Shown here in pieces: positions 1 through 64,000 of a stretch of DNA of 64,000 bases. The stretch is taken from NCBI GenBank assembly GCA_020161065.1, contig JAIUPH010000018.1, positions 310,001 through 374,000 on the forward strand, read 5' to 3'. The notes under the pieces are model-generated. The model saw only the letters and a list, made by a program, of their open reading frames with translations. It was not told where the DNA came from and searched no databases. Each line of letters opens with the position of its first letter. Position 1 is the first letter of the stretch. The position numbers and the translations under genes are program-made. This stretch comes from Pseudomonadota bacterium (GTDB lineage: Bacteria; Pseudomonadota; Gammaproteobacteria; Burkholderiales; Burkholderiaceae_C).

Positions 1-910
1 GGGCGCGCTGGTCGATGACGCGGTAGACCAGCCAGCGCGCCGCCTCGCAGGCCGCCAGCGCCTGGCCGGCGCGCGCGCGCACCAGCGCATCGTCGAAGCG
101 GCCCTGCGCCTGCAGCCGGCGCACCAGGCCGTCGAGCACGCGGCGCGAGAAGGCATAACGCGCAATGCCTACGCGTTCGTGCGACAGCGCCCAGCCGATG
201 ATCGGCCAGGCCTGGCCCTCGGCGCCGAGGCGGCAGTCGGCAGGCACCTCCGCGTCGTCGAAGAAGACCTCGTGGATGTCGCCCTCGCCCACCAGCGACG
301 GAATCGCACGCACGCGGATGCCCGGCGTGGCCATGTCGACCAGGAAGATGCAGATGCCCTCGCGCCCGCTGCCGCCGGTGCGCGCGAGCAGCAGGCAGTG
401 CTGCGCGAGGCCGGCGTACGAGGTCCAGACCTTGGCGCCGTTGATGCGGTAGCGCTCCCCGACGCGCTCGGCGCGCGTGCGCAGCGACGCCAGGTCCGAG
501 CCGGCCGAGGGCTCAGAGAAGCCCTGGCACCAGATCGCACGGCCGGCGGCCATCGGCGGCAGCAGCCGGCGCTGCTGCTCGGCCGTGCCGAAGCGGATCA
601 GCGTCTGGCCGATGAAGTTGACGTTCATGTACTGCGGCCCGCGCGGCTCGCCGGCGGCCCACAGCTCCTCGCCGATGATGAAGTGGTGCCAGGGCGGGCT
701 GTCGCTGCCGCCGTGCGCCGCCGGCCAGTGCGGCACCAGCAGCCCCGCTTCCGCCAGCCGGGGGCAGAACTGCAGCGAGAACGCGGTCTGCTCGCGGCTG
801 CCGGGGCCATGGCGGCTGATGCGCTCCCAGTCGGCCGGCAGCTCGCGCTTGAGCAAGGCGCGCACGCGCTCGCGCAAGGCCTGCTGCTCGTCGCTCCAGG
901 TGAAGTCCAT
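1..910 (-). CDS. Acyl-CoA dehydrogenase (3' end outside window)
   Basis: The reading frame starts with ATG at 910 and runs off the left edge, so about 303 N-terminal residues are visible. The N-terminal helical domain opens MDFTWSDEQQALRERVRA. It is followed by the family signatures WCQGFSEPSAGSDLASL (flavin and substrate-binding loop) and a beta-domain stretch RINGAKVWTSYAG. Members oxidise acyl-CoA thioesters to enoyl-CoA with FAD and pass electrons to ETF; both ETF subunits are encoded at 19833-21588. It is the third gene of a minus-strand operon after TctC and an SDR, starting two bases beyond the SDR stop. The acyl substrate cannot be told from sequence. Confidence 0.93.
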   Translation of the reverse strand, partial: MDFTWSDEQQALRERVRALLKRELPADWERISRHGPGSREQTAFSLQFCPRLAEAGLLVPHWPAAHGGSDSPPWHHFIIGEELWAAGEPRGPQYMNVNFIGQTLIRFGTAEQQRRLLPPMAAGRAIWCQGFSEPSAGSDLASLRTRAERVGERYRINGAKVWTSYAGLAQHCLLLARTGGSGREGICIFLVDMATPGIRVRAIPSLVGEGDIHEVFFDDAEVPADCRLGAEGQAWPIIGWALSHERVGIARYAFSRRVLDGLVRRLQAQGRFDDALVRARAGQALAACEAARWLVYRVIDQRA

Positions 911-912
911 CG

Positions 913-1710
913 TCAACCCGTCCGCCGCACCTGGTGCAGGTAGCTCAGGTAGCCCAGCGGCACGAAGCTGCCGCCGTTGACGCCGATCACCGCGCCGCTG
1001 GTCCACGAGGCTTCGTCGCCGACGAGGTAGGCGCACAGCGGGCCGATGTCCTCGGGCCGGCCCAGGCGCTGCAGCGGCACGGTGTCGACCTGGCGGCGGA
1101 TGCGGCTTTCGCTGTCCAGCGTCTTGGCCAGCTCTTGCGTCATCACCACGCCCGGCGCGACCGCGTTGACGCGGATGCCGCGGTGCCCCCACTCGGCGGC
1201 CATCGTGCGCGTGAGGTTCTCCAGCGCCGCCTTGGCCGCGCCATAGTGGCCGGTGCCGGGGTTGGGGTGCGAGGCGCTGCGCGAGGTGATGTTGACGATG
1301 GCGCCGCCGCGCGTCATCGCGCGCGCCGCGGCCTGGGCGGCGAAGAACGCGGCCTTCAGGTTGAGGTCGAGCACGCGCTCCCATTGCGCCTCGCCGATGC
1401 CGTCCAGCGGGCCGACGTCGGCCGGGCTCGCGCTGCCGGCGTTGTTGACCCAGCCGTCGACGTAGCCGAAGCGCTGCAGCGCCGCGGCCAGCAGCGCCTG
1501 GCGGTCATCGGCGCGGGTGATGTCGCCAGGCACCGCCAGCGCCTGCGCGCCCAACGATCGAAGTGCGTCGGCCGCGGTCGCCAGCGCCGCGGCGTCGCGG
1601 CCGCCGATCACGACGTTGGCGCCGCATCGCGCCATCGCCTCGGCGATGCCGCGGCCGATGCCCTTGCCGCCGCCGGTGACGACGACGGTCTTGCCCTGCA
1701 GCGAGAACAC
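913..1710 (-). CDS. SDR-family NAD(P)-dependent dehydrogenase
   Basis: This 265-residue classical short-chain dehydrogenase/reductase has the cofactor motif TGGGKGIG near residue 12, the NNAG motif, the catalytic Ser in NITSRSAS, and YGAAK giving the Tyr and Lys of the active site. I chose the GTG at 1710 (VFSLQGKTVVVTGG), five bases after the TctC stop, because the frame stays open far upstream without SDR homology. It probably acts as a hydroxyacyl-CoA or alcohol dehydrogenase beside the acyl-CoA dehydrogenase that follows it. The exact substrate is unknown. Confidence 0.92.
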   Translation of the reverse strand: MFSLQGKTVVVTGGGKGIGRGIAEAMARCGANVVIGGRDAAALATAADALRSLGAQALAVPGDITRADDRQALLAAALQRFGYVDGWVNNAGSASPADVGPLDGIGEAQWERVLDLNLKAAFFAAQAAARAMTRGGAIVNITSRSASHPNPGTGHYGAAKAALENLTRTMAAEWGHRGIRVNAVAPGVVMTQELAKTLDSESRIRRQVDTVPLQRLGRPEDIGPLCAYLVGDEASWTSGAVIGVNGGSFVPLGYLSYLHQVRRTG

Positions 1711-1715
1711 GGCGC

Positions 1716-2714
1716 CTATTCGGGCTTGTAGCCGATCTGCCTGGCGGCCTGCGCCCACATCGCCTGCTCGCCGGCAACCTGGCGCGCGTGCACGCCGGCC
1801 TCGCCGCCGACCGGGATCACGCCGGCCTGCGCCAGGCGCTGGCGGATGTCGGCGTCCTTCAGCACCTCGTTGAACGCAGCGTTGAGCTTGTGCACCACCG
1901 GCTCCGGCGTCGCCGCCGGCACCCAGATGCCGTACGAGAACGCGAACACGAGGTCGCTCACGCCCACCTCGGCCAGCGTCGGCACCTCGGGCAGCGAGGG
2001 CGAGCGCTCCTGGCCGCCGTGCGCCAGCGCCTTGATGCGGCCGTCCTTGATCATGCCGAGGTAGAAGAAGGGCACGTCGATGCCCATCTGGATCTCGCCG
2101 GCGATCAGCGCCGTCGAGACCTGGGTCGAGCCCTTGTACGGGATCGCCGTGGCCTCGAAGCCGGCGCGCGACTTCAGCATCTCGGCCGACAGCAGGATGC
2201 TGCCCGCGGTGTGCGAGTAGTTCAGCTTGCCGGCGTTGCGCCGCGCGTACTGCACGAACTCGGCGAAGCTGTTGACCGGCAGCGTGCCCGGCACCATCAG
2301 CGTCATGCCGCCGCGCGCGATGCAGACCACCGAGCGCAGCGACTTCTGGATGTCGAACTTCAGGTCCTTGATCAGCACCGGCGTCAGGCTGCCACCGCCC
2401 AGCCACAGCATCGTGTAGCCGTCGGCCGGCGACTGCGCGACGTAGTCCGAGCCGATCACCGCCGCGCCGCCGGGCTTGTTCTCGACGATCACCTGCTGCC
2501 TGAGCTGCGCGCCCAGCTTCTCGGCGAAGGCGCGCGCCATCACGTCGGAGCCGCCGGCGGCAAAGGGCACGACCAGCTTCAGCGGCCGGCTGGGATAGTC
2601 GGCCTGCGCCGCGGCCGGCGGCGCGGCCAGCGCCGCCGCCAGCAGCACGCCGCCGCAGCGGCCCAGCCAGCGGCGGCGGGGGTTCGTTGAACGGGGTTCG
2701 CGGGTTGTCTCCAT
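1716..2714 (-). CDS. TctC/Bug-family tripartite tricarboxylate solute-binding protein
   Basis: This 332-residue periplasmic binding protein has an arginine-rich N-terminus and a hydrophobic signal peptide ending around PPAAAQA. Family signatures follow: YPSRPLKLVVPFAAGG, VIVENKPGG and PSLPEVPTLAEVG. The ATG at 2714 is preferred because it gives a compact signal peptide; another in-frame ATG lies at 2753. Bug proteins bind carboxylates and are typically numerous in Burkholderiales, most without linked TctAB membrane partners, as here. It heads the operon with the SDR and acyl-CoA dehydrogenase, suggesting capture of the acid those enzymes degrade. IclR control from the divergent gene is likely. 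Confidence 0.9.
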   Translation of the reverse strand: METTREPRSTNPRRRWLGRCGGVLLAAALAAPPAAAQADYPSRPLKLVVPFAAGGSDVMARAFAEKLGAQLRQQVIVENKPGGAAVIGSDYVAQSPADGYTMLWLGGGSLTPVLIKDLKFDIQKSLRSVVCIARGGMTLMVPGTLPVNSFAEFVQYARRNAGKLNYSHTAGSILLSAEMLKSRAGFEATAIPYKGSTQVSTALIAGEIQMGIDVPFFYLGMIKDGRIKALAHGGQERSPSLPEVPTLAEVGVSDLVFAFSYGIWVPAATPEPVVHKLNAAFNEVLKDADIRQRLAQAGVIPVGGEAGVHARQVAGEQAMWAQAARQIGYKPE

Positions 2715-2837
2715 GGCGCGGATGCTCCGGAAGCGGCCACGATGTGGACGCATGGCGGCACTCTAGGTTTTCGCCGCCGGCTCCGGCACTGCCCACGGGC
2801 CCGAAGCAGGGAAAACAGGCCCGACCCGTTTCAACAG

Positions 2838-3626
2838 ATGGACGCGATGACTCAGGACCAACCCCAGGCCGCGGCCGGCACGCAGGCCGTCCGCCGCGCC
2901 GCGGCGATGCTGCGCGCCATCGCCAAGGCCGGCGCGCTGGGCGACACGCTGGCCGGCATCGCACGCAGCACCGCGCTGCCGCGGCCGACCGTGCACCGCA
3001 TGCTCAAGTGCCTGCAGGACGAAGGCCTGGTCGAGCGGCTGCCCGGCGACAAGTGCTACCGCATGGGCCCGCTGGTCCACGAGCTGGGGCTGACGCCGGC
3101 GTCCAGCGCGATGGACGTGGCGCGCTGGCGTCCGGTGGTGGAGGCGGTGGCGCGCCGCACCGGCGTCACCGCCTACCTGATGCGGCGCAGCGGGGTCGAG
3201 GCGGTGTGCCTGGTCAAGGCCGACGGCCGCGCGGTGATCCGTTTCGTGCCGGTGGAAGTCGGCCAGCGGCGCCTGCTGGGCGTGGGCGCGGGCGCGACGG
3301 CGCTGCTCTCGGCGCTGGACGCGGGTCCGCGCGAGGACGTCATCCGCGCGGTCGTGCCCGGCCTGCAACGCCATCCGCGCCTGGACGCGGAGAGCCTGCG
3401 CGCCGCCGTGAAGCTGGTGCAGCGCACCGGCGTCGCCATCAGCCAGGGCACGGTGGTCGAGGACGGCTTCGGCATGGGCGTCGTGATTCCCGCGGCTGCC
3501 GGCACGCCGCGCCTGGCCTTGAGCATCGCCGCGCACGCGAGCACGGTGACCGAGTCGCGCATCGCGGCGTGGAAGCGCATGCTGTTCGACGCCGTGGCCG
3601 AAGGCGGCGACCAGCCGTCTGAATGA
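2838..3626 (+). CDS. IclR-family transcriptional regulator
   Basis: This 262-residue protein has an N-terminal winged helix (residues about 14-75, with IARSTALPRPTVHRML as the recognition helix region) and a C-terminal IclR effector domain ending in AAWKRMLFDAVAEG. The start at 2838 (MDAMTQ) is favoured over upstream in-frame codons because the homology begins just after it; 2847 is equally possible. It is divergent from the TctC-SDR-acyl-CoA dehydrogenase operon with a 123-base shared promoter region, so it probably controls that operon in response to its substrate. Confidence 0.92.
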   Translation: MDAMTQDQPQAAAGTQAVRRAAAMLRAIAKAGALGDTLAGIARSTALPRPTVHRMLKCLQDEGLVERLPGDKCYRMGPLVHELGLTPASSAMDVARWRPVVEAVARRTGVTAYLMRRSGVEAVCLVKADGRAVIRFVPVEVGQRRLLGVGAGATALLSALDAGPREDVIRAVVPGLQRHPRLDAESLRAAVKLVQRTGVAISQGTVVEDGFGMGVVIPAAAGTPRLALSIAAHASTVTESRIAAWKRMLFDAVAEGGDQPSE

Positions 3627-3630
3627 GGCG

Positions 3631-5079
3631 TTAGCCGTCGCGCCGCAGCAGCGCCATCAGCGCGCGGGTGGACGGCGGCTGCGGGCCCAGCACGGCGTCC
3701 AGCACGCGCTGCGCCGCGGCGGCGTCGAGGTGCAGCGTCGCGTTGGCCAGGAACTTGGCCTCGATGTCGGCCGCGTCCAGCGCGCGCGCGCCGGCGCCCT
3801 TGTTCACCGCCACGTGGCGGTGCAGGCGCCGGCCGTCGCGCAGCAGTAGCGTCACGCCGCCGGAGAAGTACTCGGGGAAGCGCGTCTCGGGGTCGGCGCG
3901 GCAGTCCACGCGCAGCGCGAGCGCGCGCGTCGCCGGGTCGGCCAGCGCCGCGGGCGTGAGCTCGGGCAGGCCGAAGCCGCCGCGCAGCAGCATCGCGGCC
4001 ACGCAGTGGTGGGCGCTGAACTTGGCCTCGTAGTCGGTGGCGGCGCGCCGCTTGACGTCGGCCGGCTCGGCGACGATGGGCAGCGTGTCGGGCGCCAGCC
4101 AGGCGGTGACCTGCTCCACCTCGGCGGGGTCGAAGCGGCCGCCGTGCGCTTGGTGCAGCTCGAGCGCCGCGTCCAGGCAGCCGTGGATGAAGTGGCACAC
4201 CGGGTAGGGCTTGATCGCGGTGTCCGGCAGGTGCCAGCGCTCGCCCAGGCCATCGGTCAGCGCCGCCAGCGAAGCCGTCTCACCGTGCAGGTGCGACTCG
4301 AAGAGTCCGAAGCGCCCCTCGTACGGCCGCGTCGGCGCCTTGAAGCCGGCCTGCGCCAGGTGGGCCGCCGTGATGCCGGCCAGCGCGCCCCAGCCCGGGT
4401 GCAGCCGCTTGGACCAGGCGCCTTCCTCCAGGAACACCTGCACGCCGGCAGCGGTGCTGGCCGCGATGCCTTGCGCCGCGGTCAGCCCGGCGGCGTCCAG
4501 CCCCAGCAACCGCCCGGCGGCGAGCGCGGCGCCGAAGTGCGAGACCACGCCGGTGGCGTGGAAGCCGGCGTGGTGGAAGCCGCCGTCGACCGCCAGCCCG
4601 ATGCGGATGGCCGCCTCCACGCCCACCGCATAGGCGGCCAGCACCTCGGTCCACGGCCGGTCCAGCGCCTCGCCCAGCGCCAGCGCCGCCGGCAGTCCCA
4701 CCACGCTGGGGTGGACGATGCTGCCCTGGTGCGTGTCGTCGTAGTCCAGGCCGTGCATCAGCAGGCCGTTGGCGCAGGCGGCATCGCGCGGCGCCAGGCG
4801 GCGCGCGATGCCGATCACGCTGGCCTCGCCGGCACCGGCCGCGGCCGCGATGCCGGCCAGCGCCGGCGCCGCGAAGTCCTGCGTGTGCGAGGCGAGCGCA
4901 AGGCCCAGCGCGTCCAGCGCGTGCAGGCGCGCGCGCTGCTGCACGCGCTGCGGCAGCGCGGCCCAGGAGATGCCGACGGCGAAGGCAGCGAGTTGCTGCG
5001 CGGCCGAAGCGCCGAGTTGCAGCGCGGCCGAGGCCGGGGCTGGGGCCGAAGCAGCGGTTGTGGAATCAAGCTGTGTCAT
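3631..5079 (-). CDS. MmgE/PrpD family protein
   Basis: This 482-residue protein matches the MmgE/PrpD family along its length. Signs are the helical N-terminal domain with HALDALGLAL, the conserved LMHGLDYDDTHQGSIVHPS block, GVQVFLEEGAWSKRLHPGWG, and the C-terminal KYPVCHFIHG-type stretch (here KPYPVCHFIHG). Known members are 2-methylcitrate or cis-aconitate-type dehydratases and decarboxylases, but most are uncharacterised. An Ala/Pro-rich N-terminal tail precedes the fold. It diverges from the epimerase operon, which encodes a methylisocitrate-lyase-like enzyme, so a branched tricarboxylate intermediate is plausible. The gene ends four bases from the convergent IclR gene. Confidence 0.9.
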   Translation of the reverse strand: MTQLDSTTAASAPAPASAALQLGASAAQQLAAFAVGISWAALPQRVQQRARLHALDALGLALASHTQDFAAPALAGIAAAAGAGEASVIGIARRLAPRDAACANGLLMHGLDYDDTHQGSIVHPSVVGLPAALALGEALDRPWTEVLAAYAVGVEAAIRIGLAVDGGFHHAGFHATGVVSHFGAALAAGRLLGLDAAGLTAAQGIAASTAAGVQVFLEEGAWSKRLHPGWGALAGITAAHLAQAGFKAPTRPYEGRFGLFESHLHGETASLAALTDGLGERWHLPDTAIKPYPVCHFIHGCLDAALELHQAHGGRFDPAEVEQVTAWLAPDTLPIVAEPADVKRRAATDYEAKFSAHHCVAAMLLRGGFGLPELTPAALADPATRALALRVDCRADPETRFPEYFSGGVTLLLRDGRRLHRHVAVNKGAGARALDAADIEAKFLANATLHLDAAAAQRVLDAVLGPQPPSTRALMALLRRDG

Positions 5080-5127
5080 GGGGTCGATCCGGGTTGACCG
5101 GCGAGTTTGTACTCTTTAGTATCCCAG

Positions 5128-5135
5128 TGTATACA
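5128..5135. promoter_or_regulatory. Palindromic candidate operator TGTATACA
   Basis: A perfect 8-bp palindrome lies in the only AT-rich patch (5105-5145) of the region between the MmgE/PrpD gene and the epimerase operon. ACTC (5111-5114) and GAGT (5138-5141) also form an outer inverted pair around it. Sites of the type TGTATACA are known operators for GntR/FCD regulators, and a GntR gene lies at 16268. The link is inference. Confidence 0.35.
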
Positions 5136-5210
5136 TTGAGTGATTCCATCGCAACCGCCCACCACCGCCCCGAGGCCGCCCGCTCCGGGGGCCCGAACCA
5201 GGAGACTTTC

Positions 5211-6200
5211 GTGACCCAGGGGATCTACGTCATCACCGGCGGCGCCAGCCTGATCGGCTCGCACATCGCCGACCAGTTGCTCGCCGCCGGCGCGCGCGAA
5301 GTGCGCCTGCTGGACAACTACGCACTCGGCACGCCGGCCGCCGTGGCCCACCTGGAGGGCGATGCGCGCGTCAAGCGCCTGCGCGGCGACGTGCTGCGCC
5401 TGCCCGACCTGCTGGAGGCGACGCGGGATGCCGACGGCGTGTTCGCGCTCGCCGGCTACCTGACGCTGCCGATGGCGCAGGACCCGCTGGCCGGCGTCTC
5501 GGTCAATACGCTGGGCATGGTCAACACGCTGGAGGCCTGCCGCTTCAACGGCGTGCGGCGCGTCGTGTTCTCGTCGTCGGTGGCGGTGTACGGCAACGCG
5601 GCCACGCACCCGATCACCGAAGACACGGCCTACGTCAGCGCCGGGCTGCAGGCGCCGTCGCTGCTGTACGGCGCCAGCAAGCTGATGGGCGAGGCGCTGT
5701 GCGCGCGCTACGCCAAGGCCTACGGGTTGCAGTTCAATGCGCTGCGCTTCGCCTCGGTGTACGGCGAGCGCCAGCATGCGCGCGCCGTCAACGCCGTCTT
5801 CGTCGCCCAGGTCTGCGACCAGGTGCGGCGCGGTCAGGCGCCGGTGATCGAAGGCGACGGCCGCGAGGTGCACGACTACGTGTACGTGACCGACGTCGCC
5901 CGCGCCTGCGTGCTGGCGATGACCGGCGACGCCCACGGCCACGCGCTGACCATCGCCACCGGCGAGGACACCACGCACACCCGCGTGGCCGAGACCGCGC
6001 TCAAGCTCTGCGGCCGCAGCGACCTCGCCGTCGACTACCGCGAGGACAAGCGCGCCGTGCGCTCGGCCGCCGGCACGCGGCTGCAGTTCAGCCGCGAGAA
6101 GGCCGCCCGCACGATCGGCTGGGAGCCGCGCATCGGCATCGAGGACGGCATGCGCCGGCTGATCGACTGGCAGAGCGCGCAAGAGAAGGCGCAGGGATGA
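5211..6200 (+). CDS. NAD-dependent epimerase/dehydratase (extended SDR)
   Basis: This 329-residue extended SDR has an N-terminal Rossmann motif [13 protein letters not shown], the catalytic Ser122-Ser123 in [11 protein letters not shown], and Tyr153 and Lys157 in [14 protein letters not shown] chose the GTG at 5211 because AGGAG lies at 5200-5204 and the homology begins immediately. The glycine motif reads GGASLIG rather than the common GGxGFIG. Members act on nucleotide sugars or other hydroxy compounds. Its translational coupling to an aldehyde dehydrogenase (ATGA overlap) and position in a catabolic operon argue for a small-molecule dehydrogenase or epimerase rather than cell-wall sugar synthesis. 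Confidence 0.88.
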
Positions 6201-7681
6201 GCACCGCGCTGCCCCACCACCGCCTGTTCATCGGCGGCGAATGGCCCGAAGGCGCGGCGGGCCGCCGCTTCGACGCCGTGAACCCCTACACCGGCCGCGC
6301 CTGGGCCACCGTCGCGCAGGCCGAGCCGGGCGACGTGCAGCGCGCCATCGCCGCCGCGCAGCAGGCCTTCGACCAGGTCTGGAGCCGCACCAGCGGCTAC
6401 GAGCGTTCGCGCCTGATGCTCAAGCTGGCCGACCTGCTGCAGGCCGACGCCGAGCGCATGGGCCGGCTGGAGAGCACCGACAACGGCAAGATCATCCGCG
6501 AGACGCAGCCGCAGATGGTGTTCGCAGCGCGCCAGTACCGCTTCTTCGCCGGCTACGCCGACAAGCTGTGGGGCCTGCAGATCCCGCTCGACCAGCGCGA
6601 CGTGTTCGACTACACCACGCGCGTGCCGCTGGGCGTGGTCGGCCTGGTCACGGCCTGGAACTCGCCGATGGGCCTGCTGGCCAACAAGCTGGCGCCGGCG
6701 CTGGCGGCCGGCAACTGCGTGGTGATCAAGCCGTCGGAGCACGCCTCGGTGACGACGCTGGAGTTCTGCCGGCTGGTCGAGGCCGCGGGCTTCCCGCCCG
6801 GCGTCGTCAACGTCGTCTGCGGCGCCGCCGAGGTCGGCCGCGCGCTGGTGGATGGCGGCATCGCCCGCATCAGCTTCACCGGCAGCCCCGCCGTCGGCCG
6901 CGAGATCGCCGCCGCCGCCGGACGGCGGCTGATCCCGGTCACGTTGGAACTGGGCGGCAAGTCGCCCAACATCGTGTTCGACGACGCCGACCTCGAGCGC
7001 GCCACCGTCGGCGCGCTGGCCGGCATCTTCGGCGCCAGCGGCCAGACCTGCGTGGCCGGCTCGCGGCTGCTGGTGCAGCGCAGCGTGCACGACCGCGTGC
7101 TGCAGGCGCTGGCCGAGCGCGCCCGCGCGGTGCGCCTGGGCGACCCGCTGGACCCGGCCACCGACATGGGCACCGCGGCCAACGAGCCGCAGTTCCGCCG
7201 CATCCTCGGCTGCATCGAGCGCGCCCGCGCCGAGGGCGCGCGCGCGGTGGCCGGCGGCGGCGCGGCGCGCGGGCCGGGGCTGGAGAACGGCTTCTTCGTC
7301 GAGCCGACGGTGTTCGCCGACGTGCGCAACGAGATGGAGATCGCGCAGGAAGAGGTCTTCGGCCCGGTGCTGGCGGTGATCCCCTTCGACGACGAGGACG
7401 AGGCGGTGCGCATCGCCAACGCCAGCCGCTACGGCCTGGCCGCCGGCGTCTGGACGCAGAGCCTGCCGCGCGCGCTGCGCATGACACGCGCGCTGCAGGC
7501 CGGCCAGGTCTGGGTCAACACCTACCGCGCGCTGGCGGCGCAGACGCCGTTCGGCGGCTTCAAGGAAAGCGGCTTCGGCCGCGAGAAGGGCGAGCAGGCG
7601 CTCGACGAGTACCTGCAGACCAAGAACGTGATGATCGACTTCTCCAACGACCGGCGCGACCCCTTCGCGATGCGGACCTGA
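6197..7681 (+). CDS. Aldehyde dehydrogenase family protein
   Basis: This 494-residue NAD(P)-dependent aldehyde dehydrogenase oxidises an aldehyde to a carboxylate. Visible active-site residues are Asn155 in VTAWNSP, Glu251 in [10 protein letters not shown] and the nucleophile Cys285 in [12 protein letters not shown]. The C-terminal [13 protein letters not shown] motif is intact and the length is normal for the family. The ATG at 6197 overlaps the epimerase stop. It acts between the epimerase and the isocitrate-lyase-superfamily enzyme in the same operon. The aldehyde is unknown. Confidence 0.95.
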
Positions 7682-7692
7682 GGCCGGCGGCG

Positions 7693-8595
7693 ATGGACAA
7701 CGCGTTGCCCTCTTCGCCCGGCGCCCGGCTGCGCGCCGCCGTCGCCGCCGAGCGCCCGCTGCAGGTGCCCGGCGTCTCCAGCGCCTACCACGCGCTGCTG
7801 GCCGCTCGCGCCGGCTTCGGCGCGGCCTACCTGTCCGGCGGCGGCGTCGCGGCCAGTTCGCTCGGCCTGCCCGACCTCGGCATCTCGACGCTGGAGGACG
7901 TGCTGGTCGACGTGCGCCGCATCACTGCCGTCAACGCGCTGCCGCTGCTGGTCGACGCCGACACCGGCTTCGGCCCTTCGGCCTTTAACGTCGCGCGCAC
8001 GCAGCGCTCGCTGGAGCGCGCCGGCGCCGCCGGGCTGCACCTGGAGGACCAGGTCGGCGCCAAGCGCTGCGGCCACCGCCCGGGCAAGGAGCTGGTGAAC
8101 GCCGCCGAGATGGTCGACCGCATCAAGGCCGCGGTCGACGCGCGCGGTGACGCGCAGTTCGTCGTGATGGCGCGCACCGACGCCATCGCCGGCGAGGGCA
8201 TGGACGCGGCGCTCGAGCGCGCGCTGGCCTACGTCGAGGCCGGCGCCGACATGCTGTTCCCCGAAGCCGTCACCACGCTGGCCGATTACGGCCGCTTCTG
8301 CGCCGCCGTGCCGGTGCCGGTGCTGGCCAACCTGACCGAGTTCGGCCGCACGCCGCTGTTCACGTTGGACGAGCTGCGCGGCGCCGGCGTCGCGCTGGCG
8401 CTGTACCCGCTGTCGGCCTTCCGCGCCGCCAGCCGCGCCGCCGAGGCCGTCTACGACGGCCTGCGCCGCGACGGCACGCAGCAGGCCGCGCTGCCGGCGA
8501 TGCAGACGCGCGCCGAGCTCTACGAGCGGCTGGGCTACCACGCCTACGAGCAGCGGCTGGACGCCTTGTTCGCCGCCGGCCGCCCGCTTGCATAA
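7693..8595 (+). CDS. Isocitrate lyase/PEP mutase family, methylisocitrate-lyase-like
   Basis: This 300-residue (beta/alpha)8 lyase has the metal-binding segment [11 protein letters not shown] (Asp88, Asp90), the HLEDQ motif, and the catalytic loop KRCGHRPGK with Cys126. That pattern matches methylisocitrate lyase (PrpB), which cleaves 2-methylisocitrate to pyruvate and succinate. No prpC or prpD gene neighbours it, although an MmgE/PrpD protein is encoded at 3631-5079 and PrpF at 18637. It may therefore act on another branched malate or isocitrate analogue, such as dimethylmalate. Confidence 0.88.
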
Positions 8596-8617
8596 CTCGA
8601 CATCTGGAGCCACCCTG

Positions 8618-9601
8618 ATGACTTTCCCCTTCGATGCCCGCCGCCGCCTGGCGCTGGGCCTGGCCGCCGGCGCGCTGCTGCCGGCGGCGCCGGCGCGCGC
8701 CGCCGCCTACCCCAGCGCGCCGGTGCGCGTGGTCGTGCCCTTCCCGCCCGGCGGCACGGTGGACACGCTGACGCGGCTGATCACGCAGCCGCTGGGCGCG
8801 CAGCTCGGCCAGCAGATCCTCGTCGACAACCGCGGCGGCGCCAACGGCACGCTGGGCAGCAAGTACGTCGCGCAAGCGCAGCCCAACGGCCACACGCTGC
8901 TGCTGACGGCGTCCAACCAGATCATCAACCCGCTGATCCTGCGCACCGTGCCCTACGACGCGATGGCCGATTTCAGCGCCATCTGCTACATCGGCTATGT
9001 GCCGCAGCTCGTCGTCGTCGGCCAGGGCTTCCCGGCCAACACCTTCGCCGAGTTCCTGGCGCAGGTGCGCGCGCGCCCGGGCGCCTTGAGCTGGGCCACC
9101 TCGGGCATCGGCACCGCCGGCCACCTGGCCGAGGAGCTGATCAACCAGCGCGCACAGCTCAAGATGCCGGTCATCCCCTACCGCGGCGGCGGCCCGGCGC
9201 TGACCGACGTCATGGCCGGCCACGTCGCGGCGCAGGTGGAGCCCATCCCCTCGGCGCTGCCGCACGTCAAGTCGGGGCGGCTGAAGGTGCTGGCCGTCAC
9301 CAGCCCCAAGCGGGCGCTGGCGCTCCCCGAGGTGCCCACCGTCGCCGAGAGCGGGCTGCCCGACTTCGACCTGCCCTCGTGGTACGGCCTGTGGGGCCCG
9401 GCCGGGCTGCCGGCCGAGATCGCGCAGCGCCTGCACGCCGAGATGCGCACCGCGATGCAGACGCCCGAGGTCCGGTCGCGGCTGGACGCGATGTCGTTCG
9501 AGAGCGTGATCGGCGCGCCCGACGAGCTGCTGGCGCTGATGAAGCGCGAGACGGCCAAATACCGCGCGGTGGTAAAGGACGCCAGCATCGTCGCCGATTG
9601 A
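8618..9601 (+). CDS. TctC/Bug-family solute-binding protein
   Basis: This 327-residue exported protein has a signal peptide (residues 1-28, RRRLALGLAAGALLPAAPARA). The Bug fold signatures YPSAPVRVVVPFPPGG, ILVDNRGGANG and ALPEVPTVAESG follow. The ATG at 8618 has GGAG at 8606-8609; an upstream in-frame ATG at 8588 overlaps the lyase gene and adds no signal-like sequence. It is the fourth gene of the epimerase operon and is followed within 14 bases by a LysR regulator, suggesting that it captures the operon's carboxylate substrate in the periplasm. Confidence 0.9.
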   Translation: MTFPFDARRRLALGLAAGALLPAAPARAAAYPSAPVRVVVPFPPGGTVDTLTRLITQPLGAQLGQQILVDNRGGANGTLGSKYVAQAQPNGHTLLLTASNQIINPLILRTVPYDAMADFSAICYIGYVPQLVVVGQGFPANTFAEFLAQVRARPGALSWATSGIGTAGHLAEELINQRAQLKMPVIPYRGGGPALTDVMAGHVAAQVEPIPSALPHVKSGRLKVLAVTSPKRALALPEVPTVAESGLPDFDLPSWYGLWGPAGLPAEIAQRLHAEMRTAMQTPEVRSRLDAMSFESVIGAPDELLALMKRETAKYRAVVKDASIVAD

Positions 9602-9614
9602 GGCTGGGCGTCCG

Positions 9615-10556
9615 GTGAACCAGCCGCAGCTGCGCTTCCACCTCTCGGAGCTGGAGACCTTCCTCGTCGTCGTCGACGAAGGCAGCTTCAGCCGCGCCGC
9701 CGAGCGGCTGTGCATCTCGCAGCCCTCGGTGTCCAACCGCGTGAAGAAGCTGGAGGCGGTGCTGCGCGTCAAGCTGCTCAACCGCACCACGCGGCTGGTC
9801 GAGCCCACCGAGGACGGCCGGCTGCTGGCCGCCGCCGCCACCGAGGCGCTGGACGGGCTGTTCGAGATCCTCGGTCAGTTGCGCGACCGCTCGGAAGCCG
9901 CACGCAACCGCGTCGTCATCGCCTCGACGCCGGTGATCGCGGCGACCTTCATGCCGCGCATCATCCACGCCTTTTGCGAGCGCTTCGGCGACCTGCAGGT
10001 GCTGCTGCGCGACATGCCCTACGCGCAGCTGCTGCGCGCCATCGGCGAGGGCGAGGCCGACATCGGCGTGGCCGCGATCGACGGCGACCTCGACCACCTG
10101 CTGTTCCGTCCGCTGGCCAGCGAGAACCTGGTGCTGGTGGTGCCGGCGCGCCACCCGCTGGCGCTCTCGCCGCGCGTGGCGCTGGAGGCATTGCTGCCCT
10201 ACCGCATGCTGTTCCTGGAGCGCTACACGCAGTTGCGCGAGCGGCTGGCCGAAGCCTTCGCGCAGCAGGGCGCGGTGCTGGAGATCAGCACCGTGGCCAC
10301 GCTGCCCACGCTGCTGGGCATGGTCGACACCGGGAGCTGCATCACCTTCCTGCCGCGCTCGATGGCGCAGAGCAACGCGCGCCCGACGCGCCGCATCGTC
10401 GAGCTGGACGACTTCGCCGCCGTGCGCACCTACGGCAGCATCGTCGCGCGGCGCTCGGTGCCCACCGCCGCGGTGCAGAGCTTTCGCGAGCACCTGCACC
10501 GCGAGTTCGAGCCGCTGCTCGCGCAGGCCGCGCTCGTCTATGCACAGCCGATATGA
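9615..10556 (+). CDS. LysR-family transcriptional regulator
   Basis: This 313-residue regulator has an N-terminal winged HTH (FSRAAERLCISQPSVSNRVKKLE, roughly residues 19-45, broken by no stops) and a periplasmic-binding-like effector domain. The start codon is GTG at 9615. It is encoded on the same strand as the epimerase-to-TctC operon, 13 bases after it. That is unusual for LysR proteins, which are commonly divergent. It could regulate either that operon or the Liv transporter operon that begins about 100 bases downstream. Confidence 0.93.
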   Translation: MNQPQLRFHLSELETFLVVVDEGSFSRAAERLCISQPSVSNRVKKLEAVLRVKLLNRTTRLVEPTEDGRLLAAAATEALDGLFEILGQLRDRSEAARNRVVIASTPVIAATFMPRIIHAFCERFGDLQVLLRDMPYAQLLRAIGEGEADIGVAAIDGDLDHLLFRPLASENLVLVVPARHPLALSPRVALEALLPYRMLFLERYTQLRERLAEAFAQQGAVLEISTVATLPTLLGMVDTGSCITFLPRSMAQSNARPTRRIVELDDFAAVRTYGSIVARRSVPTAAVQSFREHLHREFEPLLAQAALVYAQPI

Positions 10557-10653
10557 ATGCATCGACATTTCCCATTGGGCGTTCGCCGGGGCGGCGGGCA
10601 AGATGGCTTACGACTGCCGGCCGCGCGCCGCGCCGCAGAACCATGGAGACATC

Positions 10654-11835
10654 ATGAAGCCCACCCCGACGAACGCGGCCGCGCTGGCCGCCCTGTCCAC
10701 CCTGCTGGCCGCGGCGCTGCCCGCCGCCGCGCAGGATACGCTGAAGATCGGCGCCCACGTCACGCTCTCGGGCCCCGGCGCCGCCTGGGGCCTGGCGATG
10801 AAGAACGCCGCCGAGCTGGCGGCCGACCGCGTCAACGCCGCCGGCGGGTTGGACGTGGGCGGCAAGAAGTACCGCGTCGAGATCGTCGCCTACGACGACA
10901 AGTACCAGGCCGGCGAGGCGGTGACGGTCGCCAACCGGCTGGTGTTCGAGGACAAGGTCAAGTACCTGATCGGGCCCACCGGCTCGGCGCCGGTGCTGGC
11001 GGTGCAGCCCATCACCGAGAAGAACCAGGTGCTGGTGGCGACGCTGGGCTTCACCAACAAGGCGCTCGGCGTCGACAAGCCCTACACCTTCCGCCCGGTG
11101 ACGACGACTTACGAGTTCGCCGAGCCGCAGATCGCCTGGCTGGTCAAGAGCCACGGCGTCAAGAAGGCCGGCGTGCTGCTGCCCAACGACGAGTCGGGCC
11201 AGGCCATCGGGCGCGACCTCGAGCTGGCCTACAAGAAGGCCGGCGGCGAGCTGGCGGTGAAGGAGTTCTTCGAGCGCGACCGCGTCGACTTCGTGCCGCT
11301 GATCACGCGCATGCTGGCGCGCGGCGTCGACACCATCGAGCTCGACGGCAACTCGCCGGCGACCGCGGGGCTGATCGTCAAGCAGGCGCGCGAGCTGGGC
11401 TTCAAGGGCAAGATCGTGCGCACCGGCGGCCCGGCCACGGCCGAGCTGGTCAGCGTGGCCGGCAAGGCGGCGGTGGAAGGCCTGATCGTCTACACGCCGA
11501 TCGACCCCGCGCTGCCGCCGACCAAGGCCTACATCGACGCCTACGTCGCCAAGTACAAGGCCGCGCCCAACGGCTTCAGCCCGGCGTTCTACGACTACAC
11601 CTCGATGCTGCTGGAGGCCATCCGCCGCGCCGGCAACATCAACGATTCGGCCAAGGTGCGCCTGGAGCTGGAGAAGATCAACAACCACCAGGGCGCGCTG
11701 GGCCGCGTCGGCTGGACCGGCAAGGCGACCTACGGCATCGACCACCAGATGGACAGCCCCTTCTACCTGGCCGAGCTGAAGGACGGCGCCGAGGTGATCC
11801 GCGCGCGCTGCACGCTGGCCGACGGCTGCAAGTGA
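10654..11835 (+). CDS. Branched-chain-amino-acid-type ABC transporter substrate-binding protein (LivK-like)
   Basis: This 393-residue type-I periplasmic binding protein has a signal peptide (ALSTLLAAALPAAAQ, cleavage near residue 27) followed by TLKIGAHVTLSGPGAAWG, the usual LivK start. GGAG at 10645-10648 supports the ATG at 10654. It heads a five-gene ABC operon with both permeases and both ATPases. In soil beta-proteobacteria many such systems carry aromatic or aliphatic carboxylates or amides rather than leucine. The downstream amidohydrolase and flavoprotein favour that here. Confidence 0.92.
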   Translation: MKPTPTNAAALAALSTLLAAALPAAAQDTLKIGAHVTLSGPGAAWGLAMKNAAELAADRVNAAGGLDVGGKKYRVEIVAYDDKYQAGEAVTVANRLVFEDKVKYLIGPTGSAPVLAVQPITEKNQVLVATLGFTNKALGVDKPYTFRPVTTTYEFAEPQIAWLVKSHGVKKAGVLLPNDESGQAIGRDLELAYKKAGGELAVKEFFERDRVDFVPLITRMLARGVDTIELDGNSPATAGLIVKQARELGFKGKIVRTGGPATAELVSVAGKAAVEGLIVYTPIDPALPPTKAYIDAYVAKYKAAPNGFSPAFYDYTSMLLEAIRRAGNINDSAKVRLELEKINNHQGALGRVGWTGKATYGIDHQMDSPFYLAELKDGAEVIRARCTLADGCK

Positions 11836-11848
11836 GGACGGTCGCGCG

Positions 11849-12718
11849 GTGGACTGGAACCTCGTGCTCGGCCAGGCCACCGTCAACGGCCTGATCATCG
11901 GGCTGCTCTACCTGCTGATGGCGGTCGGCTTCACGCTGGTGTTCGGCGTCATGCGCATGGTCAACTTCGCCCACGGCGAGTTCTACATGCTGGGTGCCTT
12001 CGCGGCCTACGTCGGCAGCGCGCACCTGGGCCTGCCCTTCCTGGCCGCGGTGGCGCTGGCCGCGGCCGCCGCGCTGCTGCTGGGCAGCCTGGTCGAATGG
12101 CTGGTGCTCAAGCCGTTCCGCAAGGACGAACTCAACGGCATGATCGCCACCATCGGCCTGGCGATGATCGTGCAGAACCTGGCGCTGATGGCCTTCGGCC
12201 CCGACCCGGTGTCGATGCCCGCGGTGGCCGAGGGCGCGAGCACGCTGCTGGGCATCACGGTGCCCAACTCGCGGCTGTACGTGGTGGTCTTCGCGGCCGC
12301 GGTGCTGCTGCTGCTGTACCTGTTCCTGCGCCACTCGCGCGCCGGGCGCGCGCTGCGCGCGGTGGTGGAGGACGCCGAGACCGCCGCGCTGCAGGGCATC
12401 CGCGCGCGGCTGTACTACCCGCTGGGCTTCGGCATCGGCGTGGCGCTGGCGGCCGTCGCCGGCGCGCTGATGGCGCCGCTGTTCTCGGTTTCGCCGTTCA
12501 TCGGCGCCACGCCGCTGCTCAAGGCCTTCATCGTCGTCATCCTCGGCGGCCTGGGCAGCATCGTCGGCGCCGCGGTGGCGGCGCTGTCGCTGGGGCTGCT
12601 GGAGAGCTACTCGTCGCTGGTGCTCAGCACCAGCACAGCCGACATGCTGATCTTCGTGCTGGTGATCGTCGGCCTGCTGGCCTTCCCACGCGGACTGATC
12701 GGCCGCGGCGAGGCCTGA
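11849..12718 (+). CDS. Liv-type ABC transporter permease (LivH-like)
   Basis: This 289-residue inner-membrane permease has about eight hydrophobic segments and the family signatures GLLYLLMAVGFTLVFGVMRM, NFAHGEFYMLGAF and VVILGGLGSIVGA (ATPase-coupling region). The GTG start at 11849 is 13 bases after the binding-protein stop. It pairs with the LivM-like permease that follows. Confidence 0.93.
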   Translation: MDWNLVLGQATVNGLIIGLLYLLMAVGFTLVFGVMRMVNFAHGEFYMLGAFAAYVGSAHLGLPFLAAVALAAAAALLLGSLVEWLVLKPFRKDELNGMIATIGLAMIVQNLALMAFGPDPVSMPAVAEGASTLLGITVPNSRLYVVVFAAAVLLLLYLFLRHSRAGRALRAVVEDAETAALQGIRARLYYPLGFGIGVALAAVAGALMAPLFSVSPFIGATPLLKAFIVVILGGLGSIVGAAVAALSLGLLESYSSLVLSTSTADMLIFVLVIVGLLAFPRGLIGRGEA

Positions 12719-12722
12719 CGCG

Positions 12723-13708
12723 ATGGCTTCGGACGCGATCTCCAGCACCGCCGCCGCCGCGGTGCCTGCCGCCGCCAAGCCGCGGCCGCGGCGCCTGCTG
12801 CTGGTGCTGCCGCTGGCGGCGCTGGCCGCGCTGGCCGCCTGGCCCTGGCTGGCCGGGCCCTTCGTGCTGCACCTGGCGATCCTGGTCTGCCTGAACGTGC
12901 TGATCGTCAACGGCCTGGCCATCATCGACCGCGCCGGCCAGCTCTCGTTCGGCCACTCGGCGCCGGTGGCCATCGGCGCCTATGCGGCGGTGCTCGGCGC
13001 GCAGGCCTGGGGCCTGGGGCCGCTGGCCTCGGCGCTGCTCGCGCTGGGGCTGGTGGCGCTGGTCTCGCTGGCGCTGGGCTGGGTCATCCTGCGCCTGCGC
13101 GGCGTGTACTTCGTGCTCGTCACCTTCGCCTTCGCCGAGCTGGTGCGGCTGGCGCTGCTGGACGCCGCGGCCTTCACCGGCGGCGCCAGCGGCATCGCCG
13201 GCATCCCGCCGCTGGCGATGGGCGGCTTCGCGTTCGACAGCCGCGAGCGCTTCTACGCGCTGGCGCTGGCCGTCGCGCTGCTGTCAGTGGCGGGCCTGGC
13301 GCTGCTGCTGCGGCGGCCGCTGGGGCGCGCGATGCTGGCGGTGGCGGCCAACCCGGCGCTGGCCGAATCGGTGGGCCTCAGCGTGCTGCGCCTGCAGCTC
13401 GTGGCCTACGTGATCGGCAGCACGCTGGCCGCGCTGGGCGGCGTGCTGACGGTGCGCTACATCGGCTTCGTGTCGCCCGAGTCCTTCGCCACCACGGCCT
13501 CGGTGGCCTTCATCACGATGCTGGTGATCGGCGGCCGCGGCTCGGTCTACGGCCCGCTGGCCGGCGCGCTGGTGCTGACGCCGCTGCCCGAGCTGTTCCG
13601 CGGCGCGGTGCAGACGCAGCACGTGTTCTACGGCGCGGCGCTGATCCTGATCCTGCGCTTCCTGCCCGGCGGCATCGCCAGCCTGGCGCAGCGCCGGGGG
13701 GCGTCGAG

Positions 13709-13712
<4 letters not shown>
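12723..13712 (+). CDS. Liv-type ABC transporter permease (LivM-like)
   Basis: This 329-residue membrane protein belongs to the LivM family, with NGLAIIDRAGQLSFGHSAPVAIGAY after the first helices, GVYFVLVTFAFAELVRL, and the coupling motif MLVIGGRGSVYGPLAGA. A long Ala-rich cytoplasmic N-terminal tail of about 25 residues precedes the first helix. The gene overlaps livG by four bases (ATGA), which indicates translational coupling. Confidence 0.93.
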
Positions 13713-14480
<768 letters not shown>

Positions 14481-14494
<14 letters not shown>

Positions 14495-15191
14495 GGTCGA
14501 AGGCCTGCGCGTGCGCTACGGCAGCCTGGAGGCGGTCAAGGGCGTGGGCTTTCACATCGACGAAGGCCAGGTGGTGGCGCTGATCGGCTCCAACGGCGCC
14601 GGCAAGAGCACCACGCTGCGCGCGCTGGCCGGCGTGCAGCCGCTGGCGGCCGGGCGCATCCGCTTCCTCGGCCAGGAGCTGCAGCAACTGCCGGCCGACC
14701 AGCGCGTGCGGCGCGGCATCGCGCTGTCGCCCGAGGGCCGGCGGCTGTTCGCGCGCATGACGGTGCTGGACAACCTGCTCGCCGGCGCGCACGCGGTGCG
14801 CGGCGCGGCGCCGCGGCGCGAGACGCTGGACGAGGTGTTCGCGCTCTTCCCGCGCGTGCACGAGCGGCGCCAGCAGCTCGCCGGCTCGCTGTCGGGCGGC
14901 GAGCAGCAGATGGTGGCCATCGGCCGCGCGCTGATGGCGCGCCCGCGGCTGCTGATGCTCGACGAGCCCTCGCTGGGCATCGCGCCCAAGGTGGTGGCCG
15001 AGATCGCCGACGCCGTGCAGCGCCTCAACCAGCGCGGCATGTCGGTGCTGCTGGTCGAGCAGAACGCGCGCCTGGCGCTGCGCCTGGCGCACCACGCCTA
15101 CGCGCTGGAGCACGGCGAGGTGGTGGTGCAGGGCCGCGGCGAGGCGCTGCTCGACGACCCCTTCGTGCGCAAGGCCTACCTGGGAGTCTGA
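14481..15191 (+). CDS. Liv-type ABC transporter ATP-binding protein (LivF-like)
   Basis: This 236-residue ABC ATPase has Walker A GSNGAGKSTT, the signature LSGGEQQM, Walker B LLMLDEPSLGI and the LivF-typical LLVEQNARLALRLA. An alternative start at 14487 gives MLEVEG. It closes the transporter operon, and the amidohydrolase begins four bases after its stop. Confidence 0.93.
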
Positions 15192-15195
15192 ACGG

Positions 15196-16236
15196 ATGAA
15201 CGAGCCCGCCCGCGACGACGGCAACCCGCCGCTGCTGCCGCACGTGCAGCCCGATGCGGCCTGGCTGGCCGCCAGCGTCGAAGCCGCGCTGGAGCCGGCG
15301 CTGCCGATCATCGACCCGCACCACCATTTCTCCGAGCACTGGGGCGGCTACGGCCTCGACGACCTGCTGCGCGACGCCGGCAGCGGCCACGACGTGCGCG
15401 CCACCGTCTACGTGCAATGCGGCTGGCGCTGCCGCAGCGGCGGCCCCGAGGCCTTGCGCGCCGTCGGCGAGACCGAGGCCGTGGTGGCGCTGGCCGAGGC
15501 CGCGGCCGCGCGCCCGGGCGCGCCGGCGGTGGCCGGCGCCATCGTCGGCCATGCCGAGCTGCGCCTGGGCGACGCGGTCGACGAGGTGCTGGCCGCGCAG
15601 GTGGAAGCCGGCCGCGGGCGCTTTCGCGGCGTGCGCAACAGCGGCGCCTGGCACGCCGCCTTCCGCCACGGCGTGCTGGCGCGGCCGCTGCCGGGCCTCT
15701 ACGCCGATGCCGCGTTCCGCCGCGGTTATGCCTGCCTGCGCCGGCACGGACTGTCGTTCGACGCCTGGGTCTACCACCCGCAACTGGTCGAGGTGGCCGA
15801 GCTGGCCGCCGCCTTCCCCGACACGCCGCTGGTACTGGACCACGTCGGCGGCGTCCTCGGCGCCGGGCCCTACCGCGGCCGGCGCGACGCGGCGCTGGCC
15901 GAGTGGTGGCCGCAGATGCAGCGCCTGGCGCGCTGCCCCAACGTCAGCGTCAAGCTCGGCGGCCTGGGCACCTCGGTGTTCGGCTTCGACTTCGCGGCGC
16001 AGCTGCAGCCGCCCACGTCCGAGCAACTGGCCGCGGCCTGGCGGCCGCTGTTCGAGCCGGTGATCGAGCTCTTCGGCGCCGGGCGCTGCATGTTCGAGAG
16101 CAACTTCCCGGTCGACCGCGGCGCCGCCGGCTACGGCGTGGTGTGGAACGCCTTCAAGCGCCTGGCCGCCGGCGCCAGCACGGCCGAGAAGGCGCTGCTG
16201 TTCCACGACACCGCGCGCCGCGTCTACCGCCTCTGA
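15196..16236 (+). CDS. Amidohydrolase-2 family metal-dependent hydrolase
   Basis: This 346-residue TIM-barrel hydrolase has the metal-binding motif IIDPHHHF (Asp40, His42-44) and VLDHVGG in mid-sequence. The end reads MFESNFPVDRG, typical of the dicarboxylic lactone hydrolase or 2-amino-3-carboxymuconate-decarboxylase-like group. It is coupled to the Liv transporter and followed by a GntR regulator, suggesting that the imported compound is an ester, lactone or amide hydrolysed as the first step. The substrate is not predictable from sequence. Confidence 0.88.
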   Translation: MNEPARDDGNPPLLPHVQPDAAWLAASVEAALEPALPIIDPHHHFSEHWGGYGLDDLLRDAGSGHDVRATVYVQCGWRCRSGGPEALRAVGETEAVVALAEAAAARPGAPAVAGAIVGHAELRLGDAVDEVLAAQVEAGRGRFRGVRNSGAWHAAFRHGVLARPLPGLYADAAFRRGYACLRRHGLSFDAWVYHPQLVEVAELAAAFPDTPLVLDHVGGVLGAGPYRGRRDAALAEWWPQMQRLARCPNVSVKLGGLGTSVFGFDFAAQLQPPTSEQLAAAWRPLFEPVIELFGAGRCMFESNFPVDRGAAGYGVVWNAFKRLAAGASTAEKALLFHDTARRVYRL

Positions 16237-16267
16237 GAAGCGCGCAACGGTGCTCGATAATCGCCGC

Positions 16268-16978
16268 ATGGCGTCGACCCGCAAGACCCGGCCCCGCGCA
16301 GCAAGCCCGATCGACGAAACCCCCGACGCCCGTGGCGAAGGCCTGCCGCGCGGCGAATCGGCCTACCGCCACATCCGCGCAGCCATCCAGGACGGCCGCC
16401 TGAAGCCCGGCGAGCGGCTGCGCGAGATCGAGCTGGCGGCGCAGGTCGGCCTCAGCCGCACGCCCATCCGCGAGGCGCTGGGCCGGCTCAGCGCCGAAGG
16501 GCTGGTGGTGCACGACGCGACGCGCGGCGTCGTCGTCGCCGAGCTCGACTACAACATGGTCAACGAGCTGTACTACATGCGCGAGGTGCTCGAAGGCACG
16601 GCCGCGCGGCTGGCGGCGCAGCATGCCTCGGAGGTGGAGATCGCGATCCTCGACGAGCTGTGCCAGCAGTACGAGGCCGCCGCCGGCGACCGGGCGGCGC
16701 TGACGGCGTGCAACCGCCGCTTCCACGAGACGCTGTACCGCTGCAGCCACAACCGCTACCTGCTGAACATGGTGACGGTGCTGCACGACGCGCTGTCGCT
16801 GCTGGGCAGCACCACGCTGGCCAGCGCCGAGCGCGCGGCGCAGACGCTGAGCGAGCACCGTCAGGTCGTCGCCGCGATCCGCGCGCGCGACGCCGACGCC
16901 GCCGAGCAGGCGCTGCGCCAGCACATCCGCAGCGCGCAGAAGGTGCGCATGCAAAAGCTCTTCGCGCAGGCGCTGTAG
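16268..16978 (+). CDS. GntR-family regulator with FCD domain
   Basis: This 236-residue regulator has an N-terminal winged helix (AYRHIRAAIQDGRLKPGERL and AAQVGLSRTPIREAL) and an all-helical C-terminal FCD ligand domain with the metal-binding style FHETLY and SEHRQVVAAI segments. I placed the start at ATG 16268; a GTG at 16250 is also in frame. FCD regulators usually repress catabolic operons and respond to a carboxylate. Candidate targets are the preceding Liv-amidohydrolase operon and the flavoprotein operon downstream. Confidence 0.92.
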   Translation: MASTRKTRPRAASPIDETPDARGEGLPRGESAYRHIRAAIQDGRLKPGERLREIELAAQVGLSRTPIREALGRLSAEGLVVHDATRGVVVAELDYNMVNELYYMREVLEGTAARLAAQHASEVEIAILDELCQQYEAAAGDRAALTACNRRFHETLYRCSHNRYLLNMVTVLHDALSLLGSTTLASAERAAQTLSEHRQVVAAIRARDADAAEQALRQHIRSAQKVRMQKLFAQAL

Positions 16979-17038
16979 CCGCGCGCGCGGCGGCCCAGTC
17001 ATCGGGCCCGCCAATAACTGCATGCCCACAACGCAATT

Positions 17039-17062
17039 GTTCGCGCGGCCCTTTGCGCGAAC
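17039..17062. terminator. 8-bp perfect hairpin between GntR and flavoprotein genes
   Basis: GTTCGCGC (17039-17046) and GCGCGAAC (17055-17062) are exact reverse complements with an 8-base loop. The hairpin is about 60 bases past the GntR stop and 40 bases before the flavoprotein start. No T-tract follows, so it may be a Rho-assisted terminator or a protein-binding palindrome. Confidence 0.4.
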
Positions 17063-17102
17063 ACTCGCTGCCGGCAAGGACAACCCTTTCGGAGCGAAGC
17101 GA

Positions 17103-18605
17103 ATGGCCGATGGCAAGCAATACGACGTGATCGTGGTGGGCGCGGGCAATGCCGCGCTGTGTGCGGCGATCTCCGCCCACGAGGGCGGCGCCCGCGTGCT
17201 GGTGCTGGAGAAGGCGCCGCTGGACGAGCGCGGCGGCAACTCGCTGTTCACCGCCGGCGGCTTCCGCTTCGTGCACGACGGCATCGACGACCTGCGCCGC
17301 GACGTGCTGACCGACCTCTCGCAGGCCGAGGTCGACCAGATCGTGATCCCCAAGCTGTCGCGCCAGCAGTACCTGGACGACCTGATGCGCGTCACCGAGG
17401 GCGAGAGCGACGAGGATCTGGCCGAGATGCTGATCGGCCGCTCGCGCGAGACGGTGGTGTGGATGCGCTCGCACGGCGTGCGCTTCATCCCGATGTTCGG
17501 CCGCCAGTCGTACAAGGTCGAGGGCAAGCACCACTTCTACGGCGGCGTCAACATCGAGGCCGTGGGCGGCGGCTTCGGCCTCGTCGACTCGCTGATCAAG
17601 CGCGCCGAGAAGCTGGGCATCGAGATCCGCTACGCGACCGAGATGCGCGAGCTGCTGCAGGACCGGCGCGGCGCCGTCACCGGCGTGCGCGTCAAGGGCC
17701 CCGAGGGCTACGACGAGATCGGCGCGCGCGCCGTGGTGCTGGCCTGCGGCGGCTTCGAGGCCAACCCCGAGATGCGCACGCGCTACCTCGGCCCGGGCTG
17801 GGAGCTGTGCCGCGTGCGCGGCACGCGCCACAACACCGGCGGCGGCATCCGCGCGGCGCTGGACATCGGCGCCCAGCCCTTCGGCGGCTGGTCGACCTGC
17901 CACGCGGTGCAATGGGACATCAGCTCGCCGCCCTTCGGCGACCGCGTGGTGCTGGACAACTTCCAGAAGCACTCGTACCCGATCGGCATCGTCGTCAACC
18001 TCAAGGGCGAGCGCTTCATCGACGAGGGCGCCGACTACCGCAACCACACCTACGCCAAGTACGGCCGCGAGGTGATGAAGCAGCCGCGCCGCACCGCGGT
18101 GCAGATCTTCGACGCCAAGACCGTCGACATGGTGCGCGACGAGTACCGCATCAAGCAGGTCACCAAGTTCACCGCCAACACGCTGGAAGAGCTGGCCGCC
18201 GGGCTGGAGATCGACCCGCAGGGCCTGCGGCGCACGGTGGACGCCTTCAACGCCGCCTGCCGCGGCGGCAGCTACAACCCGTCGGTGCTGGACGGCGTGG
18301 CAACCGAGGGCATCGAGCCGCCGAAGTCGAACTGGGCGCTGCCGATCGACCAGGCGCCGTACACCGGCTTCGTCGTCACCTGCGGCATTACCTTCACCTT
18401 CGGCGGCTTGCGCATCGACCCCGGCACCGCGGTGCTGGACACCGGCGGCCAGCGCATCCCGGGGCTGTTCGCCGCCGGCGAGCTGGTGGGCGGCATCTTC
18501 TACGGCAACTACCTCGGCGGCGCCGGGCTGATGTCGGGCTCGGTGTTCGGCCGCCAGGCCGGGCGCAGCGCGGCCGCCTTCGTCGGCGAGCCGGCCAAGG
18601 GCTGA
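17103..18605 (+). CDS. FAD-dependent fumarate-reductase/tricarballylate-dehydrogenase-like flavoprotein
   Basis: This 500-residue soluble flavoprotein has the dinucleotide-binding motif DVIVVGAGNAALCAAISA at the N-terminus and the C-terminal FAD site GELVGGIFYGNYLGGAGL. Its overall pattern, including RGGNSLFTAGGFRF and the capping domain with HNTGGG, is that of TcuA tricarballylate dehydrogenase and related fumarate-reductase flavoproteins. GGAG at 17091-17094 supports the ATG at 17103. No TcuB electron-transfer gene follows; a PrpF isomerase and ETF subunits follow instead. Electrons may therefore go to ETF, which is inference. Confidence 0.85.
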   Translation: MADGKQYDVIVVGAGNAALCAAISAHEGGARVLVLEKAPLDERGGNSLFTAGGFRFVHDGIDDLRRDVLTDLSQAEVDQIVIPKLSRQQYLDDLMRVTEGESDEDLAEMLIGRSRETVVWMRSHGVRFIPMFGRQSYKVEGKHHFYGGVNIEAVGGGFGLVDSLIKRAEKLGIEIRYATEMRELLQDRRGAVTGVRVKGPEGYDEIGARAVVLACGGFEANPEMRTRYLGPGWELCRVRGTRHNTGGGIRAALDIGAQPFGGWSTCHAVQWDISSPPFGDRVVLDNFQKHSYPIGIVVNLKGERFIDEGADYRNHTYAKYGREVMKQPRRTAVQIFDAKTVDMVRDEYRIKQVTKFTANTLEELAAGLEIDPQGLRRTVDAFNAACRGGSYNPSVLDGVATEGIEPPKSNWALPIDQAPYTGFVVTCGITFTFGGLRIDPGTAVLDTGGQRIPGLFAAGELVGGIFYGNYLGGAGLMSGSVFGRQAGRSAAAFVGEPAKG

Positions 18606-18636
18606 CGGTCCGTCCGCACGGCCTGCCTCGCCCGCC

Positions 18637-19788
18637 ATGCCGCTTCGCAAGCTGCACGCCGTGTTCGCCCGCGGCGGCACCTCCAAGGCGCTGCTGTTCC
18701 ACCGCTGGCACCTCCCGCCGCGGCGCGAGGACTGGGCGCCGATCTTCCTGGCCGCGCTGGGCAGCCCCGACGAGCACGGCCGCCAGCTCGACGGCATGGG
18801 CGGCGGCACCTCGTCGCTGTCCAAGGTCTGCGTGATCGGCCCGCCGACGCGCGCCGACGCCGACGTCGACTACACCTTCGCGCAGGTCGGCGTCGATCGC
18901 GCCTCGGTCGACTACGGTGGCAACTGCGGCAACATGTCGGCGGCCATCGGCCCCTTCGCGGTCGACGAGAAGCTGGTCGCCGCGCCGCGCGACGGCGAGG
19001 TCACGGTACGCATCCACAACACCAACACGGCCAAGCTGATCCACGCCCGCTTCGCGGTGCACGACGGCCAGGCGGCGGTGGACGGGCCGCTGCGCATCGA
19101 CGGCGTGGCCGGCAGCGGCGCGCCGGTGCGGCTGGAGTTCCGCGACCTCGCCGGCGCGCGCACCGGCGCACTGCTGCCCACCGGCGCCGCGCTGCAGACG
19201 CTGGCGCTGCCCGGCGGCGGCGCGGTCCGCGCCAGCCTGGTCGACGCCGGCAACCCCTGCGTCTTCGTCGACGCCGAGGCGCTGGGCCTGGACGGCACGG
19301 AGACGCCCGAGCGCATCGAGGCCGACGCGGCGCTGATGCAGACGCTGGAAGGCCTGCGCCGCCAGGCCTCGCTGCTGATGGGCATCGCCGCCGACGACGC
19401 GGCCGCGGCCGCCAGCCGCGCCGTGCCCTTCATCGGCCTGGTGGCGCGCGTGCGGCCGTGGACCAGCCGCGCCGGCGCCGCGCTGGGCCGCGAGCATGCC
19501 GACCTCGCGCTGCGCATGCTGTCCAGCGGCAACGCGCACCGCGCGGTGCCTGTCACCTCGGCGTTATGCGTCGCGGTCGCCTGCCGCAGCGCCGGCACGC
19601 TGCCGGCGCTGCTGTGCGCGTCGGCCGCCGGGCCGCTGCGCATCGGCCATCCGTCGGGCGTGGTCGTCGTCGATGCCGAGCCCGAGGCCGGCGGCGGCGG
19701 CGTGCGCCACGCCAGCGTCTACCGCACCACGCGTCGGCTGTTCCAGGGCGAGGTGCTGTACCGCGCGCCGGCCGGCGAAGCGGGCTGA
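18637..19788 (+). CDS. PrpF-family isomerase
   Basis: This 383-residue protein belongs to the PrpF family of aconitate and methylaconitate isomerases, which adopt a diaminopimelate-epimerase-like fold. Signatures are FARGGTSKALLFH at the start, GMGGGTSSLSKVCVIG, and YGGNCGNMSAAIGPFAV with a candidate catalytic Cys. Members move double bonds in tricarboxylates such as 2-methylaconitate or 4-oxalomesaconate. Next to a tricarballylate-dehydrogenase-like flavoprotein, it could isomerise the unsaturated tricarboxylate that enzyme makes. Confidence 0.9.
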   Translation: MPLRKLHAVFARGGTSKALLFHRWHLPPRREDWAPIFLAALGSPDEHGRQLDGMGGGTSSLSKVCVIGPPTRADADVDYTFAQVGVDRASVDYGGNCGNMSAAIGPFAVDEKLVAAPRDGEVTVRIHNTNTAKLIHARFAVHDGQAAVDGPLRIDGVAGSGAPVRLEFRDLAGARTGALLPTGAALQTLALPGGGAVRASLVDAGNPCVFVDAEALGLDGTETPERIEADAALMQTLEGLRRQASLLMGIAADDAAAAASRAVPFIGLVARVRPWTSRAGAALGREHADLALRMLSSGNAHRAVPVTSALCVAVACRSAGTLPALLCASAAGPLRIGHPSGVVVVDAEPEAGGGGVRHASVYRTTRRLFQGEVLYRAPAGEAG

Positions 19789-19832
19789 GCGCCGCATCTT
19801 TGCATTGTTCTCCTGCATCCGAAAGAGCCCCC

Positions 19833-20594
19833 GTGAACCTGAAGATCCTGGTCTGCGCCAAGCGCGTGATCGACCCCAACGTGAAGGTCCACGTCCGCGC
19901 CGACGGCAGCGGCCTGCAACTCGACGGCCTGCGCACCACGCTCAACCCCTTCGACGAGGTGGCGGTGGAAGAAGCGGTGCGCCTGCGCGAGGCCGGCCAT
20001 GCCGCCGAGGTGGTGGTGGCCTCGGTGGGCCCCGCGGCCTGCCGCGAGGTGCTGCGCACGGCGCTGGCGATGGGCGCCGAGCGGGCGCTGCTGCTGGAGC
20101 TGCCGCACGAGCCCGAGCCGCTGGCGGCCGCCAAGTGCCTGGCCGCGCTGGTGCGGCGCGAGAACCCCGACCTGGTGCTGATGGGCAAGCAGTCCACCGA
20201 CCACGACCACGGCCAGACGCCGGCGATGCTGGCCGCGCTGCTGGGCTGGCCGCAGGCGCTGCAGGCCTCGAAGCTGGAGCCGGGCGACGGCGCGCTGCGC
20301 GTGACCTGCGAGCTGGACCAGGGCAGCGAGACCGTCGAGCTGCCGCTGCCGGCCGTGGTCTCGGCCGACCTGCGCCTGAACGAGCCGCGCTACGCCGCGC
20401 TGCCCGCGGTGATGAAGGCCAAGAAGAAGCCGCTGGAGCTGCTGCAGCCGCAGGACCTGGGCCTGCCGGCGCCGGCGCCCGCGCGGCTGCACCTGCAGCG
20501 TGCCGAGCTGCCGGCGGCACGCGGCGGCGGCCGCGTGCTGGCCGACGCGGCCGGCCTGCTGGCCGCGCTGCGCGACGAGGCGCGCGTGCTGTGA
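19833..20594 (+). CDS. etfB: Electron transfer flavoprotein beta subunit
   Basis: This 253-residue ETF beta subunit has [18 protein letters not shown] at the N-terminus, [13 protein letters not shown], and the family segment [25 protein letters not shown]. The internal [30 protein letters not shown] is the ETF-beta recognition loop region. The start is GTG at 19833. ETF carries electrons from acyl-CoA and other flavin dehydrogenases to the quinone pool. It may serve the flavoprotein at 17103 or the acyl-CoA dehydrogenase at 1-910. Confidence 0.96.
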
Positions 20595-20631
20595 CCGCCC
20601 TGAACACGACGAACGCCGGGAGGAGAAGACG

Positions 20632-21588
20632 ATGAGCGTGCTGGTTCTGGTGCCCTGCGACGACGGCCGCCCGGCCGACGGCGCGCTGGCCGCGCTGGGC
20701 GCCGCGCAGGCCCTGGGGCCGCTGCAGGTGCTGGCCTGCGGCCCCGGCGCCGCCGCGGCCGCGGCCGGACTGGCGCTGCTGCCGCAGGTGCAGCGCGTGC
20801 TGGTGCTGGAGGCGCCCGCGCTGCCGCGGGCCGAGGCGATGGCGCCGTGGCTGGCGCAGCAATGCGCCGCGCGCGGCTGCACGCACCTGGTCGCCACCGC
20901 GCTGGCCTGGCCGCGCGCGCTGCTGCCGCGCACCGCGGCGCTGCTGGACCTGATGGCCGTCACCGAAGTGGTGAAGATCGTCGACGCCGACACCTTCGTG
21001 CGCCCGGTGCATGCCGGCGCCGCGCTGACGACGCTGCGCGTGCCCGATGCGCTGCGCATCCTGACCGTGCGCGCCAGCGCCTTCGAGCCGCCGCAGCCCC
21101 AAGTGCGCGAGCCGGCGCCCGTCGAGGCGGTGGCGCCGCCACCGGCCGAGAGCCGCAGCGCCAGCGCGCTGCAGCGCCAGTTGCCGCAGGCCGACGGCAG
21201 CGTGGCGTTGATCGGCGCGCGCGTGGTCGTCTCGGGCGGCCGCGGCACCGGCTCGGCCGCGGGCTTCGACCAGCTGCGCCCGCTGGCGCAGGCGCTGGGC
21301 GCGGCGGTCGGCGCCTCGCGTGCCGCCGTGGATGCCGGTTATGCGCCGGCCGACCGCCAGGTGGGGCAGACCGGCAAGTCGGTCGCGCCCGAGCTGTACT
21401 TCGCGCTGGGCATCTCCGGCGCGGTGCAGCACTGGGCCGGCATGAAAGACTCCAAGGTCATCGTCGCCGTCAACAAGGACCCCGAGGCGCCGATCTTCCA
21501 GTTCGCCGACTACGGGCTGGTGGCCGACCTGTTCGAGGTGCTGCCGGCGCTGCAGTCCGGCATCGCGGCGTTGCCGCCCCGGAGCTGA
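20632..21588 (+). CDS. etfA: Electron transfer flavoprotein alpha subunit
   Basis: This 318-residue ETF alpha subunit has AGGAGAAG directly upstream of the ATG at 20632. The C-terminal FAD domain contains [41 protein letters not shown] and [19 protein letters not shown], all conserved in the family. It forms a heterodimer with the preceding beta subunit. A Pro/Ala-rich linker separates the N- and C-terminal domains. Confidence 0.96.
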
Positions 21589-21590
21589 GC

Positions 21591-22577
21591 ATGGCGATGC
21601 AACTCAACCGCAGACGAGCCTGCGCGACGGCGGTCGCGCTCGGCGCGGCGCTGGCGTCCGGTCCGGCCCGGGCGCAGGCGGCCTACCCCAGCCGCCCGGT
21701 GCGCATCATCGTGCCCTTCGCGCCCGGCGGCGGCACCGACTTTGCCGCGCGCGCCTTCAGCGCCAAGCTGGCCGAGCGCCTGGGGCAGCCGGTCGTCGTC
21801 GAGAACAAGCCGGGCGCGGCCTCCACGCTGGGCACGGTGCAAGCGGTCCGCGCGCCGGCCGACGGCTACACGCTGCTGGCGATCTCGGGCAGCTACGTCG
21901 TCAACCCCAGCCTCTACAAGCTGAGCTTCGACCCCATCAACGACGTCGCGCCCATCATCCAGCTCACCGAGAGCGGCTACGTGCTGGCGGTGCACCCGAG
22001 CGTACCCGCACGCAACCTGGGCGAGCTGATCGAGCTGATGCGGCGCCGCCCGGGCGAACTCAACTATGCGTCCAGCGGCCAGGGCGGCCACCTGCAGGTG
22101 GTGACCGAGTACCTGCTCGAGCTGGCCAAGGCGACGGCGCGGCACATCCCGTACCGCGGCACCGGGCCGGCCGTGCTGGACCTGCTGGCCGGCCGCGTGG
22201 AGATGATGTTCGGCGGCACCGAGGCGCTGATGCAGCACGTGGCCGCGGGCCGGCTGCGGGCGATCGCGGTGGGCACGCCGCGGCGGCTGGCGGCCTTCCC
22301 GGACCTGCCCACCGTCGCCGAATCCGGCCTGCCCGGCTACGAGGTCGTGGCCTGGCACGGCATGCTGGCGCCGCGCGACACGCCGCCCGAGATCGTGGCC
22401 CTGCTCAACCGCCACCTGCACGACATCGCGCGCGACAAATCGCTCAACGAGAAGATCCGGCCGCAGGGCGTGGACGGCGCCGGCGGCACGCCCGAGCAGT
22501 TCAAGGCCTTGCTGAAGCTGGAGATCGAACGTTATGCGAAGGTCATCCGCGATCCCGACATCAAGGCCGGCGAATAG
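21591..22577 (+). CDS. TctC/Bug-family solute-binding protein
   Basis: This 328-residue exported protein starts at ATG 21591, two bases after etfA. A signal peptide (RRRACATAVALGAALASGPARAQA) precedes YPSRPVRIIVPFAPGGGTD, VVVENKPGAAS and PDLPTVAESGLPGY. It is probably the periplasmic receptor for the carboxylate handled by the flavoprotein-PrpF-ETF operon. No TctA or TctB membrane subunits are encoded nearby. Confidence 0.9.
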   Translation: MAMQLNRRRACATAVALGAALASGPARAQAAYPSRPVRIIVPFAPGGGTDFAARAFSAKLAERLGQPVVVENKPGAASTLGTVQAVRAPADGYTLLAISGSYVVNPSLYKLSFDPINDVAPIIQLTESGYVLAVHPSVPARNLGELIELMRRRPGELNYASSGQGGHLQVVTEYLLELAKATARHIPYRGTGPAVLDLLAGRVEMMFGGTEALMQHVAAGRLRAIAVGTPRRLAAFPDLPTVAESGLPGYEVVAWHGMLAPRDTPPEIVALLNRHLHDIARDKSLNEKIRPQGVDGAGGTPEQFKALLKLEIERYAKVIRDPDIKAGE

Positions 22578-22974
22578 CGCCGACGAAGCCGCGCTCAGCG
22601 AGCGCTTCGAGCGCGCGATGCGCGGCGTCGCCGGCAACGCGCGGCTGGTTTGGCGCGGCCGCACGCTCAACGCCGACGGCCTGGTGGTGATCGGCGCGAC
22701 GCGCCACCTGCTGCGCATCGAGGCCGGCCGCGTCGTCGCGTGCACGCGCGAGATCCCGCTGCTCGCGGCCACCCGCTTCACGATCCGCGGCAGCGCCGCC
22801 GCGTGGTCGGCGCTGTGGCAGCCGCTGCCGGCGCCGGGCTGGCACGACCTGTTAGCGCTGACCAAGCGCGGCGAGATGGCCATCGAAGGCGACACGCAGC
22901 CGGTGATGGCGCACCTGCAATACCTGAAGGACCTGCTCGCGCTGCCGCGCGCCGGAGCCGCCGATGGCCGCTGA
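22534..22974 (+). CDS. SCP2-like small protein
   Basis: This 146-residue protein overlaps the end of tctC by 44 bases and the start of the hydrolase gene by 11. The central alternation of strands and the C-terminal pattern (WSALWQPLPAPGW, LTKRGEMAIEGDTQPVMAHL, YLKDLLALP) resemble SCP2/sterol-carrier-type lipid- or acyl-binding domains. The resemblance is by eye only. The start may lie further in, for example ATG 22618. The overlaps on both sides support real expression within the operon. Confidence 0.6.
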   Translation: MRRSSAIPTSRPANSADEAALSERFERAMRGVAGNARLVWRGRTLNADGLVVIGATRHLLRIEAGRVVACTREIPLLAATRFTIRGSAAAWSALWQPLPAPGWHDLLALTKRGEMAIEGDTQPVMAHLQYLKDLLALPRAGAADGR

Positions 22975-23839
22975 ACCCCGCACCGAGCCCCATATCGAAC
23001 CGATCGTCGGCCGCTACCTGCATCTTCAGATCGGCGGCCGCGCGCACCGCGTCTACTTCGAGGAGTGCGGCCAGGGCATCCCGCTCGTGTGCCTGCACAC
23101 CGCCGGCGCCGACGGCCGCCAGTTCCGCCACCTCCTGTGCGACGACGCGGTGACCTGCCGCTTTCGCGTGCTGGCCTTCGACATGCCCTGGCACGGCAAG
23201 TCCTACCCGCCGGCCGGCTTCGAGGACGAGGAGTACCGGCTCGGCACCGCGCTCTACGTCGACACCATCCGCGCCTTCTGCGCCGCGCTCGGGCTGCAAC
23301 GGCCGGTGGTGATGGGCTGCTCGATCGGCGGGCGCATCGTGCTGCAACTCGCACATGCGCACGGCGCCGAGTTCCGCGCGCTGATCGGACTGGAGAGCGC
23401 CGACTTCCAGCAGCCCTGGTACGACACGAGCTGGCTGCATCGCGGCGACGTGCACGGCGGCGAGGTCTGCGCCGCGCTGGTGTCGGGCCTGGTGGCGCCG
23501 CAGAGCCCGGCGCAGCACCGGCACGAGACACTGTGGCAGTACATGCAAAGCGGCCCCGGCGTGTTCCGCGGCGACCTGCACTTCTACCGCGTCGACGCCG
23601 ACCTGCGCGGCCGCCTCGGCGGCATCGACACCGCGCGCACGCCGCTCTACCTGCTCACCGGCGAGTACGACTTCTCGTGCACGCCCGACGACACGCGCCG
23701 CACCGCGGCATCGATCCCCGGCGCGCGCGTGGTCGAGATGCGCGAGCTGGGCCACTTCCCGATGAGCGAGAACCCGGCGCAGTTCAGGCGCTACCTGCTG
23801 CCGGTGCTGGACGAGATCGCGGCCGCAGCGGCGGACTGA
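22964..23839 (+). CDS. Alpha/beta-fold hydrolase
   Basis: This 291-residue alpha/beta hydrolase has the nucleophile elbow GCSIGG (Ser120), a likely acid in GEYDFS (Asp236) and the catalytic His in ELGHFPMSEN (His264). The oxyanion-hole region reads LVCLHTAGADG. It is the last gene of the flavoprotein-PrpF-ETF operon. It may open a lactone or an ester or cleave a C-C bond; the substrate is unknown. Confidence 0.88.
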   Translation: MAAEPRTEPHIEPIVGRYLHLQIGGRAHRVYFEECGQGIPLVCLHTAGADGRQFRHLLCDDAVTCRFRVLAFDMPWHGKSYPPAGFEDEEYRLGTALYVDTIRAFCAALGLQRPVVMGCSIGGRIVLQLAHAHGAEFRALIGLESADFQQPWYDTSWLHRGDVHGGEVCAALVSGLVAPQSPAQHRHETLWQYMQSGPGVFRGDLHFYRVDADLRGRLGGIDTARTPLYLLTGEYDFSCTPDDTRRTAASIPGARVVEMRELGHFPMSENPAQFRRYLLPVLDEIAAAAAD

Positions 23840-23845
23840 CGCTCG

Positions 23846-24050
23846 GATCGACATCCGCTGCCGCACCGCGTCGGCCGCCATGTCGGCGCCGCGGCCGCGC
23901 TGCACGGTCTCGCCACGCTCCATCACGAGGTACGGGTCGGCCCGCATGCGGATCACGCGGGCGACCTCCTTGACGATGCGGGGCTGGATGCCTTCGGTCG
24001 GCTCGTCCAGCATCCAGAGCTTGCGGCCGGCGGTGCGCGCCGCGTCGCGC
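23846..24050 (-). pseudogene. Decayed urtE-like ABC ATPase fragment
   Basis: On the minus strand this stretch reads MLDEPTEGIQPRIVKEVARV, then IRMRADPYLVMERGE and RGADMAADAVRQRMSI. It matches the C-terminal quarter of the intact UrtE encoded at 33108-33800. An internal deletion removes the segment with the switch-His region (between RM and YLVMERGE), and there is no stop where UrtE ends. Walker A and the signature are absent. Upstream, toward 24050, only TAGRKLWMLDE remains recognisable before the next gene's stop. This is a relic, not a functional gene. Confidence 0.8.
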
Positions 24051-24054
24051 GCGC

Positions 24055-24921
24055 TCAGCCGCCGAGCTTCACCGACTTGCCGCTGGTGGTGTCGAAGGCC
24101 GTGCCGTCGGCCAGGCTGATGCGGTAGAACTCGCGCAGCACGTTGCCCATGAAGCCGATCTCGACGATCGAGACGTCGCGGAACTGCGTGCTGATGCCCT
24201 CGGGCAGCAGCTTGTTCATCTCGTCGGCCACGGTCTTCATGGCGGCCTGCAGGCGATCGTCGTAGCGCGTCATGCTGTAGACGAGCGTGTTGTGCGGGTT
24301 GTGCGACGCGGTCTCCTTGCCGTCCTTGATCACGTTGACGCCGCTGACGCCCACGGTGCGGGTCAGCTCCTTGGCGGCATCGCTCATGCTGGCGTACACC
24401 GGCCCGGTGCAGCGCGGCAGCGGGCCATCACGCAGCGGCGTCAGCGCCGCCGTGGCCACGGTGTTGTAGGCCATCATCTCGGTGTAGCCGGGGCCCGACT
24501 TCTCCACCCCGAGGTCGAACCACCACGGTGCACCGGCGCCCTTGGCGGCCTCGGTGTTGTAGAAGCCCACGAGCTTGAGGCCGAGCACCGGCGGCACCTT
24601 GGCCAGCGCCTTCAGCATGCGCGCCGGCGTGGCCGGGTCGGCGTTGTGGATGTGCACCACCGTCACGTGCTGCAGGTTGAAGGTGCGGGCCTCGTCGACC
24701 AGCCCCAGCGCGACGAGGCGCTGGCGCAGCGTCGGGTAGATCTTGTTGTCCAGCACGTCGGTCACGTCCTTCGGCAACCGGTACACCAGCCCGTAGGTGG
24801 CCTTGTGCTCGCGAAACTCGGGTTTGCCGATGGCGCTGTTGTCGACATCGGCGGCACGCGCCGCGAGCGCACCGGCCGCGCCGGCCGCCAGGACGAGGAT
24901 CGATCGACGCGAAGTCGTCAT
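24055..24921 (-). CDS. Tat-exported protein of unknown function
   Basis: I do not recognise this 288-residue protein. The ATG at 24921 has AGGAGA a few bases upstream, and TSRRSILVLAAGAAGALAARA looks like a twin-arginine signal peptide. The mature part is soluble, mixed alpha/beta, with no transmembrane segment. It contains HVTVVHIHNADPATPARM, a Gly/Trp-rich APWWFDLGVEKSGPGYTEM and SHNPHNTLVYSMTRYDD, the last rich in possible metal or substrate ligands. It ends beside the urtE relic and has a long gap upstream, so it stands alone. Confidence 0.75.
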   Translation of the reverse strand: MTTSRRSILVLAAGAAGALAARAADVDNSAIGKPEFREHKATYGLVYRLPKDVTDVLDNKIYPTLRQRLVALGLVDEARTFNLQHVTVVHIHNADPATPARMLKALAKVPPVLGLKLVGFYNTEAAKGAGAPWWFDLGVEKSGPGYTEMMAYNTVATAALTPLRDGPLPRCTGPVYASMSDAAKELTRTVGVSGVNVIKDGKETASHNPHNTLVYSMTRYDDRLQAAMKTVADEMNKLLPEGISTQFRDVSIVEIGFMGNVLREFYRISLADGTAFDTTSGKSVKLGG

Positions 24922-25424
24922 GTTCGGTTCTCCTTGGGTGGTTGCCTGTGTCGGATGCCGACGCACCGGCTGGCGCGCAGCGCTCGACCAGGCCATCGTG
25001 TCAGATTGGCACCCCGACATGACATCGGTGTGACCCCGAGTGTCGAGCAAGGCGATCGGAGTCTTGAACGCCACAAGGAGATCCCCGGCTGGCCCCTGAG
25101 GGTCCGGATTGCTTGGACCTCGGTGATTGCGGTGCATCGCCACCGTCCGAGCCGGTCGGTCGCTGGCCTTGCGGACGGTCGGCTCCGGAACCGTGCGATG
25201 GCGGCCTCATGGCATCGTCAGCCACGAAACGCCCGATCGCTGGCGTTTTCCGCTCCGCTTTCAGCTTCCAACGCCGCTCTTTGGCCGCTTCGACCGCGTC
25301 TGCGCTCGTAGACTGCGGCCCTGATGCAGTCACCCGGCCCGGCCAGCCGGTGCGCGACCGAGCGCCGCGCCCTTTTCCCTTCGACCACCGCAAGCACCCC
25401 CTTCCGTCGACCGAGGGCAGCCCG
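24922..25424. other. 503-base gene-free divergent region
   Basis: No credible gene is visible between the Tat-exported protein and the dioxygenase. Short open frames exist but have no start signals or recognisable homology. Base composition is somewhat lower in G+C and the codon-position G+C bias of neighbouring genes is lost. It must hold both divergent promoters. It may also be eroded DNA, given the urtE relic nearby. Confidence 0.5.
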
Positions 25425-26213
25425 ATGCGATTGACCGACGACCAGTTGCGCCGCCTCGACGAAGACGGCTTCCTCGTGCTGCCCGGCGTGTTCACGCCGC
25501 AGGAGGTGAAGCTGCTGCGCGCCGAGGTGCCGGCGATGCTGCTCGAGCAGCGGCCGGAGAACCCGCGCGAGGCCAGCGGCCGCGCGGTGCGCAACATCCT
25601 GTCGCTGCACCGGCGCAACGAGTTGTACCGCCGCCTGGTGCGCCACCCGAGGATGCTGCAGGCCGCATGGCAACTGCTCGGCCCGCAGGTCTACGCGCAG
25701 CAGGTGAAGATCAACCTGAAGACCGGCTTCGACGGCGGCGGCTTCGAGTGGCACACCGATTTCGCCACCCACCACCATCGCGACGGCGTGCCCGAGCCGC
25801 TGGCGCTGAACTTCCACATCCACCTCGACGAGGTCTCCGAGTTCAACGGCCCGCTGATGTTCGTGCCCGGCTCGCACAAGCGGGAGGTGCCTCTGCAGCG
25901 CAGCGTCGACGGCCAGAAGTGGGAGTTGTGGACGGTGCCGCACGACGCGGTGACCGAGCTTGTCAATGAGCTCGGCATGGCCTCGGCCAAGGGGCCGCCC
26001 GGCACGCTGCTGATCTTCGGCGACAAGCTGCTGCACGTGTCGGCCGCCAACGTGTCGCCGTGGTCGCGCTGGATCTTCTCGGTCATCTACAACCCCTGCA
26101 GCAACCCGGCAACGCGCGAGGTGCCCGAGATGGCGCACGAGCGCGACCGCCGGCCGCTCCAGGCGCTGAGCGACGACTGCCTGCTGCAGCCGCTGTCCGC
26201 AGCCACCGCATGA
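25425..26213 (+). CDS. Phytanoyl-CoA dioxygenase (PhyH/EctD-like) family protein
   Basis: This 262-residue Fe(II)/2-oxoglutarate-dependent oxygenase has the iron ligands His110 and Asp112 in FEWHTDF and His204 in LLHVSAANVSPWSRW. Arg215 probably binds 2-oxoglutarate. FNGPLMFVPGSHK is the conserved PhyH strand and resembles the equivalent region of ectoine hydroxylase. The ATG at 25425 begins the homology. It is followed by a TctC gene 119 bases downstream, so the substrate may be an imported organic acid. Confidence 0.88.
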   Translation: MRLTDDQLRRLDEDGFLVLPGVFTPQEVKLLRAEVPAMLLEQRPENPREASGRAVRNILSLHRRNELYRRLVRHPRMLQAAWQLLGPQVYAQQVKINLKTGFDGGGFEWHTDFATHHHRDGVPEPLALNFHIHLDEVSEFNGPLMFVPGSHKREVPLQRSVDGQKWELWTVPHDAVTELVNELGMASAKGPPGTLLIFGDKLLHVSAANVSPWSRWIFSVIYNPCSNPATREVPEMAHERDRRPLQALSDDCLLQPLSAATA

Positions 26214-26245
26214 CGGCGCCGCGGCGACGGCCGTTGCTTCCCGCC

Positions 26246-26288
26246 GACCCCGGCGCCGACCCCGACCCCGACCCCGACGCCGACGCCC
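26246..26288. repeat. CCCCGA-type short tandem repeat
   Basis: The junction between the dioxygenase and TctC genes contains back-to-back copies of a 6-base unit (cgaccc / ccccga), at least four, drifting at the ends to cgacgc. It lies outside the coding sequences and resembles C-rich tracts near 47325 and 50410. Confidence 0.7.
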
Positions 26289-26332
26289 CCCACGACGTCA
26301 GCAACCGCCACCGCCACCGCCAGGAGCCCCTC

Positions 26333-27319
26333 ATGATCCAACGCCGCACCGTTCTGACCGTGGCCGCCGCGCTCGGCGCCAGCGCCGTGGCGCGCGCGCA
26401 GGCGCCGGCGAGCGCCGCGGTGCTGACCTTGATGGTTCCGTTCCCGGCCGGCGGCGTGTCCGACCTCTATGCGCGCGCGGTCGCCCCGCGCATGGCCAAG
26501 GACCTGGGCAGCACCGTCATCGTCGAGAACCTGCCGGGCGCCAGCGGCAGCCTGGCGGTGGCCAAGGCGCTCGGGCGTGCCGCCATCGGCGACATGCTGG
26601 TCGTCGGTTCGCCCACCGAAATGATCCTGGCGCCGGCGACGCTGCAGTCGGCGCGCTACAAGCCGGAGAACTTCCGCCCGCTGGCCCTGCTGTCGCGCTC
26701 GCAGCTGGCGCTGTACGCGCGCGCCGACCTGCCGCCGGCGCAGGTGGACGAGCTCGTCGCCTGGGCCAAGGCCAACCCCGACAAGCCGCTGACCTACGGT
26801 TCGGTCGGCGTGGGCAGCATCTACCACCTGGCCGGCCAGGCCTTCGCCGACGCCGTCGGCGTGCCGATGAACCATGTGCCGTACAAGGGCGGCGCGCCGC
26901 TGCTGCAGGACCTGGCCGGCGGGCACATCGACCTCGTCCTGCTGCCGGCCAACGGCGACATGGCCCGACGCGTCGCCACCGGCCGTCCGAAGGCGCTGGC
27001 GGTGACGGGCCAGGCGCGCTCGCCGATCTTCCCGAACGTGCCGACCTTCGCCGAGTCACGCAGCATGCCGAACTTCACGACGGTCGACTCCTGGGTCGGG
27101 CTGTTCATCCCGGCGGCCGCGCCGCCCGCGCAGGTGCAGGCGCTGACGCACGCGGTGCTGGCCGCCCTCGGCGACGCCGACGTCCAGCAGCAGTTGCTGG
27201 CACTGGCCGGCACGCCGCCGCCGCCACCCGCGCCGGCGGCGCAACTGGCCACCTTTTACGCCACCGAGATCGAGCGTTATACGCAGGCGATCCGCAAGGC
27301 CAACCTGCAGCCTTCGTGA
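26333..27319 (+). CDS. TctC/Bug-family solute-binding protein
   Basis: This 328-residue exported protein starts at ATG 26333 behind AGGAG (26322-26326). The signal peptide QRRTVLTVAAALGASAVARAQ precedes LTLMVPFPAGGVSDLYARAV, VIVENLPGASG and FPNVPTFAESRSMP. A run of five prolines (PPPPP) lies near the C-terminus. It follows the PhyH-like oxygenase and is the most divergent of the five TctC proteins here, lacking the usual YPSRP motif at the mature N-terminus. Confidence 0.88.
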   Translation: MIQRRTVLTVAAALGASAVARAQAPASAAVLTLMVPFPAGGVSDLYARAVAPRMAKDLGSTVIVENLPGASGSLAVAKALGRAAIGDMLVVGSPTEMILAPATLQSARYKPENFRPLALLSRSQLALYARADLPPAQVDELVAWAKANPDKPLTYGSVGVGSIYHLAGQAFADAVGVPMNHVPYKGGAPLLQDLAGGHIDLVLLPANGDMARRVATGRPKALAVTGQARSPIFPNVPTFAESRSMPNFTTVDSWVGLFIPAAAPPAQVQALTHAVLAALGDADVQQQLLALAGTPPPPPAPAAQLATFYATEIERYTQAIRKANLQPS

Positions 27320-27327
27320 GGGCGGGC

Positions 27328-27375
27328 GGACCTGCGCGTGGACCTGCGCGTGGACCTCCGCGTGGACCTGCACGG
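27328..27375. repeat. Four-copy 12-bp tandem repeat in a convergent intergenic region
   Basis: Units of GGACCTGCGCGT occur at 27328, 27340, 27352 (one change) and 27364 (two changes). They fill the short space between two convergent genes, just past the TctC stop. Confidence 0.85.
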
Positions 27376-27408
27376 CGCGCCCGAGGCCGAGTGCGCCGCG
27401 TTCAACGT

Positions 27409-30400
27409 CTAAGCCAGCAGCGCCTGCGCCTCGGCCGCGCCCATGTCGAAAGGCCCGCAGTGCGGCAACAGGCTGCGCGCCAGGCTTTCTTGCGCGGCCG
27501 CCGTGGGGGCGTCGCCTAACGCCCTGGCTGCGTGGCAAGCCAGCACCGCCACGTGCAACTGCAGGCCCGGGCGCTGCTGCACCACGGCGCTGGCGGCCAG
27601 CGCCTGCAGCGCCGGCAGCGCGGCGGCGGGTGCGGCCTGGCGCGTGAGCTCCAGCTCCATCAGCGCGCGGTTGAAAGGGCTGGCCACGCGCGCGGCCAGG
27701 GCCTGCAGCTCCTGCACCAGCGCGTTGTCCACCTGGCCGAAGCAGCGCTGCCAGCGCAGCCGCAGCGCCAGGCGGCGGCCGTAGAAGCGGTCGGCCACGC
27801 CGCTGGCGCCGTGGGCCAGCACGCGCGCCGCGTCGTCGGCCTGGCCGCGCGCAATGAAGATCTGCGCCAGGTGGTTGTCGGCCAGCAGGCATTCGGTGCG
27901 GCGGTACTCGTTGTCGGGCCAGCGCGCCATCTCTTGCACCGCGCCTTGCAGCAGCGCCTGCGCCGCTGCGGGCTCGCCGCATTCGTAGAGCACGGCGCCC
28001 AGGTGGATGTCGATCTTGATGCCGCTGCCGCTGCTGCCGTAGAGCCTTTCGCGCAGCTCGCGCGCTTGCGTCAGCACCGCGCGCGCGGCCGGGTATTCGC
28101 CGCGCCAGTAGTGCATGACGCCCACGTTGCTCATCGCCGGCAGCGCCTGCGGCCAGTCCTGCGCCTCGTGGGCCGCGGCGATGGCCAGGTGGCCATCTTC
28201 CAGCGCCTCGGCCAGGCGGTCGCCGAAGGCGAAGATGCTGGAGCGCGTGAGCCGGTAGGTCAGCCGCACGGCCGCGCCGCCTTCGGCCGTGACCCAGGGT
28301 TCGCGTTCGGCCAGCAAGGCCAGCGCGTCGGCGGCGCGGTCGTTCATGGCCCGGTGCAGGGCCAGCATGCGGGCCAGGGACCAGGCCAGGTCCGGCCGGC
28401 CGACGGCGGGCGCGCGGGCGATGCCTCGTTCGATGGCTGCTTCCTCGATGGGCTGCGCCAGGTTGGCCAACCAGCCGTTGTGGTGGTTCAGCACCGACAG
28501 CTGCTGCGCCTCGGTACGCGCCAGCTGGCGCAGCCGGGCAATGAAGCCGGGCCGCAGGCCTTCGTGGTCGTTGGACTCGTAGACGTTGGCGCGTTCTTCC
28601 AGCGCGCTGAACAGCTCGGCCTGCGCGGCCGGCTCGCGTTCAAAGGCCGCGATGGCCTGGTCCAGCAGCGCGGCCTGTTCGTTGGCCAGCGCCGCCGCGC
28701 CGGCGGCCTGCGCGGCCTGATGGAAGGCCTGGCCGGCGCGGCGCCATTCGCCGCAGGCCAGCCAGTGCGTGGCGACGTGGGCCGCGTCGCCGCCGTGGGC
28801 CTGCAGGTGTTCGGCCACGAAGCGGTGCATGAACTCCGCCACCGCGGGCGGCACGCTGCGCGCGGTGACGCTGGCGATCACGTCGTGCACGAACTGGCGG
28901 CCGTAGAAGACCTGGCGCCGTTCCAGTTCGCGCAGCGGCTCGCTCAGTTCGATGGGCGCGCAGGCCAGCGCGGCGGCGGCCAAGGGCACGCTGTAGCCGC
29001 TGCCGGCCAGCGCGGCCAGTTGCGCCAGGTGGCGCGCACGCGGGCTCAGCAGTTCCAGCCGGCGCTGGATGACGGCCTCGATGCTGGCCGGCAGCGGCAG
29101 CGCGGCGTCGCCGCCCGGCACGGCGGCGGTGGTGAGCAGCAGCTTCACGGACTCCAGCAGGAAGGCCGGGTTGCCACCCACCTGCTGCCAGATCTGCGGC
29201 GCCCAGCGCCCGCCTTGCAGCGCCGGCACGGCCAGGCTGTGCAGCAGCGCGGCGGCGTCGGCTTCGGCCAGCGGCTGCAGGTCCACGCGCGTGCAGCTGC
29301 CGCCGTCGGCCAGGTCTTTCAGCAGCGCCTGGGCTTCGGCGCCGGACTCGTCGGCGCGCAGGCCCAGGGCAAAGCGCAGTGAACAGCCAGTGGGGCCGGC
29401 GGGGCCGACTTGGCCGATGGGGCCGGCTTGGTCGATGGGGCCGGCTTGGCCAGCCAGCACGCGCAGCGCGGCCAGGCTGGCGGGGTCGGCGAACTGCAGG
29501 TCGTCCAGCACGAAGGCAAGGCAGCCGCTGGCCACGCAGTCGCCCAGCAGCCGGGCCAGCGCCAGCAGGGCTTGCGTGCGTTCGTAGTCGGTGCGCACGG
29601 GCTCGGCCGTGAGGCCCGCCAGCGTGGCCAGGCGCGGCAGCAGGCGTGCGGCCTGCAGCGCGTGCGGGCTGGTCAGGTCGGGCTTGAAGCGTTCCAGCGC
29701 GCTCAGCAGCAAGCGGCTCAGCGACGCATAGGGCAGCACGGCGTCGCCCGGCCGGGCTGCCGCGGCGGCCGTGCAGGCCACCATGCCGGGCGCCATGCCG
29801 GGCACCCCTGGCGCGCCCAGCGTGGCCTGCCACTCCGCCAGCAGCCGGCTCTTGCCCACGCCGGCCACGCCGGCCACCACCAGCGCGTGGCCGGCCTGCC
29901 ACGCTGCCACCAAGGTCTGCAGTTCGCCCTGGCGGCCCACCAGGCGCGGCGGGCGCAGCACGCTGGGCGGCAGCGGCTGCTGCAGGGCCGGCGTGGGCGC
30001 CCAGGCGGCGAGCTCGGCCTGCGCCGCTTCGGCCTGTTGCGCGGCCTGCAGGATGGTCTGGCCCAGCTGCTGCGTGGCGGCCGTGGGCTGCACGCCGTAG
30101 AGCTGGCGCAGCATGTCGCGGCAGCGGTCCCAGGCGTTCAGCGCGGCGGCGTGGTCGCCGCGCAGGTAGGACACCTCCATCAGCACGCGGTAGGCCTCTT
30201 CGCTTTCGCGGTCGGCCTGCAGCAGCTGGTCGGCGGCATACAGCGCGTCGTCCAGGCGCTGCGAGGCGGCGGCTTCGCGCACCTCGGCCAGCCATTCGCG
30301 CTTGCGCCGTTCGCGCGTCGCTTCGCGCCGGCCTTCCAGCCAGCGGGCAAAGGTTTCGCAGTCGTCGAACTCCAGCGCCTGCAGCAGCGTGGCGCCGGGC

Positions 30401-30699
30401 GGGTCGGGCGGGGCCACCGCCACGTCGGGCTTGAGTGACAGCACGCCGGCCTGGTCGGCCAGCAGTTCGCCCGCTTCCTGGCGCAGCTTGAGCAGCCGCT
30501 GGCGCAGGTTGCCGCGCGCGCGGTCTTCGCTGGCTTCCGGCCACAGCAGCCCGGCCAGCCTGGACCGTGGCGTGGCGCCTTCCACCCACAGCCAGGCCAG
30601 CAGCGCGGCGTGCTTGCGTTCCAGGGCGCGCGGCGGCCCGCTGCCGTGGCGCCAGTGGGCCACGCCGTGCAGTTGGAGTTGGATGCGCGTGGCGGGCAT
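27409..30699 (-). CDS. SARP/BTAD-type large ATPase regulator
   Basis: This protein of about 1096 residues has an N-terminal OmpR-like winged helix (about 1-95) and a bacterial transcriptional activator domain (about 105-220, TPR-like, with RVLMEVSYLRGDHAAALNAW). An AAA/STAND ATPase follows, with Walker A GVAGVGKS (Lys283) and Walker B FVLDD (396-400). The long remaining helical C-terminus is TPR-like. No LuxR HTH is seen at the C-terminus, so DNA binding rests with the N-terminal domain. ATG 30699 is preferred over an upstream start at 30828 because the winged helix begins there. Such proteins integrate a ligand or partner signal to activate transcription. The divergent target would be the PEP-CTERM operon. 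Confidence 0.88.
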   Translation of the reverse strand: MPATRIQLQLHGVAHWRHGSGPPRALERKHAALLAWLWVEGATPRSRLAGLLWPEASEDRARGNLRQRLLKLRQEAGELLADQAGVLSLKPDVAVAPPDPPGATLLQALEFDDCETFARWLEGRREATRERRKREWLAEVREAAASQRLDDALYAADQLLQADRESEEAYRVLMEVSYLRGDHAAALNAWDRCRDMLRQLYGVQPTAATQQLGQTILQAAQQAEAAQAELAAWAPTPALQQPLPPSVLRPPRLVGRQGELQTLVAAWQAGHALVVAGVAGVGKSRLLAEWQATLGAPGVPGMAPGMVACTAAAAARPGDAVLPYASLSRLLLSALERFKPDLTSPHALQAARLLPRLATLAGLTAEPVRTDYERTQALLALARLLGDCVASGCLAFVLDDLQFADPASLAALRVLAGQAGPIDQAGPIGQVGPAGPTGCSLRFALGLRADESGAEAQALLKDLADGGSCTRVDLQPLAEADAAALLHSLAVPALQGGRWAPQIWQQVGGNPAFLLESVKLLLTTAAVPGGDAALPLPASIEAVIQRRLELLSPRARHLAQLAALAGSGYSVPLAAAALACAPIELSEPLRELERRQVFYGRQFVHDVIASVTARSVPPAVAEFMHRFVAEHLQAHGGDAAHVATHWLACGEWRRAGQAFHQAAQAAGAAALANEQAALLDQAIAAFEREPAAQAELFSALEERANVYESNDHEGLRPGFIARLRQLARTEAQQLSVLNHHNGWLANLAQPIEEAAIERGIARAPAVGRPDLAWSLARMLALHRAMNDRAADALALLAEREPWVTAEGGAAVRLTYRLTRSSIFAFGDRLAEALEDGHLAIAAAHEAQDWPQALPAMSNVGVMHYWRGEYPAARAVLTQARELRERLYGSSGSGIKIDIHLGAVLYECGEPAAAQALLQGAVQEMARWPDNEYRRTECLLADNHLAQIFIARGQADDAARVLAHGASGVADRFYGRRLALRLRWQRCFGQVDNALVQELQALAARVASPFNRALMELELTRQAAPAAALPALQALAASAVVQQRPGLQLHVAVLACHAARALGDAPTAAAQESLARSLLPHCGPFDMGAAEAQALLA
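29392..29454. repeat. In-frame 18-bp tandem repeat inside the regulator's ATPase domain
   Basis: About three and a half copies of an 18-base unit (GGGGCCGGCTTGGYCGAT on the plus strand) encode successive hexapeptides QAGPID, QAGPIG and QVGPAG at residues about 418-437. This collagen-like insert lies about 20 residues after Walker B. All units keep the frame, so copy number could vary without breaking the gene. Confidence 0.85.
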
Positions 30700-31105
30700 G
30701 ACCAGGGACGGGTGGGCGCTGACGCTCCAGTGACGCTGACCAACCGAATGTAGCGGCCAACGTGACGTCCAAGCCTCCACCGCCCGCGCCACCACCCGGG
30801 GCGCCATCCGCGCCACCGCCGGCGCCAACGCCGCCGCCCCTTCCCGACCTGTGGCCGGGGCAGCTGTTGCTGCTCTACACGCCCGACGGCCCGCTGGGCG
30901 GCACCTTCAGTTGCGTGGGCTGCCGGGCGCAGGCCTGGCAGCCCGACTTGCTGGTGCACGGCGCGGGCTGCCCGTTCGGCTGCGCGGGCCTGTCCCCCCG
31001 CAGCCGGTGACGCTGCGGTGACGCCCGCGCTTGCAACATGCGTTCGAGCGGCATCTGGGGTGGCCGCCCCGAGCAACTTGCCCCGGCCCATGACCAGGAA
31101 TTGAC
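30700..31105. other. 406-base divergent intergenic region
   Basis: This region separates the large regulator from the PEP-CTERM gene. It holds the doubtful small frame at 30762-31010 and otherwise only promoter-sized sequence. A weak ribosome-binding site precedes the ATG at 31106. Confidence 0.5.
30762..31010 (+). CDS. Doubtful small Pro- and Cys-rich protein
   Basis: This 82-residue frame starts at GTG 30762. Its first 30 residues are nearly all Pro and Ala, followed by LWPGQLLLLYTPDGPLGGTF and a Cys pattern CVGC...CPFGC that could bind a metal. No homology is recognised. G+C-rich DNA readily yields such frames, but the paired CxxC and CxxxC motifs and clear third-position G+C keep it worth listing. 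Confidence 0.3.
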   Translation: MTSKPPPPAPPPGAPSAPPPAPTPPPLPDLWPGQLLLLYTPDGPLGGTFSCVGCRAQAWQPDLLVHGAGCPFGCAGLSPRSR

Positions 31106-31792
31106 ATGAAAAGCGTACTCAGGATGACCGCCGCTGCACTGGGCGCCGCCGCGGCCTTGCAGGCCCATGCCGGCGTGGTGTTCCAGTCCTTCGCCAACTA
31201 CGCGACGGCCGGCGCCAGCAGCATCAACTCCTGCTCCAGCTGCACCGGCTATGGCGCGCTGGCGGCCAGCTTCACGCTGAGCGCCGACCAGACGCTGAAC
31301 AAGGCCTTCGTGCTGATCAACCCGCTGGCGGACCCGGCAAATAACTCGTTCACCGTGTCCATCTTCGCCGACAGCGGCAACGACCTGCCCTCGATGACGG
31401 CCGACGGCGGCTTCTCCACGCCGCTGTTCTTTCTGGACTACACCTTGCCCACCAACCTGACGGTCGAGCCGGGCGGCAACGTCCTGGCCGAGATGGACCT
31501 GCCGGACTGGGACGTGGCGGCCGGCAAGTACTGGATCCGCTTCGCCGGCTACGCCATGACGCTGCCGATCTACACCACCGCCGACCCCGCGCACAGCCGC
31601 GTCGTCGGTGCCCAGCTGTTCAACGGCGCGGGCATCACGCGCAACCTGCCGGACGAGGCCATCGGCTTTTCGCTCAACGGCGTGGACCAGGACCCGGGCG
31701 GCCCCGGCAACGGCGTGCCGGAACCCGCCAGCGCCGCGCTGGTCATTGCCGCCCTGGCCGGCCTGCGTGCGGCCAACCGCCGCCGCGCGTGA
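31106..31792 (+). CDS. PEP-CTERM sorting domain-containing exported protein
   Basis: This 228-residue secreted protein has an N-terminal signal peptide (MTAAALGAAAALQAHA). The C-terminal sorting tripartite signal is VPEPASAALVIAALAGL followed by RAANRRRA: the PEP motif, a hydrophobic helix and a basic tail. The body is Gly/Ser/Thr-rich beta sequence with SCSSCTGYG near residue 40. Such proteins are processed by exosortase and placed at the cell surface or in exopolysaccharide. It is divergent from the SARP-type regulator and coupled to the next gene (GTGA overlap). Confidence 0.9.
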   Translation: MKSVLRMTAAALGAAAALQAHAGVVFQSFANYATAGASSINSCSSCTGYGALAASFTLSADQTLNKAFVLINPLADPANNSFTVSIFADSGNDLPSMTADGGFSTPLFFLDYTLPTNLTVEPGGNVLAEMDLPDWDVAAGKYWIRFAGYAMTLPIYTTADPAHSRVVGAQLFNGAGITRNLPDEAIGFSLNGVDQDPGGPGNGVPEPASAALVIAALAGLRAANRRRA

Positions 31793-33093
31793 ACCGGCGC
31801 CAGTGGCTGGGCGCCGCGGCGGGCAGCGCCTGGCTGCCTGGCCGCGTGGCGCTGGCCGCCCCCGGCTTGCAGCCGCTGCCGCACCGCGCCGGCAGCGGCA
31901 CGGTGCTGGTGCTGCAAAGCCCCGAGCCCAGCGCCCGCGCGCTGGCGCAGCAGGCGCTGCAGGCCCTGGCGCAGCAACTGGACCGCGCGCCCCGCGTGCT
32001 GGGCGGCATGCTCAGCCGCGAGGACGATGCGGCGATGCTGTCCTTCGCCGGCCACCAGCGCGGCACACTGATGCAGGGCTACCTGCTGACGCAGCGCAGC
32101 GGCAACGGCGCCCGCGTGGTGGTGGTGATGGACGAGCCCGCGCGGCTGGCCGCCAGCGCGCCGCAGCTGCTGGCCGCGGCCGATGCGGCCAGCCCAGCGT
32201 CCGCGCCGTCCGCACCGCCCCCTTCGATCCCCAACCCCTACGCCCGGCTGCGCTGGGTGACCGTGCCTTTCGGCAGCGGCCGGGTCCAGCTGCCGGAGAC
32301 CTTCCGCATCGTCGGCCAGCACCAGGGCGCGGTGGACATCGTGGGCCCGAATGGCGAAGTGGCTTCGCTGGGCGCGGCCAACCAGGTCACCACGCCGCAG
32401 GCGGCGCAGTACTGGGCCGCGCGCGGCCTGCCGCCGCAGACCTACGTGGCCGCGGCCACCGGCAACCCGGTGGAGGCGTTTCGCAGCGTGCAGCCGCAGA
32501 TGGAGCGTTTCGCCGCCGCCCGCGGCAACCCGGTCGTGCGCCTGACCAATGTGCGCGAGGCCGAGCGCATTCCGTTCGGCAACTTCAATGCGGCGCTCGT
32601 CGCGTCGGAAGGCATGGGCAGCATCGGCAACCGCCCCTACCGCAAGCTGAGCCTGGTGGCCGCAGGCGGCGTCATGGCCAACGGCAACTGGCTCTACTAC
32701 CACAGCGAGGTCTACGCGCCCGCGGAGCTGTACCCGCAGGCGCTGCCCGTGCTGCTGAAGATCTGGAACAGCTGGAGCGTGGACACGTCCGTGCTGATGG
32801 AACGCCTGGTGAGTGCGGCCAAGAGCATGCGCGAGACCAACGACATCCTGCGCAGCGTGCAAGCCAACCGCGAAGCCGCGCAAGACCGCCTGAGCGCCGC
32901 CTGGGGCCACCACCTGCGCGGCACGGTGGTGGTGCGCGATGGCGACAGCGGCCGGCAGAGCACCGAGTGGCTCTACCAGCCGGGGCCGGCGGCCAACGGC
33001 GTAGGGTTGGAGCACAACCGCCACATGAGCACGGTGGTGCGGGACGCGAATGCGGCGGCCGGGTATCAGCGCTGGCAGGTGGTGAACCCGTAG
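31789..33093 (+). CDS. Exported protein of unknown function
   Basis: This 434-residue protein begins with a signal-like NRRQWLGAAAGSAWLPGRVALA (possible Tat type) and has a Ser/Pro/Ala linker around residues 125-145. The remainder is soluble. It contains two repeated-sounding halves with GPNGEVASLGAANQVTTPQ and a Trp/Tyr-rich NGNWLYYHSEVYAPAELYPQ, then IWNSWSVD. I recognise no family. Translational coupling to the PEP-CTERM gene suggests that the two act together at the cell surface. The start is GTG at 31789. Confidence 0.75.
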   Translation: MNRRQWLGAAAGSAWLPGRVALAAPGLQPLPHRAGSGTVLVLQSPEPSARALAQQALQALAQQLDRAPRVLGGMLSREDDAAMLSFAGHQRGTLMQGYLLTQRSGNGARVVVVMDEPARLAASAPQLLAAADAASPASAPSAPPPSIPNPYARLRWVTVPFGSGRVQLPETFRIVGQHQGAVDIVGPNGEVASLGAANQVTTPQAAQYWAARGLPPQTYVAAATGNPVEAFRSVQPQMERFAAARGNPVVRLTNVREAERIPFGNFNAALVASEGMGSIGNRPYRKLSLVAAGGVMANGNWLYYHSEVYAPAELYPQALPVLLKIWNSWSVDTSVLMERLVSAAKSMRETNDILRSVQANREAAQDRLSAAWGHHLRGTVVVRDGDSGRQSTEWLYQPGPAANGVGLEHNRHMSTVVRDANAAAGYQRWQVVNP

Positions 33094-33107
33094 CGCGCCG
33101 CGTCGTT

Positions 33108-33800
33108 TCAGATGGCCATGCGCTGGCGCACGCCGTCGGCCGCCATGTCCTTGCCGCGCCCGCGCATCACCACCTCGCCGCGCTCCATCACGAGGTACTG
33201 GTCGGCCAGCTCGGCGGCGAAGTCGTAGAACTGCTCCACCAGCACGATGGCCATGGTCTTGCGGTCGGCCAGCATGCGGATGACGCGGCCGATGTCCTTG
33301 ATGATGCTGGGCTGGATGCCCTCGGTCGGCTCGTCCAGCATCAAGAGCTTGGGCCCGGCGGCCAACGCGCGGGCGATGGCCAGCTGCTGCTGCTGGCCGC
33401 CGGAGAGGTCGCCGCCGCGGCGCTGCAGGAAGGGCTTGAGGATGGGGAACAGCTCGAACAGCTCGGCCGGGATCGCGGTGCCGCCGGGCTTGACGGCCAG
33501 GCCCATGCGCAGGTTGTCTTCCACCGTCAGCCGGTTGAAGATCTCGCGGCCCTGCGGCACGTAGCCGATGCCGCGGCGTACCCTCTCATAACTCGTCATG
33601 CGAGTGATGTCCTGCCCGTCCAGCGCGACGCGGCCGGTCTTCACCGGCACCACGCCCATCAGGCTTTTCAGCAGCGTGGTCTTGCCCACGCCGTTGCGGC
33701 CCAGCACCACGGTGACCTCGCCCAGCTTCGCCTCGAAGCCCAAGGCACGCAGGATGTGGCTGCCGCCGTAGTACTGGTTGAGCCCTTCGACCTTCAGCAT
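33108..33800 (-). CDS. urtE: Urea ABC transporter ATP-binding protein UrtE
   Basis: This 230-residue ABC ATPase opens MLKVEGLNQYYGGSHILR and has Walker A GRNGVGKTTLL, the signature LSGGQQQQLAIARAL, Walker B LLMLDEPTEGIQPSI and the UrtE-type ending LVMERGEVVMRGRGKDM. It is the last gene of urtBCDE and starts one base after the urtD stop. With UrtD it powers high-affinity urea uptake. A degenerate partial copy lies at 23846-24050. Confidence 0.96.
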   Translation of the reverse strand: MLKVEGLNQYYGGSHILRALGFEAKLGEVTVVLGRNGVGKTTLLKSLMGVVPVKTGRVALDGQDITRMTSYERVRRGIGYVPQGREIFNRLTVEDNLRMGLAVKPGGTAIPAELFELFPILKPFLQRRGGDLSGGQQQQLAIARALAAGPKLLMLDEPTEGIQPSIIKDIGRVIRMLADRKTMAIVLVEQFYDFAAELADQYLVMERGEVVMRGRGKDMAADGVRQRMAI

Positions 33801-33801
33801 G

Positions 33802-34682
<881 letters not shown>

Positions 34683-34686
<4 letters not shown>

Positions 34687-35792
34687 GGCTGGCCCTTGCG
34701 GCGCTTCAACAGCCCCGCCAGCCCGTCGGGCAGGAACAGCGTCACCGCGATGAACAGCGCGCCCAGGAAGAACAGCCAGAACTCGGGGAAGGCCACCGTG
34801 AACCAGCTCTTGGCGCCGTTGACGAACAAGGCGCCGACGATGGGGCCGACCAGCGTGGCGCGGCCGCCCACCGCCGCCCAGACCGCCATCTCGATGCCGG
34901 CCGCCGGGCTCATCTCGCCGGGGTTGATGATGCCCACCTGCGGCACGTAGAGCGCGCCGGCCACGCCGCACATCACGGCCGACAGCGTCCAGATGCTCAG
35001 CTTGTAAGCCACGGGGTCGTAGCCGCTGAACATCACGCGGCTCTCGGCGTCGCGGATGGCCTGCAGCACGTGGCCGTACTTGCTGTTGACGATGGCACGG
35101 CTGAGCAGGAACAGCGCGATCAGCACGGCCGCCGTCAGGCAGCACAGGAAGACGCGCATGCCCGGCGTGGCGATCGGCACGCCGAGGATGCGCTTGAAGT
35201 CGGTGAAGCCGTTGTTGCCGCCGAAGCCGGTCTCGTTGCGGAAGAACAGCAGCATCGCCGCGAAGGTCATCGCCTGCGTGATGATCGAGAAGTACACGCC
35301 CTTGATGCGCGAGCGGAAGGCGAAGAAGCCGAACACGAAGGCCAGCAGCCCCGGCACCAGCACCACCAGCAGCATCTGCGCGACGAAGGAGTCCGACAGC
35401 GCCCAGTGCCAGGGAAATGCCTTCCAGTCGAGGAACACCATGAAGTCGGGCATGGGCAGGCGGTACTGGCCGTCGCTGCCGATCTGGCGCATCAAATACA
35501 TGCCCATCGCATAACCGCCCAACGCGAAGAACAGGCCGTGGCCGAGCGACAGGATGCCGGTGTAGCCCCAGATCAGGTCCATCGCCAGCGCGCAGATGGC
35601 ATAACAGAGGATCTTGCCGGTCAGGCTGACGGCATAGTCGCTCAGGTGGAACGCGCTGCCCTCGGGCACGGCGAGGTTGAACACCGGCACGCCGACCAGC
35701 AGCACGACGCTGGCGGCCAGCACGCCGGCCCAGCCGCGCGGCCCCAGCAGCACGCCGCGCGGCGACGACAAGGCCATGCCGAGGCCGCTCAT
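34683..35792 (-). CDS. urtC: Urea ABC transporter permease UrtC
   Basis: This 369-residue LivM-type permease has about ten hydrophobic segments. They include DLIWGYTGILSLGHGLFFALGGYAMGMYL, FSIITQAMTFAAMLLFFRNETGFGGNNG and AVWAAVGGRATLVGPIVGA, all typical of UrtC. The ATG at 35792 overlaps the urtB stop, so the operon is translationally coupled. Confidence 0.96.
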
Positions 35793-37465
35793 GCCTCGGC
35801 GCTCCGGCCCTTCATCGCGAACAGCCCTTGCGGCCGCTTCTGGATGAAGACGACGATGAACACCAGCACCATGATCTTGGCCAGCACCGCGCCGGCCCAG
35901 CCTTCCAGCAGCTTGTTCAGCACGCCCAGCCCCAGCGCCGCGTAGACCGTGCCGGCAAGCTGCCCCACGCCGCCGAGCACGACGACCATGAAGGCATCGA
36001 CGATGTAGCCCTGCCCGAGGTCGGGGCCGACGTTGCCCACCTGGCTGAGCGCGCAGCCGGCGAGCCCGGCGATGCCGGCGCCCAATGCAAATGCATAGGT
36101 GTCGACGCGGGCGGTGTCGACGCCGGTGCAGGCGGCCATGCGGCGGTTCTGCGTCACGCCGCGCACGAACAGGCCCAGCCGCGTGCGGCCGATCAGCCAG
36201 GCCATGCCCAGCAGCACCAGCGCCGCGAAGGCCATGATCGCCAGCCGGTTGTACGGCAGCGTCAGGTTGGGCAGCACCTGCACGCCGCCCGACAGCCAGG
36301 CCGGGTTCTCCACCGCGACGTTCTGCGCGCCGAAGATCGAGCGCACCGTCTGCATCAGGATCAGGCTGATGCCCCAGGTGGCCAGCAGCGTCTCCAGCGG
36401 GCGGCCGTACAGCCAGCGGATCACCGTGCGCTCCAGCACCGCGCCCACCAGCGCGGCGGCGATGAAGCTCGCGGGCACCGCGGCGACAAGGTACCAGTCG
36501 AAAGCCTCGGGCCAGGCGCGCCTGAAGGCGTTCTGCACCAGGTAGGTGGCGTAGGCGCCGATCATCATCAGCTCGCCGTGCGCCATGTTGATCACGCCCA
36601 TCAGCCCGTAGGTGATGGCCAGGCCCAGCGCCACCAGCAGCAGGATGCTGCCCAGGCTGGCGCCGGTGAACAGCAGGCCCAGGCGCTCGCCCCAGGCCAG
36701 GCGCGCGGCCACCGCGTCCAGCGAGGCCTGCAGCGCGGCGCGCACCTCGGGGTCGGCCTCGGCGCCGGGCGCCAGGCGCTCGATCAGCAGCGAGCGCGTG
36801 GCCGGGCGGTCGCTGGCGGCCAGCAGCTTGGCGGCCGCCAGCCGCTTGCCGCGGTCGGCCGAGGCCACCAGCACCGCGGCGCGCCACTGGCCCAGCGCCG
36901 CCTTCAGCGCCGCATCGGGCTCGGCCGCTTCGGCCTTCTCGATCAACGCCAGCCTGGCTTCGTCGGCGCTGCCCTTCAACTCGGCGATGGCCTTGGCGCG
37001 CGCCGCGCGGTCGGGCGAGAACAGCCCCAGCGCGGCCAGCGCGCCTTCGATCTCGCCGCGCATGCGGTTGTTGTTGACCACGTCCTCGGCGTCGGCCGGC
37101 AGCGGCTGGCCGCCTTGCACCACGTAGACCTTGCCGCCGGCGAGCTTGACCTCGCCGTCGAGCAGGGCACGCAGATAAGCCGGCAGCTCGGCGTCACCCG
37201 ACGCCACCGCCTCGCCCAGCGCCTGGAGGCGCGCGTCACTGTCGCCGGCGGCGATGCGGTAGGCGAGGTCGGGCGGCAACGCCCAGGCGGGTGAAGCCAG
37301 CAACACGCCGGCGAGCGCGCCGACCAGCACGCCGACCAGCAGGCCCAGCCGCCGATGCCATCCGATGCCAACGCCGACTTTCGTCGACCCCCTCGCCACG
37401 CTGCGCACGTCTTGCAACCCCTGCTCCAGAGCTTGTTGGCCCAACGGTAGACGGCGCATCGCCAC
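35789..37465 (-). CDS. urtB: Urea ABC transporter permease UrtB
   Basis: This 558-residue protein has an N-terminal signal-anchor and a soluble helical extension of about 220 residues, with repeated Ala/Leu-rich helices. Such an extension is seen in many proteobacterial UrtB proteins. The LivH-type permease follows, with SILLLVALGLAITYGLMGVINMAHGELMMIGAYATY, ATWGISLILMQTVRSIFGAQNV and VVLGGVGQLAGT. Normally urtA lies immediately upstream; here a toxin-antitoxin pair lies between them. Confidence 0.95.
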   Translation of the reverse strand: MAMRRLPLGQQALEQGLQDVRSVARGSTKVGVGIGWHRRLGLLVGVLVGALAGVLLASPAWALPPDLAYRIAAGDSDARLQALGEAVASGDAELPAYLRALLDGEVKLAGGKVYVVQGGQPLPADAEDVVNNNRMRGEIEGALAALGLFSPDRAARAKAIAELKGSADEARLALIEKAEAAEPDAALKAALGQWRAAVLVASADRGKRLAAAKLLAASDRPATRSLLIERLAPGAEADPEVRAALQASLDAVAARLAWGERLGLLFTGASLGSILLLVALGLAITYGLMGVINMAHGELMMIGAYATYLVQNAFRRAWPEAFDWYLVAAVPASFIAAALVGAVLERTVIRWLYGRPLETLLATWGISLILMQTVRSIFGAQNVAVENPAWLSGGVQVLPNLTLPYNRLAIMAFAALVLLGMAWLIGRTRLGLFVRGVTQNRRMAACTGVDTARVDTYAFALGAGIAGLAGCALSQVGNVGPDLGQGYIVDAFMVVVLGGVGQLAGTVYAALGLGVLNKLLEGWAGAVLAKIMVLVFIVVFIQKRPQGLFAMKGRSAEA

Positions 37466-37571
37466 CCACCAATACGCAGCCTGTCGTATGGCCGCGGTGC
37501 GGTCCGCGTCGTTTGACGCCGCGCGCCGCTGGTATTACGCTTTTCGCTTTCGTCATGCCGGGAGTCCTGCC

Positions 37572-37856
37572 GTGTCCGACGCCACCACGATGACCACCAA
37601 GGGCCAGGTCACGGTGCCGCGCGCGATCCGCGAGCGGCTGGGCCTGAAGTCCGGCGACAAGATGAGCTTCACGCTGCTGAGCGACGGCACCGTGGTCATG
37701 CGCCCGAAAACAAGGCGCATGGCGGAGCTGGGCGGCATGCTGGCGCGGCCCGGCCAGCCGCGGGTCGCCGTCGAGGACATGAAGCCCTTTCGCACGTCCA
37801 CCGCCACCGCCGAGGCTGCGCCAGCGGCCAAGCCACGCAAGCGGCCCGCGCGATGA
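37572..37856 (+). CDS. SpoVT/AbrB-type antitoxin
   Basis: This 94-residue protein has an N-terminal swapped-hairpin AbrB domain (MTTKGQVTVPRAIRERLGLKSGDKM) and a basic, Ala-rich C-terminal tail ending AKPRKRPAR that should bind the toxin. GTG at 37572 is preferred because GGAG lies at 37561-37564; ATG 37590 is the alternative. Its stop overlaps the PIN gene start (ATGA). It probably represses its own promoter and neutralises the PIN RNase. Confidence 0.9.
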   Translation: MSDATTMTTKGQVTVPRAIRERLGLKSGDKMSFTLLSDGTVVMRPKTRRMAELGGMLARPGQPRVAVEDMKPFRTSTATAEAAPAAKPRKRPAR

Positions 37857-38257
37857 GCATCGCGGTCGACACCAACGTGCTCGTGCGCCTGTTGGTGCGC
37901 GACGACGAAGCCCAGTACACCGCCGCCCGGCGCCTGTTGGACCGCGCCGCGGCGGCCGACGAGCCGGTGCTGGTGCTGCTGCTCGCGCTGCTGGAAACCG
38001 AGTGGGTGCTGCGCAGTCGCTACCGGCTCGACAAGCCCAGCATCGCCGGTGCCTTTGCCGCCCTGCTGGAAAGCGCCGACGTCGAGTTCGAGCACGCGCC
38101 CACGGTGGAAGAAGCGCTGTACCGATGGTCGCAGGATGCCCGCGCCGACTTTGCCGACTGCCTGCTGGCCGCCCGCGCGGCGCAGCTCGGCTGCCGCCGC
38201 TTCTTCAGCTTCGACGCCGGCGCCGCCCGGCTGCCCGGCGTGGAGTTGCTGAGGTAA
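37853..38257 (+). CDS. PIN-domain toxin (VapC-like RNase)
   Basis: This 134-residue PIN protein has the acidic active-site pattern AVDTNVLVRLL (first Asp), LETEWVL (Glu), ADFADCLLAA (Asp) and FFSFDAGA (last Asp), so all four metal ligands look intact. Such toxins cleave specific RNAs, often initiator tRNA or rRNA loops. It pairs with the overlapping AbrB-type antitoxin, and the pair sits between urtB and urtA on the opposite strand. Confidence 0.92.
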   Translation: MSIAVDTNVLVRLLVRDDEAQYTAARRLLDRAAAADEPVLVLLLALLETEWVLRSRYRLDKPSIAGAFAALLESADVEFEHAPTVEEALYRWSQDARADFADCLLAARAAQLGCRRFFSFDAGAARLPGVELLR

Positions 38258-38264
38258 ATGCACC

Positions 38265-38295
38265 GTCCCCTCGGGGACCGGCCGCGCCAGCGGCC
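38265..38295. repeat. REP-like palindrome, copy 1
   Basis: GTCCCC-TC-GGGGAC (38265-38278) is followed by GGCCGC (38280-38285) and GCGGCC (38290-38295), giving two adjacent hairpins just past the PIN stop. A near-identical block recurs at 38356-38393, and a third hairpin lies between them. It may act as a bidirectional terminator between the converging PIN and urtA genes. Confidence 0.7.
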
Positions 38296-38321
38296 AGGGG
38301 GAGCAGCGGTGTCAGCGCCCT

Positions 38322-38351
38322 GAACCCGATCCGGCTTTGCCGGTCGGGTTC
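38322..38351. terminator. Strong 12-bp hairpin between PIN and urtA
   Basis: GAACCCGA and CCGG on the left pair with CCGG and TCGGGTTC on the right, with one bulged T and a CTTTG loop. It lies centrally between the two REP-like copies in the convergent region, so it probably terminates transcription from both sides. Confidence 0.65.
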
Positions 38352-38355
38352 AGCA

Positions 38356-38393
38356 GCCCCCTCGGGGGGCGGCCGCACGAGCGGCCGGGGGCT
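38356..38393. repeat. REP-like palindrome, copy 2
   Basis: This second copy of the block at 38265-38295 reads CCCCCTCGGGGGG, then GGCCGC (38371-38376) and GCGGCC (38381-38386). It ends just before the urtA stop. Confidence 0.65.
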
Positions 38394-38396
38394 CAC

Positions 38397-39674
38397 TCAC
38401 TTCTTTTCGGGCTCGTCCTTCTTGCCCTTGTTCTCCGCAATGAACGGACTCCAAGGCTGCGCCTTCACCGGCCCCTTGGTCTTCCACACCACGTTGAACT
38501 GGCCGTCGGCCTTGACCTCGCCGATGAACACCGGCTTGTGCAGGTGGTGGTTCTTCGGGTCCATCGTGGAGACGAAGCCGCCGGGCGCCGGCACGGTCTG
38601 GCCGGCCATCGCGGCGATGACCTTGTCGGTGTCGGTGCTCCTGGCCTTCTCGACCGCCTGCTTCCACATCATGATGCCGATGTAGGTGGCCTCCATCGGG
38701 TCGTTGGTCAGCGGCTTGTCCTTGTGGCCGGCAATGCCCTTGGCCTTGGCGTAGTCGCTCCACTTCTTGACGAACTCGGTGTTGGCCGGGCTCTTGATGC
38801 TCATGAAGTAGTTCCACGCCGCGAGATGGCCCACCAGCGGCTTGGTGTCGACGCCGCGCAGCTCTTCCTCGCCCACGCTGAAGGCCACCACCGGCACGTC
38901 GGTGGCCTTCAGGCCCTGGTTGCCCAGCTCCTTGTAGAACGGCACGTTGGAGTCGCCGTTGATCGTCGACACCACCGCGGTCTTCTTGCCCTCGGCGGCA
39001 AACTTCTTGATCTTGGCGATGATGCTCTGGTAGTCGCCATGGCCGAAGGGGGTGTACTCCTCCATGATGTCGGCGTCGGCGATGCCCTTGCTGTGCAGGA
39101 AGGCGCGCAGGATCTTGTTGGTGGTGCGCGGGTACACGTAGTCGGTGCCCAGCAGCACGAAGCGCTTGGCCGCGCCGCCGTCCTTGCTCATCAGGTACTC
39201 GACGGCCGGAATCGCCTGCTGGTTGGGCGCGGCGCCGGTGTAGAAGACGTTCTTGCTGAGTTCTTCGCCCTCGTACTGCACCGGGTAGAACAGCAGGCTG
39301 TTGAGCTCCTCGAACACCGGCAGCACGCTCTTGCGCGAGACGCTGGTCCAGCAGCCGAAGACCACGGCCACCTTGTCCTTGCTGACGAGCTGGCGCGCCT
39401 TCTCGGCGAACAGCGGCCAGTTGGACGCCGGGTCGACGACCACGGCTTCAAGCTTCTTGCCGAGCACGCCGCCCTTGGCGTTGATCTCGTCGATGGCCAT
39501 CAGCACCGTGTCCTTCAACACGGTCTCCGAGATCGCCATCGTGCCCGACAGCGAGTGCAGCACGCCGACCTTGATGGTCTCCTGCGCGTGGGCGGTCCCG
39601 AGGCCGAGCGTGGCCAGACCGGCGATGCTGGCAACGGCCAGCGTGTGAAGCGCGAAGCGGCGGCGAGACGACAT
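38397..39674 (-). CDS. urtA: Urea ABC transporter substrate-binding protein UrtA
   Basis: This 425-residue periplasmic receptor has a signal peptide ending GLGTAHAQ. It then reads TIKVGVLHSLSGTMAISET, AVVFGCWTSVSRKSVLPVFEE, LFYPVQYEGEE and YTGAAPNQQAIPAVEYL, all hallmark UrtA segments. Its C-terminus is a highly charged KGKKDEPEKK. AGGAGG-like sequence lies upstream of ATG 39674. It is on the same strand as urtBCDE but separated from them by about 930 bases holding the toxin-antitoxin pair and hairpins. Confidence 0.96.
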   Translation of the reverse strand: MSSRRRFALHTLAVASIAGLATLGLGTAHAQETIKVGVLHSLSGTMAISETVLKDTVLMAIDEINAKGGVLGKKLEAVVVDPASNWPLFAEKARQLVSKDKVAVVFGCWTSVSRKSVLPVFEELNSLLFYPVQYEGEELSKNVFYTGAAPNQQAIPAVEYLMSKDGGAAKRFVLLGTDYVYPRTTNKILRAFLHSKGIADADIMEEYTPFGHGDYQSIIAKIKKFAAEGKKTAVVSTINGDSNVPFYKELGNQGLKATDVPVVAFSVGEEELRGVDTKPLVGHLAAWNYFMSIKSPANTEFVKKWSDYAKAKGIAGHKDKPLTNDPMEATYIGIMMWKQAVEKARSTDTDKVIAAMAGQTVPAPGGFVSTMDPKNHHLHKPVFIGEVKADGQFNVVWKTKGPVKAQPWSPFIAENKGKKDEPEKK

Positions 39675-39854
39675 GGGCAAATTCCTCCTGGGGCAATCGT
39701 TGATCGAGACGGCCCTCAGCTTAGGAACGGCCCGCCGCCGGGCCAATACGACAGATGGCGTAGCCGGCCCGCCGCTGCCACCCCACGTCGCGGGCGCTGG
39801 CACACTGCGCGGCTTTACGCCGAACGCCCGCCCGAGCCACCGATCGCCCCCAGC

Positions 39855-41042
39855 ATGAACACGACCGAGCGCTACCTGATCGCGATGCTGATCATCTTCA
39901 CCGTGCCCTACCTCGCGTGGCGGCTGTGCCGGCTGGAGCGCGTGGCGCCGCTGGTGGTGGTGCAGATCGTCGGCGGCATCCTGCTCGGCCCCGGCGTGCT
40001 GGGCGCGGCCTACCCGGGCTACTACGAGTTCGTGTTCACGCCGCAGGTCATCACCGCGCTCAACGGCGTGGCCTGGTGGGCGGTGATGGTGTTCGTGTGG
40101 ATCGCCGGCATCGAGCTCGACCTCGGCCAGGCCTGGGCGCGCCGGCGCGAGACCGCCGTCACCGCCGGCCTGGCGCTGGCCTGCCCGCTGCTGCTGGGCT
40201 GCCTGGCCGCCTGGCCGCTGCTGCTGCAGGGCGCGGCGTGGATCGGCCCGCAGGCGCAAACCTGGCAGTTCGTGCTGGGCGTCGGCATGGCCTGCGCGGT
40301 GACGGCGCTGCCCATCCTGATCCTGCTGATGGAGCAGCTCCACATCCTGCGCCAGCCCATCGGCCAGCGCATCCTGCGCTACGCCAGCCTGGACGACGTG
40401 GCGATCTGGGGCGTGCTGGCGCTGATCCTGCTGGACTGGACCCGCGTCGGTCGGCAGTTAGGTTTTCTCGTCGCCTTCGCCGTCGCGGCCTGGGCCTTGC
40501 GTCGGCTGATGCAGCGCCTGCAGCCGCGCGACCGCTGGCCCGTGGGCCTGGTCTGGCTGGCCGCCTGCGCCTTCGGCGCCGACTGGTCGGGCCTGCACTT
40601 CATGGTCGGCGCCTTCCTCGCCGGCGCGGTGATGGAGGCCGAGTGGTACGACCAGGCGCAGATGGACTTGCTGCGCCACCACGTGCTGCTGGTGATGATG
40701 CCGGTGTTCTTCCTGTCGACCGGCCTGCGCACGCAATGGGACGTGGGCGGGCTGGCCGTCTTCGCGGCGGCCGGCTGGCTGCTGCTGGCCGCGGTGGCCG
40801 GCAAGCTGGCCGGCGCCCACCTCGCCGGCCGCTGGCTGGGCTGGGCGCCCGGCGAAGCCTCGCTGATCGGCTGGCTGCTGCAGACCAAGGCGCTGATCAT
40901 GATCATCTTCAGCAACATCCTGCTCGACAAGTCGCTGATCACCCACGAGACCTTCACCGCGCTGCTGCTGATGGCCCTCGGCAGCACCGTGCTGACGGTG
41001 CCCATCGTGCGGCCCAAGCTGCGGCGGCTGGGCTTGGTGTGA
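39855..41042 (+). CDS. Kef/NhaP-type monovalent cation:proton antiporter
   Basis: This 395-residue membrane protein has about twelve hydrophobic helices. It contains VVQIVGGILLGPGVLG, WIAGIELDLGQAW, YASLDDVAIWG with the paired Asp residues expected for CPA2 transporters, and MPVFFLSTGLRTQW. No C-terminal RCK/TrkA domain is present, so it is the membrane part only. The gene diverges from urtA across 180 bases. Na+ or K+ exchange for protons is likely; the ion is unknown. Confidence 0.88.
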   Translation: MNTTERYLIAMLIIFTVPYLAWRLCRLERVAPLVVVQIVGGILLGPGVLGAAYPGYYEFVFTPQVITALNGVAWWAVMVFVWIAGIELDLGQAWARRRETAVTAGLALACPLLLGCLAAWPLLLQGAAWIGPQAQTWQFVLGVGMACAVTALPILILLMEQLHILRQPIGQRILRYASLDDVAIWGVLALILLDWTRVGRQLGFLVAFAVAAWALRRLMQRLQPRDRWPVGLVWLAACAFGADWSGLHFMVGAFLAGAVMEAEWYDQAQMDLLRHHVLLVMMPVFFLSTGLRTQWDVGGLAVFAAAGWLLLAAVAGKLAGAHLAGRWLGWAPGEASLIGWLLQTKALIMIIFSNILLDKSLITHETFTALLLMALGSTVLTVPIVRPKLRRLGLV

Positions 41043-41281
41043 TGGGGTTGGTGTGACGGCGCAGCGCTACACTCCCACTCCGGTCGGCAGTTCACCCAGG
41101 CGTCGCCGCGCGGCCCGGTCCGCGAGCTAAACCTGCCCTTCGTCATCCCCTGGTCCCGGAATGTCCTGCACGCCCTTGCGGCATGCGGCCCGGCCCGGCA
41201 AGTCGGCGGCCCCCGGCAACGCCCGCGCTTCGTGCACGGCGGATCCGAGCCCATGCCCGAGCCCGTGAACAGGAGGCCGCC

Positions 41282-41938
41282 ATGGCCAGAACCCCCACCC
41301 CGCTGCACCTGGCGGACCTTTCCGCCTTTGCCCGCACGCTGGGCCGCACCCTGGCCGAGCGCCAGGCCGGCAAGCCGGCGCCGCCCAGTCACCTGGAACT
41401 GCTGAACCTGATCGCCCGCGCCGCCGGGCACCGCAACCTGCAGGCCTTGCAGGCCGCCGCGCTGTCCACGCCCGCGGCGCCGGCGGCCGGTGCGCCCAGC
41501 GCGGCCTCCGCGGCTGCTGCCGCGGCGCCACCGGCCGCCGCGCCGGCCTTGAGCGCCACCGCCCGCAAGGCGCTGCAGCAGTTCGACGCGCAGGGCCGCT
41601 TGCAGCGCTGGCCGGCCCGCTTCGCGGTGCAGCGGCTGGCGATGTGGGTGCTGTGGACGCGCTTCGACGCCAAGCGCCGCTACACCGAGCGCGAGGTCAA
41701 CGCCATCCTGCGCCAGGCCAACACCTTCGGCGACCACGTGACGCTGCGCCGCGAGCTGATCAACCACCGGCTGATGACGCGCAAGAGCGACTGCAGCGAC
41801 TACCGCAAGGTGGCCGCGCGCCCCGACGACGAGGCGCGCGCGCTGCTCACGGCCTACCGCGCCGCGGCCGCGTCGCCCCCAGTGCCGCCGACGGCGACGC
41901 GGCCGCCGCAACCGCGGCAACCGCTACCGAAGCGATGA
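41282..41938 (+). CDS. DUF2087 domain protein
   Basis: This 218-residue protein has an N-terminal helical segment with LLNLIARAAGHRNLQALQAA, an Ala/Pro-rich linker (about 62-92) and a C-terminal DUF2087 domain. The domain reads LQRWPARFAVQRLAMWVLW, RYTEREVNAILRQAN and LRRELINHRLMTRKSDCSDYRK. DUF2087 resembles a winged helix and often accompanies ArsR or MarR-type regulators, so DNA binding is plausible. The function is unknown. Confidence 0.85.
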   Translation: MARTPTPLHLADLSAFARTLGRTLAERQAGKPAPPSHLELLNLIARAAGHRNLQALQAAALSTPAAPAAGAPSAASAAAAAAPPAAAPALSATARKALQQFDAQGRLQRWPARFAVQRLAMWVLWTRFDAKRRYTEREVNAILRQANTFGDHVTLRRELINHRLMTRKSDCSDYRKVAARPDDEARALLTAYRAAAASPPVPPTATRPPQPRQPLPKR

Positions 41939-41970
41939 TCCAATCCCCGCTGCGCCACCGGAGACTTGCG

Positions 41971-43002
41971 ATGCTCTTTCCCACCACCGTCGTCGGCAGC
42001 CTGCCGCAGCCCGACTGGCTGATCGACCGCGACAAGCTGGCCGGCACCTTTCCGCCGCGCGTGCGCATGCGCGAGCTGTGGCGCGTGGCCGAGCCGCAGT
42101 TGCAGCAGGCCTGGGAAGACGCGACGCTGCTGGCCATCCGCGCTCAGGAAGATGCGGGGCTGGACATCGTCAGCGACGGCGAGATCCGCCGCGAAAGCTA
42201 CAGCAACCGCTTCGCCACCGCGCTGGAGGGCATCGACCTCGACCGCCCCGGCACGGTGATGAACCGCTCGGGGCTGCCGATCCCGGTGCCGCGCATCGTC
42301 GGGCCGATCCGCCGCCGCCACGCGGTGGAGGTGGACGACCTGCGCTTCCTGAAGGCGCACACCACGCGGCGCGTGAAGATCACCGTGCCCGGCCCGTTCA
42401 CGATGAGCTGCCAGGCGCAGAACGACTTCTATGCCGACGACGAAGCGGCGGCGCTGGCCTACGCCGCGGCGCTGAACGGCGAGATCGCCGACCTCTTCGC
42501 CGCCGGTGCCGACGTGGTGCAGATCGACGAGCCCTGGATGCAGGCGCAGCCCGAGAAGGCGCGCCGCTACGGGCTGAACGCCCTCAACGCCGCGCTGGCC
42601 GGCATCGACGGCACGACCGCGGTGCACATCTGCTTCGGCTACGCGGCCATGGTGCAGCAGCGGCCCAGCGGCTACAGCTTCCTGCCCGAGCTGCGCGGCT
42701 GCCGCTGCCGGCAGGTGTCGATCGAGACCGCGCAAAGCGCACTCGACTGCGCCGTGCTGACCGAGTTGCGCGACGACCAGCAGGTGATGGTGGGCTGCGT
42801 CGACCTCGCCGACCCGGCGGTTGAAACGCCCGAGCAGATTGCCGCGCGCATCCGCCGCGCGCTGCCCTTCGTCGCCAAAGAGCGCGTGATCCTGGCGCCC
42901 GACTGCGGCATGAAGTATCTGCCGCGCGACGTGGCGCTGGCCAAGCTGCGCGCGATGGTGGCGGCGGCACAGTTGCTGCGCGCCGAGCACGGGCCGGCCT
43001 GA
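41971..43002 (+). CDS. Cobalamin-independent methionine synthase (MetE) C-terminal-like protein
   Basis: This 343-residue protein matches the catalytic C-terminal barrel of MetE but lacks the N-terminal half. It has TTVVGSLPQPDWL, GLDIVSDGEIRRESY, VVQIDEPWMQ, HICFGY and LAPDCGMKYLPRDVA. The zinc-site His, Glu and Cys pattern appears complete (HICFGY, the second Cys in APDCG). Stand-alone MetE-C proteins act as methyltransferases on varied thiols or are uncharacterised. GGAG at 41960-41963 supports the start. Confidence 0.88.
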   Translation: MLFPTTVVGSLPQPDWLIDRDKLAGTFPPRVRMRELWRVAEPQLQQAWEDATLLAIRAQEDAGLDIVSDGEIRRESYSNRFATALEGIDLDRPGTVMNRSGLPIPVPRIVGPIRRRHAVEVDDLRFLKAHTTRRVKITVPGPFTMSCQAQNDFYADDEAAALAYAAALNGEIADLFAAGADVVQIDEPWMQAQPEKARRYGLNALNAALAGIDGTTAVHICFGYAAMVQQRPSGYSFLPELRGCRCRQVSIETAQSALDCAVLTELRDDQQVMVGCVDLADPAVETPEQIAARIRRALPFVAKERVILAPDCGMKYLPRDVALAKLRAMVAAAQLLRAEHGPA

Positions 43003-43020
43003 ACCGCTACGCTCGCGCTC

Positions 43021-43896
43021 ATGAGCGAACCCGACGCCTACACCCCGCCCGCCGTGTGGACCTGGCAGCCCGGCCAGGGCGGGCGCTTCGCCGCCATCAA
43101 CCGGCCGACCGCCGGCGCCACGCACCAGCGCGAGCTGCCGCTGGGCCGCCACCCGCTGCAGTTGTATTCGCTGGGCACGCCCAACGGCGTCAAGGTGACG
43201 GTGATGCTGGAAGAGCTGCTGGCGCTGGGCCACGCCGGCGCCGAGTACGACGCCTGGCTGGTGCGCATCGACAACGGCGAGCAGTTCGGCAGCGGCTTCG
43301 TCGCCGTCAACCCCAACGCCAAGATCCCGGCGCTGCTGGACCGCAGCGGGCCCGCGCCGGTGCGCGTGTTCGAGTCGGGCGCCATCGTGCTGTACCTGGC
43401 CGAGAAGTTCGGCGCACTGCTGCCCGCGGCGCCGGCTGCGCGCGCCGAATGCCTGTCGTGGCTGTTCTGGCAGATGGGCGCGACGCCCTTCCTCGGCGGC
43501 GGCTTCGGCCACTTCTACGCCTACGCGCCGCAGAAGCTGCAGTACCCGATCGACCGCTATGCGATGGAGGTCAAGCGCCAGCTCGACGTGCTGGACCGCC
43601 GCCTCGCCGAAAGCCGCTACCTGGCGGGCGACGACTACAGCATCGCCGACATCGCCGTCTGGCCCTGGTACGGCACGCTGGCCAAGGGCCAGCTCTACGA
43701 GGCCGGCGAGTTCCTGCAGGTGCAGCAGTACCGCCACGTGCTGCGCTGGACCGACGAGATCGCCCAGCGCCCGGCGGCGCGCCGCGGCCGCATGGTCAAC
43801 CGCACCTGGGGCCAGCCGTCGAGCCAGCTGCACGAACGCCACGACGCCGGCGATTTCGACACCCGTACCCAAGACAAGCTGCAGAGCCCCTCATGA
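43021..43896 (+). CDS. yghU: YghU-type glutathione S-transferase / disulfide-bond oxidoreductase
   Basis: This 291-residue protein has the long YghU N-terminal extension (WTWQPGQGGRFAAINRPTAGATHQRELP) before the thioredoxin fold LQLYSLGTPNGVKVTVMLEEL, with FESGAIVLYLAEKFG later. The all-helical C-terminal domain includes MGATPFLGGGFGHFYAYAP. YghU proteins bind two glutathiones and reduce disulfides. It overlaps the next GST gene (ATGA), so the two are co-translated. Confidence 0.93.
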   Translation: MSEPDAYTPPAVWTWQPGQGGRFAAINRPTAGATHQRELPLGRHPLQLYSLGTPNGVKVTVMLEELLALGHAGAEYDAWLVRIDNGEQFGSGFVAVNPNAKIPALLDRSGPAPVRVFESGAIVLYLAEKFGALLPAAPAARAECLSWLFWQMGATPFLGGGFGHFYAYAPQKLQYPIDRYAMEVKRQLDVLDRRLAESRYLAGDDYSIADIAVWPWYGTLAKGQLYEAGEFLQVQQYRHVLRWTDEIAQRPAARRGRMVNRTWGQPSSQLHERHDAGDFDTRTQDKLQSPS

Positions 43897-44528
43897 CCAT
43901 CACCCTGTACGACTGCGCCAGTGCCCCCAGCCCGCGCCGCGCCCGCATCCTGCTGGCCGAAAAAGGCGTGGCCCACGAGACCGTCGCCATCGACCTGCGC
44001 AGCGGCGAGCAGCTCGGCGAGGCCTACCGCCGCATCAACCCGCAGTGCACGGTGCCGGCGCTGCGCACCGACGACGGCCTGGTGCTGACCGACAACGCCG
44101 GCATCACCGCCTGGCTGGAAGCGCGCTTCCCCGAGCCGCCGCTGCTCGGCCGCACACCGGCCGAGCGCGCCGAGGTCGCCAGCTGGAACTGGCGCGTCGA
44201 GTTCGAAGGCCTGATGGCCATCGCCGAGGCGCTGCGCAACGGCACGCCGGCGATGGCCGGCCGCGCGCTGCCCGGCCCGGTGGACTATGCGCAGATTCCC
44301 GAGCTGGCACAGCGCGGCCTGGCGCGGCTGCAGCAGTTCCTGCTGACGCTGGACGCGCGGCTGGCCGACCACCCCTTCGTCGCCGGCGCGCATTTCAGCG
44401 TGGCCGACATCACCGCGGTGGTGGCGGTCGACTTCGCGCGCGTGGTGCGCGTCAAGCCCGGCGAGCAGCACCCGAACCTGCTGCGCTGGCGCGCCGCGAT
44501 GGCGGAACGGCCGGCGATGGCTTTGTAG
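43893..44528 (+). CDS. Glutathione S-transferase family protein
   Basis: This 211-residue cytosolic GST has an N-terminal thioredoxin-like domain (LYDCASAPSPRRARILLAEKG, with SPRR at the glutathione site) and INPQCTVPALRTDDG with the cis-Pro. The C-terminal helices end VADITAVVAVDFARVV. It probably conjugates or reduces small electrophiles. It is the second gene of a GST pair. Confidence 0.92.
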   Translation: MTITLYDCASAPSPRRARILLAEKGVAHETVAIDLRSGEQLGEAYRRINPQCTVPALRTDDGLVLTDNAGITAWLEARFPEPPLLGRTPAERAEVASWNWRVEFEGLMAIAEALRNGTPAMAGRALPGPVDYAQIPELAQRGLARLQQFLLTLDARLADHPFVAGAHFSVADITAVVAVDFARVVRVKPGEQHPNLLRWRAAMAERPAMAL

Positions 44529-44567
44529 CCGGCATCATCGGGGCTTCGTCTCAGCAACGCCGCCACC

Positions 44568-44954
44568 ATGCCGCTCATCGATCTCGTCGCCCTGCTCGCC
44601 TTGCTGCAGTTCCTGGTCTTCGGCGCCCTGGTCGGCCGCGCGCGCGGCCGCTACGGCATCAAGCCGCCGGCCGTCAGCGGCCACGAGATGTTCGAGCGCG
44701 CGTACCGCGTGCAGATGAACACGCTGGAGCTGCTGGTCGTCTTCATCCCCGCGCTGTACCTGGCCGCGCGCTACTTCGCGCCGCTGCCGGCGGCCATCGC
44801 CGGCGCCGTCTACCTGGTAGGCCGCATCGTCTACCAGCAGGCCTACATGCGCGACCCCGGCCGCCGCAGCCTGGGCTTCCTGATCAGCATGCTGCCCTGC
44901 ATGGCGCTGCTGGCGGCCGCGGGGTTCGGGGTGCTGCGGGCGATGATGGCTTGA
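44568..44954 (+). CDS. MAPEG family membrane protein
   Basis: This 128-residue inner-membrane protein has four hydrophobic helices and the MAPEG signature FERAYRVQMNTLELLVVFIP. MAPEG members are glutathione-dependent transferases or peroxidases in the membrane, which fits two soluble GST genes directly upstream. Confidence 0.92.
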   Translation: MPLIDLVALLALLQFLVFGALVGRARGRYGIKPPAVSGHEMFERAYRVQMNTLELLVVFIPALYLAARYFAPLPAAIAGAVYLVGRIVYQQAYMRDPGRRSLGFLISMLPCMALLAAAGFGVLRAMMA

Positions 44955-44975
44955 CCCTGGCACGGCGTCACGGCC

Positions 44976-45464
44976 TCACGGCGCCCGTGCCCGCCGCCGC
45001 TGCAGCAGCGCCCACACCATCACCGCCACCACCGCCACGTTGACCAGCAGCAGCGCCAGCCCCAGGCCGCTGAACTTGTGCGCCAGCTTGGCCAGTTCCA
45101 GCGGCAGGTAGACGGCGCCGCTCAGCGCCGCCAGCCATTCGGCCCAGGCGCGCTCGCGGTACAGGCCCCAGGCCTCGACGAAGCGCAGCGCGGCATAGCC
45201 GGCCGCGCCCAGCGCCAGCCAGATCAGATTGGACTGCTGCAAGTGCGAGACCGCGTCCAGGAAGATCTGCGGATACTTCGACGCCGGGTTCAGGTGCGAG
45301 TGCTCGACCAGGCGCACGGCCAGCTCGTGCAGGTCCTTGTGCACCAGGCCGAGCAGGCCGCTGGCCGCCAGCAGCACGACCAGGCCCTTGGCCGCCTCGA
45401 CCGCGGCAATCGCGCGGATGGCGCGGCGCGCGGCACGCTCCGTCGAGGGCGACGTGGCGCTCAT
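44976..45464 (-). CDS. DUF2127 family membrane protein
   Basis: This 162-residue protein has four predicted membrane helices and family segments AIAAVEAAKGLVVLLAASGLL, LRFVEAWGLYRERAWAEWLAAL and SGAVYLPLEL. The start at 45464 overlaps the stop of the LysR gene, and both lie on the minus strand. The function is unknown. Confidence 0.85.
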   Translation of the reverse strand: MSATSPSTERAARRAIRAIAAVEAAKGLVVLLAASGLLGLVHKDLHELAVRLVEHSHLNPASKYPQIFLDAVSHLQQSNLIWLALGAAGYAALRFVEAWGLYRERAWAEWLAALSGAVYLPLELAKLAHKFSGLGLALLLVNVAVVAVMVWALLQRRRARAP

Positions 45465-46375
45465 GCCGTCCACCGCCGCTCGAACTCGCGGTCGGCGAAC
45501 TGCTCGACCAGGAAGTCGACGAAGCACCTCACTTTGGCCGGCAGGTGGCGGCGCGTCGGGTAGGCGATGTTCATCACCAGGCGCGACAGCTCCCAGTCCT
45601 GCAGCACCGGCACCAGGCGGCCGCCGACGATGTCGTCGTGGATGATGTACAGCGGCTGCAACAGGATGCCCAGGTGGCGCAGCGCCGCCGCGCGCAGCAC
45701 CTGGCCGTCGTTGGCTTCCAGCAGGCCCTGCACCGTCAGCGTGGTGACGGCGCCGTTGCGCGTGAAGCGCAGCTGGTGCGGCTGGTTGGCCAGGTTGTAG
45801 ATCAGCAGCCGGTGCGCGCCCAGCTCGTCGGGCGTGCGCGGCGTGCCGTGGCGCTGCAGGTATTGCGGGCTGGCCGCCAGCACGCGCTTGGTCTCGGCCA
45901 GGCGGCGCACGGTGATCGCCGAATCGTCCTCGAACTCGCGGTTGCGGATGGCCACGTCGATGCCGCTGTCCAGCAAGTCGGTGTAGCGGTTGGAGACCAC
46001 CACCTCCACGCGCAGCCCCGGGTAACGTTCGATGAAAGCCGGCAGCAGCGGCGCGATGACGATCATGGAAAACGACAGCGAGGCCGTCACGCGCAGCAGC
46101 CCGGTGGGCTTGAGCACCGCCTCGTGGACGGCGCTCTCGGCCTCGCGCAGTTCGGCCAGCAGCGGCTTGCAGCGGCGGTAGTAGCTGTCGCCCACCTCGG
46201 TGAGGAACAGCCGCCGCGTGTTGCGCTGCACCAGCCGCGCGGCCAGCCGCTCTTCCAGCGCCGCCAGGTGGCGGCTGGCCGCGGCGTTGGACAGGCCCAG
46301 GCTCGCGGCCGCGCGCGTCAGGCTGCCCAACTCGGCCACCTGCACGAACAGTTCGATCTCGGTCCAGCGATCCAT
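45461..46375 (-). CDS. LysR-family transcriptional regulator
   Basis: This 304-residue regulator has a winged HTH at residues about 18-45 (SLTRAAASLGLSNAAASRHLAALE) and an effector domain with the DLLDSGIDVAIRN motif of the CrgA/DhcR-like group. It diverges from the dioxygenase-transporter operon across 105 bases, so it is the likely regulator of that operon. It shares an operon with the DUF2127 gene. Confidence 0.93.
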   Translation of the reverse strand: MDRWTEIELFVQVAELGSLTRAAASLGLSNAAASRHLAALEERLAARLVQRNTRRLFLTEVGDSYYRRCKPLLAELREAESAVHEAVLKPTGLLRVTASLSFSMIVIAPLLPAFIERYPGLRVEVVVSNRYTDLLDSGIDVAIRNREFEDDSAITVRRLAETKRVLAASPQYLQRHGTPRTPDELGAHRLLIYNLANQPHQLRFTRNGAVTTLTVQGLLEANDGQVLRAAALRHLGILLQPLYIIHDDIVGGRLVPVLQDWELSRLVMNIAYPTRRHLPAKVRCFVDFLVEQFADREFERRWTA

Positions 46376-46389
46376 GTTTACCCGAAGTT

Positions 46390-46404
46390 TTCCGGCGCGC
46401 GGAA
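46390..46404. promoter_or_regulatory. Candidate LysR operator TTCCG-N5-CGGAA
   Basis: A perfect inverted repeat with 5-base arms, containing a T-N11-A core, lies 15 bases upstream of the lysR start and about 75 upstream of the divergent dioxygenase-like gene. The position suits autoregulation and activation. A second palindrome, AAAGCTTT, follows at 46406-46413. Confidence 0.45.
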
Positions 46405-46480
46405 CAAAGCTTTGCGGCCTGCGCGCTTGGTGCAGCGGCAGCGGAAGTCTAGAGTCGCCGCGCCGCCGTTGCCGTTCCCC

Positions 46481-47323
46481 ATGCAACTCATCGACGAGGA
46501 CACCATCACCCAGGCCGTGATCGCCCGCCACGCGCGGGCGGCCGACCCGCGCCTGCGCGACCTGATGACCAGCCTGGTGCAGCACCTGCACGCCTTCGCG
46601 CGCGAGGTGCGGCTGACCGACCGCGAATGGCAGGCCGGCCTGCGCCTGCTGGCCGAGGCCGGGCGGCTCAGCCAGGGCCCGCGGCACGAGTTCGCGCTGC
46701 TGTCGGACACGCTGGGCGTCTCCGCGCTGGTGGCGGCGATGGCGCCGCGCCGCGCCGCCGGCCGCGCCGACGCCGGCGCCGGCGCCGGCGCTAGCGCTGG
46801 CGCGCTACCCGCGGCCATCGAAGCCACCGAGGCCACCGAGGCCGGCCGCGCCGCGCCCTTGCCCAACGCCGAGACCGCCGACGGCGCCGCGCCCTGCTTC
46901 CTGCGCGGCCAGGTGCGCGGCACCGATGGCCGCCCCGTGCCCGGCGCCGAGCTGCTGCTGGGCGCCGACGGCACGCGGCTGCCGGCCGATGCGCAGGGCC
47001 GCTTCCAGGCGCGCGTCCAGGCCGTGGCGGCGCAGCCGCTGCCCACCGACGGGCCCACCGGCGCGCTGCTGCGCTCGCTGGGCCGCAGCGCGTGGCGGCC
47101 GGCGTACGTGCCGGTGTGCATCCGCGCCGCCGGCTACCGCACGCTGCGCACGCAGCTCTTTCGCCGCGGCGACCGCCACCTCGACGCCGACGCCGCCTTC
47201 GGCGTGCGCCGCTCGCTGGTGGCCGACTGGCGGCCGCACGACAGCGGCCCGGCGCCCGACGGCAGCCCTTGCGAGCGGCCGTTCCACACCGTCGACTTCG
47301 ACTTCGTGCTGGAGCCGGCCTGA
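46481..47323 (+). CDS. Intradiol dioxygenase-like protein lacking all iron ligands
   Basis: This 280-residue protein is a paralogue of the dioxygenase encoded at 52287-53186. The N-terminal helical dimerisation domain aligns without gaps (ITQAVIARHARAADPRLRD against ITQAVLARLADDCDPRFRQ, up to HEFALLSDTLG). The beta-sandwich core is shortened: the segment carrying the first Tyr ligand is missing. The second Tyr position reads AQPLPTDGP instead of YYPVPSDGP, and the RPGHIH pair reads RPAYVP (residues 206-211). An Ala/Gly-rich linker replaces residues 90-130. The frame is intact and codon use is normal. A catalytic role looks impossible; a pseudoenzyme or ligand sensor is inferred. Confidence 0.85.
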   Translation: MQLIDEDTITQAVIARHARAADPRLRDLMTSLVQHLHAFAREVRLTDREWQAGLRLLAEAGRLSQGPRHEFALLSDTLGVSALVAAMAPRRAAGRADAGAGAGASAGALPAAIEATEATEAGRAAPLPNAETADGAAPCFLRGQVRGTDGRPVPGAELLLGADGTRLPADAQGRFQARVQAVAAQPLPTDGPTGALLRSLGRSAWRPAYVPVCIRAAGYRTLRTQLFRRGDRHLDADAAFGVRRSLVADWRPHDSGPAPDGSPCERPFHTVDFDFVLEPA

Positions 47324-47324
47324 T

Positions 47325-47362
47325 CACCCCACCGACCCCGATCGCCCCGATCACCCCGACCA
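47325..47362. repeat. CACCCCGA/GATCGCCCC short tandem tract
   Basis: The junction between the dioxygenase-like gene and the binding-protein gene consists of imperfect units of CCCCGATCA/CCCCGACC. It lies just upstream of the AGGAGA ribosome-binding site of the next gene. Confidence 0.55.
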
Positions 47363-47380
47363 ACAAAAGGAGACCACGCG

Positions 47381-48583
47381 ATGACCCCCACCGCCCTCAA
47401 CCGCCGCCACCTGCTGGCCGCCGGCGTGGCCGCGGCCGCCGGGCTGCCCGCGGCCGCGCTGGCGCAGGCCAAGCCCATCCGCATCGGCAGCACGCTGGCG
47501 CTGACCGGGCCGCTGGCCGCCACCGCGCAGGTGCACAAGCTGGTCGGCGAGATCTACATCGAGCAGGCCAACAAGCGCGGCGGCTGGCTGGGCCGGCCGC
47601 TGGAGTGGGTGCTCAAGGACGACCAGAGCAAGCCCGACCTCGCGCGCACGCTGTACGAGCAGCTCGTCACCGCCGACAAGGTCGACCTGCTGATGGGCCC
47701 CTACGCCACCGGCGCCATCCTGTCGGCGATGGGCGTCGCGCAGCGCTACGGCAAGGTGCTGGTGCACCACACCTTCGGCATCCCCTCGCTGGCCAAGTAC
47801 GACCTCGCGTTCCCGGCCTGGTCGCTGGGCGCCAACCCGCAGGCCACGGTGCCGGCCACCGTGTTCGACGCGCTGGCCGCCGGGCCGAAGCCGCCCAAGA
47901 CCGTGGCGGTGCTGACCAGCAAGTTCCCGTCGATCCAGTTCATGAGCGCCGGCGCGCGCGAGGTGCTGAAGAAGCGCGGCCTGCAGGAGGTGCTGTTCCT
48001 CGAATGGGAGTTCGGCAACCGCGACTTCGGCCCCATCGCCAACCGCGTGAAGGACGCCAAGCCCGACTTCGTGTGGGTGGGCGCGATCGGCCTCGACGGC
48101 AACCTGCTGCTCGACGCGATGAAGAAGATCGACTACGTGCCGCCGCAGCACTTCTACCTGTACCCGGCGCCGGGGCCGCTGGTCTCGCTGCCGGAGGCGA
48201 AGAACGCGCTGTCGGTGACGATCTTCGAAGACCAGCCGCCGTTCACCAACTCGCCGGTGGCCGCCGAGTTCGCGCGCCTGTACCGCGAGCGCGCCACCGC
48301 GGCCAAGCTGCCCGACGCCTCGGTGGAAGTGCAGGCCGGCGCCAGCTACACGGCCTGGCAGATCCTGGAGGCCGGCGTCACCGCCACCAAGAGCCTGGAC
48401 GACAAGGCCATCGGCGCCTGGCTCAACGCCAACCGCGTCGACACCATCCAGGGCAAGCTGCACTTCGACGGCCCCGGCAACTACGGCGACGACCTGATGC
48501 GCGTGAAGCAGGTGCAGGACGGCCACTGGAAGGTGGTCTGGCCCAAGGACTACGCGGCCGGCAACACGATCCGCGCCAATTGA
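47381..48583 (+). CDS. Liv-type ABC transporter substrate-binding protein
   Basis: This 400-residue periplasmic receptor has a signal peptide (NRRHLLAAGVAAAAGLPAAALAQ, Tat-like RR) and then KPIRIGSTLALTGPLAATAQ, DDQSKPDLARTLYEQLV and MGPYATGAILSAMGVAQ. AGGAGA at about 47369-47374 supports the start. It forms one operon with the LivH-like, fused LivM-LivG and LivF-like genes. Given the ring-cleavage genes, an aromatic acid or related carboxylate is the likely cargo. Confidence 0.92.
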   Translation: MTPTALNRRHLLAAGVAAAAGLPAAALAQAKPIRIGSTLALTGPLAATAQVHKLVGEIYIEQANKRGGWLGRPLEWVLKDDQSKPDLARTLYEQLVTADKVDLLMGPYATGAILSAMGVAQRYGKVLVHHTFGIPSLAKYDLAFPAWSLGANPQATVPATVFDALAAGPKPPKTVAVLTSKFPSIQFMSAGAREVLKKRGLQEVLFLEWEFGNRDFGPIANRVKDAKPDFVWVGAIGLDGNLLLDAMKKIDYVPPQHFYLYPAPGPLVSLPEAKNALSVTIFEDQPPFTNSPVAAEFARLYRERATAAKLPDASVEVQAGASYTAWQILEAGVTATKSLDDKAIGAWLNANRVDTIQGKLHFDGPGNYGDDLMRVKQVQDGHWKVVWPKDYAAGNTIRAN

Positions 48584-49449
48584 TGTCGGGCTTCACGCTG
48601 CCCAGCGCCACGCTGCTGGCGCAAAGCGTGCTGTCGGGCGTGTTCGTCGGCGCCCTCTACGGCCTGCTCGGGCTGGGGCTGAGCCTGTCGTGGGGGCTGC
48701 TGCGGCTGATCAACCTGGCGCACTTCGCGTTCGCCTTCCTCGCCGCCTACCTGTGCTACCAACTGTCGACGAAAGGCGTCGACCCGCTGCTGTCGCTGGC
48801 GCTCATCGTGCCGGCCTTCTTCGCGCTGGGCGCGGCGCTGCACGCGCTGATGGCGCGCTTCGCGATCACGCCGTTCAACTCGCTGCTGCTGACCTTCGGG
48901 CTGACGGGCATCGTCGAGGCGCTGATCCAGGCCATCTGGACGGCCGACTTCCGCAAGCTCGAATCGAGCTACGGCGAGCACCGCTTCAAGCTCGGCGCGC
49001 TGTACCTGCCGCTGCCCGAGCTGATCACGCTGGCGCTGGCCGTCGGCCTCTCGCTGGCCGTGTGGGCCGTGCTGCGCTACACCGACCTGGGCAAGGCCTT
49101 GCGCGCCTCGGCCGAAGACCCGGCGGTGGCCGCCGCCTTCGGCGTGCGCCAGCAGCGCAACGCCTTGCTGCTGGCCGGCACCTGCTCGGCCCTGGCCGCG
49201 GTGGCCGGCGTCTGCCTGGCGCTCGGCTACACGCTGGCGCCGTCGCAGATCTACGCCTGGATCGGCGTCGTCTTCGCCGCGGTGATGCTGGGCGGCCTGG
49301 GCCGCGCGCTGGCGCCGCTGGTCGCCGGCATCGTGATCGGCGTCAGCGAGGCGCTGACCATGGCCGTCACCGCGCCCTCGTGGGCGCCGCTGGTGTCGTT
49401 CACGCTGCTGATCGGCATCCTGCTGCTGCGGCCGGGGAGAGCGGCGTGA
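48583..49449 (+). CDS. Liv-type ABC transporter permease (LivH-like)
   Basis: This 288-residue membrane protein has GVFVGALYGLLGLGLSLSWGLLRLINLAHFAFAF and VVFAAVMLGGLGRALAPLVAG as coupling motifs, with about eight helices. The TGATG overlap with the binding-protein gene and the GTGA overlap with the next gene indicate tight coupling. Confidence 0.93.
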   Translation: MSGFTLPSATLLAQSVLSGVFVGALYGLLGLGLSLSWGLLRLINLAHFAFAFLAAYLCYQLSTKGVDPLLSLALIVPAFFALGAALHALMARFAITPFNSLLLTFGLTGIVEALIQAIWTADFRKLESSYGEHRFKLGALYLPLPELITLALAVGLSLAVWAVLRYTDLGKALRASAEDPAVAAAFGVRQQRNALLLAGTCSALAAVAGVCLALGYTLAPSQIYAWIGVVFAAVMLGGLGRALAPLVAGIVIGVSEALTMAVTAPSWAPLVSFTLLIGILLLRPGRAA

Positions 49450-51245
49450 AGAAGACGCCCCTCGCGATCATCGCCGCGGCCCTTGCCTTGGCCTTCGTCC
49501 CGCAGCTCGGCCTGCCGGCGTTCTACGACTCGCTGCTCTACCTCATCCTGCACTGGGTGGTGCTGGCCACCTCGTGGAACATCCTCTCGGGCTACAGCGG
49601 CTATTTCTCGTTCGGCCACGGCGCCTTCTTCGGCGCCGGGCTCTACACCAGCGCCACGCTGATGGCGCGTTATGAGTGGCCCTTCCTGTGGACGCTGCCG
49701 GCCGCCGCGCTGCTGGCCTGCGTGCTGGGGCTGGTGGTGGGCGCCATCGTCTTTCGCGTCAAGGGCATCCGCGGCGAGGTGTTCGCGCTGCTGACGCTGG
49801 CCGTCACCTTCGTGCTGGGCACGCTGATCGTCAACACGCCGGTCGACGGCGGCAACGGCGTCTCGCTGGCCGCGGTGGCGGTGCCGGCGATCGGGCCCAC
49901 GCCTTCGGCCACCTTCTACCTGCTGGCGCTGGGCGCGGCGGCGCTGACGCTGCTGGTGGCCTGGTGGATCGCGCAGTCGCGCTTCGGCGCCGGGCTGTTC
50001 GCGATCCACGACGACGAAGACGCGGCCGAGGTCATCGGCGTGCCCACCTACCGCTACAAGCTGGCGGCGCTGGGCATCTCCTGCGCGCTGGCCGGCATGG
50101 CCGGCGGCATCCACGCGCTGTTCCTCAACTACGTGACGGTGGGCGAGGTGTTCACCATCACCGTGCCGCTGACCGTGGTGCTGATGAGCGTGCTCGGCGG
50201 CACGCGCCACTGGGCCGGGCCGGCGGTGGGCGCGGTGGCCATCACGCTGCTGCTCTACGGCTTCACCGCGGCCGACCACGCGCTGGCCGGCAAGGCGATG
50301 GTCGGCGTGATCCTGATCGCCGCCATCCTCTTCATGCCCGACGGCATCCTGCCGCGGCTGCAGAAGGCCTGGGCGCGGCGGCGGCCGGCGCCGCTGCCGC
50401 CGGTGCCCTTGGACCCGGTAGCTCCTACCGCCCCGACCGCGCCCACCGTGGCGGCCATGACGACCGCCGCGGCCGACGGCGGCGTGCTGCTGCAGGCCGA
50501 GCGCCTGGCCAAGTCGTTCCGCGGCGTGCGCGCGCTGGCCGGCGTCGACCTGCAGGTGCGCCAGGGCGAGATCCTCGGCCTGCTGGGCCCCAACGGCTCG
50601 GGCAAGTCGACCTTCATCAACGTGGTCAGCGGGCACTACGTGGCCAGCGGCGGGCAGTTGCGCTTCGAAGGCCGCGAGCTGACGGCCGAGCCGGCGCACC
50701 GCATCGCGCGCGGCGGCATCGCGCGCACCTACCAGATCCCGCGGCCCTTCGCCCACTTCACGGTGCTGGACAACGTGGCGCTGGCGACGATGTTCGGCGG
50801 CGGCGTGGCCTCGCCCGAAGCGGCGCGGCGCGAGGCCATGGGCTGGCTGGCGTTCACCGGCTTGCAGGACAAGGCGCTGGCGCTGCCCGAGGCGCTGAAC
50901 CTGCACCAGCGCAAGTTCCTGGAGCTGGCGCGCGCGCTGGCCGCAAGGCCGCGGCTGGTGCTGCTCGATGAAGTGCTGTGCGGGCTGACGCCGGCCGAGA
51001 TCGACGACGCCGTGGCGCTGGTGCGCCGCATCCGCGACCAGGGCGCGACCGTGGTCTTCGTCGAGCACGTGATGCGCGCGGTGATGGCGCTGACCGACCG
51101 CGTCGTCGTCTTCGACCAGGGCGGCGTGCTGGCCGCCGGACCGGCGGCCGAGGTGATGCAGCGGCCCGAGGTGATGCAGGCCTACCTTGGCACGGTGGCG
51201 CTCGCCGCCGACGCCGCGGCGGCCATGGGACCTGCCCATGCTTGA
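49446..51245 (+). CDS. Fused Liv-type permease-ATPase (LivM-LivG)
   Basis: This 599-residue protein fuses two transporter subunits. Residues about 1-310 are a LivM-type permease (SWNILSGYSGYFSFGHGAFFGAG, FALLTLAVTFVLGTL, VVLMSVLGGTRHWAGPAVGA). After a Pro/Ala/Thr-rich linker (about 315-345, PVAPTAPTAPT), residues about 350-590 are a LivG-type ATPase. That part has Walker A GPNGSGKSTF, Walker B LVLLDEVLCGL (Glu-Val instead of Glu-Pro) and the switch in VFVEHVM. No stop or frameshift separates them. An internal ATG at 50458 could produce the ATPase alone. The start is GTG at 49446. Confidence 0.9.
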   Translation: MKKTPLAIIAAALALAFVPQLGLPAFYDSLLYLILHWVVLATSWNILSGYSGYFSFGHGAFFGAGLYTSATLMARYEWPFLWTLPAAALLACVLGLVVGAIVFRVKGIRGEVFALLTLAVTFVLGTLIVNTPVDGGNGVSLAAVAVPAIGPTPSATFYLLALGAAALTLLVAWWIAQSRFGAGLFAIHDDEDAAEVIGVPTYRYKLAALGISCALAGMAGGIHALFLNYVTVGEVFTITVPLTVVLMSVLGGTRHWAGPAVGAVAITLLLYGFTAADHALAGKAMVGVILIAAILFMPDGILPRLQKAWARRRPAPLPPVPLDPVAPTAPTAPTVAAMTTAAADGGVLLQAERLAKSFRGVRALAGVDLQVRQGEILGLLGPNGSGKSTFINVVSGHYVASGGQLRFEGRELTAEPAHRIARGGIARTYQIPRPFAHFTVLDNVALATMFGGGVASPEAARREAMGWLAFTGLQDKALALPEALNLHQRKFLELARALAARPRLVLLDEVLCGLTPAEIDDAVALVRRIRDQGATVVFVEHVMRAVMALTDRVVVFDQGGVLAAGPAAEVMQRPEVMQAYLGTVALAADAAAAMGPAHA

Positions 51246-51942
51246 GGTGAAGGACCTGCAGGTCGCCTACGGCGCGGCGCCGGCGTTGTGGGGCGTGTCG
51301 TTCACGCTGCGCCCGCGCGAGCTGCTGTGCATCGTCGGCCCCAACGGCGCCGGCAAGACGACGCTGGTCAACACGCTGGCCGGCATGCTGCGCGCGCGCG
51401 GCGGGCAGATGGTGTTCGAAGGGCGCGAGCTGCGCACGCTGCCGCCGCATGCCTTCTGCGAGGCCGGCATCGCCGTCGTGCCCGAGGGGCGGCGGCTGTT
51501 CACCACCTTGAGCGTGCGCGAGAACCTGGAAATCGGCAGCCTGCTGCCGGCCGCCAAGGCGCAGCGCCGGCAGACGCTGGACGCCGTGCTGGCGCTGTTC
51601 CCGGCGCTCGAAGCCAAGCTGGAGCAGGCCGCCGGCGAGCTCTCGGGCGGCCAGCAGCAGATGGTGGCGATCGGCCGCGCGCTGATGGCGCGGCCGCGGC
51701 TGCTGCTGCTGGACGAGCCTTCGCTCGGCTTGTCGCCGCTGATCGTCGGCGAGATGTTCAACGCCATCGGCCGCGTGCACCGCGAGGGCACGGCCATCCT
51801 GCTGGTGGAGCAGAACGTGGCCACCGCGCTGCGCGTGGCCGACCGCGCCTACGTGCTGGAAGAAGGCCGCATGGTGGCCGAAGGCACGAGCGACGAACTG
51901 ATGCAACGCGACGAGGTGCGCCGTGCCTACCTGGGCGTGTGA
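51238..51942 (+). CDS. Liv-type ABC transporter ATP-binding protein (LivF-like)
   Basis: This 234-residue ABC ATPase has Walker A GPNGAGKTTL, the signature LSGGQQQMVAIGRAL, Walker B LLLLDEPSLGL and LLVEQNVATALRVA. It overlaps the fused LivM-LivG gene by eight bases and completes the transporter. Confidence 0.94.
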   Translation: MLEVKDLQVAYGAAPALWGVSFTLRPRELLCIVGPNGAGKTTLVNTLAGMLRARGGQMVFEGRELRTLPPHAFCEAGIAVVPEGRRLFTTLSVRENLEIGSLLPAAKAQRRQTLDAVLALFPALEAKLEQAAGELSGGQQQMVAIGRALMARPRLLLLDEPSLGLSPLIVGEMFNAIGRVHREGTAILLVEQNVATALRVADRAYVLEEGRMVAEGTSDELMQRDEVRRAYLGV

Positions 51943-51963
51943 ACCCGAGCGAGGAGGCTGCGC

Positions 51964-52290
51964 ATGATCCGGCACATCGTGATGTGGCGCGTGCGCGGCG
52001 ACGGCGCCATCGCGCACGCCGCCAACGTGGCGCGCGTGAAGGCCGAGTTCGAGTCGCTGCGCGGCCGCGTGCCGGGCCTGCTGCATCTTGAAGTCGGCGT
52101 CGACGAAAGCCGCATCGACTACGCCTGCGACGTGGTGCTGGTCAGCGATTTCGCGTCGCGCGAGGCGCTGGCCGGCTACGCCGAACACCCCGAGCACCTG
52201 CGCGTGCGGCGCGCCCTGGGCGACCTGCGCAGCGAGCGCCATCAAGTGGACTACGAAGTCCCTCACCAGCAAGGAGGCGAAACGCCATGA
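51964..52290 (+). CDS. Dabb (stress-responsive A/B barrel) domain protein
   Basis: This 108-residue ferredoxin-like protein has the Dabb motifs MIRHIVMWRV, PGLLHLEVGVDESRIDYACDVVLVSDF and GYAEHPEHLRV. Dabb proteins are small dimers, some acting as cyclases, decarboxylases or isomerases. Here it is coupled to the ring-cleavage dioxygenase (ATGA overlap), suggesting an isomerase or lactonase-like step. The specific role is unknown. Confidence 0.9.
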   Translation: MIRHIVMWRVRGDGAIAHAANVARVKAEFESLRGRVPGLLHLEVGVDESRIDYACDVVLVSDFASREALAGYAEHPEHLRVRRALGDLRSERHQVDYEVPHQQGGETP

Positions 52291-53186
52291 GCCAGCACCA
52301 GACCACCGACATCACCCAGGCCGTGCTTGCACGCCTGGCCGACGATTGCGACCCGCGCTTCCGCCAGATCATCACCGCCGTGGTGAAGCACGCGCACGCG
52401 CTGGCGCGCGAGGTCGACTTGAAGCCCGACGAGTGGATGGCCGCCATCCAGTTCCTCACCCGCGTCGGCCAGACCTGCGACGCCAAGCGGCAGGAGTTCA
52501 TCCTGCTGTCCGACACGCTGGGCCTGTCGATGCTGGTGGTGCAGATGGAGCAGGAACGCCGCTCGCAGGCCGCGCTGGCCGACGCCTCGGCCAGCGCCAG
52601 GCCCACCGAGGCCACGGTGCAAGGCCCGTTCTACTGGCAGGGCTCGCCGGTGCTGCCGCTCGGCAGCGACATCGGCGAGGGCATGCCCGGCGAGCCGGCG
52701 TGGTACAGCGGCCGCATCACCGACACCCACGGCAAGCCGATCGCCAACTGCTGCCTCGACGTGTGGTCCGGCGACGGCGAAGGCATCTACGACATGCAGA
52801 TCGGCGACGGCAGCGAGATGCGCTTGCGCGCGCGCTTCCACACCGACGAAGATGGGCGTTATCGCTTCTGGTCGATCAAGCCCTACTACTACCCGGTGCC
52901 GTCCGACGGCCCGGTGGGCGACATGCTGCGCGCGATGGGCCGCCACCCCAACCGGCCGGGCCACATCCACATGATGGTCTACCGCGACGGCTACGTGCCG
53001 GTGACCACCCACCTGTTCGCGCACGACAGCCCCTACCTCGACAGCGACGCCGTGTTCGGCGTGCGCGACAGCCTGATCGTCGAGTACCAACCTCACGCGC
53101 CCGGCACCGCGCCCGACGGCCGCCGCATGGACAAGCCCTGGCACAGCGCCGGCTACGACTTCGTGCTGGCGGAGGCCGCGGCATGA
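52287..53186 (+). CDS. Intradiol ring-cleavage dioxygenase (hydroxyquinol 1,2-dioxygenase-like)
   Basis: This 299-residue enzyme has the N-terminal helical dimerisation domain (about 1-100) and a catalytic beta-sandwich. All expected Fe(III) ligands are visible: Tyr168 in GEGIYDM, Tyr202 in PYYYPVPSDGP, and His226 and His228 in RPGHIHMM. GRHPNRPGHIH and LFAHDSPYLDSDAVFGVRDSL favour the hydroxyquinol branch over catechol dioxygenases. It would open a hydroxylated ring to a maleylacetate-type acid. It is the active counterpart of the ligand-less paralogue at 46481. Confidence 0.92.
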   Translation: MSQHQTTDITQAVLARLADDCDPRFRQIITAVVKHAHALAREVDLKPDEWMAAIQFLTRVGQTCDAKRQEFILLSDTLGLSMLVVQMEQERRSQAALADASASARPTEATVQGPFYWQGSPVLPLGSDIGEGMPGEPAWYSGRITDTHGKPIANCCLDVWSGDGEGIYDMQIGDGSEMRLRARFHTDEDGRYRFWSIKPYYYPVPSDGPVGDMLRAMGRHPNRPGHIHMMVYRDGYVPVTTHLFAHDSPYLDSDAVFGVRDSLIVEYQPHAPGTAPDGRRMDKPWHSAGYDFVLAEAAA

Positions 53187-54004
53187 AGATCGGCCGCGCC
53201 ACCGTCGCCGAATCGGCGATCTGCACGAGCGACGACGAGACCATCGTCGTGCGCGGCCGCGACCTGTGCCGCGAACTGATCGGCCGCGTGAACTTCGTCG
53301 ACTACTTCTGGCTGCTGGTCACCGGCCGCGCGCCCGATGCCGCCGCCAGCCGCGTGCTGGACGCCACGCTGGTGGCCATCACCGAGCACGGCCTGGTGCC
53401 CAGCGTGCAGGCCGCGCGCATGACGCTGGCCGCCGCGCCCGACGCGCTGCAAGGCGCGGTGGCCGCCGGCATCCTGGGCTGCGGCTCGGTGATCCTCGGC
53501 GCGTCGGAAACGGCCGGGCGGCTGTTCCTGCGCATCGACGCGCTGGCGAAAGACAAGGGCCTGTCGCTGGCCGACGCCGCGAGCGAAGTCGCGCGCGAGT
53601 TGCGGGCGCAGAAGCAGGCCATTCCCGGCTACGGCCACCCGCAGCACAAGGCGCGCGACCCGCGCGTGGCGCGGCTGTTCGAAGTGGCGGCCGAGGCCGG
53701 CACGCCGGGGCACTTCGTGCGCATCGCCGAGGCCGTGGAGCAGGTGCTGCCGGCCGTCACCGGGCGCGAGCTGCGGCTCAACGTCTCGGCGGCCATCCCC
53801 GCGGTGCTGCTCGACGTGGGCTTTCCGGCCGAGGCGCTGAAGGGCGTGCCCATCCTCGCGCGCTGCGCCGGGCTGATCGCCCACCTGACCGAAGAGCTGG
53901 CGCAGCCGATCGGCTTTGCGCTGAGCTACCAGGCCACGCGCGAGCAGGTCTACACCGGCGCGCTGCCGGCCGGCGTGACGCTCAAGCCCAAGGGCGGGCA
54001 TTGA
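53183..54004 (+). CDS. Citryl-CoA-lyase/citrate-synthase-like protein
   Basis: This 273-residue protein is a short member of the citrate synthase fold. The second catalytic motif PGYGHPQHKARDPR (His152) is present. At the place where condensing citrate synthases have the first His (HGGA) it reads ILGAS (104-108), after GCGSV. Together with its small size, this suits citryl-CoA-lyase-type cleavage of a CoA thioester rather than condensation. It lies between the dioxygenase and a CoA-transferase, so it may cleave an activated ring-fission product. Confidence 0.85.
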   Translation: MKIGRATVAESAICTSDDETIVVRGRDLCRELIGRVNFVDYFWLLVTGRAPDAAASRVLDATLVAITEHGLVPSVQAARMTLAAAPDALQGAVAAGILGCGSVILGASETAGRLFLRIDALAKDKGLSLADAASEVARELRAQKQAIPGYGHPQHKARDPRVARLFEVAAEAGTPGHFVRIAEAVEQVLPAVTGRELRLNVSAAIPAVLLDVGFPAEALKGVPILARCAGLIAHLTEELAQPIGFALSYQATREQVYTGALPAGVTLKPKGGH

Positions 54005-55161
54005 TGGCCCAGGTGCTGCGCGGCGTGCGCGTGCTGGAGCATGGCACCTTCATCACCGGCCCGGCGGCGGCCATGCTGTTGGCCGACCTGGGCGCCGACG
54101 TGGTGAAGGTCGAGCAGCCCGAGGGCGACCCGTTCCGCGCCTTCCGCGGCGGCAGCTACAGCCCGCACTACCAGACCTACAACCGCAACAAGAAGAGCGT
54201 GCGGCTGGACACGCGCCAACCTGCCGACCTGGCGCAGTTCGACCGCCTGCTGGCCGAGGCCGACGTCTACATCCAGAACTTCCGCCCCGGCGTGGCCGAG
54301 AAGATCGGCGCCGGCGAGGCGCGATTGCGCGCGCTGAACCCGCGGCTGATCTACTGCGCGATCAGCGGCTTCGGCGCCGACGGGCCTGCCGCTCAACGTC
54401 CGAGTTACGACACCGTGGCGCAGGCGGCCAGCGGCTTCTTGAAGCTGCTGGTCAACCCGGCCAACCCGCGCGTCGTCGGCCCGGCGCTGGCCGATGCCAT
54501 CACCGGCTTCTATGCCGCCTACGGCATCCTGGGCGCGCTGTACGAGCGGGAGAAGCAGCAGTGCGACGCCGGCCGCAAGGTGGAGGTGTCGATGCTGGAG
54601 GCGATGACGCACTTCAACCTCGACGCCTTCACGCATTTGTTCTCCGAGCACGAGGTGATGGGCCCGTACAGCCGGCCCAGCGTCTCGCAGAGCTACGTGC
54701 TGCCCTGCGCCGACGGCCAATGGATCGCGCTGCACATGTCCAGCCCGCCCAAGTTCTGGCAAGGCCTGGCCCGGGCGATCGAATGGCCGACGCTGTTCGA
54801 CGACGACGCGCGCTTCGCCACCCGCGAGGCGCGCATCGCCAACCAGGAAGCGCTGATCGAACTGCTGCGCGAACGCTTCGCGCGCCACGGCCGCGACGAA
54901 TGGTGCCGCCGCCTTCTGGCCGAAGACGTGCCGCACGCGCCGATGTACGCCACCGACGAAGTGCCGCAAGACCCGCAGGCGCGGCACCTGCAGTTGTTCG
55001 TCGACACCGCGCACCCGGCCGGCGGCCGCTGGACCACGGTGCGCTCGCCCGTCAGCTTCGACGGCGAGCGCGCGCTGCAGGTCACGGCGCCGCCGCTGCT
55101 GGGCGACCACGACACGGCGCTGCGCGAAGGCCGCTCGCCCTGGAACCCGAGGACCGAATGA
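54004..55161 (+). CDS. CaiB/BaiF family (class III) CoA-transferase
   Basis: This 385-residue enzyme has the family motifs GVRVLEHGTFITGPAAAMLLADLGADVVKVE, YNRNKKSVRLD and the likely catalytic Asp164 in GPALADAITGFYAAYG. Length and pattern are standard for single-chain CoA-transferases that move CoA between dicarboxylates. It overlaps the preceding gene (TGATG), so it probably activates the acid that the citryl-CoA-lyase-like protein then splits. Confidence 0.93.
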   Translation: MAQVLRGVRVLEHGTFITGPAAAMLLADLGADVVKVEQPEGDPFRAFRGGSYSPHYQTYNRNKKSVRLDTRQPADLAQFDRLLAEADVYIQNFRPGVAEKIGAGEARLRALNPRLIYCAISGFGADGPAAQRPSYDTVAQAASGFLKLLVNPANPRVVGPALADAITGFYAAYGILGALYEREKQQCDAGRKVEVSMLEAMTHFNLDAFTHLFSEHEVMGPYSRPSVSQSYVLPCADGQWIALHMSSPPKFWQGLARAIEWPTLFDDDARFATREARIANQEALIELLRERFARHGRDEWCRRLLAEDVPHAPMYATDEVPQDPQARHLQLFVDTAHPAGGRWTTVRSPVSFDGERALQVTAPPLLGDHDTALREGRSPWNPRTE

Positions 55162-56135
55162 TGACGTTTCACATCACCCGCCGCGTGTTGCTGTCGATCG
55201 CGCTGGCCGCTGCCGCCGGCACCGGCGCCGGTACCGCCTGGGCGCAGGCCCAGCCCATCCGCCTGGTCGTGCCTTTCGGCCCCGGCACCACCACCGACAT
55301 CGTCGCGCGCGAGGTCGGCCAGTCGCTGGGCGCGGTGCTGGGGCAGACCGTGGTGGTCGACAACAAGGCCGGCGCCGGCGGCACCATCGGCAGCGACCTG
55401 GTCGCCAAGGCCGCGCCCGACGGCCGCACGCTGGTGATGGGCACCGTGGGCACGCACGCGATCAACGCCACGCTGTACCGCAAGCTGCCCTACGACGCGA
55501 CGCGCGACTTCGCGCCCGTCGGCCTGGTCGGCTTCACGCCCACGCTGCTGGTGGTGGCCGCCGGCTCGCCGATCAAGACCCTGGCCGACCTGAAGGCCGC
55601 GGCCGCCACGCCGGCGGGCATCAGCTTCGCGTCGGCCGGCAACGGCACCTCGGGCCACCTGGCCGGCGAACTGCTGGCCGCGCGCCTGGGCGGCAAGATG
55701 GTGCACGTGCCCTACAGCCAGGGCGGCCAGGCGCTGACCGACGTGATGGGCGGCCAAGCGCAGTTCATGTTCTATCACCCGGCCGCGGTGCTGCCGCAGA
55801 TGAAGGCCGGCAAGCTGCGCGCCATCGGCGCCAGCAGCGCGCGCCGCAGCGCCGCTGCGCCCGAGGTGCCCACGCTGCAAGAGCAGGGCGTGGCCGACTT
55901 CGACCTCGTCGCCTGGTTCATGGTCTACGCGCCGGCGGCCACGCCGCCGGCCGAACTGGCCCGTTTGCGCGACGGCCTGGCGCGCGCGCTGGCGCAGCCG
56001 GCCACCGCCGCCAAGCTGGCCGAGCTGGGCGTCGAACAACGTTCGATGAACGTCGCCGAGCTGGCCGCCTTCGGGCCGGCGGAGATCGCGCGCTGGGGCG
56101 AGGCGGTGCGCCGCTCGGGCGCGCAGGTGGATTGA
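55158..56135 (+). CDS. TctC/Bug-family solute-binding protein
   Basis: This 325-residue exported protein has a signal peptide (TRRVLLSIALAAAAGTGAGTAWAQA) and then QPIRLVVPFGPGTTTD, VVVDNKAGAGGT and AAPEVPTLQEQGV. It starts at ATG 55158 with four bases of overlap with the CoA-transferase gene. It is the last gene of the ring-cleavage operon, giving that operon a second type of binding protein besides the Liv receptor. Confidence 0.9.
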   Translation: MMTFHITRRVLLSIALAAAAGTGAGTAWAQAQPIRLVVPFGPGTTTDIVAREVGQSLGAVLGQTVVVDNKAGAGGTIGSDLVAKAAPDGRTLVMGTVGTHAINATLYRKLPYDATRDFAPVGLVGFTPTLLVVAAGSPIKTLADLKAAAATPAGISFASAGNGTSGHLAGELLAARLGGKMVHVPYSQGGQALTDVMGGQAQFMFYHPAAVLPQMKAGKLRAIGASSARRSAAAPEVPTLQEQGVADFDLVAWFMVYAPAATPPAELARLRDGLARALAQPATAAKLAELGVEQRSMNVAELAAFGPAEIARWGEAVRRSGAQVD

Positions 56136-56191
56136 GGCCACCGGTCTACAGTCCGCCCGAAGGCCCCTCTTCATTCTTCGAAGGCGCGACC

Positions 56192-57049
56192 ATGACCCAG
56201 CCCGACGACAACCACGAGCAGATCGCCGAATGGAACGGCGCGCTCGGCCAGCGCTGGGCCACCGGCCAGCGGCAGATCGACGGCATCGTCCAGCCCTTCG
56301 GCGAGGCCGCGCTGGCCGCCGCCCGAGCGCGCCCCGGCGAACGCGTGCTGGACGTGGGCTGCGGCTGCGGCGACACCGCCATCGCGCTGGCGCGCGCCGT
56401 GGGCGCCGGCGGCGCGGTGCTGGGGCTGGACGTTTCGCAGCCCATGCTGCAGGTGGCGCGCGAGCGTGCCGCGCACGAAGCGCTGCCGCAGCTTCGCTTC
56501 GAGGAAGCCGACGCTTCGGCGGCGGCGCTGCCGGCCGACGTCGACTTGCTGTTCTCGCGCTTCGGCGTGATGTTCTTCGCCCAGCCGCAGCCGGCCTTCG
56601 CGCACCTGCGGCGCAGCCTGCGCCAGGGCGGGCGCTGCGTCTTCGTCTGTTGGCGCGCGCCGCGCGACAACGCCTGGGCGATGGCGCCACTGGTCGCCGC
56701 GCGGCGGGCGCTGGGCATCGTCGACCCGCCGCCGGCCGACCCGCTGGCGCCCGGCCCCTTTGCCTTTGCCGACGGCGACCGCGTGCGCGCCATCCTGGCC
56801 GACGCCGGCTTCGAGGGTATCGAGCTGCAGCGCGTCGACCGCCCGGTGCACCTGGGCGAAAGCGCGCGCGCCGCGGCCGTGAACGCGCTGCGCGTCGGCC
56901 CCGCGTCGCGGCTGCTGCGCGAGGTGGGCGAAGACCAGCAGCCGCGCCTGGCCGCCGCGATCGAAGCCGCGCTGGCGCCGCACGCCGCGGCCGATGGCGC
57001 GGTGGCGCTGAACGGGTCGGCCTGGCTGGTGACGGCGGTCGCCGCGTAG
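56192..57049 (+). CDS. Class I SAM-dependent methyltransferase
   Basis: This 285-residue methyltransferase has motif I VLDVGCGCGDTAIALARAVG, motif II LGLDVSQPMLQ, and FEEADASAAAL for adenine binding. The segment LFSRFGVMFFAQPQPAFAHLRRSL is typical of the UbiE/Methyltransf_11 group. ATG 56192 is preferred because SAM-fold homology starts after it. The substrate is unknown. Confidence 0.92.
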   Translation: MTQPDDNHEQIAEWNGALGQRWATGQRQIDGIVQPFGEAALAAARARPGERVLDVGCGCGDTAIALARAVGAGGAVLGLDVSQPMLQVARERAAHEALPQLRFEEADASAAALPADVDLLFSRFGVMFFAQPQPAFAHLRRSLRQGGRCVFVCWRAPRDNAWAMAPLVAARRALGIVDPPPADPLAPGPFAFADGDRVRAILADAGFEGIELQRVDRPVHLGESARAAAVNALRVGPASRLLREVGEDQQPRLAAAIEAALAPHAAADGAVALNGSAWLVTAVAA

Positions 57050-57058
57050 CAGCGGTCG

Positions 57059-57087
57059 TTGCAATACAATTCGCATGTTCATATTAC
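57059..57087 (+). promoter_or_regulatory. Sigma-70-type promoter for the RHH-PIN pair
   Basis: TTGCAA (57059-57064) and TATTAC (57082-57087) are separated by 17 bases. The segment is AT-rich against a roughly 70% G+C background and ends 12 bases before the antitoxin ATG. The small spacing suggests a near-leaderless mRNA, which would fit autoregulation by the RHH protein. Confidence 0.6.
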
Positions 57088-57099
57088 AGCGGGACCGCC

Positions 57100-57423
57100 A
57101 TGACGCTCACCGTCCGCCTGGATGACGCGCTGGACTCAGCGCTGCAGCGCTATTGCCTCCAGCATGGCGTGACCAAGAGCCTGGTGGTCCAGGAGTCGCT
57201 GGCCGCCTACCTGCTGGCGGCGGCGCCCGACGCTCCCGCGGGCGCCGCCGACGACGCGCCGGCACCGAGCCTCAATCACCAGGCCTTCGCCGCCGCCGGA
57301 CTGATCGGCGCCGTGGCCGACGGCGGCGGCGCCGACAAGGCCGCCGTGCGCCGGCGCATGGCACAACGACGAGCCAGCCAGGCCAAGCGCCTGGGTGGTC
57401 CGGCCCGACGGGCCAAGCCTTGA
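57100..57423 (+). CDS. Ribbon-helix-helix (CopG-like) antitoxin
   Basis: This 107-residue protein has an N-terminal RHH fold (TLTVRLDDALDSALQRYCLQ, then GVTKSLVVQESLAAYLL). A flexible Ala/Asp/Pro linker and a basic C-terminal tail (RRRMAQRRASQAKRLG) follow and could hold the toxin. It overlaps the PIN gene by four bases. Confidence 0.88.
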   Translation: MTLTVRLDDALDSALQRYCLQHGVTKSLVVQESLAAYLLAAAPDAPAGAADDAPAPSLNHQAFAAAGLIGAVADGGGADKAAVRRRMAQRRASQAKRLGGPARRAKP

Positions 57424-57845
57424 GCAAAACGCGCACCCCGGTGCTGGTCGACACCGGCGTGCTGGTGGCGCTGTTCGACCACCAGGACGCCCACCACGCC
57501 GCGGCACAGGCCTGGCTGGCGCGCACCCACGACCGGCTGCTGACCGTGGGCCCGGTGCTGGCCGAGGCCTCGTTCTTCCTGCCGGCGCGACTGCGCAGCG
57601 GCCTGGCCGGCTTGGCGATGAGTGGCGTGCTGAAGGTCCACCAGCCCGACATCTCCGGCTACGCGCGCATTGCCCAGCTCTTCGACAAGTACGCCGACCA
57701 GGACCCCGACTGGGCCGACCTCGAACTGGTGTGGCTGGCCGAAACCGCCCAGACCGCCCGCATCGCCACCATCGACGTGGCCGACTTCAGCGTCTACCGC
57801 ATCAACGGCCGCAAGCGCTTCGAGTTGGAACTGCTGCGCGGCTGA
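57420..57845 (+). CDS. PIN-domain toxin
   Basis: This 141-residue PIN RNase has PVLVDTGVLVALFDHQDAHH (first Asp), AEASFFLPARL (Glu), DPDWADLELVWLAE (Asp) and ATIDVADFSVYR (last Asp). I placed the start at TTG 57420, which overlaps the antitoxin stop; GTG 57441 is the other possible start. It belongs to a different PIN subgroup from the toxin at 37853, with an extended LFDKYADQDPDWADLEL helix. Confidence 0.88.
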   Translation: MSKTRTPVLVDTGVLVALFDHQDAHHAAAQAWLARTHDRLLTVGPVLAEASFFLPARLRSGLAGLAMSGVLKVHQPDISGYARIAQLFDKYADQDPDWADLELVWLAETAQTARIATIDVADFSVYRINGRKRFELELLRG

Positions 57846-57861
57846 GCTTCGCTGACCCGGT

Positions 57862-57879
57862 AAGCGGCCGCTGCCGCTT
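57862..57879 (+). terminator. Hairpin after the PIN toxin gene
   Basis: AAGCGGC (57862-57868) pairs exactly with GCCGCTT (57873-57879) around a CGCT loop. It begins 17 bases past the PIN stop. No U-tract follows. Confidence 0.5.
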
Positions 57880-57921
57880 GGCCAGTGGAATGCAGTCGAC
57901 CGCCATCGCAAGGAGAGACCC

Positions 57922-58061
57922 TTGCTCGCCGCCACGCTCACCGAGAAGGGCCAGGTCGTGATCCCGGCCGACATCCGCGCCCGCCACGGCCTGTTCAAGC
58001 CGGCGCCGACCCGGCCGCCTTCGGCCAGGTGCTGAACCACCTGCTGGGCCTGCCGCGATAG
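57922..58061 (+). pseudogene. Truncated AbrB-type antitoxin remnant
   Basis: A GGAGAGA ribosome-binding site precedes TTG 57922. The frame reads ATLTEKGQVVIPADIRARHG, a clear SpoVT/AbrB N-terminal half, and then loses the family pattern and stops at 58035. A second frame continues as ADPAAFGQVLNHLLGLPR to a stop at 58061, so a frameshift or internal deletion joined two parts. No toxin gene follows. Confidence 0.75.
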
Positions 58062-58067
58062 GCTCGC

Positions 58068-59066
58068 TCAGCCTCGCGCCAGCTCCCTCACCTTCGACAA
58101 GGCCAGCGCCGCGGCCGCGGTGCGGGTCTCGACGCCGAGCTTTTCGAACACGTGTTCCAGGTGCTTGGTGATGGTGCGCGGGCTGGTGCCCAGGATGTCG
58201 CCGATGTCGCGGTTGGTCTTGCCCTTGACCACCCAGTACAGCACCTCGGCCTCGCGCGCCGTGAGCTTGCAGGCTAACGCCACGGCCTCAACCACCGCGG
58301 CGTCGTCGCTCTCGCGCATCACGACCAGCCATTCGCCGTCGCCGGCGTCTTCCAGCGTCTCTTCGGGCATTGCGTGCAGCGCGAAGGTGATGCGGCGCGA
58401 GCCGCGGGCGACGGTCAGCGTCTGCGCGTCGGCGCCGGCGCGGCGGCGCAGCGCTTCGCGCGCCACCCAGGCGATCACCTCGGGCGGCGTCACGGTCTCG
58501 GCGCCGCCGAAATGCTCGCCCAGCATGCGGCGCGCCAGCGCCGTCTGCCAGACGCGGCGGCCGTCGCGCTCGCGCACCACCAGCGTGGCGTGGCCGAAGG
58601 CGTCCAGCGCGTTGCGCGCCTGGCGCTGGGTGCGCGCGGCCTGCAGGTGCGCGGCCACGCGGGCCAGCACCTCGCGCGGCTTGATCGGCTTGGTGACGTA
58701 GTCGATGCCGCCGGCGGCGAAGGCGTTGACGACATCCGCCGTCTCGGTGAGCCCGGTCATGAAGACGATGGGAATCGGCGCCGTGGCTTCGTCGGCCTTC
58801 AGCCGGCGCGCCGTCTCGAAGCCGTCGATGCCGGGCATCACGGCGTCCAGCAGCACGAGGTCGGGCTGGGCGCGGGCGGCGAGCTGCAGTGCGGCCTCGC
58901 CGCCGCTGGCCACCAGCACGGTGTAGCCGGCTTCGTCGAGCGCGTCGTTGAGCAGCGCGATGTTCTCGGGCACGTCGTCGACCACCAGCACCACGTCGGC
59001 GCTGGCGGGCAGCTCGCGCCGCGCGGCGGCATCGGCCGCAGGTTCAGGCAGGTCGGGGTTCATCAT
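58068..59066 (-). CDS. REC-LuxR (NarL/FixJ-like) response regulator
   Basis: This 332-residue protein has an N-terminal receiver with acidic pair Asp30-Asp31, phospho-acceptor Asp74 in LVLLDAVMPG, Thr104 and Lys126. A middle region of about 120 residues has no recognised domain. The C-terminal LuxR-type HTH reads LTAREAEVLYWVVKGKTNRD, then SPRTITKHLEHVFEKLGV. The gene overlaps the hybrid kinase gene by 23 bases and is translated after it, so the kinase is its cognate partner. It should control nitrogen or urease genes next to it, which is inference from position. Confidence 0.93.
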   Translation of the reverse strand: MMNPDLPEPAADAAARRELPASADVVLVVDDVPENIALLNDALDEAGYTVLVASGGEAALQLAARAQPDLVLLDAVMPGIDGFETARRLKADEATAPIPIVFMTGLTETADVVNAFAAGGIDYVTKPIKPREVLARVAAHLQAARTQRQARNALDAFGHATLVVRERDGRRVWQTALARRMLGEHFGGAETVTPPEVIAWVAREALRRRAGADAQTLTVARGSRRITFALHAMPEETLEDAGDGEWLVVMRESDDAAVVEAVALACKLTAREAEVLYWVVKGKTNRDIGDILGTSPRTITKHLEHVFEKLGVETRTAAAALALSKVRELARG

Positions 59067-62000
59067 GCAAGGCCTTGCTCAGCAGGTCGTTCATGGCGTC
59101 GAAACGGAACTGGCGCGCCAGCAGGCGCAGCCGGGCGACGAAGGCGGCGTGCGCGGGGTCGGCGGCCTCGATGGCGTCGATCTGCCGGCCGACGCCGCGC
59201 ACGTGGCCGAGGCTGAGCGCGCGCTGCAGCGCCTGCAACGCCGGCGCTGGCGGCAGCCGCTCACTTTGCGGGTCAGGCGGTGCCGCCGCCGGCGCCGGCG
59301 CGGCCGGCGGTTCGACGCCGATCCACTGCAGTTGCAGCCGCCGGCCCAGCCAGTCCAGCAGCTCGGCGATGCGCACCGGCTTGACGATGAAGTCTTCGGG
59401 CGGCAGGCCGACCGGGTTGTCGAGCTTGCGGTCGAAGGCGTTGGCCGAGACCACGGCGGCCGGCAGCGCGGGGTGGGTCTGCCGCAGGCGGCGCAGCGTC
59501 TCCCAGCCGTCGATGCCGGGCATCGCCAGGTCGACGAACAGCGCGTCGGGCGGCGCGGCGCCGGGCGCGGCCAGCAGCGCCAGCGCTTCCTCGCCCGAGG
59601 CCGCCGTCTGCAGCTCGAAGCCCAGCGGCTGCAGCACGTCCAGCAGCAGGCGGCGGTCGGCCTCTTCGTTGTCGACCACCAGCAGCCGCCGGCGCGGGCC
59701 CTGGTAGCCCACGCGCTGCACGCGGCCGGCCGCGGCCGCGGCCACGTCCAGCGCCGAGCCCGCCAGCTCGGGCAGGAACAGCCGCACGCTGAAGCTGCTG
59801 CCCAGGCCGGGGCGGCTGCTGACGGTCAGCTCGCCGCCCATCAGCTCGGTCAGCATGCGCGCGATGGTCAGGCCCAGGCCGGTGCTGCCGGCCGACAGCC
59901 CGCCAGCGGCGGCGCCGCGCTCGAAGGGCTCGAACACGCGCTGCAGTTCGTCGGCGCTCATGCCGGGCCCGGTGTCGCTGATCTCGAAGCGCGCCATCTC
60001 GCGCTGGTGCTGCACGCGCAGCACGACCTCGCCGCGCGCGGTGAACTTCACGGCGTTGCCCAGCAGGTTGATGAGGATCTGGCGCAGCCGCTTCTCGTCG
60101 GCGCGCACCAGCCGCGGGAGATGGCCCTCGATCGCGCAGCGAAAGCCGATGCCGCGCCCCGCGGCCTGCAGCTCGAACATCCGCGCGATCTCGGCGATGC
60201 CGTCGGCAAAGCGCATGGGCCGCACGTCCAGCGCGAGCTTGCCCGATTCGATGCGCGCGATGTCCAGCGTGCCTTCGATCAGCCCCAGCAGGTGGTCGCC
60301 GCCGTGGCGGATCACGCTCACCGCGCGGCGGCGGTGCGCCGGCATCGCCTCGTCCTCCTCCAGCAACTGGGCGTAGCCGAGGATGCTGTTGAGCGGCGTG
60401 CGCAGCTCGTGGCTGATGGTGGTGATGTAGCGGCTCTTGGCCTGGTTGGCGGCGTCGGCCATTCGCTTGGCCTTCTGCAATTGCTCGTCGGTGCGGCGGT
60501 GCGATTCGATCTCGCGCGTCAGCGCCTCGGTCTGGCGCTTGGATTCCTCCTGCGCCGCCAGCCGGCTGCTGCGCGCCAGCACCAGCCACCACGCCACGAT
60601 GCCGGCGACGATCAGCAGCAGCAGGTAGGCGGCGACGAAGGCGTCGCGCAGCGGCGCCAGCAGCGTCGCGCCGTCGCCCAGCGCGCGCGCCGTCTGGCGG
60701 TGGATCACGGCCAGCAGCAGCGCCAGCGCCGGCGCGATCAGGCCCATCAGCAGCAGGTAGTGCGCCAGCCCGGCGTCGAGCAACGGCCACAGGCGGCGCG
60801 GCAGCAACCGGCGCAAGGCCGCCGTCCACTGCGCCGACAGCCGCGCCTCGGGCTTGCAGCGGTCGTCGCAGCGCGCGTCCAGCGTGCAGCACAGGCTGCA
60901 GATCGGGCCCTGGTACGCGGGGCAATGCGCCATGTCGGGGCCTTCATAGTCGCGTTCGCAGACGCAGCAGGTCTGCAGCGCTCGATAACGTCCATCTTCG
61001 ACGGCTGGTGCCGGCGCGGGCACGATGGCGATGCGGCGCCGCGCGAGGTAGTAGCGGCCCTTCGTCGCCCAGGCGATCAGCGGGCTGGCGACGAAGGCGG
61101 TGACCAGCGCGATCAACGCCGAGAAGGCCTGCGCCAGCGGCCCGAACGCGCCCAGGTGCGCCACCACCGACAGCAGCGAGGCGATGCCCATCGCGCCCAC
61201 GCCCACCGGGTTGATGTCGTACAGGTGGGCACGCTTGAACTCGATGCCCGGCGGGCTCCAGCCCATGGGCTTGTTGACGACGAGGTCGGCAACGACGGCC
61301 ATCATCCACGCGATGGCGATGTTGGCGTACAGCCCCAACACGTGGCCCAGCGCGCTGAAGACGTTCATCTCCATCAGCACCAGCGCGATGGCCGTGTTGA
61401 ACACCATCCACACCACGCGCCCCGGGTGCGCGTGCGTCAGGCGGCTGAAGAAGTTGCTCCAGGCCAGGCTGCCGGCGTAGGCGTTGGTGACGTTGATCTT
61501 GAGCTGCGAGACGATGACGAAGGCCGCCGTCGCCGCCACCGCCAGCCCGTAGTGCGAGAACACCGTCTCGTAGGCCGCCAGGTACATCTGGTTGGGGTCC
61601 ACCGCGCGCTCGGCCGGCACCATGTGGGTCAGCGCCAGGTAGGCCAGCAGCGCGCCGCCCAGCATCTTCAGCACGCCGGGCAGCACCCAGCCGGGGCCGC
61701 CGACGATCACCGCCGCCCACCAGCGCAGCGCATGGCCCGGGCGGCGCGCCGGCATGAAGCGCAGGTAGTCCACCTGCTCGCCCATCTGCGTGATCAGCGC
61801 GATGCCCACCGTCGTGGCGGCGCCGAAGGCCTGCAGCTGGAAGCCGCCGCCGCCTTCGCCGGCGTAGCGCACCAGGCCCTGCAGCAACGCGGGGTCGGAC
61901 TTGAGCACGAAGACGTAGGGCAGCACCAGCATCAGCAGCCACAGCGGCTGCGTCCACACCTGCAGCCGGCTTATCGCGGTGACGCCGTGCGCCACCAGCG

Positions 62001-62514
62001 GAATCACCACCAGCGCGCACAGCAGGTAGCCCCAGGCCGGCGGGATGTCGAAGGCCAGTTCCAGCGCGTAGGCCATCACGGCCGCTTCCAGCGCGAAGAA
62101 GATGAAGGTGAAGCTGGCGTAGATCAGGCTGGTGACGGTGCTGCCGATGTAGCCGAAGCCGGCGCCGCGGGTCAGCAGGTCCATGTCGACGCCGTGGCGC
62201 GCGGCGTAGACGCTGATCGGCCAGCCGGCCAGGAAGATCACCGCGCCGGTGACGGCGATGGCCAGCGCCGCGTTGACGAAGCCGTACTGCACCAGCAGCG
62301 TGGCGCCCACGGCCTCCAGGATCAGGAACGACGCGGCGCCGAACGCGGTGCTGGCCACGCGCCATTCGCTCCAGCGCCGAAAGCCGTGCGGCGTGAAGCG
62401 CAGCGCGTAGTCTTCCATCGTCTCGCGCGCCACCCAGCGGTTGTAGTCGCGCCGCGTCTTGACGACGCGTTGCGGGGCGTTGGGGGCGGTGGCGGGGCTT
62501 GCCGAAGCGTGCAT
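59044..62514 (-). CDS. NCS1-permease-fused hybrid sensor histidine kinase
   Basis: This 1156-residue membrane protein has several domains. Residues about 25-485 form an NCS1 (cytosine/purine/uracil/allantoin-type) permease domain with about 12 helices. A Cys-rich segment follows at 516-553 (nine Cys, with CCVC and CSLCC). Two more hydrophobic helices lie at about 580-645, then a coiled coil at about 650-695. HisKA follows with His702 in TTISHELRTPLNS, and HATPase_c at about 805-915 with N820 and DTGPG (847-851). A receiver domain has phospho-Asp995 and Lys1045, and a helical tail ends the protein. ATG 62514 begins the cytoplasmic leader. It is divergent from ureA with 134 bases between. The substrate sensed is probably urea-related or a nucleobase, by context. 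Confidence 0.92.
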   Translation of the reverse strand: MHASASPATAPNAPQRVVKTRRDYNRWVARETMEDYALRFTPHGFRRWSEWRVASTAFGAASFLILEAVGATLLVQYGFVNAALAIAVTGAVIFLAGWPISVYAARHGVDMDLLTRGAGFGYIGSTVTSLIYASFTFIFFALEAAVMAYALELAFDIPPAWGYLLCALVVIPLVAHGVTAISRLQVWTQPLWLLMLVLPYVFVLKSDPALLQGLVRYAGEGGGGFQLQAFGAATTVGIALITQMGEQVDYLRFMPARRPGHALRWWAAVIVGGPGWVLPGVLKMLGGALLAYLALTHMVPAERAVDPNQMYLAAYETVFSHYGLAVAATAAFVIVSQLKINVTNAYAGSLAWSNFFSRLTHAHPGRVVWMVFNTAIALVLMEMNVFSALGHVLGLYANIAIAWMMAVVADLVVNKPMGWSPPGIEFKRAHLYDINPVGVGAMGIASLLSVVAHLGAFGPLAQAFSALIALVTAFVASPLIAWATKGRYYLARRRIAIVPAPAPAVEDGRYRALQTCCVCERDYEGPDMAHCPAYQGPICSLCCTLDARCDDRCKPEARLSAQWTAALRRLLPRRLWPLLDAGLAHYLLLMGLIAPALALLLAVIHRQTARALGDGATLLAPLRDAFVAAYLLLLIVAGIVAWWLVLARSSRLAAQEESKRQTEALTREIESHRRTDEQLQKAKRMADAANQAKSRYITTISHELRTPLNSILGYAQLLEEDEAMPAHRRRAVSVIRHGGDHLLGLIEGTLDIARIESGKLALDVRPMRFADGIAEIARMFELQAAGRGIGFRCAIEGHLPRLVRADEKRLRQILINLLGNAVKFTARGEVVLRVQHQREMARFEISDTGPGMSADELQRVFEPFERGAAAGGLSAGSTGLGLTIARMLTELMGGELTVSSRPGLGSSFSVRLFLPELAGSALDVAAAAAGRVQRVGYQGPRRRLLVVDNEEADRRLLLDVLQPLGFELQTAASGEEALALLAAPGAAPPDALFVDLAMPGIDGWETLRRLRQTHPALPAAVVSANAFDRKLDNPVGLPPEDFIVKPVRIAELLDWLGRRLQLQWIGVEPPAAPAPAAAPPDPQSERLPPAPALQALQRALSLGHVRGVGRQIDAIEAADPAHAAFVARLRLLARQFRFDAMNDLLSKALHDEPRPA

Positions 62515-62582
62515 GGCAAGGCCGCACTCAAGATCCGCGCCACCGCCGCTAACATGGCCCCGGACGTGCTGAGGACGAGCGC

Positions 62583-62636
62583 ATGGAACTGACCCCGCGT
62601 GTTCGGCCGGCATTTGCGGCCGCACGCGCTGACTGA
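62583..62636 (+). other. 17-codon leader frame repeating the ureA start
   Basis: ATGGAACTGACCCCGCGTG (62583-62601) is a near-copy (one change) of the first 19 bases of ureA at 62649-62667. The frame continues for 17 codons to TGA at 62634-62636, 12 bases before ureA. It is either a small duplication scar or a leader peptide. Confidence 0.45.
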
Positions 62637-62648
62637 GAGCGAAGCGAC

Positions 62649-62951
62649 ATGGAATTGACCCCGCGTGAGAAGGACAAGCTGCTGATCTTCACCGCCGCCT
62701 TGCTGGCCGAGCGGCGCAAGGCCCGCGGCCTGAAGCTCAACGTGCCGGAGGCGGTGGCGCTGATCAGCGCGGCCATCATGGAAGGCGCGCGCGACGGCAA
62801 GACGGTGGCGCAGTTGATGAGCGAAGGCAAGCAGGTGCTGACGCGCGCCGAGGTGATGGACGGCGTGCCCGAGATGGTCAGCGAGATCCAGGTGGAAGCC
62901 ACCTTCCCCGACGGCACCAAGTTGGTGACCGTGCACCAACCGATTGCATGA
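62649..62951 (+). CDS. ureA: Urease gamma subunit
   Basis: This 100-residue protein matches UreA over its full length: [66 protein letters not shown] and [14 protein letters not shown]. It is part of the UreABC trimer of heterotrimers that hydrolyses urea in the cytoplasm. It overlaps ureB by four bases (ATGA). Confidence 0.98.
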
Positions 62952-63277
62952 GCGGCGGAGAAAGGCACCAGATGATTCCCGGTGAACTGTTGCCCGAGGC
63001 CGGCGAGTTGGCGTTGAACCCCGGCCGCGCGACGTTGACGATGGTGGTGGAGAACAGCGGCGACCGGCCGATCCAGGTCGGCAGCCACTACCACTTTGCC
63101 GAGACCAACCCGGCGCTGCGCTTCGACCGCCAGGCCGCGCGCGGCATGCGGCTGAACATCGCCAGCGGCACCGCGGTGCGCTTCGAGCCCGGCCAGCAGC
63201 GCACCGTCGAACTGGTGGCTTATGCCGGCGAGCGCCAGGTCTGGGGCTTCCGCGGCGACGTGCAGGGAGCGCTGTGA
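62948..63277 (+). CDS. ureB: Urease beta subunit
   Basis: This 109-residue protein has [43 protein letters not shown] and [18 protein letters not shown], all UreB hallmarks. The start at 62948 overlaps ureA; ATG 62972 (MIPGELL) gives the usual N-terminus and is equally plausible. It ends overlapping the ureC start. Confidence 0.97.
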
Positions 63278-64000
63278 TGGCGAAGATCGGACGCCGCGCC
63301 TATGCCGAGATGTTCGGCCCCACCGTCGGCGACCGGCTGCGGCTGGCCGACACCGGGCTCGTCATCGAGGTCGAGCGCGACCACACGCTGGCCGCCGGCG
63401 GCCATGGAGAAGAAGTCAAGTTCGGCGGCGGCAAGACCATCCGCGACGGCATGGGCCAGGGCCAGCGCGTCAACGGCCCCGACCACGACCTGGCCTGCGA
63501 CTGCGTGATCACCAACGCGCTGATCGTCGACCATTGGGGCATCGTCAAGGCCGACATCGGCATCAAGGGCAGCCGCATCGCGGCCATCGGCAAGGCCGGC
63601 AACCCCGACGTGCAGCCGGGCGTGGACATCGTGATCGGCCCCGGCACCGAGATCATCGCTGGCGAAGGGTTGATCGTCACCGCCGGCGGCATCGACAGCC
63701 ACATCCACTTCATCTGCCCGCAGCAGATCGACGAGGCGCTGTACGCAGGCATAACCACCATGCTCGGCGGCGGCACCGGCCCGGCTACCGGCACCTTCGC
63801 CACCACCTGCACGCCGGGGCCGGAGAACCTGCACCGCATGCTGCAGGCGGCCGATTCCTTTGCGATGAACCTCGGCTTCCTGGGCAAGGGCAACGCCAGC
63901 CGGCCCGAGGCCTTGAGCCAGCAGATCGCCGCCGGCGCCATCGGCCTCAAGCTGCACGAGGACTGGGGCACGACGCCGAGCGCGATCGACAACTGCCTGG
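63277..64000 (+). CDS. ureC: Urease alpha subunit (3' end outside window)
   Basis: The first 241 residues of the catalytic subunit are present. Nickel ligands His142 and His144 lie in [14 protein letters not shown], and the Lys that is carbamylated is Lys225 in [28 protein letters not shown] opens the protein, as in all UreC. The remaining active-site region lies beyond the right edge. Confidence 0.98.

Follow-up and report, generated by a model that had tools for sequence, protein, structure and literature searches.

Transporter-fused sensor kinases and urea/amide gene clusters

The closest described systems are CbrA, CrbS and RpuS, in which, according to the available text of their sources, a transporter domain is fused to a histidine kinase (PMC13022988; PMC5715377; RpuS, PMC9100948). 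CrbS is a hybrid kinase, whose LuxR-family regulator is described to act on utilization genes via an imperfect palindrome (PMC5715377, available text). The kinase described here likewise carries a fused transporter domain, but it is NCS1-like instead of SLC5, an eight-cysteine (8-Cys) finger with two long helices is modelled where those kinases have STAC, the predicted signal is urea or an amide, and the associated palindrome is TACGT-N6-ACGTA. In Ks-Amt5, the Amt-type ammonium sensor kinase of Kuenenia, a permease domain has likewise become the sensory part of a HisKA-type kinase; its binding site is changed and it no longer transports, according to the portion of the paper available (PMC5764959). 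Ks-Amt5 belongs to an unrelated permease family and is depicted there without PAS, HAMP and STAC linkers, whereas the present kinase has a conserved 8-Cys finger and, in contrast to Ks-Amt5, is linked to an operon for uptake, the two having an operator-like site in common. The kinase most likely works like CbrA or Ks-Amt5 but with an NCS1 input. The sensor domain has its NCS1 fold in common with Mhp1 and CodB, from which the fused forms differ in not reaching the PF02133 cut-off, in their C-terminal finger and in their urea/amide gene neighbours.

On the side of the target genes, the fmdCABDEF and urtABCDE-fmdA clusters of Methylophilus, the same kind of gene set for uptake and formamidase, are reported to be induced by formamide and urea, and the terms histidine kinase and two-component system have no occurrence in the available text of that review (PMC10781810). 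The kinase/regulator pair is a candidate regulator of such clusters in species carrying the pair. In Dechloromonas aromatica, an unnamed 1131-aa histidine kinase and a 308-aa CheY-like protein are found beside urtA (PMC2907700, Table 4); their sizes and position would fit the present pair, and the part of that paper available lists them in a nitrogen-fixation table with no transporter domain or role stated. Among the matches listed from the open-licence PMC literature, there was no NCS1-fused kinase or NCS1 urea carrier.

Organization of the locus

The features of the window, i.e., the whole 64-kb stretch of DNA analysed, are given in Table 1. The first-pass annotation had described a 1156-residue protein with an NCS1 permease domain, a Cys-rich segment, HisKA/HATPase and a receiver, which was confirmed by the ORF call, Pfam and the structure model. 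The overlap with the REC-LuxR gene, 23 bases long, and the 134 bases across which the kinase faces ureABC (kinase ORF up to 62514, ureA start 62649) were confirmed as well. The kinase start is the one chosen in that annotation, and the frame stays open upstream to a GTG at 62625. The urtABCDE block (33108-39674, reverse strand), placed there at about 20 kb, is separated by approximately 18 kb from the regulator gene and by 19 kb from that of the kinase. FmdA is absent from the window's own genome. HisKA with H702, HATPase_c and a receiver with D995 identify a hybrid HisKA kinase; among the 40 family members scanned with Pfam, HATPase_c was found in 39, HisKA in 37 and Response_reg in 34. The regulator combines Response_reg with GerE (Pfam), as LuxR-type response regulators do, and its recognition helix is conserved.

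Table 1. Features of the 64-kb window discussed in the text.
Feature	Position	Strand	Basis
urtE	33108..33800	-	
urtD, start approximate	33802..34539	-	
urtC, start approximate	34683..35651	-	
urtB, start approximate	35789..36676	-	
Second operator-like site, 9.7 bits, between urtA and urtB	37472..37489	.	
urtA, urea/amide-binding protein (Peripla_BP_5)	38397..39674	-	
Predicted regulator operator ATACGACAGATGGCGTAG, 16.0 bits, ~80 bp upstream of urtA ATG	39746..39763	.	
REC-LuxR response regulator, D74; overlaps kinase gene	58068..59066	-	ORF, Pfam, motif
NCS1-type hybrid sensor histidine kinase, 1156 aa	59044..62514	-	ORF call, Pfam
Kinase receiver (Response_reg), residues 945-1054, D995	59353..59682	-	Pfam; D995 by motif
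HATPase_c, residues 806-914	59773..60099	-	Pfam
HisKA, residues 692-758, phospho-acceptor H702	60241..60441	-	Pfam; H702 by motif
Two long helices past finger, residues ~575-645	60580..60792	-	Structure model
8-Cys finger, residues 514-556	60847..60975	-	Alignment
NCS1-fold sensor domain, residues 19-492, best-conserved region of kinase	61039..62460	-	
Glu67 codon, helix 1	62314..62316	-	Alignment of 122 fused sensors
ureA (urease gamma), divergent from kinase	62649..62951	+	NCBIfam above cut-off
ureB (urease beta)	62948..63277	+	NCBIfam above cut-off
ureC, extends past window end	63274..64000	+	

Fold of the sensor domain and linker

A structure model of 671 residues (15-685; mean pLDDT 81) gave an NCS1 fold, its best PDB matches in Foldseek being Mhp1 (2jln, E 1e-8) and CodB (7qoa, E 3e-8; TM 0.77 by target length). 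Five NCS1 chains outranked every SLC5-type structure among the 50 matches listed, which argues against an SLC5 domain. The fold thus bears out the NCS1 label, whereas the curated profile does not: PF02133 was not reported for the window kinase at E 1, was found in 0 of 40 fused family members at E 1e-4, and had its gathering cut-off reached by none of these fused forms. PDB sequence searches returned no NCS1 structure; their lowest E-values, 0.0014 and 0.004, belonged to tetraheme cytochromes c that matched the Cys-bearing tail of the stand-alone permease P0004, a likeness taken as compositional, and other matches were a synthetase on the stand-alone protein L224 (E 0.0099) and a RING-type zinc finger (E 9.1).

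The linker was modelled as the 8-Cys finger and two long helices. The helices are read as a second membrane hairpin, its membrane nature being predicted from the sequence, that would continue into the signalling helix. All eight cysteines are present in 122/122 aligned fused sensors, an alignment made without L099, L275 and low-identity matches and including L237, which has GGDEF-EAL in place of the kinase. Foldseek with the finger gave a best E no lower than 0.7 with RING, PHD and LIM fingers among the first rows, only a hint that it may adopt a cross-brace zinc fold.

Distribution and gene neighbours

The sensor domain is present in 65 of 399 genomes of the order (68 copies, at least 44% identity), and therefore the architecture is not a product of chance; 66 of the 68 copies lie within open frames of at least 913 residues. 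Initially, 69 genomes matched, from which four were removed as not holding the fused sensor (G223, G156, and G027, 450-458 aa at 25-26% identity; G347, a 32-residue fragment), together with weak second matches in G283 and G061. Beyond its own order, the domain was found in Alpha- and Gammaproteobacteria. Species with the arrangement include Variovorax paradoxus and Hydrogenophaga flava. The class and phylum samples, with G972 (a fragment) and G1017 left out, comprise 60 stretches, of which 55 have the fused sensor by BLAST, and the other five consist of three stand-alone proteins (L222, L224, and L276), a copy cut by a contig end (L223) and one stretch with none (L277).

Urease is encoded by 62 of the 65 carrier genomes compared with 151/399 overall in the order sample, and by genus in 42/44 carrier genera compared with 78/159 overall, which bears out the proposed tie to urea use; three carrier genomes are devoid of urease. 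The sensor gene most often has as its neighbours the genes urtABCDE, for a urea/amide ABC transporter, and fmdA, for formamidase, with urease next. Genes of the urtA/B/C type, ureA/B/C or fmdA lie nearby in 56/68 copies of the order and 46/55 loci of other orders and classes, and the remaining 12 and 9 loci, some of them on short contigs, show no such neighbour in the stretch covered. The urt-type genes, labelled by sequence similarity and so possibly including a few other branched-chain-type transporters, occur in 42/68 and 43/55 of these stretches. An association with urease itself, as first envisaged, holds mainly within the order, where urease is a frequent neighbour (kinase-urease distances in this census being upper bounds), but outside it urease was found in only 8 of 55 loci and urt-type genes (43) and fmdA (33) dominate. 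A divergent and near ureA was seen in 53 of 80 named GTDB loci, the best 80 of 574 stretches encoding a relative and a choice biased to close relatives; the 574 were counted irrespective of fusion, and a given locus may be included twice. Taken together, the results support the fusion of an NCS1-type fold to a hybrid kinase that is paired with a LuxR regulator and tied to urea use.

An operator-like palindrome

The palindrome TACGT-N6-ACGTA recurs in the gaps between kinase and urtA, where it is found within two mismatches in 46 of 49, and EM on these gaps gave an LLR of 495 compared with 34-41 for three shuffles (2-base block shuffles; the sigma-54 control used single-base shuffles). A further 70 loci did not belong to the urtA-divergent training class, though some are close kin of training loci. 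The top match reached at least 16 bits in 28 of them, and 23 of these 28 fall in promoter zones, which make up 7.6% of the sequence; with 40 permuted matrices, the corresponding means were 1.4 and 0.2. The other 42 loci contain no 16-bit match. Such matches precede urtA, the kinase gene, fmdA, and a stand-alone permease gene, and the palindrome is also found in three plasmid records with the kinase, while ten loci with the stand-alone permease only scored below 12 bits.

With a matrix trained without the window, the site at 39746-39763, 19 kb from the kinase, is the top match in the 64 kb, and the only operator above chance in the window is at urtA, not ureA. The ureA-kinase gap of the window has no palindrome within two mismatches, none of the window's top 12 matches under the family matrix, a score of -0.6 bits under the ureA-group matrix and no sigma-54 site; therefore, no site supports control of ureABC here, and urease was rejected as a direct target in the window. 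Throughout the family, only 3 of 60 ureA-kinase gaps contain the palindrome within two mismatches. The motif gTGccacg..cgtggCAc, recovered by EM from these gaps, was rejected as a regulator site as it equals a sigma-54-like promoter toward the kinase, and such promoters point to the kinase in 32 of the 60.

Proposed function

We propose, with a probability of about 0.7, that the kinase and regulator form a two-component system of the transceptor type, which responds to urea and short-chain amides and controls genes for their uptake and hydrolysis. The NCS1-fold domain would bind external urea or a small amide such as formamide or acetamide, three candidates between which the analysis does not discriminate. 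A change in the helical bundle would then reach HisKA by way of the 8-Cys finger, on the cytosolic side, followed by the helix hairpin and the signalling helix, and phosphate would move from H702 to D74 of the regulator, either directly or via the D995 receiver. Bound to TACGT-N6-ACGTA, the regulator is predicted to activate, rather than repress, urtABCDE, its own operon and, where present, fmdA, amidase and the stand-alone permease; urease may be activated too in species with a site before it.

Alternative readings

It is possible, though somewhat doubtful, that the kinase is also a working transporter like CbrA, with urea/amide uptake through the NCS1 domain being part of the signal. The window kinase keeps 129 of the 161 positions that are invariant in ten stand-alone permeases, including the helix-8 motif KINVTNAY, and the SLC5 domain of CbrA is reported to transport histidine (PMC13022988, available text). 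However, helix 1 is altered as expected from a changed coupling: Asp66, present in the ten stand-alone permeases, is lost in 122/122 fused sensors, and position 67, Phe or Gln in 10/10 stand-alone permeases, is Glu in all 122. The urt-type transporter genes are also present in the stretches counted above, and transport was lost when Ks-Amt5 became a sensor, as far as the accessible text of that study goes (PMC5764959).

The kinase is unlikely to sense nitrogen status or external ammonium, with the permease fold as a leftover. The sigma-54-like promoters of the ureA-kinase gaps suggest nitrogen control of kinase expression, and an Amt-type ammonium sensor kinase is known (PMC5764959, in part). 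Nevertheless, such expression is compatible with substrate sensing, the relatives adjoin urea/amide enzymes, and conservation is highest in the sensor domain, which holds all but 18 of the invariant columns (residues 22-492; 40-row full-length alignment).

Slightly less plausible still is the finger as the true sensor of redox state, zinc or nickel, with the permease domain only an anchor. Its eight cysteines are invariant, urease requires nickel, and tetraheme cytochromes c gave weak matches to the tail of P0004; yet two permeases without a kinase also terminate in the finger, eight more have it in reduced form or not at all, and six of those eight retain urease, formamidase or amidase neighbours, and the permease part holds more invariant columns.

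A nucleobase, hydantoin or allantoin-like ligand signalling to urease, suggested next to urea itself in the first-pass annotation for the NCS1 fold (the solved Mhp1 is described as hydantoin-bound, CodB as a cytosine transporter), is very improbable. In its favour, besides the fold, five loci of one genus have a PF01048 phosphorylase-superfamily gene near the kinase. However, this gene adjoins an IF-2B gene there, a pair that fits methionine salvage, no further purine/pyrimidine gene was seen among the named recurrent neighbour clusters (two small clusters are unnamed), and the stand-alone kin adjoin urease, formamidase or amidase genes.

Stand-alone permeases and the origin of the sensor

Ten of the 12 stand-alone relatives adjoin urease, formamidase or amidase genes, three of these ten being near-identical Acinetobacter plasmids, and two have no telling neighbour. 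Those with an annotation are named cytosine permease, allantoin permease or hypothetical. One environmental species with a stand-alone permease is a Methylovirgula. The PF02133 cut-off of 23.5 bits is passed by P0004 (31.8) and a Klebsiella pneumoniae permease (37.7), and six of the eight scanned gave no PF02133 row at E 0.01. A tree set 61 fused sensors apart from the ten stand-alone permeases with a support of 98, one outgroup row excepted; the three outgroup rows have very long branches, one falling inside the fused sensors, and the root is not fixed.

The chances are roughly even that urea and short-chain amides are the substrates of an NCS1 sub-family so far unrecognised, and that one fusion made a member of it a sensor through the shift of an acidic residue in helix 1, from Asp66 to Glu67, and a fixed 8-Cys finger, the product being now the established regulator of urea/amide uptake across many Pseudomonadota. 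Stand-alone members would, on such a reading, serve urease, formamidase or amidase genes across Acinetobacter, Klebsiella and actinobacteria, and the finger would be a coupling piece of the sensor.

If the proposed function is true, a sensor for urea/formamide use would be named in more than 100 species seen here, including systems from soil and water and plasmid-borne ones, and a testable operator and regulon are supplied for urea/amide use. The paired stand-alone permeases and sensors have one fold, with two adjacent residues separating the groups, and therefore the conversion of a carrier to a receptor becomes directly testable. The neighbourhoods also point to errors in some of the cytosine or allantoin permease labels given to genes near urease, and plasmid-borne and other records often label the kinase only as an ATP-binding protein.

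Sensor architecture and fold

The kinase starts 134 bases from the start of ureA, and its frame stays open as far as 62625, so the start site is not fixed (Table). By Pfam, the kinase has HisKA, HATPase_c and receiver domains and the regulator has REC and GerE, with kinase H702 and D995 and regulator D74 all in place as judged by motif. PF02133 is absent from the families matched by fused sensors (0/40 members, Pfam, 1e-4), which partly explains why records label them ATP-binding protein or ArcB. An AlphaFold2 model of kinase residues 15–685, built from 61 sequences, has a mean pLDDT of 81, and Foldseek ranked Mhp1 and CodB first with it, above SLC5, APC and Nramp structures. The first-pass annotation had described a protein with an NCS1 permease domain and a histidine kinase, overlapping a REC-LuxR gene; its ORFs and domains are correct, as is NCS1 at the level of the fold.

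Eight cysteines within residues 516–553, invariant in 122/122 aligned fused sensors, form a finger followed by two long helices and then the signalling helix. RING, PHD and LIM zinc fingers were among the first Foldseek matches of the finger, the best only at E 0.7. Across 40 diverse members, the output domains are HATPase_c in 39, HisKA in 37 and the receiver in 34. At one locus, L237, the same sensor module and finger are joined to PAS-GGDEF-EAL in place of the kinase, so the module is able to drive other outputs; the product is a putative urea/amide-responsive c-di-GMP protein. CbrA, CrbS and Ks-Amt5 are alike in working principle, but the NCS1 sensor differs from them in permease fold, linker and context.

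Coordinates of features in the window and in fetched loci of relatives (L numbers)
Feature	Sequence	Position	Strand	Remark
Kinase ORF	window	62514 to 59044	-	1156 residues
Regulator ORF	window	58068-59066	-	23-base overlap with kinase ORF
Best operator match	window	39746-39763		16.0 bits; ~80 bp upstream of urtA start
MazE/PrlF-like antitoxin ORF, then PIN-domain (VapC-like) ORF	window	37365-38257	+	between urtA and urtB
Second operator-like site	window	37472-37489		in the antitoxin/PIN stretch
PIN-domain (VapC-like) ORF	window	57153-57845	opposite to regulator	directly downstream of regulator gene
Sensor-PAS-GGDEF-EAL gene	L237	6851-10519		
Kinase gene	L043	5124-9208		73% identical to the window's kinase
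AAA protein gene	L261	18236-19270		
Permease gene	L282	9947-11554		labelled cytosine permease
Remoter NCS1 permease gene	L224	8948-10441		28% identity; PF02133 36.4 bits

Sensor and permease residues

In the tree, 61 fused sensors separate from 10 stand-alone, kinase-free forms with a support of 98, one long-branch outgroup row falling inside; this split is consistent with a single fusion event. Helix 1 of the NCS1-type fold contributes to the substrate and cation sites, and positions 66 and 67 align to this helix in CodB. Position 66 is Asp in 10/10 permeases and in 0/122 fused sensors (Leu 113, Met 6, Tyr 2, Ile 1), and position 67 is Glu in 122/122 fused sensors, the 10 permeases having Phe or Gln there. 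The window's kinase retains 129 of the 161 positions invariant among permeases.

Distribution

The sensor system is real, widespread and coherent. In the window's own order, 65/399 genomes carry the sensor domain in 68 copies; G204, G264 and G350 have two each, one near urease and the other beside urt-type genes. Matches were found in 18/369 genomes of the class sample and 55/398 of the phylum sample, which overlap the order sample in some genomes and include a few rows that are stand-alone proteins or fragments. GTDB contigs hold at least 574 stretches encoding a relative, and the best 80 loci, which were kept, are all named or labelled betaproteobacterial-type or unplaced bacterial records. 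Among plasmid records, 516/72,556 match at E 1e-100, with a query coverage of 80% or more in 56; 340 of the 516 are from Klebsiella, and others include Sinorhizobium, Azospirillum and Methylobacterium. In the one viewed among these 340, an IncFIB plasmid (L283), the operator lies between fmdA-urtEDCBA and the divergent kinase gene, whose annotation reads ATP-binding protein.

Urease is present in 62/65 carrier genomes vs 151/399 overall (p 8e-27, kinship ignored) and, by genus, in 42/44 carrier genera vs 78/159 (p 2e-14). The window's own genome has one UreC, one sensor domain and one other PF02133 permease; FmdA was absent when this genome was searched.

Gene neighbourhood

Unbiased ORF clustering of the 68 order-level loci (Pfam names from representatives; UreB and UreC by sequence) returned, besides the kinase and regulator (58 loci), ABC ATPases (41), urtA (36), FmdA (32), urtB type (33), urtC type (30), UreC (30) with other urease genes, FmdB (20) and CN_hydrolase (13). 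Per locus, the order set has urtA/B/C-type genes in 42/68, fmdA in 32/68, ureA/B/C in 30/68 and any of the three in 56/68; the corresponding counts outside the order are 43/55, 33/55, 8/55 and 46/55 (loci of other orders and classes), the urt labels being similarity-based and possibly including other branched-chain-type transporters. Copies within 25 kb of UreC number 30/68 in the order set. The most frequent layout is urtABCDE-fmdA(B), often with an amidase gene, divergent from the kinase-regulator pair; the ureA-divergent layout of the window occurs in 53/80 named relatives, 6/67 order-set loci and 0/60 others. The annotation had tied the sensor to urease: its link to urea use holds, and the focus should move from urease itself to the urt/fmd regulon.

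In the window, urtE, urtD, urtC and urtB are NCBIfam equivalog matches above cut-off, urtA was assigned by tblastn and Peripla_BP_5, and the regulator gene lies ~18 kb from the end of the urt genes. The urt operon is split by the antitoxin and PIN ORFs, and a ribbon-helix-helix-like stretch, seen by eye, precedes the other PIN ORF.

Minor neighbours were also recorded. An AAA protein recurs close to the kinase, urt and fmdA in 7/60 class/phylum stretches (L261 and six more). Seven small clusters of this set were scanned, that of the AAA protein among them, of which one gave no match, and one 93-residue cluster lay outside the scan; a porin cluster has 5 loci, and FMO-like, trypsin-like, IF-2B and PF01048 phosphorylase-superfamily clusters have 5 each, the same five, all from one genus (g495). 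The L043 kinase adjoins genes with nifHDK-like starts (by eye), a setting that recalls the Dechloromonas cluster.

The genome paper on Dechloromonas aromatica has a table in which a histidine kinase of 1131 aa and a CheY-like protein of 308 aa appear next to urtA (PMC2907700); from size and place, we would guess that this pair belongs to the NCS1-sensor family, in which case the table is the only earlier sighting met. Formamide uptake was suggested for an amiE-fmdA-fmdB-urtABCDE cluster of Pseudomonas veronii in a 2026 paper, the text of which lacks the terms "histidine kinase" and "two-component" (PMC13209695). Neither an NCS1-fused kinase nor an NCS1 urea carrier was found in open-licence PMC papers.

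Predicted operator and promoters

Expectation-maximisation on 49 non-redundant urtA-kinase gaps, the window excluded, yielded aTACGTcaattgACGTAt (width 18, LLR 495 vs 34–41 in three shuffles). TACGT-N6-ACGTA with at most two mismatches occurs in 46/49 of these gaps vs 3/60 ureA-kinase gaps. The top score in the whole window of a matrix built from the 49 gaps lies upstream of urtA (Table); the maxima in 20 random sequences matched for length and dinucleotide composition averaged 7.9, none reaching 16.0.

Among 70 loci outside the urtA-divergent class, which are only partly independent of the training gaps (some are close kin, e.g., L279), the top match reaches 16 bits in 28, of which 23 fall in promoter zones (7.6% of sequence), and 42 have no such match; 40 column-permuted matrices gave a mean of 1.4 matches, 0.2 in zone. 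Five lie outside these zones (L040, L047, L080, L084 and L086), that of L047 inside an over-long urtA ORF. Matches stand upstream of urtA where it does not adjoin the kinase (L270, L272, L273); upstream of the kinase where the divergent neighbour is not urtA (L057, L060, L068); in the gap that separates the kinase from a stand-alone permease (L221); and upstream of fmdA (L235, L243, L252, L253, L274, all five trained on via the urtA gap). Three plasmid records with the fused kinase (L281, L283, L284) score 18 to 25 bits, and 10/10 loci with a stand-alone permease only (L222, L282, L286–L293) score below 12. The recognition helix is conserved in 83/107 extracted regulators. The distribution and placement of the palindrome, together with this helix, strongly suggest that the regulator binds it.

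A weaker related form, ATACGCC-N4-GGCGTAT, occurs in 18/60 ureA-kinase gaps, the last two weak. A sigma-54-like promoter points toward the kinase in 32/60 of these gaps and toward ureA in 4/60; the 49 urtA gaps scanned have it in neither orientation. The kinase-directed promoter (gaps of L033–L038 and L103–L182) suggests that nitrogen limitation controls the sensor in those genomes. The window's ureA-kinase gap has neither the palindrome, the weaker form nor a sigma-54-like promoter.

Proposed mechanism

The sensor would act as a transceptor that senses urea and small amides as its substrates and drives transcription of the urt and fmd genes. The annotation had offered a nucleobase, a hydantoin or allantoin-like compound, or urea as ligand, and the evidence favours urea. 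The domain may or may not transport its ligand; the finger probably couples it to the kinase, and the phosphorylated regulator would act as an activator. Phosphate could pass from H702 by way of D995 to D74, which would require a transfer domain, and Hpt was matched in 1/40 members (Pfam); direct transfer from H702 to D74, with the receiver as modulator, is for this reason equally likely.

Stand-alone relatives

Urease, formamidase or amidase lies near 10/12 fetched stand-alone loci, hand-chosen from the match lists and thus a non-random sample. P0004 (genome G675), with 46% identity to the sensor domain, lies within ureDABCEFG-permease-NicO; the Klebsiella pneumoniae permease (L282) is immediately 3′ of ureG; three mutually near-identical Acinetobacter plasmids have theirs before ureEFG and ureDABC. 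P0003 (genome G659) bears the 8-Cys finger and is first in a permease-fmdA-amidase run divergent from a kinase-regulator pair, with no gene labelled urt in the stretch. The permease is divergent from fmdA in Moraxella osloensis; co-directional with it in Tsukamurella, with two small genes and one opposed gene between; ahead of an aliphatic amidase in Arthrobacter U41; and adjoining kinase-regulator, formamidase and amidase in Methylovirgula. The Streptomyces angustmyceticus and Arthrobacter NicSoilB11 loci have no telling neighbour. In L282, the K. pneumoniae permease, a member of this family, closes the urease cluster; the gene table of the record, which is incomplete, lists no ureC and places an IS110-family transposase between ureB and ureE. 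The remoter stand-alone permease of L224 adjoins CN_hydrolase-like and urtA-like ORFs, labelled from BLAST alone.
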